Shown here: piece after piece, positions 1 through 64,000 of the stretch
How the letters are laid out: every line of letters begins with the position of its first letter
Numbering within the stretch: the first letter of the stretch is position 1
Source of the DNA: Candidatus Amunia macphersoniae
GTDB lineage: Bacteria > Chloroflexota > Dormibacteria > Aeolococcales > Aeolococcaceae
Assembly: GCA_016464795.1 (NCBI GenBank)
Contig: JAEKNN010000062.1
Span: forward strand, 1-64,000
Length of the DNA stretch: 64,000 nt
Reading direction: 5' to 3'
Notes under the pieces: model-generated
Database searches by the model: none
The model's input: the letters and a program-made list of their open reading frames with translations, nothing else
What the model was told of the DNA's origin: nothing
Program-made: the position numbers and the translations under genes

Positions 1-2316
<2,316 letters not shown>

Positions 2317-2327
2317 CCGCGCCTCCC

Positions 2328-3269
2328 ATTCCCGAGGGCTGGGACCAGAGAGTCCTTGCCCTCGGGGGCCACTTCCTCCAGAGCAGCGCTTGGGCGCGGG
2401 TGCAGCAGCGGCTGCAGTACGAGCTCTGCTTCGCTGCGGACGAGGGCTGGTGCTGGCTGGGCATCGTGCGCCGCGCCGGCCCGTTCCGCTACCTGTACCT
2501 GCCATTCGGTCCGGCCCTCGCAGAGGCGAGCTGCCTTGGCGGTGCCATCCGGGAAGCGTATGCGTGCTCCCGCGAGGCGGGGTGCGCCTTCATCCGCATG
2601 GAGCCTGACCATGTGACCGCGTCACAGCTGAGCACGCTGGGAGCGCGTCCGGTGCGCTCGCGCCAGCACCAACACACGCTGGTGTTGCGCATCGACGTCG
2701 ACGATGAGACGCTGCGGCGTGGACTGAACAGCGGCCACCGCTCACGCATCAACACCGCCGACAAGCGCGGTCTGTCGATCGAGCGAGTCCGCGACCCCGC
2801 TGACATCGCCGACTTCATCGCCTTGCTCAGGCAGACCGAGCAAAGGGCCGGCTTCTACTCGCACGACGACGGCTACTACCACGCCATCGCAGACGAATTG
2901 CTCCCCACCGACGAGGCCTCCCTTTACTACGCCATCGTCGATGAGCAGAGGGTTGCGAGCGCGCTGCTCTTCGATTACGGCGACACCAGGTACTACGCGT
3001 TCGCGGCCAGCGATACGGAACGACGATCAGTGATGCCCGCGCCACCGCTGCTGTGGCGCGCCATCCTGGACGGCCGTGAGAAGGGGATGCGCCGGTTCGA
3101 CTTCTGGGGGGTGGCGCCACCCGATCAGCCCGACCACAAGTGGGCAGGCATCACCGCCTTCAAGCAAGGCTTTGGTGGTGACCTGCACAGCCGGGCGGGG
3201 ACGTGGGAGCTGAGCGTGCGACCGCTCAGCTCCAGACTGTTCAACGTGGCCAGGACATTGCGCCGGTGA
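2328..3269 (+). CDS. FemAB/FemX-like aminoacyl (peptidoglycan bridge) transferase, non-canonical start
   Basis: GNAT-fold FemAB-type protein; family members use aminoacyl-tRNA to add amino acids to lipid II or peptidoglycan stem peptides. C-terminal half has family-like segments RFDFWGVAPP and KQGFGGD. The first canonical start is GTG at 2400 (289 aa), but the 24 codons upstream read IPEGWDQRVLALGGHFLQSS and then AWAR, which matches the conserved N-terminus of the next gene (HYLQTRAWAR). No ATG, GTG or TTG lies in frame between the upstream stop (2211-2213) and 2400; ATT at 2328 would give 313 aa. Coordinates use ATT; GTG 2400 is the conservative alternative. It overlaps the next FemAB gene by 4 nt (GTGA). 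The amino acid transferred cannot be predicted. Confidence 0.8.
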   Translation: MPEGWDQRVLALGGHFLQSSAWARVQQRLQYELCFAADEGWCWLGIVRRAGPFRYLYLPFGPALAEASCLGGAIREAYACSREAGCAFIRMEPDHVTASQLSTLGARPVRSRQHQHTLVLRIDVDDETLRRGLNSGHRSRINTADKRGLSIERVRDPADIADFIALLRQTEQRAGFYSHDDGYYHAIADELLPTDEASLYYAIVDEQRVASALLFDYGDTRYYAFAASDTERRSVMPAPPLLWRAILDGREKGMRRFDFWGVAPPDQPDHKWAGITAFKQGFGGDLHSRAGTWELSVRPLSSRLFNVARTLRR

Positions 3270-4303
3270 GACCGGCCACCGACGCCGAGCTGGCGGTGTG
3301 GGACGACCTGGTCTCGGCCAATCCTGATGGCGGTCATTACCTGCAAACACGCGCCTGGGCGCGGGCCAAGGCACGCTGGGGATGGCATCCGCACCACATG
3401 GTGCACGAGGCCTCCGAGCATCGAATCGCGGTGCTGTTCCTGGTCCGGCGATTCCCCGGCCTCGGAGAGCTGTGGTACACGCCCAAGGGGCCCGGCGTCA
3501 CCGACCCAGAGACCTTGCTGGAGGTGGCGCCATGGGCGCCCGGACCGCGCGACGCCTTCGCGGTCAAGCTAGAGCCTGAGGTTCGCGTCGGTGTTGATCT
3601 GCGCAGCTGGGACAGCGCAGGGCTGGTCAAAGCGCCTGGCGACATCCAGAGCAACCGGGCGACCATCGTTGTCGATCTCCGTCCCGATGAAAATGCGGTG
3701 TTGGGTTCGTTCAAGCCCAAGACCCGGTACAACATCAGGCTGGCACAGCGGCGCGGCGTCACCGTGGTGGACACCCCTGTGGACTCAGCGCATTCGGACG
3801 TCCTCTACCGCCTGCTGATTCAGACCAACGCGCGCAATGGCATCCCGGTCCGCCCTCGAGAGTACTTCGACGACTGCTGGGCGAGTCTTTCGATGCGTGA
3901 CCAGGGTCGCCTCTTCTTTGCAGTTCATGAGGGGGAGGTGCTTGCCGGTGCGTTCATCGCCCACCTGGGGCGGCGGGGCTGGTACAAGGACGGTGGCTCG
4001 ACGCGGCGCAAGTCGCATCTGATGGCGCCGTACCTGCTGCAGTGGGAGGTGATGCGCCGGCTGCGCCGGCGGGGGGTCGAGGACTACGACCTGGTGGCCG
4101 TGCCCCGCCCGGCTGAGCTCACGCCTGAGCACCCTTTTGCCGGCCTGCACAGGTTCAAGAGCGGGTTCAACGAGACAGTCACCGAGTACGTGGGGGTGTG
4201 GGACTGGCCGCTTCGACCGCGGGCGCTGCAAGTCTGGAACCGTGGGGGCGAAAGGCTGGCGAGGCAATGGACCACCAGAGTCCACCACGACTTTCTCTAC
4301 TGA
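3266..4303 (+). CDS. FemAB/FemX-like peptidoglycan bridge transferase, second copy
   Basis: 345 aa from GTG 3266, which overlaps the preceding stop (GTGA); a longer frame back to 3203 would run deep into the previous gene and lacks the family N-terminus. The protein opens with the FemAB-type segment WDDLVSANPDGGHYLQTRAWA, and the second GNAT-like half carries SFKPKTRYNIRLAQRRGV, WYKDGGS and a C-terminal HRFKSGFNET. Tandem non-identical FemAB genes commonly build successive residues of an interpeptide bridge, so this pair probably acts together on lipid II at the inner membrane face. It converges on msrA with only 6 bp between the stop codons. Confidence 0.88.
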   Translation: MRPATDAELAVWDDLVSANPDGGHYLQTRAWARAKARWGWHPHHMVHEASEHRIAVLFLVRRFPGLGELWYTPKGPGVTDPETLLEVAPWAPGPRDAFAVKLEPEVRVGVDLRSWDSAGLVKAPGDIQSNRATIVVDLRPDENAVLGSFKPKTRYNIRLAQRRGVTVVDTPVDSAHSDVLYRLLIQTNARNGIPVRPREYFDDCWASLSMRDQGRLFFAVHEGEVLAGAFIAHLGRRGWYKDGGSTRRKSHLMAPYLLQWEVMRRLRRRGVEDYDLVAVPRPAELTPEHPFAGLHRFKSGFNETVTEYVGVWDWPLRPRALQVWNRGGERLARQWTTRVHHDFLY

Positions 4304-4309
4304 CCAGGA

Positions 4310-4966
4310 TCAGCCGACCCCAGTCCCGATCGGGCAGCTCACGCCCGTGCCCTTCAGACCACAGTAGCCGCCGGGGTTGGCGTCGAGGTACTGCTGGTGG
4401 TACGGCTCTGCGAAATAGAAGACGGGTTCCTCGGCCACCTCGGTGCTGATCTGACCCTTGCCGGCGGCGGTCAGGCGTCGCTGGTACATCGCCCGCGAGA
4501 GCTCGACCGCCGCCACCTGATCCTGTCCGAACGTGCCGATGAGACTGCGGTACTGGGTGCCGACGTCGTTGCCCTGGCGCATCCCCTGGGTGGGGTCGTG
4601 CTCTGCCCAGAACGTGCTCAGCAGCGTGTCGTAGGAGATCTTGCCCGGGTCGTAGACCACCAGCACCACCTCGGCGTGGCCCGTCCTTGCCGAGCAGACC
4701 TGCTCGTAGGTGGGGTTCTGGGTGAAGCCCCCGGCATATCCGACCGCGGTCACCCAGACCCCGTCCAGCTGCCAGAAGAGGCGCTCGGCACCCCAGAAGC
4801 AACCCATGCCGAAGACGGCGGTCTCCATCCCGTCGGGGTATGGGGGCGTCATCGAGCGACCGCTGACGCGATGAACTCCGCTGACCTCGATCGGCTCGGG
4901 TCGCCCGGGCAGCGCATCCACGGCCGAGACGGACTTGGTCTTGTGCGAACTCAGAAAGCTGAACAT
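4310..4966 (-). CDS. msrA: peptide methionine (S)-S-oxide reductase MsrA
   Basis: 218 aa from ATG 4966, chosen because AGGAGGT lies 5-6 nt upstream; the frame stays open to 5065 but that extension is not conserved in type. The catalytic motif GCFWG sits near residue 53 (nucleophilic Cys), and the C-terminus [14 protein letters not shown] carries the two resolving/recycling cysteines. MsrA reduces methionine-S-sulfoxide in oxidised proteins using thioredoxin. About 45 residues precede the core, slightly long for the family, with no signal peptide, so it is cytosolic. It is one of few genes here with a strong Shine-Dalgarno sequence. Confidence 0.95.
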
Positions 4967-5074
4967 GGGCGACCTCCTGAGCCCATTGTGACCACCGCTG
5001 CGCCGCATCAACCCTGCCGGAGCAGCCCGCGCCGCGCCAGGCCGCCAGCCGGACGGCGGGAACACATGTGCGGC

Positions 5075-5080
5075 TACGCT
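5075..5080 (+). promoter_or_regulatory. Putative -10 box (TACGCT) of uvrA, leaderless type
   Basis: TACGCT ends 8 nt before the uvrA ATG, and there is no Shine-Dalgarno sequence. The spacing would place the transcription start at or next to the ATG. No good -35 hexamer is visible. Confidence 0.4.
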
Positions 5081-5088
5081 TGACCGGC

Positions 5089-8127
<3,039 letters not shown>

Positions 8128-8155
8128 GAGCCACCCCCCTGTGACGCACATCAAG

Positions 8156-8161
8156 TACCGT
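8156..8161 (+). promoter_or_regulatory. Putative -10 box (TACCGT), leaderless type
   Basis: TACCGT ends 7 nt before ATG 8169, with no Shine-Dalgarno sequence between them. Confidence 0.4.
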
Positions 8162-8168
8162 TCCTGAC

Positions 8169-8468
8169 ATGGTCCAACTGGACAGCGGGGGAGAGGAACG
8201 GCGCGTTCGACTGCGTCGCCTCGACGACTGCCTCAATATCCTCGAGCAGGCCCACGAGCTCGACCTCACCCTGGTGACCGCCGGCATGGCGGATGCCCTG
8301 AGCGAGCGTGTTGCCACCATACGCGAAGGGATGGTCATCGCCGACGCCATCGAGGAGGTGTTGCGTCAGCAGGAGCCCTACATGATCCAGGTACGGCCGG
8401 AGGTGACCCGCCGGGTGCGCCGCCGCCGCGACCCCTTCGACGTGCGCCTCCTGTTGAATCGACGGTGA
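8169..8468 (+). CDS. Uncharacterised 99-aa protein
   Basis: I do not recognise this family. The 99-aa product is soluble and predicted mostly helical, with acidic and basic patches (LRRLDDCLNILEQAHELDLT) and an Arg-rich C-terminal half (VTRRVRRRRDP). The start ATG 8169 is supported by a TANNNT box 7 nt upstream and the end overlaps the UPF0182 start by 4 nt (GTGA), so the two are probably co-transcribed and translationally coupled. The lack of a signal or membrane segment suggests a cytosolic partner or regulator, but that is inference only. Confidence 0.7.
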   Translation: MVQLDSGGEERRVRLRRLDDCLNILEQAHELDLTLVTAGMADALSERVATIREGMVIADAIEEVLRQQEPYMIQVRPEVTRRVRRRRDPFDVRLLLNRR

Positions 8469-11400
8469 GCGCGTTCGGCTTCGACCCGGAGGAGATCCTC
8501 CGCAGACGCCGAGGTCCGCGCGTGGTCCGAACCGGCGGCGGCCCGCCGGTGAGCCACCGTGGCCGCCGCATCGCGGCCGTGATCGTGGCGATCCTGATCG
8601 CCATCGGGATCATCGGGCGCTGGCTGCTGAGCCTGCGTGCGAGCTATCTCTACTACGCCAGCCTCAACCACACCAACGTCTTCTGGACGCCCTTCATCGC
8701 CCAGGTGGTGCTGTTCCTGATCGGAGCCCTGATCACCGGCGGTGGTGTCTCCTTGAGCATCGTTGGCTGGGTGCGGGCGGCGCGCAATCTCGATGAGTAC
8801 GGCGGCCGTGTCGCCAAGTGGGCGGGAATCGCGGTGGCCCTGGTCGCTGCCATCGCCGGGGGAGCCTTCCTCTCGGGTCAGTGGCAGGAGGTCCTGCAGT
8901 GGCTTCACGGCCCGTCGTTCGGGGCCACCGACCCCGTCTTCGGCCAGGATTACTCGTTCTTCGTCTTCACTCTGCCGGTGCTCGATGACCTCCAGGGCCT
9001 GCTCTGGGCAGTGGCGCTGGTGGGTTTGATCGGCGCCCTGGGGATCGCCGCCGCGTCCTTCTCGCTGGCCAACACGCCACCCGAGGTCACCCTTCCCGTC
9101 AAGGCGCCGGAGGGACGAAGCTTCGATGAGGGCTTCCGCTCCGCGGTCATCCACGCCGGCTACTGCCTTGTCGGCATCTTCGTGCTGGCCGCGCTGGGGG
9201 CACACTTCGGCGTCTATCACCTGGCGACCTCGCAGCACGACAACTTCGTGGGCCTCGATGCCACTCAGCGCAACGTCACCCGCCCGGTGCTCGGCGCTCT
9301 GCAATGGATTGCACTGGCGCTCGCCCTCCTCACCCTGGTGCTCACCATCGTGCGCCGCCGCCGCCGGACCGGGTCGAGCGCCGCCATCTTCGCGGGGACG
9401 CTGGTGGGCTGGCTGGTCCTCGCCGGCGTCGTCCAGGGTGTGCCCGCCCTCATCTACCAGGGTGCCTCGGTCAACCCCAATGCGCAGGTGGCCCAGACGC
9501 CGTCGATCAACGATTACCTCGCCACCAGCCGGTACGCCTGGGGGCTGATGCCCTCCGACGTTCAGGTGCGCAGCTTCGGCACCGTCGGGCCGCCGACGCT
9601 GGGCGACCTCGCCGCTGATCCCGGGACGCTGCGCAACGTCCGCATCCAGGACACCACTCAGCTGCGCGACACCTTCGCCCAGATCGACCGCAGCCGCAGC
9701 TACCAGACCTACCCGACGATCACCGTGGATCGATACCCAGCGGCGGCGTCGAGCGTTGGGGGAGGTGCCACCGAGGTGATGCTCGGTCCGCGCGAGATCG
9801 CCGAGAACGACATCCCCAACTCGTCCTTCGTCAACAGGGCTCTCAACTACACCCACGGCTACGGGGTCACCGCGGTGTCGGTCAACGCGGTCGCCTCTGA
9901 GGGCAAGCCGCAGGTGCTCGTCGGCCAGCAGCCGATGAAGCAGGTGTCGCCCGACGCGCCGCCCAGCCTGAGCTTCAACGGCGGCGCGGGCGACCCACGC
10001 ATCTACTGTGGCCTCAACACGACTCAGGCGGTGGTGAGCGGAACCCAGCAGAGCGAGTTCGACTACCCCGCGGGCGGCGGGGATGCAACCTTCCACGCCG
10101 GCGCGGAGATGAATGGGATCGCCGTCGGCAACGTGCTCGACAAGCTGGCTGTCTCCATCGACGCGTTCGGTGGTCTCGACCTCTTCCTCAACAACTCCCT
10201 GACGGACAGCAGCCGGGTGCTGGTGCGCCGCGAGATCAAGGATCGCATCACCAGCATCGCTCCCTTCCTCCACGTCGACGGGGATCCGTACGTGGTCGTC
10301 GACGCCAGCACCGGCCACCTCAACTATGTCGCGGACGCCTATGTCCAGACCGATCGCTTCCCAGAGTCCGCCGTTGAGAACGGCACCTCGTACATGCGCA
10401 ACGCGGTCAAGGCTGTCGTCGATGCGCGGACCTGTGGCATCACGCTCTACGCCGTCGATCTCAACGAGCCGATCACCGCGGCATGGAATGCGATCTACCC
10501 GGGCCTGCTCCAGCCGCTCAGCGCGATGTCATCGACGCTGCGAGCGCACTTGCGCTACCCGGAGGACCTCTTCACAGCACAGTCGCAGGTCTACGCCAAT
10601 GTGCACGTGAGCAGCGCCTCGGTGTTCTTCAACGGCAGCGATCGGTACCGCATCGCCCAGCAACAGCTCAATTCGCAGCAACAGGACACAACGCCGTACT
10701 ACGTCGAGCTCACGTTGCCGGGCGACTCTCAGCCGACGTTCGTCCTGTTCCAGTCGTTCTCACCCGCCAGCTCCAGCGGAGGCGGCGCCAACAACATGAC
10801 TGCCTGGCTCGCCGCGCAGTCCGACTACACGACCACCAACCACCCCAAGCTTGTGGCTGTCCCGCTCAACAACTCTTCCAACGTGCTCGGTCCCCTGCAG
10901 TTCGACAACAACATCAACACCGACCCGATCATCAGCCCCGAGATCAGCCTGCTCAGCCAGCACGGGTCGTCGGTCATCCTCGGCAACGTGATAGTGCTGC
11001 CGTTCAACAACAACTCGTTCCTGTACGTGCGCCCGTTGTACGTTCTCGCGTCAGGCGCGTCCGGGGGCACCGCATTCCCACAGCTTCACGAGGTGATAGT
11101 GGGAACCCAGAACACAGTTGCCCAGGGAGCCTCGTTCACGGAGGCCCTTCAGACACTGTTCCAAACCACCCAGGCGATCGCCGGGCTGCCCAGCCCGACC
11201 ACCACGCCGACCGCGCCGACGCCACCGACGACCCCGACCACCCCGCCCTCGCCGGCGAACTTCACCACCCAGGAGCTGGCGCTGCTCAACGATCTCCTCA
11301 AACACGAGCAGGCGGCCGAGGCAGCCCTGCAGAAGGGTGACTTCTCGACGTTCGGCAAGGAGGAGGACCTGGTCAAGGCCGACACCGCCAAGCTGACCGC

Positions 11401-11506
11401 GCTGATCCAGCAGAACCCGCCGCCGTCCCCATCCCCGTCAGCAGCAGCGAGCCCCGGCGCCAGCCCCACTCCCACTCCCACTCCCACTCCCATTCCCACT
11501 CCGTAG
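8465..11506 (+). CDS. UPF0182 family integral membrane protein
   Basis: 1013 aa from GTG 8465. The N-terminal third carries about seven hydrophobic segments (for example IAAVIVAILIAIGIIGRWLL near residue 40), followed by a large extracytoplasmic region with typical UPF0182 phrases such as TVDRYP, GPREIAENDIPNSSFVNRALNYTHGYG and VNAIYPGLLQPL-like text. The family is widespread in Actinobacteria and related phyla and has no established function. The C-terminus is unusual: a Pro/Thr linker near residue 905, a helical segment, then a (Pro-Thr)n tail that may span or contact the cell wall. It is coupled to the 99-aa gene upstream. Confidence 0.92.
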   Translation: MSAFGFDPEEILRRRRGPRVVRTGGGPPVSHRGRRIAAVIVAILIAIGIIGRWLLSLRASYLYYASLNHTNVFWTPFIAQVVLFLIGALITGGGVSLSIVGWVRAARNLDEYGGRVAKWAGIAVALVAAIAGGAFLSGQWQEVLQWLHGPSFGATDPVFGQDYSFFVFTLPVLDDLQGLLWAVALVGLIGALGIAAASFSLANTPPEVTLPVKAPEGRSFDEGFRSAVIHAGYCLVGIFVLAALGAHFGVYHLATSQHDNFVGLDATQRNVTRPVLGALQWIALALALLTLVLTIVRRRRRTGSSAAIFAGTLVGWLVLAGVVQGVPALIYQGASVNPNAQVAQTPSINDYLATSRYAWGLMPSDVQVRSFGTVGPPTLGDLAADPGTLRNVRIQDTTQLRDTFAQIDRSRSYQTYPTITVDRYPAAASSVGGGATEVMLGPREIAENDIPNSSFVNRALNYTHGYGVTAVSVNAVASEGKPQVLVGQQPMKQVSPDAPPSLSFNGGAGDPRIYCGLNTTQAVVSGTQQSEFDYPAGGGDATFHAGAEMNGIAVGNVLDKLAVSIDAFGGLDLFLNNSLTDSSRVLVRREIKDRITSIAPFLHVDGDPYVVVDASTGHLNYVADAYVQTDRFPESAVENGTSYMRNAVKAVVDARTCGITLYAVDLNEPITAAWNAIYPGLLQPLSAMSSTLRAHLRYPEDLFTAQSQVYANVHVSSASVFFNGSDRYRIAQQQLNSQQQDTTPYYVELTLPGDSQPTFVLFQSFSPASSSGGGANNMTAWLAAQSDYTTTNHPKLVAVPLNNSSNVLGPLQFDNNINTDPIISPEISLLSQHGSSVILGNVIVLPFNNNSFLYVRPLYVLASGASGGTAFPQLHEVIVGTQNTVAQGASFTEALQTLFQTTQAIAGLPSPTTTPTAPTPPTTPTTPPSPANFTTQELALLNDLLKHEQAAEAALQKGDFSTFGKEEDLVKADTAKLTALIQQNPPPSPSPSAAASPGASPTPTPTPTPIPTP

Positions 11507-11507
11507 G

Positions 11508-11523
11508 GTCTCTCGGCAGAGAC
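11508..11523 (+). terminator. Small hairpin after the UPF0182 gene
   Basis: GTCTCT and AGAGAC form a 6-bp stem with loop CGGC directly after the stop codon. There is no U-tract, so intrinsic termination is doubtful. CTCGGCAGAG is also directly repeated here (11512-11521 and 11525-11534). Confidence 0.3.
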
Positions 11524-11543
11524 GCTCGGCAGAGTCGGTTGTA

Positions 11544-11549
11544 TAGGCT
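11544..11549 (+). promoter_or_regulatory. Putative -10 box (TATAGGCT), leaderless type
   Basis: TAGGCT (within TATAGGCT) ends 6 nt before ATG 11556; no ribosome-binding site is visible. Confidence 0.45.
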
Positions 11550-11555
11550 GCTGGC

Positions 11556-11556
11556 A
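11556..11556 (+). other. Predicted transcription start coinciding with the ATG of the MBL-fold gene
   Basis: Inferred only from the 6-nt distance between the -10 box and the start codon; an mRNA 5'-end map would settle it. Confidence 0.25.
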
Positions 11557-12485
11557 TGGACCTGATCGCCCCCGGCATCCGCCAGATCGACACCCTGCTC
11601 GGCGGCATGGACCGGATGACCGCCGGCTTCCTGATCGACGGCGCCCAGCCGGCGCTGGTCGAGACGGGATCCCAGAGCAGCGTGGCGGCGGTGCGGGAGG
11701 CCCTGACCGCCGCAGGCCTTGGGGCCGCCGACCTCCGCTGGATCGTGGTCACGCACATCCACCTCGACCATGCCGGAGGCGTCGGCGACATGGCGGCCGC
11801 CTTCCCCAACGCCACCGTCGTCGTCCATGAGCGCGGCGCCCGGCACCTGGTCGACCCCAGCAGGCTCATCGACAGCGCAGCGCGGGTGTATGGGCCCCTG
11901 CTCGACGGGCTGTACGGGCGCATGCTGCCCGTCCCCGAGGAGCGGCTGGTTGCCGCCGCGGATGGCCACCGGGTCGACCTCGGCGACGGCCACTTCCTCA
12001 CCATGGTGGACTCCCCGGGCCACGCCAAGCACCATCACGCCGTGCTCGACGAGCACACCGGCACGCTGCTGGTCGGTGATGCCGTCGGTGTGAAGCTGCC
12101 CGACGTGGGCATCCTCCGGCCGGCGACCCCGCCGCCCGACTTCGATCTGGAGCAGGCGACCGCCAGCCTCCGTCGCTTCACCGAGCTTCGCCCCCAGCAG
12201 GTGGTGCTGACGCACTACGGACCTGTCGCCGACCCCATCGAGACCCTCACTGCGGCCGAGGACATGCTTCACCGGTGGGTGGAGGTGGCCGATCGGACCA
12301 TGCGCGCCAGTGAGGACGCCGGCATCGACGACGTCGCCACCGCCCTCGCCGAGGCCTTCGCCGCACTGCCGCCGGACGTCCCCGATGCTGTGCGCGAGAA
12401 GTTGGAGGTTCTCAACGGGGTCCACAGCAACGCCGCGGGGATTGTCAGGTACCTCGCACAGCGCGAGCCCGCGCACCTGGAGTGA
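11556..12485 (+). CDS. MBL-fold metallo-hydrolase
   Basis: 309-aa metallo-beta-lactamase-fold enzyme. The dinuclear zinc motif is clear: THIHLDHAGG near residue 66, a further His in DSPGHAKHHHAVL near residue 152, Asp in VGDAVGV, and a C-terminal HYG. A helical C-terminal domain of about 80 residues follows (TAAEDMLHRWVEVADRTMRA), as in MBL proteins related to glyoxalase II or quorum-quenching lactonases. No signal peptide, so cytosolic. Substrate cannot be assigned. It overlaps the next gene by 4 nt. Confidence 0.88.
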   Translation: MDLIAPGIRQIDTLLGGMDRMTAGFLIDGAQPALVETGSQSSVAAVREALTAAGLGAADLRWIVVTHIHLDHAGGVGDMAAAFPNATVVVHERGARHLVDPSRLIDSAARVYGPLLDGLYGRMLPVPEERLVAAADGHRVDLGDGHFLTMVDSPGHAKHHHAVLDEHTGTLLVGDAVGVKLPDVGILRPATPPPDFDLEQATASLRRFTELRPQQVVLTHYGPVADPIETLTAAEDMLHRWVEVADRTMRASEDAGIDDVATALAEAFAALPPDVPDAVREKLEVLNGVHSNAAGIVRYLAQREPAHLE

Positions 12486-13534
12486 GCAGCGCGCGGGCAT
12501 CCGGCACCCGCTTGCTGGCCGCGGTGGTGTTGAGCGCCTGCATCGGTGTCATCGGAGGCGGCCTCGGCGCCTGGGGCGTGTACACGCACTTCGGACCTGT
12601 GGAGCGGGTCATCACCCAAACCAAAACGGGGGGCGGGGGCATCTCCGTCGGGGACATCGCCACCGCTGTCAAGCCGTCCCTGGTCACCGTCAGCACCCAA
12701 CCGGTGACGCCCGCGGCGGTGGCGACGGGCGCGGCCAGCGGCCTGTCCCAGGGATTCGCGGTCAGCGGCGACGGGCTGATCGTGACCTCGGCGCGCTCGG
12801 TTCGCGGCGCCTCCCGGCTTCGGGTGGCCACAGCTGACGGCAGGGCTTTCGACGCCACCATCGCCGCCAGCGACGTGCGCGCCGGCATCGTGGTGCTGCG
12901 CGCCGCCGGCGCGACCGGCCTCACCTCTCTGCGCATCGCCGCCCAGGATCCGCGCATCGGTGACCTGGCAGTAGTCGCGTACAGGGCGCCACTGGGCACC
13001 CTGACCGCCCGGAGCGGTGTGGTTGCGGCGGTCGGCATCGACGCCAGCGACGGCAAGGTCGACCTCGCCGACCTGGTCGCCGTCGACTCCTCGGCCGCGC
13101 CCGACGCGGAGGGGGCGCCGCTCGTGGATGGCACCGGTGCGGTCATCGGTGTGGTCACCACCGTGTCGTCGGCCCCCGGGGTGGTGGCGTCGTCGGGACG
13201 CGACGCGGCCGCGCTCATCGGTGGGGTTCAGCGTGGCTCGCCCCTGGCGGCGGCGAGCTTCGGTGCCACCGGTGTGATCGTGGACGCCTCCAGCGCCGCC
13301 GCGCTCGGGGTGCCGCCAGGGGCGCTGATCAGGTCGGTGGTCCCTGGCGGCCCCGCCTCCGGGGTGCTGGCCCCCGGCGACGTCGTCACCGCCATCAACG
13401 GCACCGCAGTCACCGCGTCGACGGGTTTTCAGCCGAACGACTTCGGCCTGGTCGTCGGTGACCGGACCACCCTGAGGGTGACGGGCTCGGATGGTGTCCC
13501 GCGAACCGTGACGCTGATCGTCGCCGCGGGCTGA
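12482..13534 (+). CDS. Membrane-anchored HtrA-like pseudoprotease with PDZ domain
   Basis: 350 aa from GTG 12482. Residues 10-35 form a signal anchor, then a linker, a trypsin-like (S1C) fold and a PDZ domain (about 260-350). Aligned by motif to HtrA, the catalytic His position (TSAH) is Arg105 in TSARSV, the Asp position (TDLAVL) is Gly125 in AGIVVLR, and the Ser position (GNSGGPL) is Glu210 in DAEGAPLVDG. All three triad residues therefore appear lost while fold landmarks remain. It may bind peptides or scaffold rather than cleave. A triad-intact relative lies at 17602. Start overlaps the previous stop (GTGA). Confidence 0.8.
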   Translation: MSSARASGTRLLAAVVLSACIGVIGGGLGAWGVYTHFGPVERVITQTKTGGGGISVGDIATAVKPSLVTVSTQPVTPAAVATGAASGLSQGFAVSGDGLIVTSARSVRGASRLRVATADGRAFDATIAASDVRAGIVVLRAAGATGLTSLRIAAQDPRIGDLAVVAYRAPLGTLTARSGVVAAVGIDASDGKVDLADLVAVDSSAAPDAEGAPLVDGTGAVIGVVTTVSSAPGVVASSGRDAAALIGGVQRGSPLAAASFGATGVIVDASSAAALGVPPGALIRSVVPGGPASGVLAPGDVVTAINGTAVTASTGFQPNDFGLVVGDRTTLRVTGSDGVPRTVTLIVAAG

Positions 13535-13563
13535 CCGCGACGCCGTCGCGGCGGTTCCGCAGT

Positions 13564-13569
13564 TACCAT
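13564..13569 (+). promoter_or_regulatory. Putative -10 box (TACCAT), leaderless type
   Basis: TACCAT ends 8 nt before ATG 13578 and no Shine-Dalgarno sequence is present. Confidence 0.4.
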
Positions 13570-13577
13570 GCCGCGAG

Positions 13578-15951
<2,374 letters not shown>

Positions 15952-15969
15952 GACATCGCGCGCCAACTC

Positions 15970-15975
15970 CATAAT
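15970..15975 (+). promoter_or_regulatory. Putative -10 box (CATAAT), leaderless type
   Basis: CATAAT ends 7 nt before ATG 15983, with no ribosome-binding site. Confidence 0.5.
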
Positions 15976-15982
15976 CGGGACC

Positions 15983-16996
15983 ATGGCCGACACGGTGAGC
16001 CCTGATCTTGCCGCGGCTCCGGCCAAGGTTGGCCGCGACCGGCACCGCGGCCTGGAGCTGCTCCGCGCCACCGAAGCGGCCGCCCTGTCGGTGGGGCGCT
16101 GGTTGGGCCGTGGTGACAAGGCAGGCACGCGCGACGCCGGCCAACAGGTGATGGAGGAGGCGCTGGTTGGCATGCCCTTCGACGGACGGGTGGTGATCGG
16201 CCCCGAGGGTGGCAACAGCAACCTCACCCCCGGCCGCCGAATCGGCGTCGGCCGCGACCGCGTCGACCTGGCGGTCATCCCTGTTGACGGGGTAAGCCTG
16301 GTGTCTCGCGGGCTCAGCCAGGCGCTGAGCATCGCGGCCGCCGCGGAGTCCGGCGGGATCCTGTCGCCGCCGCCGGTCGCGTACATGCACAAGATCGCGG
16401 TCGGGCCGGCCGCCAAGGGGGCGGTCGACATCTCTGACACCCCTGAGAACAACCTCCGGCGCATCGCCTTCGCGATGGACGTCCAGGTCCAGGACCTCAC
16501 GGTGATCATGCTCGACCGTCCCCGCCACCAGGCCCTCCTCGAGCGGGTGCGCTCGTTGGGGGCGCGCGTGGCACTGATCTCCGACGGTGATGCCGGCGCG
16601 GCGATGATGGCCGCCTGGCCGGGCAGTGGCGTCGACGTGATGATCGGCTCAGGCGGCACCCAAGAGGCGATCGTGGCCGCGTGCGCGATGCGCTGTCTGG
16701 GTGGTGAGCTGCACTGTCGTCCCTGGGTGCGCCACGAGGACGAGGCGGTGGCGGTGCGGGCTGCGGGCTTCGACCCCGACGAGGCGATCAGCATGGAGCG
16801 GCTGGTCCCCGGACGCCAGGTCAGCATCGCCGTGACCGGGATCAGCGGTGGCGGGATCCTTCGGGGCGTCCAGTACCACAACTGGTGGGCCGAGACCCAC
16901 AGCCTGGTGATGCGCGCCCAGAGCGGGACAGTGCGCGAGATCCTCACCAAGCACCATGTGGCGCTGCCGCCAGAGGGGGCACGGAGAGTCCATTGA
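15983..16996 (+). CDS. glpX: GlpX-like class II fructose-1,6-bisphosphatase family protein with altered metal motif
   Basis: 337 aa from ATG 15983. Family landmarks include YMHKIAVGPAAKGAVDIS, TVIMLDRPRHQALLERVRSLGARVALISDGD and GSGGTQEAIVAACAMRCLGG. GlpX enzymes use conserved acidic motifs GEGEID and DPIEGT for Mg2+ and substrate phosphate. Here these positions read GPEGGN (residues 73-78) and IPVDGV (99-104), so the first Asp and the catalytic Thr are absent. The protein may have lost FBPase activity, use a different substrate, or belong to a distinct subfamily. Overall length is normal. Confidence 0.82.
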   Translation: MADTVSPDLAAAPAKVGRDRHRGLELLRATEAAALSVGRWLGRGDKAGTRDAGQQVMEEALVGMPFDGRVVIGPEGGNSNLTPGRRIGVGRDRVDLAVIPVDGVSLVSRGLSQALSIAAAAESGGILSPPPVAYMHKIAVGPAAKGAVDISDTPENNLRRIAFAMDVQVQDLTVIMLDRPRHQALLERVRSLGARVALISDGDAGAAMMAAWPGSGVDVMIGSGGTQEAIVAACAMRCLGGELHCRPWVRHEDEAVAVRAAGFDPDEAISMERLVPGRQVSIAVTGISGGGILRGVQYHNWWAETHSLVMRAQSGTVREILTKHHVALPPEGARRVH

Positions 16997-17057
16997 GAGT
17001 CGGGCGGCGAGGGGGTGGGGGTTGCGTGTCCCGCCAGACTGTGTAATCATGTAATTC

Positions 17058-17600
17058 ATGAGAGCACAGCAAGAGGCGCAGGCCTCGTTCACCGACGACG
17101 AGCTGTCCGGCTGGTTTGCGGGGCGGATCCCCGATGACCTGTTCTCCGGGCCCCCGACCATCACCGCCGACCGCGACGAGATCCTGATCGTCGGTGTCGT
17201 TGCCGAGCCCGAGCTGCCCGCTGACGCGAGCGCGGCGGCCCGCAATGCCGCCCGGTCGGCGCGCATCAGCAGGTTCCGCGACGAGACCCGCGAGCGGCGC
17301 ATCGGCGTGGCCGCCGAGGCCGAGAGGCTGTTCGGCCGCAAGGTCTCGTGGGGTGCGCGCTGCGGGGAGGTCGAGGAGCACTTCACAACCCTGGGCGTGC
17401 CGGTGATGACCCGGCTTCGTCTGGGTGACCGCGCGGTGCTCGACACCCTCATCGACGCCGGGGTGGCGCGGAGCCGGAGTGAGGCTCTGGCCTGGTGCGT
17501 GAGGCTGGTGAGCAGGCACCAGGACGAGTGGATCAAGAGCCTTCGCGAGGCCCTCTCGGCTGTCGAGAAGGTGCGCAGCGAGGGTCCCGCAGCCGGCTGA
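17058..17600 (+). CDS. Uncharacterised protein with C-terminal ribbon-helix-helix-like segment
   Basis: 180 aa; I do not recognise the family by name. The N-terminal part reads DELSGWFAGRIPDDLFSGPPTITADRDEILIVG, an Asp/Glu-rich alpha/beta region with charged Arg-rich middle (ARISRFRDETRERRIGVAAEAERLFG). Residues about 130-160 (VMTRLRLGDRAVLDTLIDAGVARSRSEALAWCV) resemble a CopG/RHH fold: a beta strand, a helix, a turn with SRSEA, then a helix. This suggests DNA or RNA binding, but that is inference. AT-rich sequence TGTAATCATGTAATTC sits just before the ATG. It ends 1 nt before the HtrA-like gene. Confidence 0.7.
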   Translation: MRAQQEAQASFTDDELSGWFAGRIPDDLFSGPPTITADRDEILIVGVVAEPELPADASAAARNAARSARISRFRDETRERRIGVAAEAERLFGRKVSWGARCGEVEEHFTTLGVPVMTRLRLGDRAVLDTLIDAGVARSRSEALAWCVRLVSRHQDEWIKSLREALSAVEKVRSEGPAAG

Positions 17601-17601
17601 C

Positions 17602-18573
17602 GTGGCCATCCAGCCACCGCCGAGCGCCGGGGCAGACGAAGCGCCGCTCGATGCGTACTCGCGTGTTGTCAGCAGCGTGGCCGCAGCGCTCGCCCCGTCC
17701 GTGGTCAGCTTGCTGGTCGACAGGCAGAGGGCTGCGAAGCGGGTGCCGGGTGGGAGCGGATCGGCCTGGGTGCTGACACCCGATGGCTACCTGGTCACCT
17801 CGGCGCATGTGGTCCATGGCTCCGCCGGCGGCAGCGCGCACGTCGCCGACGGGCGCCGGCTGCCCTTCGAGGTGATCGGCACCGATGTGCTCTCCGATCT
17901 CGCCGTGGTGCGAACCGCAGCCTGCGACCTGGTGCCGGCGCCGATCGGTGACGCCGACCGGCTGCGCGTGGGCGAGCTGGTGGTCGCCATCGGCAACCCT
18001 CACGGTCTGGCCGGTTCGGTGACCGCCGGTGTGGTCAGCGCGCTGGGTCGATCCCTGCCCATCGTCGCCGGCGACCACCGCAGCGTGGTGGAGAACGTCA
18101 TCCAGACCGATGCCGCCCTCAATCCCGGCAACTCTGGTGGAGCCCTGGCCGACGGCAGCGGGCGGGTGGTCGGGGTCACAGCCCTGGCGGGCTACGGGCT
18201 GGGGTTGGCGGTCCCGGTCAACCCCACCACCCTCGGCATGATCGCCGCGCTGATCAGGCACGGTCGGGTGCGACGAGCGTTTCTGGGCGTCGCCGGCCGT
18301 GCCTACCAGCTGTCACCCCGGCTCGCCGCCCAGCTGGGGCGGCCGCGGGGCATGCGGGTGGTGGAGGTGGTCCCGGCGAGCGCCGCCGACGGTGCCCGGA
18401 TTCGGCCCGGAGACGTCATCGTCGAGGTCGAGGGACGGCCGGTGCAGACTGCCGGCGACCTCCAGCGGCTGATGGCGTCGGACCTTGTCGACCGGTTCGC
18501 CATCCTTCGGGTGGTGCGCGATGGCGACCTGCTCAACATGACGGTGATCCCGGCCGAGCTTCGCGCCGCCTGA
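17602..18573 (+). CDS. HtrA/DegP-like S1C serine protease with PDZ domain
   Basis: 323 aa from GTG 17602. The triad is intact: His69 in DGYLVTSAHVV, Asp99 in VLSDLAVV, Ser178 in NPGNSGGAL. A C-terminal PDZ domain covers about residues 225-320 (GMRVVEVVPASAADGARIRPGDVIVEVEGRPV). No signal peptide or membrane anchor is visible, so it appears cytosolic, unlike typical HtrA proteins. An upstream start does not exist in frame without overlapping the RHH-like gene, so an anchor is not simply missed. Probable role: protein quality control or regulated proteolysis. Compare with the triad-less, anchored relative at 12482. Confidence 0.88.
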   Translation: MAIQPPPSAGADEAPLDAYSRVVSSVAAALAPSVVSLLVDRQRAAKRVPGGSGSAWVLTPDGYLVTSAHVVHGSAGGSAHVADGRRLPFEVIGTDVLSDLAVVRTAACDLVPAPIGDADRLRVGELVVAIGNPHGLAGSVTAGVVSALGRSLPIVAGDHRSVVENVIQTDAALNPGNSGGALADGSGRVVGVTALAGYGLGLAVPVNPTTLGMIAALIRHGRVRRAFLGVAGRAYQLSPRLAAQLGRPRGMRVVEVVPASAADGARIRPGDVIVEVEGRPVQTAGDLQRLMASDLVDRFAILRVVRDGDLLNMTVIPAELRAA

Positions 18574-18614
18574 GCTGACCTGCGCCGGCGAGGCCGACCC
18601 CGATCGGACGCTCA

Positions 18615-19880
18615 GTGGAGCACATCCATACTCCAGTGATGCGCCTCGTCGTGGGCCGGCCGGACGGCTCCATCGAACTCCTCAACGGTTACCGTGCGGC
18701 GGCACGAAACGGCCGCCGGCTCATGGCTGTCAGCCCGGCCGAGCTGCTTCCGCTTCCGGACTCGGCGACCCTCGCTCAGCTGCCCGGCCGCCGGCCGCTG
18801 GCCATCGACAGCTCCGGCGCCGGCGTGGAGGTGGAGGGTGACTGGCTCGCGGTCGCCGCGGTGCTGCCGGTGGGCCACCTCCGCACCCTGCTCCCCGCAA
18901 CCGTCCGCGACCCCGGCGCTCGTCGGCTTCCGCTGTTCGGCTACACAGCGGTGGTCGAGCACGACGGTGACCTCATGTGCGCCGCGCTCGGCACCGACAG
19001 CTTCGACTGGTGGCGGCCGGCCCACTACGCCCGCGCCGACCTGCCGATGGCTGTCGACGCCGCCCGGCAGGCGCTCCCCGGCAACCGGCTGGTGGAGCAC
19101 CTGGCCACCTGCGCCCTCGAGAACCGCTGCTACACGGCGCAGAACACCTTCCATCGGCGATACGAGGGCGCGCTGCCCGCCTCCCCAGCCTGCAATGCCG
19201 ACTGCCTCGGATGCATCTCGCTACAGACGGACGGAGAGGTGCCGGCGCCTCAGGACCGAATGCGCTTCGCACCCACCGCTGACGAGCTGGTGGAGGTGGC
19301 GGACTGGCACCTCACCGGTGACGACGCGGCCATGGTCTCGTTCGGCCAGGGCTGCGAGGGTGAAGCGCTCACCAGGGACGACACGCTGGTCGAGGCCACC
19401 CGGCGGATTCGTGAGCTGCACCCGGGGGCGACCATCCACATCAACACCAACGGCAGCAAGCCCCACATCCTGGAGCGGCTGATCGACGCCGGCCTCAACA
19501 GCGTGCGGATCAGCGCCATCTCCTTCAGCGATGCCGTCTTCCGCCGTTACTACCGACCGATCGGCTACGGCCTCGACGATGTGGTCGCCTGTGGCGCGTT
19601 GATGCGGGCGCACGGTGGCCAGGTGTGCCTCAACCTGCTCACCTTCCCGGGTGTCACCGACGTGGTGGAAGAGATCGAGGCGACCGCGGCCGCCTGTCAC
19701 TCCATGGGCGTCCACCAGGTGCAATGGCGCTCGCTCAACGTCGACCACGACTGGCTGCTCGACGTGCTCCCCGAGCTGCCCACCGGCATCGGCATGCGGG
19801 CGGCTCACTCGCGGCTGCGCGACCTGCTGCCCGGTGTGGCCCACGGCAACTTCACCAGGCCGGTCGCAGCCGCCGTCTGA
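18615..19880 (+). CDS. Radical SAM protein with long N-terminal domain
   Basis: 421 aa from GTG 18615. The 4Fe-4S cluster motif CNADCLGC (CX3CX2C, Cys193, 197 and 200) lies mid-protein, followed by a radical SAM barrel: VSFGQGCEGEALTRDDTLVEA, HINTNGSKPHILERLIDAGLNSVRIS, and a C-terminal region with QWRSLNVDHDW. The first 190 residues form a separate domain (LVVGRPDGSIELLNGYRAAARNGR...) that I cannot name; it resembles substrate-binding or leader regions rather than a second cluster site. Such proteins typically modify peptides, tRNA or cofactors; neighbours (HtrA, L31) do not identify the substrate. Confidence 0.85.
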   Translation: MEHIHTPVMRLVVGRPDGSIELLNGYRAAARNGRRLMAVSPAELLPLPDSATLAQLPGRRPLAIDSSGAGVEVEGDWLAVAAVLPVGHLRTLLPATVRDPGARRLPLFGYTAVVEHDGDLMCAALGTDSFDWWRPAHYARADLPMAVDAARQALPGNRLVEHLATCALENRCYTAQNTFHRRYEGALPASPACNADCLGCISLQTDGEVPAPQDRMRFAPTADELVEVADWHLTGDDAAMVSFGQGCEGEALTRDDTLVEATRRIRELHPGATIHINTNGSKPHILERLIDAGLNSVRISAISFSDAVFRRYYRPIGYGLDDVVACGALMRAHGGQVCLNLLTFPGVTDVVEEIEATAAACHSMGVHQVQWRSLNVDHDWLLDVLPELPTGIGMRAAHSRLRDLLPGVAHGNFTRPVAAAV

Positions 19881-19909
19881 GCTCGACCGGGCGGCAAACC
19901 GGCGCATGG

Positions 19910-19915
19910 TATGCT
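19910..19915 (+). promoter_or_regulatory. Putative rpmE promoter -10 (TATGCT)
   Basis: TATGCT lies about 34 nt before the rpmE ATG, allowing a short leader of about 27 nt. Confidence 0.4.
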
Positions 19916-19949
19916 GGTATCCGTTCCCATCCCCGCGTTTCCGAGTGCC

Positions 19950-20186
19950 ATGAAGACCGAGATCCATCCCCAGTACCACACCGACGCGTCGGTCACCTGC
20001 CTCTGCGGCAACACATTTACCACCGGTTCCACGCTTGCAGAGCTGAAGACCGAGGTGTGCTCGGTCTGCCATCCGTTCTTCACCGGCACCCAGCGCATCA
20101 TCGATACGGGCGGCCAGGTGGAGCGCTTCCGACGTCGCGCTGCGGCCAAGACCGGGTCTGCAACAACGCCGCCACCAACGGCCTGA
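19950..20186 (+). CDS. rpmE: 50S ribosomal protein L31
   Basis: 78 aa from ATG 19950 ([23 protein letters not shown]), the universal L31 start; 13 upstream codons are not part of the family. Zinc-binding cysteines are present (TCLCG and [11 protein letters not shown]), so this is the Zn-binding (C+) form. The [21 protein letters not shown] segment is conserved. The C-terminal 15 residues are an Ala/Thr/Pro tail. It opens the translation-related cluster rpmE - DUF1385 - prfA - prmC. Confidence 0.97.
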
Positions 20187-20203
20187 TCGCGCTCGACCCC
20201 GCG

Positions 20204-20209
20204 TAGAGT
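20204..20209 (+). promoter_or_regulatory. Putative -10 box (TAGAGT), leaderless type
   Basis: TAGAGT ends 7 nt before ATG 20217; this favours ATG 20217 over GTG 20208 or 20214 as the DUF1385 start. Confidence 0.4.
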
Positions 20210-20216
20210 GGGTGTG

Positions 20217-21188
20217 ATGCGACGCCCCGGCTTCCGCGACATCCTGCTCACGGCTGCGCTCAGCGCCGCCACGGCTCCCCCGCAGATGTTCTTCTACGGC
20301 GGACAGGCGGTGATCGAGGGGGTGCTGATGCGCGGCCGTCACCACTACGCCGTGGCAGCGCGCCGGCCGGACGGCACCATCACCGTCCGTTCAGAGATGC
20401 TCACCTCGCGGGTCTACACCAACCCGATCTGGGCCAGGCCCTTCCTGCGCGGGGTGGCCGGCCTGGTCGAGATGCTCGGGCTGGGGATGCGTGCGCTGCA
20501 ATGGTCGGCCAACGTCCAGCTCGGCGAGGAGACGCAGCTCACCGCCGCCACCCTGCGGGTGACGATCGCTGTCTCGACGGCGTTCGCGCTCGGTCTGTTC
20601 ATCGGCCTTCCGCTGCTGCTCGCCAGCGTTCTCCACCGCGGCGGTTCGCAGCGGAGCGCCCTCGGCGTGCTCATCGAGGGTGTGATCCGTGCCGTGATCC
20701 TGCTCGGCTATCTGGCGCTCATCGGCAGGCTGGCGAGCGTGCGGCGCATGTTCGAGTACCACGGCGCCGAGCACAAGGCGATCAACTGCCTCGAAACCGG
20801 TGCTGCCGTCGACGTTGCCCACGTGCGCACCAGCAGCCGCCTCCATCCCCGCTGTGGAACGGGCTTCCTGGTGGTGGTGGCACTGGTGAGTGTGGTCGTC
20901 TTCACCCCGCTGGGGGTGCTGCCGATCCCCGTGCGTCTGGCCCTGCAGGTGTTGCTGGTGCCGGTGGTCGCCGGGATCTCCTACGAAGCCATCCGCGGCC
21001 TGGCCCGCGTCCGCCACACTGGGTTTGGTCGGGCCGCGCTGGTGCCGGTTCTGGCCACCCAGCGTCTCTCGACTCGCGAGCCCAATGACCGCCAGATCGA
21101 GGTCGCCATCTGCGCTCTCGACGCCGCCCGGGCCGGGGAGAGCACGGTCAGCGAGGTCCACGACGCCGCCGCCACTGCGCGGGGCTAA
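20217..21188 (+). CDS. DUF1385 (YqhQ-like) membrane protein
   Basis: 323 aa. Diagnostic phrases are FYGGQAVIEGVLMRG near the N-terminus, MFEYHGAEHKAINCLE, and RLHPRCGTGFLVVVALVSVVVF. Four or five transmembrane helices are predicted (ALGLFIGLPLLLASVLH, AVILLGYLALIG, FLVVVALVSVVVF, VRLALQVLLVPVVAGISY). The family is metal-related by its conserved His/Glu/Cys residues but has no proven activity; it is often found between rpmE and prfA as here. Start ATG 20217 chosen for the upstream -10 spacing; GTG 20208 would add three residues. Confidence 0.92.
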   Translation: MRRPGFRDILLTAALSAATAPPQMFFYGGQAVIEGVLMRGRHHYAVAARRPDGTITVRSEMLTSRVYTNPIWARPFLRGVAGLVEMLGLGMRALQWSANVQLGEETQLTAATLRVTIAVSTAFALGLFIGLPLLLASVLHRGGSQRSALGVLIEGVIRAVILLGYLALIGRLASVRRMFEYHGAEHKAINCLETGAAVDVAHVRTSSRLHPRCGTGFLVVVALVSVVVFTPLGVLPIPVRLALQVLLVPVVAGISYEAIRGLARVRHTGFGRAALVPVLATQRLSTREPNDRQIEVAICALDAARAGESTVSEVHDAAATARG

Positions 21189-21191
21189 CCT
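21186..21191 (+). promoter_or_regulatory. Putative -10 box (TAACCT) before prfA
   Basis: TAACCT ends 9 nt before ATG 21201 and overlaps the DUF1385 stop; it suggests an internal, nearly leaderless promoter. Confidence 0.35.
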
Positions 21192-21200
21192 GTCCGAGCC

Positions 21201-22289
21201 ATGGCCGGGATCGACGATCGACTGCGCGCGCTCGAGGAGCGATTCGACGAGATCGGCGTCCAGCTCGCCGAGCCCGACGCCTACAGCGACATCGATCGTG
21301 TCCAGCAGCTGTCCCAGGAGCAGGCGCGCCTGCGTGAGGTGGTGGAGACCGGCCGCGCCTGGCGGGCCGCACGGCTGGCGGTGCGGGAGTCGCAGGAGAT
21401 GCAGCGCAACCAGAGCGACGCCGACATCGTCGAGCTGGCGGCCGAGGAGGAGACCACTCAGAGAGCTCTGGAGGAGAGAGCCCAACAGCACCTGCGAACC
21501 CTGCTCGTGCCCACCGACCCCAATGATCAGCGCGACGTGGTTGTCGAGATCCGCGCCGGGACCGGTGGCGACGAGGCGGCGATCTTCGCCGCCGACCTCT
21601 TTCGCATGTACGGCCGCTATGCCGAGCGCCAGCGCTGGCGGGTTGAACTCCTCGAGGCCAGCGAGTCGGGCACCCACGGGTTCAAGGAGGTGATCTTCGA
21701 GGTGCACGGCCACGCGGCCTACTCGAAGCTGAAGTTCGAGTCAGGGGTGCACAGGGTTCAGCGCGTCCCGCAGACCGAGTCCCAGGGGCGCATCCACACC
21801 TCGGCGGCGTCGGTGGTGGTGCTCCCCGAGGCCGACGAGGTGGAGGTGACCATCGCCGAGAATGAGCTGAAGATCGACGTCTACCGGAGCACCGGTCCCG
21901 GTGGGCAGAGCGTCAACACCACCGATTCGGCGGTGCGCATCACCCACCTCCCGACCGGCCTGGTGGTCACCTGCCAGGACGAGAAATCGCAGATCAAGAA
22001 CCGTGCCAAGGCGCTGCGCGTGCTGCGGGCGCGGCTCTACGACCTGGCCCAGGCCGAGCGCGACGCCGAGCTGAGGGCGACGCGGCGGTCCGCGGTCGGC
22101 AGCGGCGATCGCAGCGAGAAGATCCGTACTTACAACTATCCGCAGTCGCGGATCACCGACCACCGCATCCACCTCGATGTCTTCCAGCTCACCAAGGTCA
22201 TGGACGGAGAGCTCGACATGCTCATCGAGCCGCTCGCCCAGGAGGACCAGGCCCAGCGCCTTCTCGACGACGAGGACGGCCATGGCTGA
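21201..22289 (+). CDS. prfA: Peptide chain release factor 1
   Basis: 362 aa. RF1 rather than RF2 is shown by [23 protein letters not shown] (the RF1-type stop-codon region) and the catalytic GGQ in [25 protein letters not shown] near residue 235. An N-terminal coiled coil (residues 1-100) and [15 protein letters not shown] near the end complete the fold. It releases nascent chains at UAG and UAA. prmC, which methylates the GGQ glutamine, follows 30 nt downstream. Confidence 0.97.
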
Positions 22290-22319
22290 TGCTCGGCCTG
22301 GCGCGCCGCCGCCCGTCGG

Positions 22320-23207
22320 GTGACCACTGTGCGCACCCTGATGGAGGTGGTGCGGCTGAGCGCCGGGTACCTCGAGAGCCACGGCAGCAGCTCGCCCCGC
22401 CTGGACGCGGAGCTGCTCGCGGCCCAGGCGCTGCGGCTGCGTCGCATCGACCTCTATCTGCAGTTCGACCGGCCACTGGAGGAGGCCCAGCTCGGCGCCA
22501 TTCGTCGCCTGGTTCGCCGGCGCGGGGAGGGGGAGCCGGTGGCGCACATCACCGGAGAGCGTGAGTTCCACGGTCGCGCCTTCGCTGTCTCTCCAGACGT
22601 GCTCATCCCCCGTCCGGAGACCGAGACGCTCGTCGAGATTGCGCTCGCCAAGGCGCGATCATGGGCGGGTGACGGGCACAGCCTGCGCATTGCCGACATC
22701 GGCACCGGCAGCGGCTGCATCGCGGTCACCCTTGCCCACGAGCTTCCGGGGGCCCACCTGGTGGCCACCGAGCTCAGCGAGACGGCGCTCGACCTGGCCC
22801 GCTCGAACATGGCGCGGCACTGCGTCGGGGCGAGGGTGGACTGCGTCCAGGGCTCCTGGTGCTCGCCTCTGGCCGGTCAGGTCTTCGACATGGTTGTCTC
22901 CAACCCCCCCTACATCGCCAGCGGCGAGCTGGCCGGCCTGGCCCGTGATGTGCGCGAGCACGAGCCGCGGCTGGCCCTGGACGGTGGCGCCGATGGGCTG
23001 GCCGCCTACCGGGAGCTGCTTCCCTCCATCGCCACCGTGCTGGCGGCTGATGGGTGGGTAGCACTCGAGGTGGACATACATGCGGCTCAAGAGGTGACCG
23101 ACCTGGGAGTCGCTGCCCTCGGCCCTGCGGTGCGGGCGCGCGCTCACTCCGACCTCACCGGGCGGCCGCGGGTGGTCGTTCTCGATCGCGGACCGGCGGC
23201 GGGCTGA
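22320..23207 (+). CDS. prmC: Release factor glutamine methyltransferase PrmC (HemK)
   Basis: 295 aa from GTG 22320 (GTG 22329 is an alternative). It methylates the glutamine of the GGQ motif in release factors. The N-terminal helical RF-binding domain (TLMEVVRLSAGYLESHGSSSPRLDAELL) is followed by GEREFHGRAFAVSPDVLIPRPETE, the SAM-binding IADIGTGSGCIAVTLA and the catalytic VVSNPPYI near residue 197. The pairing with prfA upstream fits the function. Confidence 0.95.
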   Translation: MTTVRTLMEVVRLSAGYLESHGSSSPRLDAELLAAQALRLRRIDLYLQFDRPLEEAQLGAIRRLVRRRGEGEPVAHITGEREFHGRAFAVSPDVLIPRPETETLVEIALAKARSWAGDGHSLRIADIGTGSGCIAVTLAHELPGAHLVATELSETALDLARSNMARHCVGARVDCVQGSWCSPLAGQVFDMVVSNPPYIASGELAGLARDVREHEPRLALDGGADGLAAYRELLPSIATVLAADGWVALEVDIHAAQEVTDLGVAALGPAVRARAHSDLTGRPRVVVLDRGPAAG

Positions 23208-23209
23208 CC

Positions 23210-23818
23210 ATGGCCGCCACGCCGCATGCCGGCCCGGAGGATCTCTCAGCGGCGCTCGATGCACTGCGCCGCGGTGAGGTCGTGGCGGTGACCACCGACA
23301 CCGTGTACGGGCTGGCGTGCGATCCTGCCAACCCAGCGGCTGTGGAGCGGGTGTACGAGCTCAAACAGCGGCCGGGGGATCTCGAGCTGACCCTGCTGAC
23401 TGCCAGCGCAGCCGAGCTCGACACCCTGGTGTGCTGGAGTCCGGCGGCCAGGGTGCTGGCCGCACGCTTCTGGCCCGGACCCCTGTCGCTGGTGCTGCCG
23501 GTCGGAGATCGTCGCCTGTCAGTCCCGCGCCGAGGTGCCACCGTCTGTGTGCGAGTCCCTGCTCACGGTGCGCTGCTCGAGCTGCTCGGCCGAAGTGGGC
23601 CGCTGGCCAGCACCAGCGCCAATCGCCACGGCGAGCCTGCCGCCACCACCGCCAGCATGGTCCGCGAGCTTTTCGGCGGGGGCGTTGGGGTGGTTCTCGA
23701 AGGTGACCGCCCGGGTGGCACGGCCTCCACTATCATCGACTGCAGCGTGACGCCGCCGCGTGTCCTGCGCGAGGGCCCAATCGACAGCCGCAGTCTCGGC
23801 GAGCTCGTGCAGGGCTGA
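23210..23818 (+). CDS. tsaC: Threonylcarbamoyl-AMP synthase (TsaC/Sua5 YrdC domain)
   Basis: 202 aa from ATG 23210, 2 nt after the prmC stop. It forms threonylcarbamoyl-AMP from threonine, bicarbonate and ATP, the first step of tRNA t6A37 synthesis. YrdC fold markers: GEVVAVTTDTVYGLACDP, ELKQRPGDLELTLL, FWPGPLSLVLP, VRVPAH and LASTSANRHGEPAA, then EGDRPGGTASTIIDCS. It lacks the C-terminal Sua5 domain, so it is a TsaC-length enzyme. The partners tsaE, tsaB and tsaD are at 59.9-62.6 kb. Confidence 0.94.
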   Translation: MAATPHAGPEDLSAALDALRRGEVVAVTTDTVYGLACDPANPAAVERVYELKQRPGDLELTLLTASAAELDTLVCWSPAARVLAARFWPGPLSLVLPVGDRRLSVPRRGATVCVRVPAHGALLELLGRSGPLASTSANRHGEPAATTASMVRELFGGGVGVVLEGDRPGGTASTIIDCSVTPPRVLREGPIDSRSLGELVQG

Positions 23819-23863
23819 CCACCGGGTGGTGGCGCTTCCGACACCGAGGAGGTCGACGACAGC

Positions 23864-25156
23864 ATGGCAGTGCAGCAGCAGGTCACCGCCGGCGTTCACA
23901 ACGGACTCACCGCCAAGCCGGCGCTCCGCGCCGCCGATCCCGAGCTGGCGGCGCTGATGGACGACGAGCTCACCCGCCAGGAGGAGACCCTGGAGCTGAT
24001 CCCCTCGGAGAACCTCGCCTCGGTGGCGGTCCTCGAGGCGCTCGGCTCGTGGCTCAACAACAAGTACGCCGAAGGTGTGCCCGGCAAGCGTTACTACGGC
24101 GGTTGCCAGGTGGTCGACGAGGTCGAGAACCTGGCTCGCGATCGCTGCCGAGAGCTGTTCGGCGCCGACCATGCCAACGTGCAGCCCCATTCAGGGTCGC
24201 AGGCCAACATGGCCGCATACGCCAGCGTGCTCAGCCCCGGCGACACGGTGCTGGGCATGGCGCTCGACCAGGGAGGGCACCTCACCCACGGCTCGGCGGT
24301 GAGCTTCAGCGGTCGCCTCTACAACTTCCAGGCCTACACGGTCAGCGACACCACCGGGCGCCTCGACTACGACGAGGTGCGTGCCCGCGCCCGCCAGGTG
24401 TCGCCCAAGATGATCGTCGCCGGCTACAGCTCGTACCCGCGCCTTCTCGACTTCGCGGCGTTCGAGGACATCGCCCGCGAGGTGGGCGCGCTCCTGCTGG
24501 TCGACATGGCGCACTTCGCCGGGCTGGTCGCGGGTGGGGCGCATCCCTCCCCGGTGCCCCATGCCGACTTCGTGACCTTCACAACCCACAAGACGATGCG
24601 CGGTCCATGGGGCGGTGTGATCATGTGCCGCGCCGCCCACGCTGACGCCGTCGACAAGTCGGTCTGCCCAGGGACCCAGGGTGGTCCGCAGATGCACGCC
24701 ATCGCCGCCAAGGCGGTGATGTTCAAGCAGTGCCAGGGCCCTGAGTTCCGGACCTACGCCCACCAGGTGGTGAGCAATGCGGCAGCGCTGGCCTGGGGAC
24801 TGGCCTCGAGGGGGATCGAGCTGACCACCGGTGGAACCGACAACCACCTGATGGTCATCGACCTGCGCCCCTTCAACCTGCGCGGCCGGGCGGTCCAGAC
24901 CGCCTTCGACGAGGTGGGGATCACCGTCAACGCCAACGCTTTCCCCGGCCACGGCGGCACCCCGTACAACCCCAACGGGATCCGGCTCGGCTCTCCCTCG
25001 GTGACATCGCGCGGCATGGGCGAGGCTGAGATGGACGAGATCGCCGATCTGGTCTCGCGGATGTTGCGCGACTTCGACGACCAGACAACTCGTGCCCTGG
25101 TGCGCCAGCGCAGTCTGGCGCTCTGCAGGCGGTTCCCCCTGCCCTATCGCTCGTGA
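23864..25156 (+). CDS. glyA: Serine hydroxymethyltransferase
   Basis: 430 aa from ATG 23864; GAGGAGG lies upstream with a rather long spacer. It interconverts serine and glycine with tetrahydrofolate. Key segments: ELIPSENLASVAVLEALGS, NKYAEGVPGKRYYGGCQ, ANVQPHSGSQAN, MAHFAGLVAGGAHPSPVPHADFVTFTTHKTMRGPWGG with the PLP lysine in THK, and TDNHLM. The commonly seen THKTLRGPR is THKTMRGPWGG here. Overlaps the WecA-like gene by 4 nt. Confidence 0.97.
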   Translation: MAVQQQVTAGVHNGLTAKPALRAADPELAALMDDELTRQEETLELIPSENLASVAVLEALGSWLNNKYAEGVPGKRYYGGCQVVDEVENLARDRCRELFGADHANVQPHSGSQANMAAYASVLSPGDTVLGMALDQGGHLTHGSAVSFSGRLYNFQAYTVSDTTGRLDYDEVRARARQVSPKMIVAGYSSYPRLLDFAAFEDIAREVGALLLVDMAHFAGLVAGGAHPSPVPHADFVTFTTHKTMRGPWGGVIMCRAAHADAVDKSVCPGTQGGPQMHAIAAKAVMFKQCQGPEFRTYAHQVVSNAAALAWGLASRGIELTTGGTDNHLMVIDLRPFNLRGRAVQTAFDEVGITVNANAFPGHGGTPYNPNGIRLGSPSVTSRGMGEAEMDEIADLVSRMLRDFDDQTTRALVRQRSLALCRRFPLPYRS

Positions 25157-26283
25157 ACACCACAGGCTGGCTGCCCGCGCTTCCACCGTTCCTGCTGGCC
25201 AGCATCGTCACCATCGCCATGGTCCCGCTGACCATCCTGCTTGCACGCAAGTGGGGGGCTGTGGCCGAACCGGATTCCGGTCGCCACCATCACAGTCAGC
25301 CCACGCCTCGGCTCGGCGGCCTCGCCCTCTTCAGCGGCTTCACAGTTGCCCTGAGCGTGTTCGGGGGATCCGTGCCCAACCGCTGGCAGGTGGTCGCCGT
25401 GACCACCGCGATCACCCTGGCCATGCTCCTCGACGACGTGCTCGACCTCAACTGGAAGGGCAAGCTGGCGATGGAGGTCGGGGCCGGGGTGCTTGCGGTG
25501 GTGCTGGGCATCACCATCAACTACCTGACCGTGCCGGGCTCGCACGGTCCCTCGCCCCTGGGCCTCGGTCTGTTGATAGCACCCATCACCGTGGTCTTCG
25601 TGCTCGGCATGCAGGTGTCGATCAACTTCCTCGACGGCTCCGACGGTGTGGCCGCCGGTGTGGTGGGGATCGTTGCCACCGTGCTCCTCCTCGCCGCCGT
25701 CAACCGTGTGCAATCGCCAGGTGACATTCAGAACGGCGTCATCGTGATGAGCGGCGCGCTGATGGGCTGCTGCACTGGTTTCCTGGTGTTCAACCTGCCG
25801 CCGGCGCGCGTGTTCATGGGGGACACCGGCAGTCATTTCCTCGGTGTTGCGCTGGCGGCGATCAGCATCCTCGGCGTCGCCAAGATCGCAGTCGCCATGG
25901 CGGTCTTCGTCCCGCTGATCGCGCTCGGTCTGCCCATCGGAGACACCGCGTTCGCGATCGTGCGCCGGCGGCGCGCCGGTCGGAGCCCAGCCGAACCAGA
26001 CGCGGGCCATCTCCACCATCGAATGCTGGCCAGGGGGATGAGCCCGCTGGAGACGGCGCTGACCTTCTACCTGATGACCGCCATCCTCGGCTGCATCGCG
26101 CTGTTCCTGTTCGGGCACCGGCGCATCCTCGATGTCGCCCTGGCTCTGCTGGTGATCTCTCTGGTGGCCCTGCTGTGGCGCAGCCGGCGGCGCCGGCCCC
26201 CTCTTGATCCCGACGGTTTCCTGGTGGTGCCGGGGCGACGCAACGTAGCGGCACGCGCACGTCGCAGCGGCGAGGCCGACTGA
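25153..26283 (+). CDS. wecA: MraY/WecA-type undecaprenyl-phosphate sugar-1-phosphate transferase
   Basis: 376 aa from GTG 25153, overlapping the glyA stop. Polytopic membrane enzyme with about ten hydrophobic segments. Catalytic motifs: LLDDVLDLNWKGK (DDxxD), VSINFLDGSDGVAAG (NxxxDGxDG), FMGDTGSHFLG, and the cytoplasmic loop PDAGHLHHRML (HLHHR) typical of WecA/TagO rather than MraY. It loads GlcNAc-1-P or a related sugar onto undecaprenyl phosphate for cell wall polymers. Its place just before the ATP synthase operon matches Actinobacteria-type synteny (rfe-atpI). Confidence 0.92.
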   Translation: MNTTGWLPALPPFLLASIVTIAMVPLTILLARKWGAVAEPDSGRHHHSQPTPRLGGLALFSGFTVALSVFGGSVPNRWQVVAVTTAITLAMLLDDVLDLNWKGKLAMEVGAGVLAVVLGITINYLTVPGSHGPSPLGLGLLIAPITVVFVLGMQVSINFLDGSDGVAAGVVGIVATVLLLAAVNRVQSPGDIQNGVIVMSGALMGCCTGFLVFNLPPARVFMGDTGSHFLGVALAAISILGVAKIAVAMAVFVPLIALGLPIGDTAFAIVRRRRAGRSPAEPDAGHLHHRMLARGMSPLETALTFYLMTAILGCIALFLFGHRRILDVALALLVISLVALLWRSRRRRPPLDPDGFLVVPGRRNVAARARRSGEAD

Positions 26284-26329
26284 GTTGTCCAGCGCTCGTG
26301 GTTGGGGGCGCCGCGACCGATTGTCTTGG

Positions 26330-26335
26330 TAGACT
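26330..26335 (+). promoter_or_regulatory. Putative promoter -10 (TAGACT) of the ATP synthase operon
   Basis: TAGACT lies 28 nt before the first GTG, leaving a leader of about 20 nt with GGGAGG. No convincing -35 is seen. Confidence 0.4.
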
Positions 26336-26362
26336 TGGGTCGTCTCAGGGCAGGGAGGACTG

Positions 26363-26587
26363 GTGGGCTCTCGAGGTGACGGCCAGAACGAGGCGGTCCG
26401 AGCGCTGGCCCTCGTCACCGGCATCGGTGTCTACTTCGGAGTTGCCGTGGCGGTGGGAGTGGGGCTCGGGCTCTTGTTCCGTCACCTTCTCGGCGACAAC
26501 CCGCTGCCGCTCTTCCTGGGGATTCTGGTTGGTGTTGGGGCGGGAGCCTCCGGCGTTTATCGAATGGTGATGCGTGTCTACAGGTGA
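26363..26587 (+). CDS. AtpZ/AtpI-family small membrane protein
   Basis: 74 aa from GTG 26363 with GGGAGG 7 nt upstream. Two transmembrane helices ([26 protein letters not shown] and PLFLGILVGVGAGASGVYRMV) match the small F0F1-ATPase-associated AtpZ/AtpI-type proteins encoded ahead of atpI. Such proteins help c-ring assembly or magnesium uptake. It overlaps the next gene by 4 nt (GTGA), confirming membership of the operon. Confidence 0.78.
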   Translation: MGSRGDGQNEAVRALALVTGIGVYFGVAVAVGVGLGLLFRHLLGDNPLPLFLGILVGVGAGASGVYRMVMRVYR

Positions 26588-27000
26588 CCATGGCCGTGCT
26601 TGACGATCACCGTGGCCTGGCGGCCCACACCATCGTGGTGATGACTGTGCTCGCTGCCGTCCTGTCCCTGGCACTGCTTGCCGCCCGCCGCGCCGACGCT
26701 CTGCCGGGGCTGCTCGCCGGCACTGCGGTTGGCGTCGCCGACGTGACGCTCCTGTCGCGCAGCCTCCGTCGCTTCGCCGCTGGCGACGGACTCAGCGCAC
26801 GCGCGTTGGGCGCGGGGATGCTCAGCAGATTCCTCAGCATCGGCATCCTGCTCGGGCTGGTGCTCTGCATTCGTGGGCTCAACCCTCTGGCCGCGCTGGT
26901 CGGCTTCCTGTTCACGCCGCTGGCCATCGGTGTGTCCGGGGTCCGCGCTCTGCGTCGCGATCAGAAAGCCCTCGTGGATGTCGCCGATGCTCGCCGCTGA
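26584..27000 (+). CDS. atpI: ATP synthase protein I (AtpI-like)
   Basis: 138 aa from GTG 26584 (ATG 26590 possible). Four hydrophobic segments: TIVVMTVLAAVLSLALLA, LPGLLAGTAVGVADVTLL, FLSIGILLGLVLCI and LAALVGFLFTPLAIGVSG. AtpI assists assembly of the c-ring. Sequence is weakly conserved, so the call rests on topology and position before atpB. Confidence 0.8.
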   Translation: MTMAVLDDHRGLAAHTIVVMTVLAAVLSLALLAARRADALPGLLAGTAVGVADVTLLSRSLRRFAAGDGLSARALGAGMLSRFLSIGILLGLVLCIRGLNPLAALVGFLFTPLAIGVSGVRALRRDQKALVDVADARR

Positions 27001-27736
27001 GGTCTCCAACGAGCCACTGGTGCACCCGCTGCTCGGCCACGGCTTCATCGCCATCAACGTGGACACGGCGCGCAACTCGCTGATCGTGGCCGCGATCCTG
27101 GTGATCGTCGGCGTGGTCGTGCGCAGGCAGTCTCGGCCGGGCAGACCGGGCGGCTTGCAGAACCTCCTCGAGTACTTCGTCGACGCCATCCGCGGCCTGG
27201 TGCGGCAAACGCTCGGGGACCGCCCCATCCGGATCCTTCCGATCGTCATCACCATGTTCGCGTTCATCTTCCTGTCCAACCTCATCGGACTGATCCCCGG
27301 GTTCAAGTCGCCGACCAACGACGTCAACACGACAGTGGCGCTGGCCTTCTTCGCCATCGGCCTGGTGCACGTCTTCTCGGTGCGAGCCCGCGGCCCCGTC
27401 GGTTATCTCAAGCACTACTTCTCGATGGTCGGCAACCCCATCGGACGAGTGCTGTTGGGGGTGCTCGAGATCTTCCAGGAGTTCGTCAAGCCCTTCACGC
27501 TGGCACTGCGGCTGTACTTCAACATCTTTGTCGGCGAGCTGCTGCTCGCGGTGATCCTGGTGCTGCTGGGGATTGCATCGCCCATCTTCAACGGCCTGTT
27601 CTGGATCCCGTTCTCCGTCTTCATCGGGCTCATCCAGGCGTTCATCTTCGTGATGCTGACCATCTCCTACATCAACCAGGGCACCGACGTCCACCACGAT
27701 GACGCCGAGGAGCCGAGCCCGTCCGCGGCTCATTGA
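26978..27736 (+). CDS. atpB: F0F1 ATP synthase subunit a
   Basis: 252 aa from ATG 26978, overlapping atpI by 23 nt; ATG 26987 is an alternative and the earlier in-frame starts lie deep in atpI. Proton-channel subunit with about six helices. The essential Arg lies in FTLALRLYFNIFVGELLLAV, and the last helix in GLIQAFIFVMLTISYI. It shapes the half-channels against the c-ring. The C-terminus ends in an acidic tail. Confidence 0.95.
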   Translation: MSPMLAAEVSNEPLVHPLLGHGFIAINVDTARNSLIVAAILVIVGVVVRRQSRPGRPGGLQNLLEYFVDAIRGLVRQTLGDRPIRILPIVITMFAFIFLSNLIGLIPGFKSPTNDVNTTVALAFFAIGLVHVFSVRARGPVGYLKHYFSMVGNPIGRVLLGVLEIFQEFVKPFTLALRLYFNIFVGELLLAVILVLLGIASPIFNGLFWIPFSVFIGLIQAFIFVMLTISYINQGTDVHHDDAEEPSPSAAH

Positions 27737-28066
<330 letters not shown>

Positions 28067-28071
28067 CTGAC

Positions 28072-28590
28072 GTGATCGCCGCCACCGTCTGTCCGTCGGA
28101 CGTCCCCAACTGCGCGGGACTGCTGGACATCAACCTCACCTTCGTCGTCGAGCTCGTGCTCTTCCTGGTGACGGTCTACATCCTGTGGCGGTTGATCTGG
28201 CGGCCGGTGATCGTGATCCTGGAGTCACGTGACCAGCGACTCGAGGCCGGCCGCCAGGCGGCTGCCGAAGCCGAGCGGCGCTACACGGAGGGGCTGGCGG
28301 AGGTCCAGGCAACCCTCGACCGAGCTCGCACCGAGGCTCGCGACGCGCTGGCCGCGGCCCATCGATCGGCGGCCACGGGCGCCGAGGAGGTTCGCGCCGC
28401 CGCCCACCTGGAAGCGCGCACCATCACCGATCAGGCGCTGGCCGAGATCCGCGCGGAGAGTGAGATCGCGGTGGCGTCGCTGCGCTCGCAGGCCCAGAGC
28501 CTGGCCGTCGCGGCGGCGTCCCGACTGCTGGGCCGCCAGCTCGACGAGAAGCACTACGCCGGCATCGCCGCCGAGGCAGTGGGTCGATGA
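28072..28590 (+). CDS. atpF: F0F1 ATP synthase subunit b
   Basis: 172 aa from GTG 28072, 5 nt after the atpE stop. One N-terminal membrane helix (FVVELVLFLVTVYILWRLIW) followed by the long coiled-coil stalk (RDQRLEAGRQAAAEAERRYTEGLAEVQATLDRARTEAR), ending in SRLLGRQLDEKHYAGIAAEA. It forms the peripheral stalk that holds F1 against rotation. It overlaps a second b-like gene by 4 nt. Confidence 0.93.
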   Translation: MIAATVCPSDVPNCAGLLDINLTFVVELVLFLVTVYILWRLIWRPVIVILESRDQRLEAGRQAAAEAERRYTEGLAEVQATLDRARTEARDALAAAHRSAATGAEEVRAAAHLEARTITDQALAEIRAESEIAVASLRSQAQSLAVAAASRLLGRQLDEKHYAGIAAEAVGR

Positions 28591-29090
28591 ATACAGCGCT
28601 GACCATCATCGCGTTCCTGATCGGGCTGGCCGTGGTGGTGTTCGCGTGCTACAAGCTGGGCTCGCTGATGCCCTTCTCGGTGACCGAGATGCGGGCCCGT
28701 CGCGAGAGGGTCGACGAAGCCCTGGTCAACGCGGCCAACGCTGAGAAGCGCCTCACCGAGGTGCGGAGCGAGATCGATGCTGAGATCGCCACGGCGCGCC
28801 AGCAGGCCAATGAGGTCGTCGACAGGGCACGACGTGAGGCGGTGGCGATCACCGAGGAGACCTCGGTGCGGGCCCGTCAGGATGCGCTGGCGTTCATCGA
28901 GCGGGCCCGCACCGACGTCAACGTCGAGCGCGAGCGCGCCATCTCCGATCTCCGCCGTGAGCTGAGCGCGATGGTGGTCGAGGGCGCCGGCGCCGTGCTG
29001 CGCGACGCCCTCGACGACGAGACCACTCACGAACGGCTGATCACCGAGTCGCTGCAGACCATGAAGCCATCGGTGGGGGAGAGGAGCTGA
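28587..29090 (+). CDS. Second F0F1 ATP synthase b-type subunit (b')
   Basis: 167 aa from ATG 28587, overlapping both neighbours. One N-terminal helix (LTIIAFLIGLAVVVFACYKLG), then an unbroken coiled coil rich in Glu, Arg and Ala (RARRERVDEALVNAANAEKRLTEV...), ending in GAVLRDALDDETTHERLITESL. It lacks sequence identity with the first b copy but has the same architecture, so it is a paralogous b' subunit and the peripheral stalk is probably a b/b' heterodimer, as in phototrophs. A Cys (FACYK) lies at the membrane edge. Confidence 0.85.
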   Translation: MNTALTIIAFLIGLAVVVFACYKLGSLMPFSVTEMRARRERVDEALVNAANAEKRLTEVRSEIDAEIATARQQANEVVDRARREAVAITEETSVRARQDALAFIERARTDVNVERERAISDLRRELSAMVVEGAGAVLRDALDDETTHERLITESLQTMKPSVGERS

Positions 29091-29617
29091 TGGCCAGCTC
29101 GGTGATCGCCCGCCGCTACGCCAGCGCGTACTTCGATGTCGCTCGTGACGACGGCGCTGTGGAGAAGCGGGGCGAGGACCTGGCCCGCGCAGCGGAGACG
29201 CTGAGCAACGGCGAGGTTGTCGGCGCGCTCGGCAACCCGCGCCTTGCCGTGGTCGACCGCGTCAACCTCGCGCTCGACCTCATCGACGGGGTCGGCGAGT
29301 CGGCGCGAAATCTGTGCCGGCTGCTGGTCGAGCGCAATCGCATCAGCGCTCTACCCGGGGTGCTCGAGCAGTACCGCATCCTCGCGGATCGGGCGCGTGG
29401 CCTGGTCCGTGCCCAGGTGACCACGGCCACGGAGGTCACCGACTCGCTTCGCGGACTGATCGCTGATGCTCTGCGCGAACGGTTCGGCGCCGACGTCGAG
29501 ATCGAGATGTCGCGCGATCCCTCGATCATCGGTGGGCTGGTGCTCCGCGTCGGTGACCGGGTCATCGACAACAGCCTGCGCACTCATCTCCAGCAACTTC
29601 AGGCGTCGCTGCGATAG
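29090..29617 (+). CDS. atpH: F1 ATP synthase subunit delta
   Basis: 175 aa from ATG 29090, the ATG sharing its first base with the previous stop. OSCP/delta fold: N-terminal helical bundle ([18 protein letters not shown]) and the C-terminal strand [28 protein letters not shown], a typical delta ending. It joins the peripheral stalk to the alpha/beta crown. Confidence 0.95.
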
Positions 29618-29651
29618 CGCGTCCCATTTAACGACAGAGGTAGACGACCAC

Positions 29652-31175
<1,524 letters not shown>

Positions 31176-31186
31176 GCGGCACCTAG

Positions 31187-32041
31187 ATGGCGTCGCTTCG
31201 AGACCTGCGTCGACGGATCAAGAGCGTCAAGAGCACGCAGAAGATCACCAAGGCCATGGAGCTGGTAGCCGCTGCCAAGATGCGACGCGCCCAGGAGCGC
31301 GTGCAGGCTGCGCGGCCGTATTCGGAGGAGATCACCAACGTGGTCGCCGATCTGTTTCGGCGGAGCCCGGAGTACAAGCACCCCTACCTGCAGGTGCGCG
31401 AGGTGAACAAGCGGCTGATCATCCTGGTCACCTCCGATCGCGGCCTGGTGGGAGCGCTCAACAGCAACAACGTCCGCCAGGCGTTGAGAGAGATGAACGA
31501 GTCACCGTCGCCGGCGTCGGTGGTGACCATCGGGCGCAAGGGGCGTGATGTGATGCGCAGGCTGCGCAAGGAGCTGGTCGCCGACCGCAGCAATCTCGGT
31601 GATCGTCCCTCGATGGGCGACGTGCTCCCCGCCATCCGTGTTGCCATGGAGCAGTACGAGAACGGCGATGTCGACCAGGTGGACCTGGTGTTCGCGCGTT
31701 TCATCAGCGCCGGCCGCCAGCAGGCGACCGTGCAGCGGGTCCTCCCCGTCGAGGTTCCCGAGGCCACCGGCGAACTGGCGGCCGACTTCCTCTACGAGCC
31801 CGAGCCCAAGGACGTTCTCGACGCGCTGCTGCCCCGCTACGTCGAGGCCCAGGTCTACCAGGGGGTGCTCGAGAACCTGGCCAGCCAGCAGGCCGCACAG
31901 ATGGTGGCGATGCGCAATGCCTCCGACAACGCCTCCGACCTGATCACCGACCTGACGCTGACCGCCAACACCGTGCGGCAGACCACAATCACAACTGAGT
32001 TGATGGAAATCGTCGGCGGCGCGGCCGCCCTGCAGGGCTGA
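31187..32041 (+). CDS. atpG: F1 ATP synthase subunit gamma
   Basis: 284 aa from ATG 31187. Central-stalk rotor. N-terminal helix SLRDLRRRIKSVKSTQKITKAMELVAAAKMRRAQ, SDRGLVGALNSNN, and the C-terminal helix AAQMVAMRNASDNASDLITDLTLTANTVRQ, all diagnostic. No insertion of the cyanobacterial redox type is present. Confidence 0.97.
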   Translation: MASLRDLRRRIKSVKSTQKITKAMELVAAAKMRRAQERVQAARPYSEEITNVVADLFRRSPEYKHPYLQVREVNKRLIILVTSDRGLVGALNSNNVRQALREMNESPSPASVVTIGRKGRDVMRRLRKELVADRSNLGDRPSMGDVLPAIRVAMEQYENGDVDQVDLVFARFISAGRQQATVQRVLPVEVPEATGELAADFLYEPEPKDVLDALLPRYVEAQVYQGVLENLASQQAAQMVAMRNASDNASDLITDLTLTANTVRQTTITTELMEIVGGAAALQG

Positions 32042-33757
<1,716 letters not shown>

Positions 33758-34183
33758 GTGGCCAAGCTGCAGGTCGAGCTGGTCACCGCCGAGGGGCGGG
33801 TGCTCAGCGAGGAGGCCGACTTCATCAAGCTTCCGGGTCTTGGCGGTGACCTCGGCGTCCTGCCCCAGCACATCCCGTTGCTGACCCCGCTGCGGACCGG
33901 CGAGGTGATGGTCCGCAACGAGGGTCAGGAGCAGTTCCTGTTCGTGGCCGGCGGGTTCGTCGAGGTGCTGCCCGACCGGGTGGTCATCCTGGCCGACGTC
34001 GCCGAGAGGGCCGAGGACATCGACGAAGCCGGCGCCGAGGAGGCACGGCGCTCGGCCCAGGAGGCTCTCGCTCAGGAGCCGGGCGATCCCGAGGCGGCCG
34101 TCGCCCTGGAGCGGGCGATGTTCCGCCTGCGCGTCGCCGAGGTGCGACGCCACCCCGGCCGCCGGGAGCGCCGTCCGGAGTAG
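33758..34183 (+). CDS. atpC: F1 ATP synthase subunit epsilon
   Basis: 141 aa from GTG 33758, directly after the atpD stop. N-terminal beta sandwich (KLQVELVTAEGRVLSEEADFIKLPGLGGDLGVLPQHIPLLTPL) and a C-terminal helical hairpin (PEAAVALERAMFRLRVAE), the regulatory part that can inhibit ATP hydrolysis. Closes the operon, with 10 bp before the converging gene. Confidence 0.95.
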   Translation: MAKLQVELVTAEGRVLSEEADFIKLPGLGGDLGVLPQHIPLLTPLRTGEVMVRNEGQEQFLFVAGGFVEVLPDRVVILADVAERAEDIDEAGAEEARRSAQEALAQEPGDPEAAVALERAMFRLRVAEVRRHPGRRERRPE

Positions 34184-34193
34184 CCGCACTTCA

Positions 34194-34613
34194 CTAGCGC
34201 GCACGCATCCTGTTGTTGCGCGGGTTGTGCTCCACCTCGGCGAGGCCGAGGGCTTCGAGCAGGGGCGGCATGTACATCCCGAAGCGGCCGCGGAGCCCCT
34301 TCTTGAGCCCGTACCAGCCGCCCACCGGGTTGCCGGGCGAGCGCCCCCACGCCTCGACGGTGCCCTCGGCGGCCGGCTTCTGCTCGTCGGCGCTGCCCAG
34401 CGGCACCCATCCGCCCTGCTCCTCGAGCCAGGCGTGCAGGTCTTCGATGGCGCTGAGGTGGTAGCGGAGCTGGGTGGAGCCCACCTGGCAGACGATCGCC
34501 GGTGGGTCGAGGGTGGGGTCGCGATACATCTGGTAGTCCGATGAGCCGCTCGGGGTCGCCAGCCGCCACGGATCCTCGGGGGTGCCCTGGCCTGTGCCTG
34601 CTGTGTCCGCCAC
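34194..34613 (-). CDS. Uncharacterised 139-aa protein
   Basis: Start ATG 34613. I recognise the sequence as a conserved soluble family in soil bacteria but cannot name it safely. Well-conserved phrases are YQMYRDPTLDPPAIVCQVGST, LHAWLEEQGGWVPLG, DEQKPA, GTVEAWGRSPGNPVGGWYGLKKGLRGRFGMYMPPLLEALGLAEV. No signal or transmembrane segment. It converges with atpC with only 10 bp between, and its start is divergent from the phosphotransferase. Confidence 0.75.
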   Translation of the reverse strand: MADTAGTGQGTPEDPWRLATPSGSSDYQMYRDPTLDPPAIVCQVGSTQLRYHLSAIEDLHAWLEEQGGWVPLGSADEQKPAAEGTVEAWGRSPGNPVGGWYGLKKGLRGRFGMYMPPLLEALGLAEVEHNPRNNRMRAR

Positions 34614-34659
34614 CGTCGCCTCCTCCCGCTGCCGGTCTCATGCCTGGCGCGAGTGTATG

Positions 34660-34665
34660 TAGGCT
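34660..34665 (+). promoter_or_regulatory. Putative -10 box (TAGGCT) of the phosphotransferase gene
   Basis: TAGGCT ends 9 nt before ATG 34675. No Shine-Dalgarno sequence is present. Confidence 0.4.
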
Positions 34666-34674
34666 GGGGAATGA

Positions 34675-35730
34675 ATGGACAGCCCTCGCGGTCTCGACCT
34701 CGATGCGCTGGCGGCGTTCCTGGCCCCGCGCATCGCCGGGTTCGCCGGCCCGCTCAGCGCGTCGGTGATCGCCGGGGGACGGTCGAATCTCACCTACGCG
34801 GTGACCGACGGCCCCCACTGCTGGGTGGTGCGGCGTCCCCCCTTGGCCCACGTGCTTCCGACCGCGCACGACATGGCCCGTGAGTGGAAGGTGATGAGCG
34901 CCCTCCAGGGCACGGGGATCCCGGTCCCGGTGACGGTGGCCCTCTGCGAGGATCCGTCGGTCGTCGGCTCCCCCTTCTACGTCATGGACTTCGTCGAGGG
35001 GCAGGTGGTGCGCGAGCGCCTGCCGCAGAGCTGGCCCGACACTCGCGAGACCCGGCAGCGGATGTCTCGCGCGCTGGTCGATGTCCTGCTCGCCCTGCAC
35101 GCGGTCGCGCCCGCGAGCATAGGCCTGGCCGATTTCGGCAGGCCGGCGGGCTTCCTCGAGCGCCAGGTCCGTCGTTGGTGGCAGCAATGGGAGGCATCCA
35201 AGACGCGCGACCTCGAGGCCATCGAGGAGCTGCACCGCCGCCTGATCGCCGGCCTCCCGGACCAGTCGGCGCCGGGGATCGTCCACGGTGATTACCGTTT
35301 CGACAATGTGATCTTCCACCCCGAGGATCCCGGCCGGATCAGCGCCGTGGTCGACTGGGAGATGAGCACCATCGGCGATCCGCTCTGTGACCTGGGATTG
35401 CTGATCGTCTACTGGGTGGACGATCCCGACGACCCAGCGGCCGGAGTCCACCCCGGGGCTCGCGGCAACCTCGGCGCGGGCTTCTTCACCCGCGACGAAG
35501 TGATCGCCGCATACCGGGCCGGCAGCGATCGAGATCTGTCCCACTTGGAGTGGTACATCGCGCTGGGCCATTACAAGCTGGCGATCATCGCCGAGGGGAT
35601 CCACGCCCGCTTCCTGATGGGGATGACGGTGGGCGAGGGGTTCGAGACCATGGGCCCGGCGGTGCCGCTGCTCGTCGATCGCGCGCTCGCCAGGGCCGCT
35701 GCCTCAGGGCTGCCCGGGCTCGGCAGCTGA
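34675..35730 (+). CDS. APH-family phosphotransferase (ACAD10/11-like)
   Basis: 351 aa from ATG 34675; an ATG 4 nt upstream is in another frame. Kinase-like fold: LSASVIAGGRSNLTYAV (nucleotide loop), VVRRPPLAHVLPTAHDMAREWKVMSALQGTGIPVP, catalytic HGDYRFDNVIFH (about residue 203), and metal-binding DWEMSTIGDPLCDLG. This subgroup resembles the aminoglycoside-phosphotransferase-like domain found with acyl-CoA dehydrogenases, possibly phosphorylating a hydroxyacyl-CoA; drug resistance is not implied. Confidence 0.87.
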   Translation: MDSPRGLDLDALAAFLAPRIAGFAGPLSASVIAGGRSNLTYAVTDGPHCWVVRRPPLAHVLPTAHDMAREWKVMSALQGTGIPVPVTVALCEDPSVVGSPFYVMDFVEGQVVRERLPQSWPDTRETRQRMSRALVDVLLALHAVAPASIGLADFGRPAGFLERQVRRWWQQWEASKTRDLEAIEELHRRLIAGLPDQSAPGIVHGDYRFDNVIFHPEDPGRISAVVDWEMSTIGDPLCDLGLLIVYWVDDPDDPAAGVHPGARGNLGAGFFTRDEVIAAYRAGSDRDLSHLEWYIALGHYKLAIIAEGIHARFLMGMTVGEGFETMGPAVPLLVDRALARAAASGLPGLGS

Positions 35731-35740
35731 TCCTGCTTCC

Positions 35741-36142
35741 CTACCGGTTGAGACAGCTCTGGACCGCGGCCTTGTAGATCGCGCCGGTGGGATCGGTGCT
35801 GTTGTTCTGGTTGAGATTTGCCTGGAGGAGGCATCGCTGCAGGCCGTTGGCCAGGGTCTGCTGGTCGCGGGCCTGCCTGCCGACACCGAGCGCCAGGAAG
35901 GTGATCGCCAGCTGAGCGGCAAGCACCACCAGCACCGCGGCGAGCAGGAGCAGCACGGGGCTCGGTCGCGCTCGGCGGGTGCGGGCCGCCCCAACGACGT
36001 CGTCGTCCTCGTCGGCCGCGGTGGCCGAATCCGCGGGCGACCCCGCGTCGATCCCGTCCGACGAGTCGCTCTCTGGCCCGGTTGGCTCAGTCGGCGCGGC
36101 AAGCTGGCTGTCGCCGTCTTCCGACCTGCCCGAGCGGCTCAC
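35741..36142 (-). CDS. Small single-pass membrane protein, unknown
   Basis: 133 aa from GTG 36142, overlapping the aldolase stop by 4 nt. Residues 1-60 are acidic and disordered ([31 protein letters not shown]), then basic TRRARPSP, then one transmembrane helix ([23 protein letters not shown]), and a short outer part with a Cys pair (QRCLLQANL...SCLNR). Topology suggests N-in, C-out. No family recognised; coupled to fbaB. Confidence 0.7.
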
Positions 36143-37230
36143 GCCACTGTAACCTCGTCCAGCAGGTACACGTCCTGGACGGTGTTGAGGAGATCGATCC
36201 CCTCAACGAGTGGTCGCTGAAACGCCTTGCGCCCGCTGATCAGCCCGGCTCCGCCGGCCCGCTTGTTGATGACCGCGGTGCGCACCGCCTCGCCAAAATC
36301 ACCAGCCCCGCGGGACTCGCCGCCGCTGTTGATCAGGGGCGACCGGCCGGCGAAGCAGTTGAGCAGCTGATAGCGCGTCAGGTCGATGGGGTTGTCGGTG
36401 GTCAGATGGTCGTAGACCGCAGCGTTGGTCTTGCCGAAGTTCAGCGCTGTGTAGCCGCCGTTGTTGGTGGGCAGCTTCTGCTTGATAATGTCCGCCTGGA
36501 TGGTGACACCGAGATGGTTCGCCTGTCCGGTGAGGTCGGCAGCTGTGTGGTAGTCGACGCCGTCCTTCTTGAAGGCGTCGTTGCGCAGGTAGCACCACAG
36601 CACGGTCGCCATGCCCAGCTCGTGCGCCTGCGCAAACGCCTCGGACACCTCATTCAGCTGGCGCATCGCATCCTCTGAGCCAAAGTAGATGGTGGCCCCC
36701 ACCGCCACCGCTCCCATCTCCCACGCCTGCTGGACGTCGCCGAACATCACCTGCACGAACCGATTCGGATAGGTGAGCAGCTCGTTGTGGTTGAGCTTCA
36801 CGATGAAGGGGATGCGGTGCGCCCAGCGCCGCGCCACGGAGCCGAGAACACCCAAGGTGGAGGCGACCGCGTTGCATCCCCCCTCGACGGCGAGCTCGAC
36901 GATCCTCTCACCGTCGAAATAGGCGGGATTGGTCGCGAACGAAGCAGCCGCGGAGTGCTCCACGCCCTGGTCGACCGGAAGGATCGACAGGTAGCCTGTG
37001 CCGGCGAGCCGGCCATGGTTGAAGAGCGTCTCGAGGCTGCGCAGGACCCGGACGTTGCGATCGCTGAGGGAGACCACTCGATCGACGAACCCGGGGCCGG
37101 GAAGTTGGAGCACGTCCTTGGGGACAGTCTGGCAGCGGTGCTGCAGCAGGGCGGTCCCCTCACTACCCAGCAGGCCCTCGATCCTGTCGAGGGAGGTGGT
37201 CGCCGCCGCCGTCGCCGTCACCGTCGCCAT
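36139..37230 (-). CDS. fbaB: Class I fructose-bisphosphate aldolase (FbaB/DhnA type)
   Basis: 363 aa from ATG 37230 with GGGAGAG upstream; the open frame continues to 37410 but that part is not conserved. Schiff-base aldolase cleaving fructose-1,6-bisphosphate. Diagnostic run [51 protein letters not shown] resembles E. coli FbaB throughout; also [22 protein letters not shown] and INSGGESRG...[23 protein letters not shown]. Together with the GlpX-like gene at 16 kb it suggests a gluconeogenic or glycolytic role. Confidence 0.95.
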
Positions 37231-37329
37231 GCTCGTGTCTCTCCCGGTCTGGTGGTGATCCTGAGGTCCAGTGTGGCCGATCGGTGCGCCGATCTGCGCG
37301 TCCGCCCGCAGAACCGGACCTCGCTGGGA

Positions 37330-37335
37330 TACGTT
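37330..37335 (+). promoter_or_regulatory. Putative -10 box (TACGTT) of murA
   Basis: TACGTT ends 10 nt before ATG 37346, divergent from fbaB; no ribosome-binding site. Confidence 0.35.
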
Positions 37336-37345
37336 TACGGCGCTG

Positions 37346-38653
37346 ATGGACCTCCTACGCATCGCCGGACCGCATCCGCTCGAGGGCACCGTGTCGATCT
37401 CTGGCAGCAAGAACGCGGCTCTGCCGGTGATGGCGGCCGCGCTGCTGACCGATCAGCCGCTCGAACTCCACAACGTGCCGGACATCGAGGACATCGAGGC
37501 GATGGCGACGATGCTGCGCCACCTCGGCGTGCAGGTCGACCGTCTCGCGCAGTCGTCGTGGCGGCTGCACGCCGCCCGGCTCGGAACAGTGCAGATCGGG
37601 GCTGACCTGACCCGGCGGATGCGGGGGTCCTTCCTGCTCTTCGGCGCCCTGATCGCGCGCAGCGGGGAGGCGGCCATCGCCCGTCCGGGCGGCGATGACA
37701 TCGGCATGCGCCGTGTCGAGCAGCACCTCGAGGGTCTCCGGCTCATGGGTGCCAATGTCGACGAGCTCTCTGACATGTACACGGCCCAGGCTGCGCGCTT
37801 GCACGGGGCTCGCATCGACCTCGACATGCCCACCGTCACGGGAACGGAGAATCTCATCATGGCCGCGGTGCTCGCCGACGGCATCACCGTCATCGCCAAC
37901 GCGGCGCGTGAACCTCACGTGTTCGATCTGGTCCGCTGCCTGGTGGGGATGGGGGCCCGGATCAGTGGTGCCGGCACTGAGTTGATAGTCATCGAGGGGC
38001 AGCCCAGCCTGCTCCACGGAACCACCCACAGCGTCACCACCGACTACATCGAGGCGGGGACGTACATGGTTGCGGCGGCCGCGACGCGCGGCCAGGTGGT
38101 CGTCGACAGGATGCGGCCGAGCGATGTGCGCTGGTTGATCAACAAGCTGCGCACCGCCGGCGCCGACGTCGTGGAGGGTGCAAGCCACGTGCTTGTCAGG
38201 GGCGGGCCTCTGCGGGCGGTCGATGTCACCACTTGGCCCCACCCCGGCTTCGCCACCGACCTGCAACCGCAGTGGGGCGCGCTGATGACCCAGGCGACCG
38301 GCACCAGCATCGTCAGCGAGGCGCTGTACGAGAACCGGTTTCGGCACGTGCCGGAGCTGATGCGGTTCGGGGCCCGGATCAGCGTTGAGGGTCGCAGCGC
38401 GATCATCGAAGGCCCGGTGCGGCTGACCCCGACGCGCGCGACCGTGCCGGACATCCGCTCGGGAGCCGCGCTGGTGATCGCCGCCCTCTGCGCCCATGGC
38501 ACCACCGAGCTCGATGGTGTCTACCACCTCGATCGCGGTTACGAGGCCCTCGAGGAGAAGCTTCGTGGCCTCGGCGCCAACGTGGAGAGGGTGACCATCG
38601 CCGGCGACGGCGATGCCGCCCAGTTCGACCTCAGCGGCGTCGTCGGCGACTGA
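37346..38653 (+). CDS. murA: UDP-N-acetylglucosamine 1-carboxyvinyltransferase (MurA), Asp-type
   Basis: 435 aa from ATG 37346. First committed step of peptidoglycan synthesis (UDP-GlcNAc plus PEP). EPSP-synthase fold: [88 protein letters not shown]. In the active-site loop the usual PGGCxIG is PGGDDIG: the catalytic Cys is Asp117, as in mycobacterial MurA, which predicts natural fosfomycin insensitivity. It is followed 4 nt later by the MreB-like start. Confidence 0.96.
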
Positions 38654-38657
38654 ACGA

Positions 38658-39626
38658 GTGCTCGGCAAGAAGCTCGGGATCGACCTGGGCACAGCCACCC
38701 TTCGGGTGGTCACCCGCGGCGAGGGCACGCTCATCACCGAGCCCGCCGTGGTGGCGATGCGCGATGGAGAGGCAGCCAACAGCCTGCTGGGGAACGCGGC
38801 CTTCGAGGCGAGGGCGCAGGACCGCACCATCGTGCTCCGGCGGCCGCTCGATGGTGGGGACGTCCGCGACCATGCCGCCCTGGCCGCACTGGTTCAGCAG
38901 GCGGTCAATCGCGCTGTTGGCCGGCAGCGCATCTTCAAGCCGGACATCGTGATCGCGGTGCGCGCGGGGATGGACGGTGACGGCAGACGCAGCGTGCTCG
39001 ATGCTGGGGCACGAGCTGGTGCACGCACCGTGTACCTCATCGACGCTGCCATCGCGGCGGCGATGGGGGCTGGGATCGCGATCACCTCTTCGCGACCTTA
39101 CCTGGTCGTCGACATCGGGGCCGGAAAGACAGATGTCGCTGTTCTAGCGCTGGAAGGGACTGTCGCCGGCCGCTCCCTCCGTGGCGGAGGCGACCAGCTG
39201 TTCAGGGGTCTGGCGGCGCAGGTTGAGGCAACCCACGCCGTTGTCCTCGACCGCGACGAGCTGCGCTCCGCGGGGCGTCTCCTGGTGGCGGCAACCCATG
39301 AGGAGCGCACGGCCGAGATCGGGGGCGTCCTGCTCTCCTCGCACGAGCTGGCTCCGATGGTCTCGGACCATCTGCGACCTCTCGACCGCGCTCTCTTGGA
39401 GGTGCTCGAGGACACCCCTCCGGCCCTGCGCCGCGACCTGCGCAGCACCGGCCTGCTGCTCACGGGTGGGGGCGCCCGGCTCGAAGGCCTCGACCGTCAT
39501 CTGGCGGGGGTGACGGGTTGCTCGGTGCGGGTGGCCGCCGACCCGGAGGGCTGCACCGTCCGGGGCACAGCTCTGGCCGTCGACAACCTCGACCTGCTGC
39601 GACGCAACTTCATGTATTTGCGTTAA
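38658..39626 (+). CDS. mreB: MreB-like actin family protein, divergent
   Basis: 322 aa from GTG 38658, 4 nt after murA; an alternative in-frame start at 38613 lies inside murA. Overall MreB fold: KKLGIDLGTATLRVV, NEPAVVA-like TEPAVVAMRDG, KPDIVIAVRAGMDGDGRRSVLDAGARAGARTVYLID, LVVDIGAGKTDVAVLALEG, LLLTGGGARLEGLDRHL. Several nucleotide-site residues differ from canonical MreB: DLGTANT is DLGTATL, LIEEPMAAA is LIDAAIAAA and DIGGGTT is DIGAGKT. It may be a specialised paralog in cell-shape or wall synthesis, or be weakly ATP-binding. Confidence 0.8.
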   Translation: MLGKKLGIDLGTATLRVVTRGEGTLITEPAVVAMRDGEAANSLLGNAAFEARAQDRTIVLRRPLDGGDVRDHAALAALVQQAVNRAVGRQRIFKPDIVIAVRAGMDGDGRRSVLDAGARAGARTVYLIDAAIAAAMGAGIAITSSRPYLVVDIGAGKTDVAVLALEGTVAGRSLRGGGDQLFRGLAAQVEATHAVVLDRDELRSAGRLLVAATHEERTAEIGGVLLSSHELAPMVSDHLRPLDRALLEVLEDTPPALRRDLRSTGLLLTGGGARLEGLDRHLAGVTGCSVRVAADPEGCTVRGTALAVDNLDLLRRNFMYLR

Positions 39627-39944
39627 CAGGGGGCGGGCAGATCCCGCCCCCTCGCTGCGCTCGTCTTGACAGGGGGCGGGCAGATCCCGCCCCCTCGAAT
39701 GACCGGAGTGAATCCGACCATTCTCACCCCCACCCTCGGCGCTCCTCGAGCGCCGCTGTCGCTGCGCGACGGGTCATGGCAGATCCCGCCCCCACGCTCA
39801 ACCCCCACCCTCGGCGCGCCTCGCGCGCCGGCTCGCTGCGCTCGTCTTGACAGGGGGCGGGTGATCTGCTCGGCGGTTGGTGCCGTACACACCTCAGACA
39901 AGGAAGTATGTCCGCCGCCGGTGGATGTCTATAGGAGACGGCTT
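39627..39944 (+). repeat. Intergenic repeat cluster with strong palindromes
   Basis: 318 bp without a gene. Two copies of a 9-bp-stem palindrome (GGGGGCGGG, loop CAGAT, CCCGCCCCC) lie at 39629-39651 and 39672-39694. A 30-bp segment (positions 39651-39680) recurs exactly at 39832-39861, a 17-bp segment ACCCCCACCCTCGGCGC occurs at 39726 and 39801, each followed by a GGCGC-type inverted repeat, and CAGATCCCGCCCCC occurs three times. Layout fits a dispersed palindromic repeat; the first hairpin may also terminate murA-mreB mRNA. Not a CRISPR: no regular spacers. Confidence 0.75.
39629..39651 (+). terminator. GC-rich hairpin after mreB
   Basis: Perfect 9-bp stem with a 5-nt loop, 3 nt after the mreB stop. 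There is no U-tract, so it may act as a repeat element or RNA-stability hairpin rather than a true terminator. Confidence 0.4.
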
Positions 39945-41162
39945 ATGTTCGGAACGCGACGACTCTCCCTCACGGTGGGAGCCACGGCAGTGATGGCCAC
40001 GATGGTGGCCGCATGTGGCGGAGACACCTCCTCCAGCTCTTCATCAGGTCCGGCGTCGAGCAGCGGCAGCCCGGCTGCCTCGACCGCGGCGGCTCCAGCC
40101 GCCGCCATCCTCAACCTCACCGGGGCGACCACCAAGGTCGACCTGGACGCGAGCACGGCGATGGTCCTGCAGCAGAACGGCGTGTCGGTGGCCCCAGTGG
40201 CGCCGGCGACAGCCGCCATGGCCAACGGCACAGTTGAGGTCAGCTTTCCGATCACCGCCGGCTATGCGGCGATCTACCCGATGACCAGCCTTCCCTTCGT
40301 TCGTGGCACGTTCAGCCACAGCGGCGGGATCACCTTCTCAGCCGGGGGCAAGACCCTGACCGCAACCGACTTCGTGGTCAATCCCGGCACCTCCACGCTG
40401 ACCGCCACCGTCGGCGGCAAGGGTGTTCCGCTGCTCGACGTCGATGGCAGCCAGGTCAAGATGACCAGCGACTCCTCAGGCGTGCATCTCGACGGCGCCG
40501 TCGCCAAGCTGTCGACAGTGGCCGCGAGCGCCCTCAACAGCACCTTCGGCGTGTCGCTGTTCAAGCAAGGCATTCCTGTCGGCGTGGTCCACATCACCGC
40601 GATGGGAACAGCCGATCCGGGCGGCGCAGCATCGGCTCAGGTTGAGCAGCTGTCCGGGCAGAGCACGTCGGTCGACATCGATCCCGCCACCGCTGGGGTT
40701 CTTCAGAAGAACGGCGTGAGCGTGGCTCCGGTGGCCCCGGCAACCGCATCGATGGCCAATGGTGGGCTGACCGTCAGCTTCCCGATCACCAACGGTTACG
40801 TGGCGGTCTTCCCGCAGTCGAGCCTGCCCTTCCTCCGCGGCTTCATCAGCCACGACGGCGGCCTGACGTTCACCGCCGGCGGTAAGTCGATCACCGTGAC
40901 CGACTTCATGGTCAACCCTGGCAACTCCGAGCTTTACGGCACAGTCGGCGGGTCGGGCGCGGTCGTTCCCCTGCTCGACATCGATGGCAGCAAGGTGGTC
41001 ATGACCACCGACTCGGCGGGAGCCATCCACCTCGACGGCGCCGTGGCCAAGCTCTCGGCCACCGCCGCCAGCGCGCTGAACTCCACGTTCGGTGTGACCC
41101 TGTTCACCGCAGGCATCCCCCTGGGAGTGGTGCACATCATCGCAACTGCAGTGGCGGCGTAA
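39945..41162 (+). CDS. Lipoprotein with two tandem ~170-aa repeats
   Basis: 405 aa from ATG 39945 with AGGAG 8 nt upstream. Signal peptide with lipobox VAAC (Cys24), a Ser/Ala linker, then two copies of one domain: about residues 54-223 and 231-404. Shared blocks include NGVSVAPVAPATA, SFPIT, SLPF.RG, HxGG(I/L)TFxAGGK, LLDxDGSxVxMTxDS and HLDGAVAKLS(A/T)xAASALNSTFGV. Predicted all-beta, extracytoplasmic. Similar LDxxTAxxLxxNGVxVxPVxPAxA phrases occur in actinobacterial secreted proteins, but I cannot assign a function. Preceded by the repeat cluster. Confidence 0.88.
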   Translation: MFGTRRLSLTVGATAVMATMVAACGGDTSSSSSSGPASSSGSPAASTAAAPAAAILNLTGATTKVDLDASTAMVLQQNGVSVAPVAPATAAMANGTVEVSFPITAGYAAIYPMTSLPFVRGTFSHSGGITFSAGGKTLTATDFVVNPGTSTLTATVGGKGVPLLDVDGSQVKMTSDSSGVHLDGAVAKLSTVAASALNSTFGVSLFKQGIPVGVVHITAMGTADPGGAASAQVEQLSGQSTSVDIDPATAGVLQKNGVSVAPVAPATASMANGGLTVSFPITNGYVAVFPQSSLPFLRGFISHDGGLTFTAGGKSITVTDFMVNPGNSELYGTVGGSGAVVPLLDIDGSKVVMTTDSAGAIHLDGAVAKLSATAASALNSTFGVTLFTAGIPLGVVHIIATAVAA

Positions 41163-41181
41163 TCAACGACGCCTAGAATGG

Positions 41182-41212
41182 CCGGGCGCCCGCTGGCAAC
41201 GGCGGCGCCCGG
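41182..41212 (+). terminator. Hairpin after the repeat lipoprotein
   Basis: CCGGGCGCC and GGCGCCCGG pair perfectly (9 bp, 13-nt loop) 20 nt after the stop codon, followed only by TCCATTCCC. Likely a terminator or mRNA 3' end. Confidence 0.55.
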
Positions 41213-41224
41213 TCCATTCCCTTC

Positions 41225-41527
41225 GTGGCCATCTTCGTGGCCATCATCATGGCTCATTGCGAAGCCCCGTTCGGACGTCCCAGCCGAGGCGTTGTGGGCA
41301 ATTCACGGCTCACCTCGCTGGCCGGAACAGTTCTCCTGGCGCTGATCACCCTTCAGGTGCTCAGCGCTCTGTTCTTTTTTACTGCTGACTTACAACGTCA
41401 GCCTCCGGTCGGGCCGCTCTACGACGTGGTGTGTCCCGTGCACTTCTTCGTCGGGTTCATGCTGATGCCCCTGATCGCCATCAAGCTGGCCAGCACGGGA
41501 TACCGATTCAGCAGGTACGATCGAACC
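41225..41527 (+). pseudogene. Truncated membrane-protein remnant
   Basis: About 100 codons from GTG 41225 encode a coherent stretch, NSRLTSLAGTVLLALITLQVLSALFFF, then PLYDVVCPVHFFVGFMLMPLIAIKLASTGYRFSRYD. This looks like the N-terminal two-helix part of a b-type-cytochrome-like integral membrane protein seen in actinobacteria, which normally continues with further helices. Here homologous-looking sequence stops after RFSRYD and the frame runs on antisense to mtnP. I take it as a 3'-truncated remnant; a short real gene is the alternative. Confidence 0.5.
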
Positions 41528-41539
41528 ACCCATTGTCGA

Positions 41540-42388
41540 TCAGTGGTCCAGCGGCACCGCGCGCAGCTCCGCGCAGGCGCAGCCGCGCTGCCCACCAACC
41601 TTCCCCACCAGATCCTCCAACGCGCCCCGCAGTGCTGCGGTGTGGCGCGCAAAGATGGCCATCACCTCATCCTGGGTCACCGCTGGATGCTCGGGGCGCT
41701 CCTCCACCCCCACGTCGTAGTCGGTCACCAGCGAGACGTTGACGTAGCAGAGCCCGAGCTCGCGAGCCAGGACCACCTCGGGGACCTGGGTCATGTTGAT
41801 CACCTCGCCGCCCTCGGCACGGAAGCGCCGGGACTCGGCTCGTGTGGAGAACCTCGGACCGGGCACCACGACGACCGTGCCGTGCTCATGGACGGTGAAC
41901 CCCGCGACGCGACAGGCCTGTGCGGCGAGGGGGCGCAACTCCACGCAGTACGGGTCTGCCATGGTGGCGTGAGCCACGTCGGGGCCGTCGAAGAAGGTAC
42001 TGTGATGACCACCGCCGGTGTGGTCGATGAATTGGTCACAGATGACCACATCCCCGGGCGCGAAGTCGACACGAAGGCTGCCCACCGCTGACGGTGCGAT
42101 GACTCGCTCCACGCCGATCGAGCCGAGCGCCCAGATGTTGGCGCGGTGGTTGATTCGATGCGGTGGGATGGTGTGGCCCTGGCCGTGCCGCGGCAGAAAG
42201 GCCACGTCGGAGTCTCCAATCCTGCTCAGGGAGATTGAATCGCTGGGGTCGCCAAAGGGGGTCACCACCTCTCTCGAGGTGCTCGACCCGGTGAGCCGAT
42301 ACAGGCCGGAACCACCGATGATGCCGATCGAGGCGTGGGTTTCGTCCACCGAGCGGTGATGATAAGAGGTCATGCTCAGATGATCCAC
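41540..42388 (-). CDS. mtnP: S-methyl-5'-thioadenosine phosphorylase (PNP/MTAP family)
   Basis: 282 aa from GTG 42388 (ATG 42373 is an alternative). Phosphorolysis of methylthioadenosine in methionine salvage. Motifs: SIGIIGGSGLYRL, FLPRHGQGHTIPPHRINHRANIWALGSIGVERVIAPSAVGSL, VVVPGPRFSTRAESRRFRAEGGEVINMTQVPEVVLARELGLCYVNVSLVTDYDVG. TDYD favours MTAP over purine nucleoside phosphorylase, which has Asn at that place. The C-terminus is slightly long with a Cys pair (GCACAE). It is divergent from the GT2 cluster. Confidence 0.93.
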   Translation of the reverse strand: MDHLSMTSYHHRSVDETHASIGIIGGSGLYRLTGSSTSREVVTPFGDPSDSISLSRIGDSDVAFLPRHGQGHTIPPHRINHRANIWALGSIGVERVIAPSAVGSLRVDFAPGDVVICDQFIDHTGGGHHSTFFDGPDVAHATMADPYCVELRPLAAQACRVAGFTVHEHGTVVVVPGPRFSTRAESRRFRAEGGEVINMTQVPEVVLARELGLCYVNVSLVTDYDVGVEERPEHPAVTQDEVMAIFARHTAALRGALEDLVGKVGGQRGCACAELRAVPLDH

Positions 42389-42405
42389 GTGGCAAAGACT
42401 CCGCG

Positions 42406-42411
42406 TACCCT
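42406..42411 (+). promoter_or_regulatory. Putative -10 box (TACCCT) of the glycosylation cluster, leaderless type
   Basis: TACCCT ends 6 nt before GTG 42418, the start of a 41-codon ORF. Confidence 0.4.
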
Positions 42412-42417
42412 GTGACA

Positions 42418-42543
42418 GTGGACCTGCCGACGTACCCGTCTACCCACGCGGTTGCCGACCCTGGTCGCCCCCTCGATCGCTGGTTCGCTGAGCAGGGAGC
42501 TCCACTGGCCTACGACCTGGCCCGCCACGGCGACGCGCGATGA
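42418..42543 (+). CDS. Small 41-aa ORF coupled to the GT2 gene
   Basis: GTG at 42418, stop at 42541-42543, overlapping the GT2 ATG by 4 nt (ATGA), the same coupling used by all later genes of this cluster. Product begins VDLPTYPSTHAVADPGRPL, followed by DRWFAEQGAPLAYDLARHGDAR. It has a mixed amphipathic end and no signal. A -10 box 6 nt upstream supports a leaderless start here. It could be a leader peptide, a small subunit, or the tail of a decayed gene. Confidence 0.45.
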   Translation: MDLPTYPSTHAVADPGRPLDRWFAEQGAPLAYDLARHGDAR

Positions 42544-43244
42544 CCTCCGTCGCCTCCGGTCACGGCGTAACGGTGGTCATCCCGACGCTCAACGAGGTCG
42601 GAAGCATTGCCGCGGTGGTCGAGCGGGTCCGGCTCGCGATCGACGCCCAGGTCATCGTCGCTGACAACGGCAGCACCGACGGCACCGCCGGTGTCGCCCG
42701 GCGCGCCGGCGCGGTGGTCGTTGAGGTCAGCCAACGCGGCTACGGGCACGCCTGCCTGGCCGGCGTCCAGGCCGCCGCCGGCAGCAAGGTTCTTGTCTTC
42801 CTCGATGGTGACGGGAGCATGGCCCCCGAGGACATCCCGCGCCTGGTCGCGCCGATCCTCGGCGGACGTGCCGACGTGGTCTGCGGCATCCGGCCGATCC
42901 AGAGCTCGGGGATGCCCCCACATCAACGGCTTGGCAACCGCGTCATCGGCCTGTTGCTGCGGCGGCATGGTGTTCGGCTGCCCGAGCTGTGTCCCTTTCG
43001 TGCGGTGCGCGCAAGCACCCTCCTCGATCTCGACCTCCACGGTTCGCGCTTCGCCTGGCCGGCGCAGATGCTGGCCCGCGCCGCAGGACGCGGCGCCCGG
43101 ATCGAGTCCCTCCCTGTCGAGTACCGGGAGCGCACCGCCGGCCGCAGCAAGGTGGGCGGCTCGCTGCGCGGCTCGCTGGCGGCTTCGTGGGACATCTCTC
43201 GCGTCCTGATCGCCGAGCCGGTCGGCCCGGCGGCGCGGCGATGA
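42540..43244 (+). CDS. Glycosyltransferase family 2 (DPM1-like)
   Basis: 234 aa from ATG 42540. GT-A fold: VTVVIPTLNEVGSIAAVVERV, VIVADNGSTDGTAGVARRAGA, VEVSQRGYGHACLAGVQAAAG, and FLDGDGSMAPEDIPRLV (DxD-type). C-terminal ESLPVEYRERTAGRSKVGGSLRGSLAA matches polyprenyl-phosphate or dolichol-phosphate mannosyltransferase-like proteins. No membrane helix of its own. It probably charges a lipid carrier or makes a glycan for the neighbouring cluster. Confidence 0.9.
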   Translation: MTSVASGHGVTVVIPTLNEVGSIAAVVERVRLAIDAQVIVADNGSTDGTAGVARRAGAVVVEVSQRGYGHACLAGVQAAAGSKVLVFLDGDGSMAPEDIPRLVAPILGGRADVVCGIRPIQSSGMPPHQRLGNRVIGLLLRRHGVRLPELCPFRAVRASTLLDLDLHGSRFAWPAQMLARAAGRGARIESLPVEYRERTAGRSKVGGSLRGSLAASWDISRVLIAEPVGPAARR

Positions 43245-43891
43245 ACCTGCTCTGCGTCCTGGCCCGTGTGCCTTCGGCCGGGTCCGGCAAGTCACGACTG
43301 CGCGCCACCCTTGGCGACGCCACCACCGATCGACTGGCTCGTGCGTTCGTGGAGGACGTGCTCGACTGGCCACAGGACGTTGCCGACGGATTGTTGGTGG
43401 CCCACGCCGGCCCGGTCTCGCTGCTGCCCCCGGCCGGGTCGCGCGCGATCCTGGTTGCCCAGGTCGACGGCGACCTCGGCGACCGCATCGCCGCTGCAGT
43501 TGACGATGGCTTCGCGCGCGGGGCAACGCGTGTGGTGATCGTGGGCACCGACTGTCCCACCCTGCCGGCGGCGTTGCTCGCGGCGGCGTTCTCCGGGCTG
43601 TCCTACGCCCCCAGCACGGTCATCCCCGCGGCCGACGGAGGCTGGATCGCGCTGGGCGTCGACCGCCCACTGGGCAGGATCCTTGACGGCGTCACCTGGA
43701 GCAGCGCCCGCGCCGGGAAGCAGACCATCGAGGCGCTGCGAGCCGATGGCCGGCGCCCCCTCGTCCTCCCGCCGTGGTACGACATCGATGAGCCCGCCGA
43801 TCTGGATCGGGTTGGGGCGGAGACCGCTGCTCTGGCTCGCGCGCCGCGCACCGCGGCAGCGCTGGCGGAGATGCGCTCCGGAGTCGGGTGA
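43241..43891 (+). CDS. DUF2064 / TIGR04282-type transferase
   Basis: 216 aa from ATG 43241, overlapping the GT2 stop (ATGA). GT-A-like nucleotidyl/glycosyl transferase: MNLLCVLARVPSAGSGKSRLR, RVVIVGTDCPTLPAALL, VIPAADGGWIALGVDRPL, and LPPWYDIDEPADLDRV. The TDCP and DGG motifs are typical. Members frequently pair with a GT2 enzyme as seen here, but the substrate is undefined. Confidence 0.9.
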   Translation: MNLLCVLARVPSAGSGKSRLRATLGDATTDRLARAFVEDVLDWPQDVADGLLVAHAGPVSLLPPAGSRAILVAQVDGDLGDRIAAAVDDGFARGATRVVIVGTDCPTLPAALLAAAFSGLSYAPSTVIPAADGGWIALGVDRPLGRILDGVTWSSARAGKQTIEALRADGRRPLVLPPWYDIDEPADLDRVGAETAALARAPRTAAALAEMRSGVG

Positions 43892-45297
43892 GAGGCCGGT
43901 GGTGGTGCGGACGCGTCCCCGTCATCCTCATCGTATCCCTGTGCCTGATCCTCTACACCGGGCACGATGTACTCCGCTACCTCAGCTACCACGCCACTGC
44001 GTACGACCTCGGCTTCTTCGATCAGATCGCCAGCAACCTCAGCGCGGGTCGCGGCTGGACGAGCAGCTTCATCGGCTACGACTTCCGCGGCCAGCACTGG
44101 GAGCCCATCCTGTTGCTCTGGGCGCAGCTGGACCGGCTGTTCGCCAGCCCGATCTGGCTGCTGGTCATCAACAGCGTCGCCCTGGGGCTGGCGCCGTTGG
44201 CGGCATGGCGACTCGCCCGCTGCTGGCTGGGGACGGACAGCGCTGCCCCCCCGATGGCCGCGCTGGCCACAGCGCTGAGCCCGCTGGTCCTCCGCACTGC
44301 CGGTTTCGACTACCACAGCGAGGCGCTCACGCCGCTGTTGGCCCTGCTTGCGCTGGAGGCGGCGTCTCGCCGCCGCTGGCTGGCTGTCGCCGCCTGCTGC
44401 GGGGTGCTGATGTTGCTCAAGGAGGACGCCTTTCTGGTTGTGGCCGGCATCGGCTGGCTGATCTGGCGAGCGGATGGGCGCAGATCCGGCCTGCTCCTCT
44501 CGGCGGCGGCGATCGCAGGCTTCGTGGCGGTGGTCGGTGTGTACATGCCGGGGATCCGCCACGGACAGACAGGCGACCTGGTGGCGCGCTATGCGTACCT
44601 CAGCGCCGACGGCCACGCCGCCGGCCCCTCCGAGATCCTCGCCGGCATGGTGGTGCATCCGGGCACCTGGCTGGCCCATCTCACCACGGCGGCGCCGCTG
44701 CAGGGTCTGGCTCTGGCGCTGGTCCCGCTGGCCTTTCTGCCGCTCCTGTCGGGGTGGGCGGCGCTGGCCCCGGTCCCGCCCCTGGCGGTGGCACTGCTCG
44801 CCAATGACCCGACGCAATCGTCCCTTCTGCTTCACTACGGTGCCGAGGTCTTTCCGCTCCTGCTCGCCTGCGCGCTGTTGGGCTGGCGGCGGGTGGAGGC
44901 GTGGGGCCTGCCCCAGCGCGTGCCCGCGCCACGCGCAGCGGCTGCGCTGTTGGTGACAGGAGTGATCGCCGCGGTGCCGCTGACCGTCGACCTCGGCCTT
45001 CGCGCCCGTGAGTTCAGCGGACTCGAACGCCACGCGGCTGTACAAGCACTGATCGACCGGGTGCCGGCCGGCGCGGGAGTGGCCGCATCGTCGGAGCTGG
45101 TCGCCCATCTCAGCGAGCGGGCGGACATCACCGAGGTCCCGGACATCAGGGGAGCGCGATGGGTGATCGTCGACAGTGAGCGGGCACCGAGCCTGCAGGC
45201 TCTCGGCGCCGGCTATCAGGCCACCGTCGACCAGCTGCCCGGCCAGTTCCACGTGGTTGCCTCATCAGCCGGCGTCACCCTCTGGGAGCGCTCATGA
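43888..45297 (+). CDS. DUF2079 polytopic membrane protein
   Basis: 469 aa from GTG 43888 (GTGA overlap). N-terminal YDLGFFDQIASNLSAGRGW...GYDFRGQHWEPILLLWAQL is the DUF2079 signature, with about nine transmembrane segments and a short outer C-terminal domain (VPAGAGVAASSELVAHLSERADITEVPDIRGARWVIVDSERAPSL). The architecture resembles GT-C glycosyltransferases that use polyprenyl-linked sugars. It may receive the lipid-linked sugar made by the upstream GT2. Confidence 0.87.
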   Translation: MRGRWWCGRVPVILIVSLCLILYTGHDVLRYLSYHATAYDLGFFDQIASNLSAGRGWTSSFIGYDFRGQHWEPILLLWAQLDRLFASPIWLLVINSVALGLAPLAAWRLARCWLGTDSAAPPMAALATALSPLVLRTAGFDYHSEALTPLLALLALEAASRRRWLAVAACCGVLMLLKEDAFLVVAGIGWLIWRADGRRSGLLLSAAAIAGFVAVVGVYMPGIRHGQTGDLVARYAYLSADGHAAGPSEILAGMVVHPGTWLAHLTTAAPLQGLALALVPLAFLPLLSGWAALAPVPPLAVALLANDPTQSSLLLHYGAEVFPLLLACALLGWRRVEAWGLPQRVPAPRAAAALLVTGVIAAVPLTVDLGLRAREFSGLERHAAVQALIDRVPAGAGVAASSELVAHLSERADITEVPDIRGARWVIVDSERAPSLQALGAGYQATVDQLPGQFHVVASSAGVTLWERS

Positions 45298-46415
45298 CCG
45301 CCGTCCGAGCCCTGGTCACCGGCGGAGCCGGCTTTGTGGGCTCGCATCTCGTCGATGCCCTGCTCGAGGATGGCCTGGATGTCACCGTGCTCGACAACCT
45401 CGACCCCCAGGCGCACGAGGGCGGGGTGCCGCGGTTTCTCAACGGCGCGGCCCGCCACATCGCGGGCGATCTCCGCGACCGCGACTCGGTCGCGACCGCG
45501 ATGGAGGACGTCCAGGTGGTCTTCCACCAGGGCGGGATGGTGGGCAACGGCCAATCGATGTACGAGATGGCCCGATACATCGACGTCAACGCGCGCGGGA
45601 CCGCGGTCCTCATGGAGGAGGTGCTCCGCCGCCGGGACAGGGTGCGGCGGGTGGTGGCGGCGAGCTCCATGGTGGTGTACGGCGACGGTGCCTACGAGTG
45701 CCAGAACCACGGCGTGGTGTCCGCGCTGCCCCGTGCGGCGGCGGACCTGGACGCCCGGCGATGGGAGCCTCGGTGCCCGTGCTGTCGCGCCTTCGTGCAG
45801 CCGGCGCCCACCGCCGAAGACTTCCTGCTGCGTCCCACCTCGCCCTACGCCATCGGCAAGCTGGCCTGCGAGCAACTGGTGCTGGTCACCGGCGAGGCGC
45901 ACGGCATCGAGTGCGTGGCCCTACGCTACCTCAATGTGTACGGGCCGCGCCAGGCGCTGGGCAATCCCTACACCGGCGTGGCGGCCGTCTTCTGCACCCG
46001 CCTGCTGGCCGGTCGCCCACCGCTGATCTTCGAGGACGGCGAGCAGCAGCGCGACCTCGTCCACGTCGATGACGTGGTCTGTGCCAACCTTCGGGCGATG
46101 AGCTCGCCCAAGGCAGTCGGTCAGGCCATCAACGTCGGCACCGGCACGTCCCTGACCGTGCGAGCGCTGGCCGACACTCTTGCTCACGCGCTCGCGCCTC
46201 AGATCGAGCCGGAGATCAGCCAGCGCTGGCGTGCCGGCGACATCCGCCACTGCTGGGCAGACACCCGACGGGCCCGCGACCTGCTCGGCTTCGTCGCGCA
46301 GACCGACCGCAGCGATGCCCTCCGCCGGCTGGCCGAGTGGGTGGCCGGCGAGGCGCCGATCGATCGAACCGAGGCGGCGATGGCTGAGCTGAGCGCCCGA
46401 GGGCTGATCCGATGA
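45294..46415 (+). CDS. NAD-dependent sugar epimerase/dehydratase (dTDP-L-rhamnose 4-epimerase-like)
   Basis: 373 aa from ATG 45294, overlapping the previous stop. Rossmann VTGGAGFVGSHLVDALLEDG, catalytic SSMVVYG and Tyr/Lys in SPYAIGK. Between them is a cysteine-bearing insertion (YECQNHGVV... and RWEPRCPCCRAF), reminiscent of the zinc-knuckle insert of dTDP-L-rhamnose 4-epimerases, which often read RCPVCG here. It makes a nucleotide sugar, and the cluster suggests a cell surface glycan. Confidence 0.88.
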   Translation: MTAVRALVTGGAGFVGSHLVDALLEDGLDVTVLDNLDPQAHEGGVPRFLNGAARHIAGDLRDRDSVATAMEDVQVVFHQGGMVGNGQSMYEMARYIDVNARGTAVLMEEVLRRRDRVRRVVAASSMVVYGDGAYECQNHGVVSALPRAAADLDARRWEPRCPCCRAFVQPAPTAEDFLLRPTSPYAIGKLACEQLVLVTGEAHGIECVALRYLNVYGPRQALGNPYTGVAAVFCTRLLAGRPPLIFEDGEQQRDLVHVDDVVCANLRAMSSPKAVGQAINVGTGTSLTVRALADTLAHALAPQIEPEISQRWRAGDIRHCWADTRRARDLLGFVAQTDRSDALRRLAEWVAGEAPIDRTEAAMAELSARGLIR

Positions 46416-46975
46416 GGCTCGCTGCTCTCGCGGCCAGCGCTCTGCTCGCCGGCTGCGGGTCCGCGACCACGCACCCCGTCCCGACCACCGTCCCCACCAT
46501 CACCCTGGGCACGCAGACCTTCGCCCTCGACCAGCTCGCTGCCTCCCCCGACGACGGCAGTGGCACCCATCTCCTCTACGCGGTGGTCCGGGTCACCACC
46601 ACCTCCACCCAGTACACCGCCCACGAGGCCCGGTTCACCCTCGTCGATGCCAGCGGCCACAGATACGGCACTGACTGTCCTGCCACGGAGGCGCCGGCGG
46701 CCTCGGCGTCCCCGGCAAGACCGAGCCGCTCGAGGGCTCGCGGTTCCAGGCGCGCAACCCCACCGCATCGGTTCTTCGACGTGGTCAGGGCCGCCCGGGA
46801 GTCGAGCCTTCGCGCCTTGACCGACGATCAGGTCTGGGCCGCCATCGCGGCGGAGCTGGCGGCCAACGGAGTTGACCTCGGCGACCACCGCCTCGGTTTC
46901 GAGAACGCCGCCTCGGCGTCAACCCGCTCGCCGAGCGGGGCAGGCAGCTCGGGATTCTTCCCGCCCGGTCGCTGA
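46412..46975 (+). CDS. Putative lipoprotein, possibly degraded
   Basis: 187 aa from ATG 46412 (ATGA overlap). Signal peptide with lipobox LAGC (Cys15), then a DUF4352-like beta segment (LLYAVVRVTTTSTQYTAHEARFTLVDASGHRYGTDCP). After about residue 90 the composition shifts to Arg/Ala/Ser-rich (SPARPSRSRARGSRRATPP), then a helical stretch (VRAARESSLRALTDDQVWAAIAAELAANGVDLG). The abrupt change may mark an old frameshift near 46680 or a natural disordered linker. I do not assign a function. Confidence 0.55.
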   Translation: MRLAALAASALLAGCGSATTHPVPTTVPTITLGTQTFALDQLAASPDDGSGTHLLYAVVRVTTTSTQYTAHEARFTLVDASGHRYGTDCPATEAPAASASPARPSRSRARGSRRATPPHRFFDVVRAARESSLRALTDDQVWAAIAAELAANGVDLGDHRLGFENAASASTRSPSGAGSSGFFPPGR

Positions 46976-47743
46976 TCACCCGCGTCGCGCCGTCGTGTAG
47001 GCGGCAGCGAACAGAGCGGCCAGCATCTGGTCGCCGAGCGGGCTGGGGTGGAGGCCGTCAGCAGCGATGTCCTCGGGATTGGTGGTGAGCACATCGCTGT
47101 GGGCGCGAACATCGACGAGGGTCGCCCCCTCGCGCGCCACCACCGCGGTGATGGCCGCGTCGTACGCGTCCACGGCTGCGTCCACAGTGGCCTGTGGAGG
47201 GATGGTGATCCCTGCCGGCAGCGGACAGTGGGCCGGCCCTGTGGCCTGGCCCTGGCACGCCTTAAATGCCGGAAGGCTGTCGATTGCCGGCGCGTTGCCG
47301 ACCAGCACCCGGGCCCGCCCATCCTGGCGCAGGGCGTGGACGATGGCGTCGAGGTTGGTCCCGAAGTCAGTGGGTGACACGCCGTTGACGAGGTCGTCGA
47401 TGTTGAAGAACACAGTCACCACGGTGGGATGCACCGCCAGCGCCTGGGGAACCTCGCTGTACAGCGCGGCGGCAGTGGTGATGCCGGGCACGGCGAAGTT
47501 GTAGTAGGTGCCCGCGCGGGGCAGGACCATGTTGAAGAACAGCTGGGGCCACGCGAACCGGGCCCGCAGAGCGATGTCGTTGAGGCCGGTCCCGACCGTC
47601 TCGCTGGCACCCAGTGCGGCGTACACCACCGGCTGCCCGCCCTCCGGGATTGGCGGTCCGGTGGGCAGCGGAGGCGGGCCGCCGGCACACCCTGCGCAGG
47701 CGGCCGCGATGGCGACGCTGATCACCGCAGTCCAGCGCCTCAC
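46976..47743 (-). CDS. SGNH/GDSL hydrolase lipoprotein
   Basis: 255 aa from GTG 47743, overlapping the ABC permease stop. Signal peptide with lipobox CAGC. GDSL-like nucleophile block YAALGASETVGTGLND (GxSxxxG), Asn-containing oxyanion segment VLVGNAPAIDSLP, and the catalytic block DGLHPSPLGDQML (Asp/His). Surface esterase, perhaps deacylating or deacetylating an envelope glycan. It is the third gene of an ABC-ATPase - permease - hydrolase operon. Confidence 0.88.
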   Translation of the reverse strand: MRRWTAVISVAIAAACAGCAGGPPPLPTGPPIPEGGQPVVYAALGASETVGTGLNDIALRARFAWPQLFFNMVLPRAGTYYNFAVPGITTAAALYSEVPQALAVHPTVVTVFFNIDDLVNGVSPTDFGTNLDAIVHALRQDGRARVLVGNAPAIDSLPAFKACQGQATGPAHCPLPAGITIPPQATVDAAVDAYDAAITAVVAREGATLVDVRAHSDVLTTNPEDIAADGLHPSPLGDQMLAALFAAAYTTARRG

Positions 47744-49083
47744 AGCGCACCGACCGCTTCACGAGCCGGCAGACGGGCAGCTCGCAGGGCCGGCCAGGCG
47801 GCTGCCAGCAGCGACAGCAGCAGCGAGCCGACCACCCCGATCAGGGCGGTGAGCAGCGGCACGCCGCCCAGCGAGACGTTGCTGAGACCCTGCTCCACCA
47901 GGTAGCTGTCGACCACCTGAGCGGTGATGGTGACCGCGGCCAGCCCGAACAGGGTGCCGAGGATGCCGCCGATGCCGCCGACCACGAACGCCTCGGCGAG
48001 GAACCAGCGGAGGATGTCGCCGTCGCGGGCGCCGATGGCCTTGAGGATGCCGATCTCGCGCCGCCGCTCACGCACCGCCGCCAACAGGGCGTTGGCGATG
48101 CCGAGAACGGCGATGACCAGGGCGATGGTGCCGATGGCTCCGAGCACGATGTCGACCACGTGCAGGTAGCGTTGTGTGGACGCCACCAGGTGTTCCGGGG
48201 CGCTGTTGGCAAAGCCGAGCGTGGTGATCTCGGCGCGCACCTGGTGGACGTCGTTGAGCGAGTCCGCGATCACGATCAGGCTGGCGTACGGAGAGCTCGG
48301 CAGCGGGATCCCGATGCTGTTGCCGTCGACGCCGCCGAGCTGCCAGGCGCGATCCGCCGAGGCCAGCTCCTGCGCCCCCAGGAGATCGCCGCCAGCGGCG
48401 TTCTGCGCCACCACCCCGGTGATCGCGGCGCGCGTCCAGCGTCCGCGCACCACCCCGCCGCCGGCGTCGACCACCTGGGGCGCACCGATCTCGATCACGA
48501 CTCCGAGGACTGTCTCCGGGTGCTTGATGTCGAGTTGGAGATGGTCGAAGTACCCGGCTGTCACCACCACCTCCGACGTCGAGCCCGCCGATGGCAGGCG
48601 GCCGGCGAGGACGGTGATGGGAAGCTGGCCGGACGACTTGAGGTCGACGCCGACGAGGTTGTCGGCGAACGGCCGCGGCAGGCGACGATCGGGATCGTCA
48701 CCGGTGAACGATGGGATCGAGCCGCCCAGCGGGGGCGGCACCACGAAGACCGCCTGGCTGAGCACAGTCTGGATCGAGCTGACCCCGGGGGCGTTCTGGA
48801 TCGCGTTGACGGTGGCCAGGGTGATCGGGTTCACCTCACCTCCCTGAGCGGAGTCAGTGCCCAGCTGGGCGCTGGTGGCGGCAGCGGGGAGGACGGCGAT
48901 GGCGCTGGTGGGGCCGCCCTTGCCGAGCTGACCGATCACCTGGGTGTCGGCGACCTGCGCGATCGCCACCAGCGCCACCAGCAGCCCGCTGCCCAGCGCG
49001 ACTGCCAGGATGGTGAGCACTGTGCGCGCTGGCCGGCGGGTGACGCTGCGGACCGCCAGCGCGATCCCGTCTCGCCAGCTCAC
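47740..49083 (-). CDS. ABC transporter permease (MacB/FtsX type)
   Basis: 447 aa from GTG 49083. N-terminal helix (TVLTILAVALGSGLLVALVAIAQV), a long extracytoplasmic MacB-type domain (about residues 50-290), and three C-terminal helices (IALVIAVLGIANALLAAV, AFVVGGIGGILGTLFGLAAV, LLTALIGVVGSLLLSLLAAAWPALRAARL). It includes the cytoplasmic REIGILKAIGARDGDILRWFLAEA loop. Pairs with the ATPase upstream. Probably exports or rearranges lipids, glycolipids or proteins. Confidence 0.92.
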   Translation of the reverse strand: MSWRDGIALAVRSVTRRPARTVLTILAVALGSGLLVALVAIAQVADTQVIGQLGKGGPTSAIAVLPAAATSAQLGTDSAQGGEVNPITLATVNAIQNAPGVSSIQTVLSQAVFVVPPPLGGSIPSFTGDDPDRRLPRPFADNLVGVDLKSSGQLPITVLAGRLPSAGSTSEVVVTAGYFDHLQLDIKHPETVLGVVIEIGAPQVVDAGGGVVRGRWTRAAITGVVAQNAAGGDLLGAQELASADRAWQLGGVDGNSIGIPLPSSPYASLIVIADSLNDVHQVRAEITTLGFANSAPEHLVASTQRYLHVVDIVLGAIGTIALVIAVLGIANALLAAVRERRREIGILKAIGARDGDILRWFLAEAFVVGGIGGILGTLFGLAAVTITAQVVDSYLVEQGLSNVSLGGVPLLTALIGVVGSLLLSLLAAAWPALRAARLPAREAVGAL

Positions 49084-49790
49084 GGCGCCACCACCCCGTC
49101 ACGGAGCTGGAGCCGGCGATCGGCGCGCGCGGCAACCAGGGCGCTGTGGGTCACCACCACCAGCGTGCAGCCACGCTCCTCGCGCAGCACATCGAGCAGG
49201 TCGAGGATGCGCACGGCGGCCTCGTCGTCGAGGTTGCCGGTGGGCTCGTCGGCGAGCAGGAGCGGGGGCTCGTTGACGATGGCGCGCGCGATCGCCACCC
49301 GCTGGCGCTCCCCGCCACTCAGGTGCGACGGCCGATGAGTCGCGCGGTGGCTGAGGCCGACTGATTCGAGGGCTTGGTCGGCTCGCTGCCGCCGTGCTGC
49401 CATCGGCACTCCGGAGAGGCTCATGGCCAGCATCACGTTCTCACGGGCGCTGAGCACCTCGACGAGGCCGAAGTGCTGGAACACGAAGCCCACCACCGCC
49501 CGCCGGTACGCGGCCAAGGCCCGGCCGTGCACCCCGAGCAGGTCGTGCTCGCCGACACTGAGCTGTCCGCTTCGGGGTGCCTCCAGACCGCCGAGCAGGA
49601 TGAGCAGGGTGCTCTTGCCGGCGCCGGACGGTCCCTGCAGGGCGACGTGGCTGCCGGCGTCGATGTCCAGGTCGACGCCGCGGAGAACCGCAACGCCATG
49701 CCTGCCCCGGCCGTACGAGTGGGTGAGGGCGCGGGCGTGGACGGCCACTCCACGGGCTGGAGCCTCGGGGGCGACAGGCGCCTGAATCAT
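49080..49790 (-). CDS. ABC transporter ATP-binding protein (LolD/MacB-like)
   Basis: 236 aa from ATG 49790. Walker A GPSGAGKSTLLILLGGLE, Q-loop VVGFVFQHFGLVEVLSARENV, signature LSGGERQRVAIARAIV, Walker B LLLADEPTGNLDD, H-loop THS. Overlaps the permease by 4 nt (GTGA), so ATPase and permease form one unit. Confidence 0.96.
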   Translation of the reverse strand: MIQAPVAPEAPARGVAVHARALTHSYGRGRHGVAVLRGVDLDIDAGSHVALQGPSGAGKSTLLILLGGLEAPRSGQLSVGEHDLLGVHGRALAAYRRAVVGFVFQHFGLVEVLSARENVMLAMSLSGVPMAARRQRADQALESVGLSHRATHRPSHLSGGERQRVAIARAIVNEPPLLLADEPTGNLDDEAAVRILDLLDVLREERGCTLVVVTHSALVAARADRRLQLRDGVVAP

Positions 49791-49847
49791 CTACCCAATC
49801 AAAGCGCAGTCCGGCTGGGGATCGCCCTCCTGCTCGTGGGCCGCTGC

Positions 49848-50825
49848 CTAGAGCGCGCTCTCGATCCCGGCGAGAACGTCGTCGACACGAATCCGGGCCA
49901 GGGTGGCCGCGCCATGCTCGTCGGGGAGTGCCTGCACCACTCGATGCTCACGGCCTGCCGGGGCCCGCCGCCGGCCATCGGTGGGGCCGAACAGACCCAC
50001 AGAGGGAGTGTCCACAGCGGCCGACAGGTGGAGGAGGGGGGTGTCGGCCGCGATCAGCAGGTCACACCTGGCGAGCACGGCCGCGGTCGTGGCCAGGTTC
50101 AGCTCCCCACAGAGATCGACGGTCTCAGCGGCGAGATCAATGCACATCGCGTCCACTGCCGCGCGGTCGCCGGCGTCGCCGAGGAGGATCACGCCAGCCC
50201 CGTGGCGTGAGGCCAGGCGGTTGGCGAGATGGGCATATCTCTCCGGCGCCCAGGCGGTGACTGGCTCATCGGAGAATCCGTTGGCAGGGGCGATGGCCAC
50301 CAGCAGGCGCCCGTCGCCGACCCCATTGCTGAGCAGCAGCTGCTCGGCGACGGCGCTCGAGGCAGCGCCGGGCGAGAAATGGGCAGCCGCTGGGATGGGA
50401 TCCATGCCCAGCGGCCCGAGCAGCCCCAGCCAGGCGAGCGTGCGATTCTCTCCGGCCCGACACGGCACGCTGTCGCTGAGCAGGCGCTCACTGACTCCGC
50501 CGGCACAGCCGATCCGACGGGGCACTCCCGACACGTACACCGCGGTCCGCACCGCGGCGGCGTCAGTGCACAGCATGGCGATGTCGACCCGCCGCCGCCG
50601 CAGCTGTCGCCAGAGCCGCGCCAATCCGAGAGGGTGCCCCCGGTTGCCCAGCGCCGGGACCGTGATCACCTCCACAACGCCGGCCAGGTCGCGCGCCATG
50701 TCCCCGGCGGTCGGGGGGCAGGCAACCACGACAGGACTGCCGGTGGCCACTGCAAGCGTGGCGATCAGCGGTGCTGCCTGCAGCGTCTCCGTCATCCCTC
50801 CGGAGATCACGACGACGACATTCAC
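49848..50825 (-). CDS. Glycosyltransferase family 9 (heptosyltransferase-like)
   Basis: 325 aa from GTG 50825; TTG 50834 would add three residues. ADP-heptose:LPS heptosyltransferase fold: VVVVISGGMTETLQAAPLI, RRIGCAGGVSERLLS, LLVAIAPANGFSDEP, GAGVILLGDAGDRAAV, and CDLLIAADTPLLHLSAAVDTPSVGLFGPTDGRRRAP. In Gram-negatives this fold makes LPS core; here it more likely builds another glycolipid or O-linked glycan for the neighbouring cluster. Divergent from argF. Confidence 0.88.
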   Translation of the reverse strand: MNVVVVISGGMTETLQAAPLIATLAVATGSPVVVACPPTAGDMARDLAGVVEVITVPALGNRGHPLGLARLWRQLRRRRVDIAMLCTDAAAVRTAVYVSGVPRRIGCAGGVSERLLSDSVPCRAGENRTLAWLGLLGPLGMDPIPAAAHFSPGAASSAVAEQLLLSNGVGDGRLLVAIAPANGFSDEPVTAWAPERYAHLANRLASRHGAGVILLGDAGDRAAVDAMCIDLAAETVDLCGELNLATTAAVLARCDLLIAADTPLLHLSAAVDTPSVGLFGPTDGRRRAPAGREHRVVQALPDEHGAATLARIRVDDVLAGIESAL

Positions 50826-50899
50826 TGTGTTCAACCCTACCGTTCTTCAACCATCGTGCACGTGTTGGTGTCGTGGCCAGCGCATTCTGTGCGCGCTCA

Positions 50900-50905
50900 T
50901 ATACT
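50900..50905 (+). promoter_or_regulatory. Putative -10 box (TATACT) of argF
   Basis: TATACT lies 11 nt before ATG 50917, giving a leader of at most a few nucleotides. Confidence 0.45.
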
Positions 50906-50916
50906 GCCGTGTATCC

Positions 50917-51882
50917 ATGTCTCGCGAACTCAGCGGCCGCGACCTGTTGAGCATCTCCGACCTCGGCCGCGACGAGATCGACGAGGTGCTCGCGGTCGGG
51001 CTGCGGGCCAAGAGTGGCGGCGACCTGGGCGCGCCGCTGGCGGAACGCAATCTGGCGCTCATCTTTCAGCGTCCCAGCAACCGCACTCGGGTCTCGTTCG
51101 AGGTCGCCATCAACCGCCTGGGCGGCCATCCCATCGCTCTCTTCGGCGACGAGATCCGCCTCGGCGAGCGTGAGAGCGCCACCGACATCGCCAGGATCCT
51201 CGATCGCTACGCGGACGGCGTGATCGCCCGGCTGGTGTCGCAGCGCGACCTCATCGCCATCGCCGGCGCGATGCGCGGGCCCGTGATCAGCGCCATGACC
51301 GACGTCGAGCATCCGTGTCAGGTCCTCGCCGACCTGATGACGGTGCGCGAGGTCACGGGCCGAATCGCCGGGGCCCGCGTCGTCTACATCGGCGATGGCA
51401 ACAACGTGTGCACGTCGTGGCTCTACGCGGCAGCGATCTGCGGAGTGGATCTGCGGGTGGTGTGTCCGCCGGGCTACGAGCCCAGGGAGTCGGTGCTCGA
51501 CGGTGCTGCCCGTCTGCGGGGGAACGGCACCGGCTTCAGCGTTGGCCACGATCCCACCGCGGTGCTGGGAGACGCCGACATCGTCTACACCGACGTCTGG
51601 ACCAGCATGGGGCAGGAGGCCGAACAACAGCGTCGTCGCGAGGATTTCGGCCACCTGCAGGTGAACGAGAGGCTGCTCTCGCTGGCGCCCTCATCCGCCA
51701 GGGTGATGCACTGCCTCCCCGCGCATCGCGGAGAGGAGATCACCGCTGCCGTGCTCGACGGCCCCTCATCGGTGGTCTTCGATCAGGCGGAGAACCGGCT
51801 CTGGGCACAGATGGCGCTGCTCTCATTGCTGTTCGCAGGGGCGCCGCGACCACGCACGAGCACCGCGGCTGTGCTGTCGTGA
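50917..51882 (+). CDS. argF: Ornithine carbamoyltransferase
   Basis: 321 aa from ATG 50917; the longer open frame upstream is antisense to the GT9 gene. Makes citrulline from ornithine and carbamoyl phosphate. Carbamoyl-phosphate motif FQRPSNRTRVSFE (usually STRTR; the Thr is Asn here), ornithine-side motifs HPCQVLADLMT, DVWTSMGQE, and the catalytic MHCLPAHRG with Cys. It lies apart from other arg genes. It overlaps cdaA by 4 nt. Confidence 0.94.
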   Translation: MSRELSGRDLLSISDLGRDEIDEVLAVGLRAKSGGDLGAPLAERNLALIFQRPSNRTRVSFEVAINRLGGHPIALFGDEIRLGERESATDIARILDRYADGVIARLVSQRDLIAIAGAMRGPVISAMTDVEHPCQVLADLMTVREVTGRIAGARVVYIGDGNNVCTSWLYAAAICGVDLRVVCPPGYEPRESVLDGAARLRGNGTGFSVGHDPTAVLGDADIVYTDVWTSMGQEAEQQRRREDFGHLQVNERLLSLAPSSARVMHCLPAHRGEEITAAVLDGPSSVVFDQAENRLWAQMALLSLLFAGAPRPRTSTAAVLS

Positions 51883-52736
51883 GCACCGTCTGGCGCGACG
51901 TCCTGATCTTCCTGCAGAACATCGGTTGGCGTGACGTCCTGGACATCGTCGTCGTCGCGGTGCTGCTGTATCAGCTGCTGAAGTTGATCCGCGGCACCCA
52001 GGCGGCCCAGTTGCTCGTCGGCGTGGCGGTGCTCGCCGTCGTCGGTCTCGCCGCCGAGGCGCTCAACCTGCGGCTGCTGCAGTTCATCTTCAGGAACGGC
52101 GGCCAAGCGATCGTCATCGCCGCCGTCATCTTGTTCCAGCCCGAGCTGCGCCGTGCGCTCGACCAGGTGGGTCGCCTCGGCCCGGTGCGGTCGCTGCTCG
52201 GCCATCACGGCGGTGAAGCCGCCCAGCGGGTGGTGGACGAGGTGATCCGCGCCGCCGGCTCGCTCAGCGAGCACAAGACCGGCGCGCTGATCGTATTCGA
52301 GCGCGAAACCGGGCTGGCCAACATCGCCGGCACCGGCGTGCGCATCGACGGCCAGGTCACCGCCGAGATGCTCGCCACCATCTTCATGCCGGGAACCTCG
52401 CTGCACGATGGCGCGGTGATCATCCGCGACACCAGGCTGGTCTCCGCCGGCTGCGTGCTCCCTCTCGCCGACACCATTCCCGGAGTGGGCCGGATGGGGA
52501 CCCGCCATCGCGCTGCGGTGGGCCTGACCCTGGAGAGTGACGCGGTGGTGCTCATCGTCAGCGAGGAAACCGGCCTGATCAGCGTCGCCCAGGCCGGCGG
52601 GATCACCCGGGGGCTCGATCTCAACGGGTTGCGCGACAGGCTGACCAACCTGGCTGGCGTGGAGGGCCACGCGCGCCAAGGTGTCGTGCCGCGGCGGGCG
52701 GTGCTCCGTGCGATCCGCCGGAGAACTCCATCGTGA
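51879..52736 (+). CDS. cdaA: Diadenylate cyclase CdaA (DacA)
   Basis: 285 aa from GTG 51879; the longer frame upstream overlaps argF. N-terminal membrane helices (VLDIVVVAVLLYQLL, QLLVGVAVLAVVGLAAEAL, AIVIAAVILF) and DisA_N/DAC catalytic domain with LHDGAVIIRDTR (DGA) and GTRHRAAVGLTLESDAVVLIVSEE (RHR). It makes c-di-AMP, an essential osmolyte and wall-homeostasis messenger. It is coupled to the YbbR protein, its usual regulator. Confidence 0.96.
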   Translation: MSTVWRDVLIFLQNIGWRDVLDIVVVAVLLYQLLKLIRGTQAAQLLVGVAVLAVVGLAAEALNLRLLQFIFRNGGQAIVIAAVILFQPELRRALDQVGRLGPVRSLLGHHGGEAAQRVVDEVIRAAGSLSEHKTGALIVFERETGLANIAGTGVRIDGQVTAEMLATIFMPGTSLHDGAVIIRDTRLVSAGCVLPLADTIPGVGRMGTRHRAAVGLTLESDAVVLIVSEETGLISVAQAGGITRGLDLNGLRDRLTNLAGVEGHARQGVVPRRAVLRAIRRRTPS

Positions 52737-53752
52737 GGCTCCCCGCCTTCGCGACCCGCAACCTCCGTCTCAAGGCATTGGCGGCGGCGTTGGCGACGGT
52801 GATCTGGGCCGGGGCGGTGTACGCGAGCAATCCCCCGGACACCCGCTCGGTCACCCTCGCTGTGCCACAGGATGACGCGCAGGTGTCGCCGTACGTTCTG
52901 GTGCACCACATCGGCGACCTGGTGGTGCGCGTCGCCGGCACTCGAGAGCATCTCAGCGCGTTCCTCCCCAACGACATCGTTCTCAGCGTGAACTACAAGG
53001 CGATCACTCACCCGGGGCTTCAGCAAGTCCCCGTATCGGTGGTCAACAATGACCGCGACGTCATCCTCGACAACCCGCCGACCACTGTGGCCGCTGAGGT
53101 CGATCACCGCGCCTCTGCAACAGTTCCGGTCACAGTCGTCGTCAGCACGACACCCCCGCAAGGCTACGTTGTCACCGACACCTCGACGGACCCCAGCACG
53201 GTCACGGTGATCGGTCCACAGAACCAGCTGGCCGGTGTGCAGGCACGCGCCACCATCGACCTCGGCAACAGCAAGACCACTGTCCAGGCCGACGAGACCG
53301 TGCGGCTGTTCGACCGAGCGGGCCAGCAGCTGGGCAGCTTCGGCATCACCATCCTCACCATACCGGGACATACTCAGGGCACAGTACAGGTGAATGTCAG
53401 CGTGGCCGCCAGCCTGACGTCACGCGCCAGTGCGGTGCTGCCGCGGGTGGTGGGGACTGTGGCGCCCGGCCATCAGGTGGCGGGCATCACCCAGTCCCCC
53501 CTGACGGTGGTCGTCAACGGCCCTCAGGACCTGCTCAACACGCTCGACTCGATCCCCACCCAGCCGGTATCGCTGAACGGGCTACAGACAAGTCGCACCT
53601 TCACAGTGCAGATCGTCACGCCTGCCGGCGTCACCGCCACGCCCGGCACCGTGACCGTCACCGTGACCGTGGTTGCCGCCCCCCTGGGCACTCCCGCTGC
53701 CACCCCGGTCCCGAGCGCCTCACCCACCCCGAGCCCGTCACCCACGCCGTGA
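52733..53752 (+). CDS. YbbR-domain protein (CdaR-type regulator)
   Basis: 339 aa from GTG 52733 (GTGA overlap with cdaA). Membrane anchor at residues 10-28 (LRLKALAAALATVIWAGAVYAS), then about three tandem YbbR beta repeats (VSVVNNDRDVILDNPPTTVAAEVDHRASATVPVTVV...). CdaR/YbbR proteins bind CdaA from outside and inhibit or tune it. The C-terminus is a Pro/Ser/Thr tail (PSASPTPSPSPTP). Confidence 0.92.
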   Translation: MRLPAFATRNLRLKALAAALATVIWAGAVYASNPPDTRSVTLAVPQDDAQVSPYVLVHHIGDLVVRVAGTREHLSAFLPNDIVLSVNYKAITHPGLQQVPVSVVNNDRDVILDNPPTTVAAEVDHRASATVPVTVVVSTTPPQGYVVTDTSTDPSTVTVIGPQNQLAGVQARATIDLGNSKTTVQADETVRLFDRAGQQLGSFGITILTIPGHTQGTVQVNVSVAASLTSRASAVLPRVVGTVAPGHQVAGITQSPLTVVVNGPQDLLNTLDSIPTQPVSLNGLQTSRTFTVQIVTPAGVTATPGTVTVTVTVVAAPLGTPAATPVPSASPTPSPSPTP

Positions 53753-53815
53753 CCGGGGCAGGAGGGGGCCTCTCGACAAGTAACCACCCCGAGCACGGAG
53801 TCGTTCAGATCTGAC

Positions 53816-55654
53816 ATGTGCGGGATCATCGGGTACTCAGGGCGCCGCCTGGCCGCCCCCGTCCTTCTCGACAGCCTGGAGCGTCTCGAGTACCGGGGCT
53901 ACGACTCGGCGGGTATCGCGGTGCTCGACGAGGCCGGCGGGGCCACCGCGGTCGCCAAGAGCAATCGCAAGGTCGCCGATCTCGTCCGCCAGTTCGACAC
54001 TGACGGCATGCCCCCCGGCCACACCGGCATCGGCCACACCCGGTGGGCGACCCACGGACGTCCCACCGTGCTCAACGCGCATCCCCACCGCGACTGCACC
54101 GGCCGGATCCACCTGATCCACAACGGCATCATCGAGAACTATCGCGAGCTGCGCGCCGAGCTGCTCGCCGCCGGCCATGAGTTCCTCAGCGATACCGACA
54201 CGGAGGTGGTCCCACACCTGATCGAACAGCACTACTCGGGCGACCTTGCCCGCGCGGTGCGAACGGCGCTGCAGAGAATCACCGGCGCGTACGCGCTCGT
54301 GGTGATGTCGGCGGACGAACCGGGACTGATCGTTGGCGCTCGCCTCAACGCTCCGCTGGTGGTTGGTCTCGGCGATGACGAGGTCTTCGTGAGCAGCGAC
54401 ATCACTGCGCTGATCCCGTACACCAAGCGGGTCATCCTGCTCGGAGAGGGCGAGGTGGCCTCCGCATCTCCGCAGGAGGTGGTGATCACCAGCCTCGACG
54501 GCACCCGCGTGGAACCCCGGATCGTGGTCGTCGACTGGGAGGCGGAGCAGGCCCAGAAGGACGGCTTCCCGCATTTCATGCTCAAGGAGATCCACGAGCA
54601 ACCGCAGTCGCTGGACGGCGCGCTGCGCGGGCGCATCGACGACTCGGGTTTCGTCGACCTGCCCGACGTTGCCCTGGACGACGACCACCTGGCGGCACTC
54701 GACCAGGTGACGATCGTGGCGTGCGGTTCGGCGTGGATCGCCGGCATGGTCACCAGGTACGCGATCGAGAAGCTGGCCCGCGTCCGCTGCGACGTGCAAG
54801 CAGCCAGTGAGTTCCGCTACGGCGATCCCCTGGTCGACGAGCGCAGCCTGGTGGTGGCCTACTCGCAGTCCGGTGAGACAGCTGACACGCTGGCCGCGGT
54901 GCGTGAAGCCCGCCGTCGGGGAGCCACCGTGGTCGCTGTCACCAACGTCGTCGGCAGCGCCCTGTCGATGGAGGCCGACGGCGTGATCTACATGCAGTCC
55001 GGCCCCGAGATCTGCGTCGCCGCCACCAAGACGATGGTCAACCAGATGGCCTGCGGGCTGCTCTTGGCGCTCCGCCTCGGTCAGGCGCGCGGGACGCTCG
55101 ACGACGAGGAACATCGGCGCCTCACCGCCGCGCTGCTGGCGGCGCCGGCACAGCTCGAGCGAACGCTCGCGCTGGAACCGCAGCTCGCGGAGATGGCGCA
55201 GCGCTACTCGCACATGCGCAATGCGATGTACATCGGTCGGGGAATCAACTTTCCGGTGGCGCTCGAGGGTGCGTTGAAGCTCAAGGAGGTGTCATACATC
55301 CACGCTGAGGGCTATGCCGCCGGCGAGCTCAAGCATGGGCCCATCGCGCTGCTCGATCCCGACGTCCCGGTGGTGGCGCTGGCCACCCGCTCGCGCACGC
55401 TGCCCAAGATGGTCAGCAACATCCAGGAGGTCAGCTCCCGTGATGCGCCGGTGATCGCGCTGGTCACCGAGGGGGAGAATCCCTTCGACGACGGCTTCGT
55501 GCGCGACATCGTCGAGGTGCCCTTGACCGATGAGTTGACGTCTCCGCTGATCAACGTCGTGCCCCTGCAGCTGCTCGCCTATCACGTCGCCGTCGTGCGT
55601 GGTTGCGACGTCGATCAACCTCGGAATCTCGCCAAGTCGGTCACTGTGGAGTGA
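53816..55654 (+). CDS. glmS: Glutamine--fructose-6-phosphate aminotransferase
   Basis: 612 aa from ATG 53816. N-terminal glutaminase with Cys2 nucleophile (MCGIIGYSG), HTRWATHG and HNGIIENYRELR; two SIS isomerase domains with VACGSAWIAGMVTRYAIEKLA, AYSQSGETADTLAAVREAR, and C-terminal LAKSVTVE, the family's end motif. First step of amino-sugar synthesis. No glmS ribozyme fits in the 63-nt gap upstream. It follows cdaA-ybbR where many bacteria have glmM. Confidence 0.97.
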   Translation: MCGIIGYSGRRLAAPVLLDSLERLEYRGYDSAGIAVLDEAGGATAVAKSNRKVADLVRQFDTDGMPPGHTGIGHTRWATHGRPTVLNAHPHRDCTGRIHLIHNGIIENYRELRAELLAAGHEFLSDTDTEVVPHLIEQHYSGDLARAVRTALQRITGAYALVVMSADEPGLIVGARLNAPLVVGLGDDEVFVSSDITALIPYTKRVILLGEGEVASASPQEVVITSLDGTRVEPRIVVVDWEAEQAQKDGFPHFMLKEIHEQPQSLDGALRGRIDDSGFVDLPDVALDDDHLAALDQVTIVACGSAWIAGMVTRYAIEKLARVRCDVQAASEFRYGDPLVDERSLVVAYSQSGETADTLAAVREARRRGATVVAVTNVVGSALSMEADGVIYMQSGPEICVAATKTMVNQMACGLLLALRLGQARGTLDDEEHRRLTAALLAAPAQLERTLALEPQLAEMAQRYSHMRNAMYIGRGINFPVALEGALKLKEVSYIHAEGYAAGELKHGPIALLDPDVPVVALATRSRTLPKMVSNIQEVSSRDAPVIALVTEGENPFDDGFVRDIVEVPLTDELTSPLINVVPLQLLAYHVAVVRGCDVDQPRNLAKSVTVE

Positions 55655-56886
55655 GCGGCGGCGTCGGCATCGACGTCACCTCCATCGCCCGGGTCAACCA
55701 GCTCCTGTCGCGGCGCCCCGAGTGGTCACGACGGGCCTTCACAGCCACCGAGCGCCAGGACTGCGAGGGTCATCCGCGGCGATGGGCGACGCGGTGGGCG
55801 GCCAAGGAGGCAGTGCGCAAGCTGCACGGCAGCCTCGGCCTGCCGTTGCCCGGGTTCGTGGACATCGAGGTGGTGCTGGCCGCCAGGGGCGCCCCGTCAC
55901 TCCGACTCCACGGCGCGACCAGCCGCCTGCGGCTCTCGCTGTCCGACCAGGGCGACACCGCCGTGGCGGTGGTCACCGGGATGGCCGAACCATCGGTGTT
56001 TGCTGCCGTGCCTGGCCTCCTCCGCCTTGCCGACCGGCCGGACGACGCTCACAAGGGGACGTTCGGGACCGTGCTGGTGGTGGGCGGCGCGGTGGGCTAC
56101 AGCGGGGCGCCCCTGATGAGCGCCAGCGCGGCGGCCAGGGGAGGCGCGGGCCTGGTTCGGCTGTGCGTCCCTGAGGCGATCTACCCGGTTGTTGCCGCTC
56201 AGACCCTCGAGGTGATGACCAACCCACTTCCGGACGCCGACGGCGGCATCGCGCCAGCAGCGCTCGAGGTTCTTCGCCGGCGTCACGCCGCCGGAGCAGC
56301 GGCGATGGTGCTCGGTCCGGGTCTCGGCCGCGCCCCCGGCACTGAGCGATTCGTCCTCGACATGCTTGGCGAGCTCCCGGCCCCCACCGTGGTCGACGCC
56401 GACGGGCTCAACATCGCAGCAGCTCATCACGTCGACTGGCGGGCGTGCGAGCAGCAGGTGGTGCTGACCCCGCATCCCGCCGAGATGGGCAGGCTCTGCT
56501 CGACGCCCACTGCCGAGGTGCAGGAGAATCGCCACCACCTGGCCGCCTCGCTGGCCCGTACCAGTGGAACTGTGGTGGTGCTGAAGGGCAGCGACACAGT
56601 GGTCGCCGCTCCGGATGGCCGTCTGCACGTCAGTGACCTGCGCGTGGTGGCGCTCGCCACCGGGGGCAGCGGTGACGTGCTCTCCGGCCTGCTGGGCGCG
56701 CTCATCGCCCAGGGCCTCGAGGCATTCGATGCCGCCGTCGCCGCCGTGTTCATCCACGGTGAGGCTGCCCTGGCGCTGCAGCACCGTCGCGGCCGTGCCG
56801 GGGTGCTGGCGCGCGATGTCATCGACGAGCTGCCCGCGGCCCAGGAGCGCGTCCGCCGGGTCGTCGAGCAGAGGCGGCCGCGGTGA
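55651..56886 (+). CDS. acpS-nnrD: Fusion of holo-ACP synthase (AcpS) and NAD(P)H-hydrate dehydratase (NnrD)
   Basis: 411 aa from GTG 55651, overlapping glmS. Residues 1-125 are AcpS: GVGIDVTSIARVNQLLSRRPEWSRRAFTATER and WATRWAAKEAVRKLHG (Mg-binding Asp8 and Glu53), with the lip GAPSLRLHG. Residues about 130-405 are NnrD (ADP-dependent NADHX dehydratase): KGTFGTVLVVGGAVGYSGAPLMSASAAARGGAGLVRL, VVLTPHPAEMGRL, VVVLKGSDTVVAAPDG and ATGGSGDVLSGLLGALIAQG with the catalytic Asp. No NnrE epimerase domain is attached. Many genomes hold acpS and nnrD side by side; here they are a single chain without a stop. Confidence 0.93.
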   Translation: MSGGVGIDVTSIARVNQLLSRRPEWSRRAFTATERQDCEGHPRRWATRWAAKEAVRKLHGSLGLPLPGFVDIEVVLAARGAPSLRLHGATSRLRLSLSDQGDTAVAVVTGMAEPSVFAAVPGLLRLADRPDDAHKGTFGTVLVVGGAVGYSGAPLMSASAAARGGAGLVRLCVPEAIYPVVAAQTLEVMTNPLPDADGGIAPAALEVLRRRHAAGAAAMVLGPGLGRAPGTERFVLDMLGELPAPTVVDADGLNIAAAHHVDWRACEQQVVLTPHPAEMGRLCSTPTAEVQENRHHLAASLARTSGTVVVLKGSDTVVAAPDGRLHVSDLRVVALATGGSGDVLSGLLGALIAQGLEAFDAAVAAVFIHGEAALALQHRRGRAGVLARDVIDELPAAQERVRRVVEQRRPR

Positions 56887-57587
56887 CCTCGCCCGCGCCC
56901 TCAGCAGCGCGCGGCCGTCTCTGCGCGGTGATCTTCGACATGGACGGGGTGCTGATCGACACCGAGCCGGCCTGGAGACGGGTTGAGATCGCGCTCTTCG
57001 GTTCACTGGGGCTTCACCTGAGCGAGGCCGAGTGTCGCCAGACCATGGGGATGCGCGTCCAGGAGGCGGTCCAGCTCTGGTACGAATGCCATCCGTGGCC
57101 CGGGATGTCGGTGGCCCAGGCGACCGATCAGCTCGTCGATGATCTGATCACCCATGTGCGAGAGCATGGCGAGCCCCTTCCCGGGGCGCTCGAGGCTCTC
57201 CGGCTGGTTCGCGGCTGCGGTCTGAGGTGCGCCATCGCCTCCTCGTCGCCGCTGCCCCTGATCGACGCGGTGGTGGACCGCCTGGGCATCGGCCGCGAGG
57301 TGGACGTTGTCTGCTCCGCCGTCAGCGAGGCACGCGGAAAGCCCGCCCCTGATGTGTACCTGCGCGCCGCCAGCCTGCTCGGGGTGGCTACCGCGTCCTG
57401 CCTGGCCATCGAGGACTCGGTGGCGGGGATCCTGTCGGCGCAGGCGGCCGGAATGCCGTGCATCGCCGTGCCTGACCCCCACACCGCCGACGACCCCCGC
57501 CTGGGAGCGGCAAGCCTGCTGCTTGGCTCGCTGCGGGAGCTCGATCGAGAGCGTCTCGCCTGGGTCGAGGCGGCCTATTTCGAGTAG
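56883..57587 (+). CDS. HAD-superfamily hydrolase (beta-phosphoglucomutase/hexitol phosphatase-like)
   Basis: 234 aa from GTG 56883, overlapping the fusion gene. Class IA HAD: motif I FDMDGVLIDTEPAW, cap region EVRVQEAVQLWYECHPWPG-like, motif II CAIASSSPLPLIDAVVD, motif III GKPAPDVYLRAASLLGV, motif IV AIEDSVAGILSAQAAGMPCIAVPDP. A sugar-phosphate phosphatase or phosphoglycolate-type enzyme is likely. It converges with the CHAP gene (end overlaps by 13 nt). Confidence 0.9.
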   Translation: MTSPAPSAARGRLCAVIFDMDGVLIDTEPAWRRVEIALFGSLGLHLSEAECRQTMGMRVQEAVQLWYECHPWPGMSVAQATDQLVDDLITHVREHGEPLPGALEALRLVRGCGLRCAIASSSPLPLIDAVVDRLGIGREVDVVCSAVSEARGKPAPDVYLRAASLLGVATASCLAIEDSVAGILSAQAAGMPCIAVPDPHTADDPRLGAASLLLGSLRELDRERLAWVEAAYFE

Positions 57588-58702
57588 ATGAAGCCCTGGA
57601 TCCCGGAGGAGTTGTCAGGCAGGATCCGGTTGCTGACCCGATCCCAGCCGCCTCCGTTGCCGGCGAAGTTCATCTCCGACATCTTGAACTGGCCGGCAGG
57701 GACCCCGGCCGCCGGACCGACCGCTTCCACGAAGCCGACGTGGCCGACGCTGCTGGCGCCGTCGCCTCCCGGCCAGAAGACCACCGCCGCGCCGGGTTGG
57801 GGGCTGTGGCCCACCGGGTAGCCGTACCGCTGCGCCTGGTAGAACCAGTCCCTGGCGTTGCCGCTCCAGGGGATGCAGCGTCGTGAGGCAACGTACCAGG
57901 TGCACTGGCCGTACGAGAAGTGGTCGCCACATGAGCCGCTGTTCGGCACCGACGCCGGCACGCTGCCCGACGCCGGCACGCTGCCCGACGCCGGCGGAGG
58001 CGCGCTGGCAGCCGCCAGCTGCTGGTCGAGGTTGGCGATCTGCGCGGCCAGATCACGGGCCGGGCCGCTGGCAGATTGGAACGCCGCGTTGCGTTGCTGC
58101 ACCATCAGCAGCAGCCCGTTGCTGTTCTGCGCGAGCTGCTCCTCGAGGCCGGTGCTGGTGGCCACGTCGGTCTGGAGCTCGCTCTTGGCCTGAACGATTG
58201 CCTGCTCCTTGGCGCGGAGCTTGGCCTGGAGGTTCTTGACCTGCTCGGCCACGTGCGAGGTGCCCGCGAGACGATCCATTGCCTGGCTGAAGGTGGTCGA
58301 ACTCAGAACCGCCGCAACCCAGGAGTTGGTGGCAGTGCTCTCGTAGCTCTGGCGGGTGAGCACGCCGAGCTGCTGCTTGGCCTTGGCGATCGTCGCCTCG
58401 TCGTCAGCGATCTGGCCGTTGAGGGCGAGGAGGTGGGCGTTGAGGGCGGTGAGCTGCTTCTGCGACGCCAGCAGTTGCGTCTGCGCGCTGGCGAAAGCTC
58501 GCTCGGCCTGGCTGAGCGACTCCGAGGCGCTGTTCTTGACCGGCTCCAGCGCCGCCAGCTGCGCAACCAGCTGGGCGCGCTGGCTGCGGAGCGTGTCCGC
58601 GTAGGTGCTCGCGGCCTGCCCCGTGGGAATGGCCGTGATGCCGCTGCCCAGCAGGACGCCACAGCCGACCACGGTCAATAGAAGCTTCTGAGTACCCCGC
58701 AA
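57575..58702 (-). CDS. Secreted CHAP-domain peptidoglycan hydrolase with coiled coil
   Basis: 375 aa from TTG 58702, with GGAGG 8 nt upstream. Signal peptide (LLLTVVGCGVLLGSGITAIPTGQAAS), a long coiled coil (about residues 35-240, PcsB/FtsEX-partner style), a short linker with ASGSVP repeats, and a CHAP domain with SYGQCTWYVA (Cys nucleophile) and SVGHVGFVEAV (His). Likely cleaves peptidoglycan during growth or division. The linker is coded by an 18-bp tandem repeat at 57951-57990. The gene converges on the HAD gene. Confidence 0.9.
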   Translation of the reverse strand: MRGTQKLLLTVVGCGVLLGSGITAIPTGQAASTYADTLRSQRAQLVAQLAALEPVKNSASESLSQAERAFASAQTQLLASQKQLTALNAHLLALNGQIADDEATIAKAKQQLGVLTRQSYESTATNSWVAAVLSSTTFSQAMDRLAGTSHVAEQVKNLQAKLRAKEQAIVQAKSELQTDVATSTGLEEQLAQNSNGLLLMVQQRNAAFQSASGPARDLAAQIANLDQQLAAASAPPPASGSVPASGSVPASVPNSGSCGDHFSYGQCTWYVASRRCIPWSGNARDWFYQAQRYGYPVGHSPQPGAAVVFWPGGDGASSVGHVGFVEAVGPAAGVPAGQFKMSEMNFAGNGGGWDRVSNRILPDNSSGIQGFIYSK

Positions 58703-58781
58703 AGGTGCCCTCCGTTTCCCCGTGTCCGAGGCTGCGCGCGGCTGATTGCAAGGCGAGGTTGCGGACCCCGGGCCTCGGGGG

Positions 58782-58811
58782 ACCATAGAGGGTCGGACCT
58801 GGGGATTGCAA
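58782..58811 (-). promoter_or_regulatory. Putative promoter of the CHAP gene
   Basis: On the minus strand, TTGCAA (58806-58811) and TATGGT (58782-58787) are separated by 18 nt, giving a leader of about 70 nt to the TTG start. TTGCAA recurs at 58746-58751 within the same divergent region. Confidence 0.45.
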
Positions 58812-58851
58812 ATCGCATGCCCAGCGCGGCGGCGAGCAGGCGGCGGCTCCC

Positions 58852-58857
58852 TACAGT
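58852..58857 (+). promoter_or_regulatory. Putative -10 box (TACAGT) of thiL
   Basis: TACAGT ends 10 nt before ATG 58868; no Shine-Dalgarno sequence. Confidence 0.35.
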
Positions 58858-58867
58858 GGCCCTGACC

Positions 58868-59905
58868 ATGTCTGACGTCACTGCTGTGGACCGTCGCTTC
58901 GGCGCCGGCGGGCCCACCCTCGCCGAGGTGGGGGAGACTGCCCTTCTCGACCACCTGGTGGCCATCGCGGAGGCCGAGGGGGGCGAGCATCGCGCCGCGC
59001 TCCGCGGCGACGATGCCGGGGTCTGGACACCCCGCGCCGGCCGGGACCTCGCCATCAGCATCGACGCGCTGGTGGAGGACGTCGACTTTCGGCGCCCCTG
59101 GATCACTCCGCGCCAGTTGGGCGGTCGGGCCTTCACGGTCGCGGTCTCCGACCTGGCTGCGACCGGCGCCGACGCCGAGCATTGCCTGGCCACCCTGTGT
59201 GCCCGGCCGTCAGAACAGCTCGACGATGTCCTGGGCATCCAGTACGGTCTCTGCGCGGCGGCGGCGGCGGCGGGGTGCGCGGTGACGGGAGGTGACGTCA
59301 GCGCCATCGATGGTCCGCTGGTCATCGATGTCTGCGTCGTCGGCAGCCTGCCCGCGGGCCGGGCGCTGCGACGTTCGGCCGGTCACATCGGTGATGCGCT
59401 CCTGGTCACAGGCGTTCTCGGTCGTGCCGCCGCCGGGCTGCGGCTGCTGAGCGGCGGCGCCGAGCCGACGTCGGCCGTGGAACGGGCCTGGGTCGCCGCC
59501 CAGTTGGAGCCGCAGGTGCGTCTGCGCGAGGGCAGCGCACTTCTCAGCCACGGAGTTCGCTGCGGAGCAGACATCAGCGACGGCCTCGTCCTCGACACCA
59601 TGCGCACGGCGCGCGCCAGTGACTGCGCGGTGGAGCTGTGGGCGGCCGCGCTCCCTGTCGATGCCGAGCTGCGCGCGCGTTTTGGCAATCAATGGCTGGA
59701 ACTCGCGATCGCCGGTGGTGAGGACTTCGAGCTCGTGGTCGCCGTGGCCGAGGCCGAGGTCGACGCCCTGCTGCAGCAGTGGCCCGCGGAGCTGGCAGCG
59801 CTGACCAGGGTCGGATCGCTGCGGGCGGGGAGCGGCGTCCACCTCCTCGACGCCGCCAACGGTGCCGAGCTGCCTCTGCCACGCAGCAGCGCTGGGCACT
59901 TCTGA
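58868..59905 (+). CDS. thiL: Thiamine-monophosphate kinase
   Basis: 345 aa from ATG 58868; the upstream in-frame ATG at 58817 lies in the divergent promoter region. ThiL makes thiamine diphosphate from TMP. Motifs: RGDDAGVW, ISIDALVEDVDFRRPWITPRQLGGRAFTVAVSDLAATGA, CAVTGGDVSAIDGPLVIDVCVVG, GADISDGLVLD and GGEDFELVVAV. It overlaps tsaE by one base and heads the t6A operon, as in several phyla. Confidence 0.95.
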   Translation: MSDVTAVDRRFGAGGPTLAEVGETALLDHLVAIAEAEGGEHRAALRGDDAGVWTPRAGRDLAISIDALVEDVDFRRPWITPRQLGGRAFTVAVSDLAATGADAEHCLATLCARPSEQLDDVLGIQYGLCAAAAAAGCAVTGGDVSAIDGPLVIDVCVVGSLPAGRALRRSAGHIGDALLVTGVLGRAAAGLRLLSGGAEPTSAVERAWVAAQLEPQVRLREGSALLSHGVRCGADISDGLVLDTMRTARASDCAVELWAAALPVDAELRARFGNQWLELAIAGGEDFELVVAVAEAEVDALLQQWPAELAALTRVGSLRAGSGVHLLDAANGAELPLPRSSAGHF

Positions 59906-60399
59906 TGGCACGCTCATCGCCGAGGCTGACCAGCGACTCGCCGGCTGTCACGGAGGCTCTCGGCGCCGGGCTGGGGGCGGCTCTCAGAGCCGGCGACGTG
60001 ATCGTCCTGACCGGAGTGCTGGGCGCCGGTAAGACCTGCCTGGTGCGCGGCGTGGTGGCCGGCGCGGGCGGCGACCCCGTCGGTGTGCGCAGCCCGACGT
60101 TCGTGATTCACCAGCCCCACCGATGCTCTTCCCTGACGGTGCACCACGTCGACCTCTACCGGCTCGGCGGCGGAGCGTCAGTGGACGTGCTCGACCTCGA
60201 CAGCGCGCTGCAGGGTGGGGCCGCTGTCATCGAATGGGGTGAGTACGCCGATCTGTCGCGTTTCTCTCCCGCCAGCCTGTGCATCGACGCCCCCGGCCCG
60301 GGGCCCGACGACCGTGTGCTGTGGCTCGTCGATCCCGCGTCGGCGCACTTGGCCCGGGCCTGGCGTGCGTTGTCGCAGAGCCGGCAGGCGGCGACGTGA
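59905..60399 (+). CDS. tsaE: tRNA t6A synthesis ATPase TsaE
   Basis: 164 aa from ATG 59905 (shares an A with the thiL stop). P-loop LTGVLGAGKTCLVRGVVAG near residue 37, SPTFVIHQPHRC and VHHVDLYRLGG, then VIEWGEYAD. TsaE is the ATPase that works with TsaB-TsaD to make t6A37. It overlaps tsaB by 4 nt. Confidence 0.93.
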   Translation: MARSSPRLTSDSPAVTEALGAGLGAALRAGDVIVLTGVLGAGKTCLVRGVVAGAGGDPVGVRSPTFVIHQPHRCSSLTVHHVDLYRLGGGASVDVLDLDSALQGGAAVIEWGEYADLSRFSPASLCIDAPGPGPDDRVLWLVDPASAHLARAWRALSQSRQAAT

Positions 60400-60983
60400 T
60401 CGTGATCGCTCTCGACACCGCGTCGCGGACATCGGCTCTGGTGCTGCGCACCGACGGTGCCGGCACCATCCAGGCGGAGCGCCAACTTCCCGGGGGTGAG
60501 CTCGACCGCCGCCTTCCCGGGGCCATCGCGGGGCTCATCGATGGCGGGGTGGACGCGGTCGTGGTCCTGACCGGGCCCGGCTCCTACACCGGCGTCCGCG
60601 CCGGCATGGCGGCGGCCCTGGGACTCGCCTCCGCGCGGGGACTGCCGCTGCACGGGCTTGGCAACCTGGTGGCGATCGCCGCGGCGGTGCGGAGCGGCGA
60701 CGCGAGCAGCTTCGTGGCCGTCGCCGACGCCGGCCGCGGGGGGCTCTATGTGGCCAGCTTTCAGCCAGGTGATGGTGGGCCGGAGCAGGTGTCGGGGGTG
60801 CGGCGGTGTCACGCCGCCGAGCTCGGTCCAGGGGTTCGGGCATACACCACAACTCCCCTCGAGAGCCTGGAGGCCGAGCGACTTGAGCCCCGCGTGGCGC
60901 TGGCCGCCGCGGTGCCGCGCGCGCTGGGGTCCGCCCCCCTTGGTGTCGCCGGTCTGTCCGCCATCCACGCGGACCCCTGTTAA
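60396..60983 (+). CDS. tsaB: t6A synthesis scaffold TsaB
   Basis: 195 aa from GTG 60396 (GTGA overlap). Starts IVIALDTASRTSALVL and holds VVVLTGPGSYTGVRAGMAAALGLA near residue 50, the typical TsaB signature; a pseudo-ASKHA fold that dimerises with TsaD. The C-terminal half is divergent as usual. Confidence 0.92.
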   Translation: MIVIALDTASRTSALVLRTDGAGTIQAERQLPGGELDRRLPGAIAGLIDGGVDAVVVLTGPGSYTGVRAGMAAALGLASARGLPLHGLGNLVAIAAAVRSGDASSFVAVADAGRGGLYVASFQPGDGGPEQVSGVRRCHAAELGPGVRAYTTTPLESLEAERLEPRVALAAAVPRALGSAPLGVAGLSAIHADPC

Positions 60984-61009
60984 ACTCGGGTGTCGGATCA
61001 GCAGTCCCG

Positions 61010-61570
61010 GTGAGTGTCATGCAGGTCGTCCCGCGCGTCGCCGTCGAGCGAATGCGCCAGGAGGACATCCCGTCCGTCCAGGCCATCGAGCGCGACATCT
61101 TCCTATCCCCATGGCCGCGCAACGCGTATGCCACCGAGCTCGCCCAGAACCGCCAGGCCTCGTACATCGTGCTGCGTGAGGACGGCCAGCTGGTGGGCTA
61201 CGCGGGCCTTTGGAAGGTGGTCTACGAGGCGCACGTCACCACCATCGGGGTGCGTCGACGCGATCAGGGCAAGGGCTATGGCAAGACCTTGCTCGCCGCC
61301 CTGATCCAACGCAGCTACGACCTGGGGGCGCGGTGGCTGACGCTCGAGGTCCGCGCCGGCAACGACCACGCCATCCGCCTGTACGAGTGGTTCGGCTTCA
61401 AGTCGATCGGCCGCCGGCGCGGCTACTACACCGACAACGGCGAGGATGCGGTGATCATGTGGAGCGACAGCATCCACGCTCCCGCGTTCAAGCGCCGCTT
61501 CCTGGAGATCTTTTCGCACATCGAGGTCTCGGGCATCGGCAGCGCGCCATCGAAGGAGTACCCGCTCTGA
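61010..61570 (+). CDS. rimI: Ribosomal-protein alanine N-acetyltransferase RimI
   Basis: 186 aa from GTG 61010 (ATG 61019 is an alternative). GNAT fold: VERMRQEDIPSVQAIERDIFLSPWPRNAY, LVGYAGLWKVVYEAHVTTIGVRRRDQGKGYGKTLLAAL (acetyl-CoA loop), LEVRAGNDHAIRLYEWFGFKSIGRRRGYY. It acetylates the N-terminal Ala of S18 in E. coli and is often embedded in tsa operons. The C-terminal 35 residues are an extension. It overlaps tsaD. Confidence 0.92.
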   Translation: MSVMQVVPRVAVERMRQEDIPSVQAIERDIFLSPWPRNAYATELAQNRQASYIVLREDGQLVGYAGLWKVVYEAHVTTIGVRRRDQGKGYGKTLLAALIQRSYDLGARWLTLEVRAGNDHAIRLYEWFGFKSIGRRRGYYTDNGEDAVIMWSDSIHAPAFKRRFLEIFSHIEVSGIGSAPSKEYPL

Positions 61571-62583
61571 ACTTGCTCGCGGTCGAGACCTCCTGCGACG
61601 AGACGGCGGCGGCGGTGGTGCGTGACGGCAGGGAGGTCGTCAGCAGCGTGGTCTCCTCGCAGATCGCTCTGCACGCCGTCCATGGTGGGGTGGTTCCGGA
61701 CCTGGCGGCTCGCGCCCACCTCGAAGCGATCGGACCGGTGGTCGACGAGGCGCTGGCGGGGTTGGCAGGAGGCTGGGACGACGTTGATGCCGTGGCGGTC
61801 ACTCGAGGTCCCGGGCTGGCGGGGTGCCTGCTGGTGGGAGCTCTGTACGCGCAGTCGGCGGCGGTGGCGCGGGGCCTGCCGATGGTCGGCGTCTCGCACA
61901 TGGCCGGGCACGTGTACAGCGCCTGGTTGAGCGATCCCAGCCTCGAACCGCCCTACCTCGCCCTGGTGGTGAGTGGCGGCCACAGTGACGTCGTGGCCCT
62001 GCGCGACCATGGCGATGCGGTGCGGCTGGTGTCGACGCGTGACGACGCGGCCGGGGAGGCGTTCGACAAGGCGGCCCGTCTGCTCGGTCTCGGCTATCCT
62101 GGCGGCCCGGCGATCGAGCGCAGCGCGGCGGCGGGCGATCCCTCGCGGTACCCGCTGCCGCGCACCCGCGTGGCCGGTGCGATGTCGTTCAGCGGCCTCA
62201 AGACGGCGCTGCGATACACAGTGCGCGACCTCGGCCTCACCGCCTTGACGGACGAGGGGACGCCGCGTGACCCGGCGGTGGTTCACGATCTCGCCGCCTC
62301 TTTCCAGCTCGCCGTGGTCGACCAGTTGCTGCACTCTCTGGCCACAACTGCCGATCGCGTGCACGCCACCCGGATCGCCGTGGTCGGCGGGGTCGCCGCC
62401 AACTCAGCGCTGCGGGCGGCGGTGCAGCAGCATTTCACCGGGCTGCCGGTCACCCTGCCGCCGCTGTCCCTGTGCACCGACAACGCGGCCATGATCGGTG
62501 CAGCGGGGTGGCAGCGACTGCGTCGGTGCGGACCGGACCTGCCTGGAATCGCCGTCGATCCGACCCTCGACGAGTACGCCTGA
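61567..62583 (+). CDS. tsaD: tRNA N6-adenosine threonylcarbamoyltransferase TsaD, probable CTG start
   Basis: 338 aa from CTG 61567. No ATG or GTG starts the family N-terminus; TTG 61573 is 14 nt after AAGGAG, while CTG 61567 is 8 nt after it, overlaps the rimI stop as CTGA, and gives MNLLAVETSCDETAAAVV, matching E. coli TsaD (MRVLGIETSCDET). Metal His pair in HMAGHVYSAWL, nucleotide loops VVSGGHSDVV, GEAFDKAARLLGLGYPGG, and VVGGVAANSALR. It transfers threonylcarbamoyl to A37 of ANN-decoding tRNAs. Confidence 0.93.
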   Translation: MNLLAVETSCDETAAAVVRDGREVVSSVVSSQIALHAVHGGVVPDLAARAHLEAIGPVVDEALAGLAGGWDDVDAVAVTRGPGLAGCLLVGALYAQSAAVARGLPMVGVSHMAGHVYSAWLSDPSLEPPYLALVVSGGHSDVVALRDHGDAVRLVSTRDDAAGEAFDKAARLLGLGYPGGPAIERSAAAGDPSRYPLPRTRVAGAMSFSGLKTALRYTVRDLGLTALTDEGTPRDPAVVHDLAASFQLAVVDQLLHSLATTADRVHATRIAVVGGVAANSALRAAVQQHFTGLPVTLPPLSLCTDNAAMIGAAGWQRLRRCGPDLPGIAVDPTLDEYA

Positions 62584-62603
62584 ACCCCGATCGGGCAGCC
62601 GAC

Positions 62604-62609
62604 TACCAT
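62604..62609 (+). promoter_or_regulatory. Putative -10 box (TACCAT) of the dtxR gene, leaderless type
   Basis: TACCAT ends 6 nt before GTG 62616. Confidence 0.4.
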
Positions 62610-62615
62610 CGCGGA

Positions 62616-63302
62616 GTGAGCAGCACCGACGCTCCCCTGGCGCGCTCGGAGGTCACCGACCGCTACCTCGAGACGATCTACTACATCGAGCACGAGGGCG
62701 ACGTTCCCAGGCCGGGTCGCATCGCCGAATGGCTGGGGGTCAGCCCTCCGACCGTGAGCGTCAGCCTGCAGCGCCTGGCCCGCGACGGCTGGGTGACCCT
62801 CGCCAACGACCGCAGCGTGCACCTCTCCGACGCCGGCAGGGTGGCAGCCGCCACGGTGGTGCGTCGCCACCGTCTCATCGAACGCTGGCTCACCGACGTG
62901 CTCGGCCTCGACTGGGCCACCGCCGACCGCGAGGCCGCCTCCCTCTCCCACGGTGTCTCGGAGGTGGTGCTCGAGCGGCTCGACGAGCACCTCGGGCGGC
63001 CGTCGACGTGCCCGCACGGCAACGTGATCCCCGGTCGCCGGCCACCCCAGGGGCGTCCCATGCTCCGCCTCGTCGAGCTTCCCTCGGGCGTCGAGTCGCG
63101 CGTGTTCCGGGTGTCGGAGGTTGCCGAGCACGACGCACCCCAGTTGCTCGCCGTGCTCCACGACGGCGGGCTGACGCCGCAGGCGCGGGTGTTGGTCCGC
63201 GAGCGCGGCGAGGGCCAGCTGAGACTCGTCGTCGACGGCCATCCCGTGGTGATCAGCGAGGGCGTGGCGGCGGCGGTCTGGGTCGAGTCACCGCCAGAGT
63301 GA
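62616..63302 (+). CDS. DtxR/MntR-family metal-dependent repressor
   Basis: 228 aa from GTG 62616. Winged helix: ARSEVTDRYLETIYYIEHEGDVPRPGRIAEWLGVSPPTVSVSLQRLARDGWV; dimerisation domain VVRRHRLIERWLTDVLGLDWATADREAASLSHGVSEVVLERLDEHLG; CPHGNVIPG linker and an SH3/FeoA-like C-terminus. His85 and Glu89 match DtxR His79/Glu83, but His98, Cys102 and Glu105 of DtxR correspond to Asp104, Ala108 and Ser111, with His112 kept. Metal choice (iron, manganese or zinc) is therefore open. A DtxR-type operator follows directly. Confidence 0.92.
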   Translation: MSSTDAPLARSEVTDRYLETIYYIEHEGDVPRPGRIAEWLGVSPPTVSVSLQRLARDGWVTLANDRSVHLSDAGRVAAATVVRRHRLIERWLTDVLGLDWATADREAASLSHGVSEVVLERLDEHLGRPSTCPHGNVIPGRRPPQGRPMLRLVELPSGVESRVFRVSEVAEHDAPQLLAVLHDGGLTPQARVLVRERGEGQLRLVVDGHPVVISEGVAAAVWVESPPE

Positions 63303-63313
63303 CACCGCGGTGC

Positions 63314-63332
63314 TTAGGTTAGGCTAATCTAA
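63314..63332 (+). promoter_or_regulatory. DtxR-type operator upstream of the ZIP gene
   Basis: TTAGGTTAGGCTAATCTAA, differing by one base from the DtxR/IdeR consensus TWAGGTTAGSCTAACCTWA. It sits between the repressor stop and the ZIP start, covering the -10 box. Confidence 0.85.
63325..63330 (+). promoter_or_regulatory. -10 box (TAATCT) inside the DtxR operator
   Basis: TAATCT ends 6 nt before ATG 63337, so the transcript should be leaderless and repressor binding would directly block polymerase. Confidence 0.55.
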
Positions 63333-63336
63333 GCCG

Positions 63337-64000
63337 ATGAGCTGGGCAGCGACCGCTGTGCTCGGAGGCGTGTCGGGCCTGACCATCATGCTCGGCCTGC
63401 CGATCGCACGATGGGGCCGGCCGGGCCCACGGCTGATGGCCTTCCTCACCTCGGCCTCGGTCGGGGTCCTCCTCTTCATCTTCTACGACGTCATCCGCCA
63501 CGCCAGCGAAACCGTCGAGGTCCAGCTCGGCACCTCGACGGCGGCAGGCGTCGCTTTCGGCTTCCTGGTCGCCGCCGGGCTGGCCGTCGGCCTGTTCACG
63601 TTGGTGCTGTTCGAGCGGGTGTGGCGGCGGCGTCCCCTTCCCGCCGGTCCCGGCGCCATGACGGCGGTCGCAGAGACGACCCGGCTGCCCCTCGCCGCCC
63701 CCCTGCGCACCGCCCTCTTCATCGCCATCGGCATCGGCCTGCACAACTTCTCAGAGGGCCTGGCCATCGGCGAGTCGGCGGCGGCGGGTGCATACCGCTT
63801 CTTCCTCGTCCTGGTCATCGGCTTTGGCCTGCACAACATCACGGAGGGGTTCGGCATCAGTGGCCCGTTGCTCGGTCAGAGGCCGAGCTGGCGCTTCCTT
63901 GGCCTGCTCGGGCTGGCAGGCGGCGGCCCCACCCTCGCGGGCACCCTCGTCGGGTACGCGATCACCCGCCTGGGGGGCGCCACGTCGGTGGGGACCCAGG
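63337..64000 (+). CDS. ZIP-family metal transporter (3' end outside window)
   Basis: 221 codons within the window from ATG 63337, still open at the end. Hydrophobic helices at the start (VLGGVSGLTIMLGLPIARWG, LMAFLTSASVGVLLFIFYDVI, AAGVAFGFLVAAGLAVGLFTLVLF). Metal-binding ZIP signatures HNFSEGLAIGES and GLHNITEGFGI place it in the ZIP family, importing or exporting divalent metals (Zn, Fe or Mn) across the inner membrane. Controlled by the operator and the neighbouring DtxR-type repressor, so probably metal-starvation induced. Confidence 0.9.
   Translation, partial: MSWAATAVLGGVSGLTIMLGLPIARWGRPGPRLMAFLTSASVGVLLFIFYDVIRHASETVEVQLGTSTAAGVAFGFLVAAGLAVGLFTLVLFERVWRRRPLPAGPGAMTAVAETTRLPLAAPLRTALFIAIGIGLHNFSEGLAIGESAAAGAYRFFLVLVIGFGLHNITEGFGISGPLLGQRPSWRFLGLLGLAGGGPTLAGTLVGYAITRLGGATSVGTQ

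Follow-up and report, generated by a model that had tools for sequence, protein, structure and literature searches.

A predicted membrane-anchored HtrA pseudoprotease at a conserved locus of the Dormibacteria, with graded loss of the catalytic triad across the class

What remains of a protease that has kept its shape and lost the residues that cut? The question is raised by an open reading frame at 12482-13534 on the forward strand of the window, the stretch of 64,000 nucleotides from Candidatus Amunia macphersoniae (Chloroflexota, Dormibacteria) analyzed here, whose 350-residue product is identified by its reading frame, Pfam matches, structural model and PDB matches as a membrane-anchored HtrA (S1C-type) pseudoprotease. 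A preliminary description, made from the letters of the sequence, had reported an HtrA-like protein with all three triad residues replaced and had proposed an inactive sensor or scaffold in the envelope; the results below confirm that observation in part and lend the interpretation partial support. We give roughly even odds (about 0.5) to the reading that the protein is a non-proteolytic, membrane-anchored PDZ scaffold or adaptor, derived in place from an active DegS-shaped HtrA.

The frame opens with a GTG start codon, and its translation carries a Pfam Trypsin_2 match at residues 91-224 (E 9.1e-14; 52.8 bits against a cut-off of 27.6) and a PDZ_2 match at residues 272-334 (E 2.7e-7; 31.2 bits against a cut-off of 27), with the Pfam PDZ matches falling inside residues 260-334 and all Pfam matches on the given strand. 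An AlphaFold2 model, a monomer built from 19 sequences (mean pLDDT 82.3; pTM 0.60), has an HtrA fold consisting of a long N-terminal helix, a trypsin-like barrel at about residues 56-250 (12647-13231) and a C-terminal PDZ domain at about residues 258-346 (13253-13519), the last with pLDDT of 81-96 per 10-residue block from residue 261. The phmmer search of the PDB matched 81 sequences, of which the best 60 of 81 were HtrA, Deg or DegS types; Foldseek placed DegQ, DegP, Deg1, AlgW and DegS nearest among solved structures (E down to 1.3e-23), and VIA-align gave Z about 28 (27-28 in the top rows) to Deg1, DegQ and DegP chains over 273-296 residues. The N-terminal helix, assigned by DSSP to residues 5-36 of the model (12494-12589), includes the best 19-residue hydropathy of the protein (2.2 at residue 11) and has two arginines, Arg5 and Arg10, at its N-terminal side, so that the envelope location supposed earlier agrees with the prediction. 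To judge by the model, the product is a real HtrA/DegS-shaped protein with one membrane helix, one trypsin-like barrel and one PDZ domain, and the claim of a kept fold with a PDZ domain is borne out by the agreement of the Pfam matches, the model and its overlay on solved HtrAs.

By descent the window protein is an HtrA homologue; an HtrA protease it is not. When aligned with 18 other HtrAs (the intact paralogue of the window, two HtrAs of named genome contigs and 15 HtrA-like IMG/VR proteins), the near-invariant His, Asp and Ser columns fall on residues 105, 135 and 210, and a separate alignment of relatives returned the same columns. Read in codons on the forward strand, the former His position is Arg105 (CGC, 12794-12796), the former Asp position Gly135 (GGC, 12884-12886) and the former Ser position Glu210 (GAG, 13109-13111), and the His-Asp-Ser triad is absent. 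The preliminary description had the first and the last of these right and misplaced the second, since its Gly125 is an alanine (GCC) and the Asp equivalent is Gly135. The protein holds three lysines (48, 64 and 192), a single histidine (residue 36, where the membrane helix ends) and a single cysteine (residue 20, within it). A residue count finds neither His nor Cys in residues 56-350, making a Ser-His-Asp, Cys-His or similar set impossible in the barrel; we therefore reject an alternative catalytic set, so that the overlay named in the preliminary description as its refutation cannot arise, and the same count excludes a His- or Cys-type metal site there. Judged on its residues, and with the Asp lost in 79 of the 99 orthologues described below, proteolytic inactivity of the window protein is close to certain, as had been proposed.

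The gene sits in a compact run in the order UPF0182 (a membrane protein gene, 8465-11506), MBL1 (metallo-beta-lactamase fold, 11556-12485), pseudoprotease, MBL2 (metallo-beta-lactamase fold, 13578-14204) and pyrG (CTP synthase, 14287-15951), all on the forward strand. The stop of MBL1 overlaps the pseudoprotease start by 4 bases and 43 bases separate the pseudoprotease stop from the MBL2 start, which makes co-expression likely. MBL2 is the most constant neighbor in the class and pyrG the second, and UPF0182 is a neighbor in the family of the window protein (f1, below). One genome (G023) has no MBL1 match before the pseudoprotease and retains UPF0182; its MBL2 (L125) has a frame break with one TGA, and the pseudoprotease match of another genome (G027, L030) is split between frames, both being likely draft-genome errors. 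Genera differ in what lies between pyrG and prfA, with extra stretches of 1-5 kb (L078, L080 and L076, from G010, G023 and G008 respectively) and an inverted glpX-like match in G010.

A triad-intact relative noted earlier some 4 kb downstream is present at 17602-18573 on the forward strand (H69, D99, S178). By eye it has no N-terminal membrane segment, its best 19-residue hydropathy (1.87 at residue 22) lying within the first part of the barrel, and it probably sits in another compartment than the pseudoprotease. The pairing of the two that the preliminary description hinted at is weakened by their distribution: the intact paralogue is linked within about 10 kb in three relatives (G002, G008 and G011), was not found near the locus in four others (G010, G013, G007 and G016) and is a remnant in the sister species G003, and we reject it as a conserved partner. 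In that last genome (L074, 4650-4814) the intact HtrA has shrunk to about 55 residues between abmR and a radical SAM gene, through a deletion or an assembly fault, and the pseudoprotease is complete. Directly before the intact HtrA of the window, 17058-17600 matches NCBIfam AbmR, an ATP-binding transcription factor (244 bits against a cut-off of 160), and abmR and the intact HtrA stay paired in the three relatives where the latter is linked. The genome encodes seven other Trypsin_2 proteins, all seven with H-D-S motifs read by eye, six of them encoded elsewhere in the genome and several beginning with a hydrophobic segment (by eye). Protease work thus appears to be covered, and catalysis is not missing from the cell.

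Searching genomes with the pseudoprotease gave matches in 100 of 101, and a single conserved locus, in nearly all cases next to MBL2-pyrG, accounts for 99 orthologues. They form four families: in f1 and f2 the HtrA lies upstream of MBL2 and pyrG as it does in the window, and in f3 and f4 it is followed by a gene reading as argS (by eye), then MBL2 and usually pyrG next, with an acetyltransferase-like gene upstream common to f2 and f4 (by eye). MBL2 lies inside the fetched stretch at 43 of the 47 f1 and f2 loci; at the others the stretch ends before MBL2 (G005, G022 and G039) or MBL2 is 1.8 kb off (G030). No HtrA was found within about 5 kb upstream of MBL2 at any of 20 sampled loci from other classes of the phylum (about 2.5 kb only for G202), and as far as sampled the HtrA locus is class-specific. 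No relative turned up in viral contigs scanned with the window protein, its intact paralogue and an alignment as queries, and a scan of genome contigs returned only two distant HtrAs with intact triads.

The state of the triad differs between these families. Twenty of the 99 orthologues keep His-Asp-Ser and 79 are incomplete, and in every one of the 79 the Asp is missing (76 Gly, 3 Ala). Read at positions 105, 135 and 210, the 30 rows of f1 are HGD in 25, SGD in two and RGE (the window), FGV and gap-GD in one each, the gap belonging to G027 with its match split between frames; the 17 rows of f2 are GGS in seven, AGS in seven and GGV, AGA and AGT once each; f3 is HDS in 18 of 18; and the 34 rows of f4 comprise two HDS, one HGS and 31 rows in 15 other combinations, mostly with Gly in the middle. 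G025 has masked bases, the rows of G005 and G022 stop at contig ends, and two further copies seen in one alignment only, G073 (H-G-S) and G087 (Q-G-A), stand outside the 99. Arg105 with Glu210 occurs in the window species alone among the 99, and its two sister species read His-Gly-Asp. The earlier proposal to look for the three replacements among orthologues is thus answered against them: they are rejected as a conserved set, with the sister species keeping the His and having Asp in place of Ser, and only the loss of the Asp is general. All 34 f4 orthologues, intact or degenerate, have exactly two extracytoplasmic cysteines (L131-L184 set), one three residues before the former Asp (window residue 132) and one near the C terminus, a pair that may form a disulfide linking the former active site with the C-terminal end. 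Family f1 is without such a pair, and cysteine of any kind occurs in the domain of just three f1 rows.

A tree of 95 rows (84 of the 99 orthologues plus 11 outgroup HtrAs, with triad columns removed and with G027, G025, G005, G022 and 11 of the 18 f3 rows omitted) recovered f1, f2, f3 and f4 each as one clade (SH-aLRT 98-100), f1 and f2 as sisters (SH-aLRT 100) and all four families apart from the outgroup (SH-aLRT 97). Counted as irreversible losses, a count that depends on this one quick tree, the Asp was lost three times, the His five times and the Ser nine times; the minimum under ordinary parsimony is two, five and seven changes, respectively. Given the intact f3 family, the two intact f4 copies and the outgroup, His-Asp-Ser is likely ancestral. 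With the Asp lost in every incomplete copy and His and Ser in varied combinations, the pattern is that of a protease function no longer needed and a fold still useful.

Selection on the degenerate copies points the same way. By rough Nei-Gojobori estimates, dN/dS is 0.05-0.31 in 18 degenerate orthologue pairs and 0.10 in two intact f3 pairs, and such purifying selection marks the degenerate copies as working pseudoproteases, not decaying genes, leading us to reject a pseudogene. Within the window genus the pseudoprotease has the highest dN/dS of seven locus proteins compared (0.24-0.29), next to 0.11-0.19 for MBL1, 0.14-0.18 for MBL2, 0.10 for pyrG, 0.09-0.11 for abmR, 0.17-0.19 for UPF0182 and 0.20 for the intact paralogue (one usable comparison; the G003 value, with identity 0.31, was excluded, the wrong gene having been compared where the true one is a remnant). 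It is the fastest changing of the seven and yet clearly constrained. Across f1 the membrane segment, barrel and PDZ domain are similarly conserved, so the whole three-part plan has been kept.

We propose that the protein evolved where it stands: an active, DegS-shaped HtrA would have occupied the MBL2-pyrG locus first, and f3 still preserves its triad. The N-terminal helix would anchor the protein in the cytoplasmic membrane, with the dead barrel and the PDZ domain outside, as in DegS. Known HtrA barrels form trimers, and the barrel here may have been retained as a platform, probably trimeric, that bears the PDZ domain. The PDZ domain in turn would most likely bind exposed C termini or stretches of envelope proteins, and the protein, acting as an adaptor or scaffold, would hold them or hand them on, possibly to active extracytoplasmic HtrAs encoded elsewhere. 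A sensor or scaffold role, as first suggested, would on this sequence evidence be plausible. In the trypsin fold the side chains at the former His and Ser positions touch. Along f1 a His/Ser pair would have become a His-Asp contact and, jointly in the window species, an Arg-Glu one. Both the conserved His-Asp pair and its replacement in tandem point to a charged contact that keeps the loops of the former active site together, a contact taken here from the known geometry of the trypsin fold and not from a measured distance; the Arg-Glu contact would then be a structural lock, neither a metal nor a catalytic site. Several points weigh against the scaffold reading: the fastest change in the window genus fits relaxed constraint as well as it fits a new role; conservation of the PDZ domain is no higher than that of the barrel, so that the PDZ domain is not singled out as the working part; and the model is that of a monomer, with mean pLDDT 82 and pTM 0.60.

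Considerably less probable, though the strongest of the alternatives, is that the protein forms a dead subunit in hetero-oligomers with active extracytoplasmic HtrAs and tunes them, much as MamO promotes MamE. The barrel is well kept in the model, six more H-D-S Trypsin_2 proteins are encoded elsewhere in the genome, several with a hydrophobic start, and MamO provides a precedent (PMC4794232, as far as the accessible text goes). The intact HtrA that is actually linked, however, is not conserved beside the pseudoprotease and shows no membrane segment.

A slightly weaker candidate is a protease-free chaperone, in which barrel and PDZ domain would hold unfolded envelope proteins with no partner. 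Class-wide loss of catalysis with a retained fold fits this idea. DegP-type chaperoning, however, works through cages of soluble trimers with two PDZ domains, and the window protein is anchored with one PDZ domain, like DegS and unlike such cages. Proteolytically inactive HtrA variants are described, in the part of the source available, as still protecting cells and suppressing aggregation (PMC11642142).

Somewhat more doubtful again is a bolder reading of the whole class: that a single orthologous HtrA, anchored in the membrane, became an envelope receptor without proteolytic activity, through several independent losses of the Asp after which each family rebuilt the old active site in its own manner (His-Asp then Arg-Glu in f1, Gly/Ala with Ser in f2, Asn/Gln/Asp with Ser/Ala in f4), and that the old substrate cleft has become a pocket in which peptides are bound and sensed.

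That the old active site has acquired new chemistry or binds a metal, for which the di-histidine metal motif of MamO would be the model, seems improbable: the 25 of 30 f1 orthologues that keep the His with Asp in the place of Ser do have a potential metal-binding pair, but residues 56-350 of the window protein contain neither His nor Cys, its Arg-Glu pair keeps the charges and loses the His, and f2 and f4 carry unrelated residues at those positions. Least probable of all is that the gene is decaying as selection relaxes or that the triad codons were misread in sequencing, for although a single base separates the Arg105 and Glu210 codons from codons for His and Asp, respectively, and the dN/dS is the highest among the locus proteins compared, there are no stops within the listed matches, dN is far below dS in 18 of 18 degenerate pairs and the Asp is missing in 79 separate genomes, beyond what errors explain, so that at the family level this explanation is already refuted.

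HtrA pseudoproteases are already known as a kind, in MamO and the plant Degs, and the class-wide family described here differs from them. A close architectural relative is DegS, with which the window protein shares a predicted membrane anchor, a trypsin-like barrel and a single PDZ domain (structural Z 25-27.5). It differs from DegS in lacking the triad His, Asp and Ser and in scoring 43.2 bits against NCBIfam TIGR02038, far below the equivalog cut-off of 422.95; DegS cuts RseA, and such cleavage of an anti-sigma factor is not expected of a protein without catalytic residues. Also close to it is the intact HtrA of f3, which lies in the same place upstream of MBL2, belongs to the same family by the tree and, in the G076 copy, has an N-terminal membrane segment (by eye); it differs in having H-D-S in 18 of 18 copies.

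Among pseudoproteases, MamO is of the HtrA type and, according to the accessible text, furthers the formation of magnetite; MamE-dependent proteolysis requires it despite the absence of a triad of its own (PMC4794232). The window protein resembles it in being derived from HtrA, with a degenerate triad, and probably in being kept for a non-catalytic role (PMC4794232, same portion). MamO, however, has a TauE-like domain where the window protein has no TauE match in Pfam and a PDZ domain instead, and a surface di-His metal motif where the window protein has no His in residues 56-350; against the MamO model the window protein scores 31.3 bits, with a cut-off of 800. The magnetosome losses moreover came after duplication or acquisition of a second protease, whereas here the loss occurred at one orthologous locus. 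Several plant Degs have been judged inactive by their mutated triads, namely AtDeg16, the second domain of AtDeg7 and several rice and moss Degs, and AtDeg16 is without the Asp, the residue generally lost here (PMC3473262, in the text accessible). These are plant proteins, and the accessible part of that source describes no comparable locus or gradient (PMC3473262).

No paper on this HtrA family was found by title or abstract start within the open-licence literature, and as far as that literature was searched, what is new is the family itself, the DegS-like architecture, and a catalytic loss that recurs in graded form at a single orthologous locus throughout a class. Bacterial HtrA pseudoproteases known so far, namely MamO and its relatives, emerged within one specialized pathway and next to an active copy. 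At the orthologous locus described here, active sites range from intact through Asp-less and two-residue-less to wholly replaced among four families of the class, and intact members persist, so that natural sequences allow direct tests of the sequence of events by which a pseudoprotease arises and of the role of an HtrA that does not cut.
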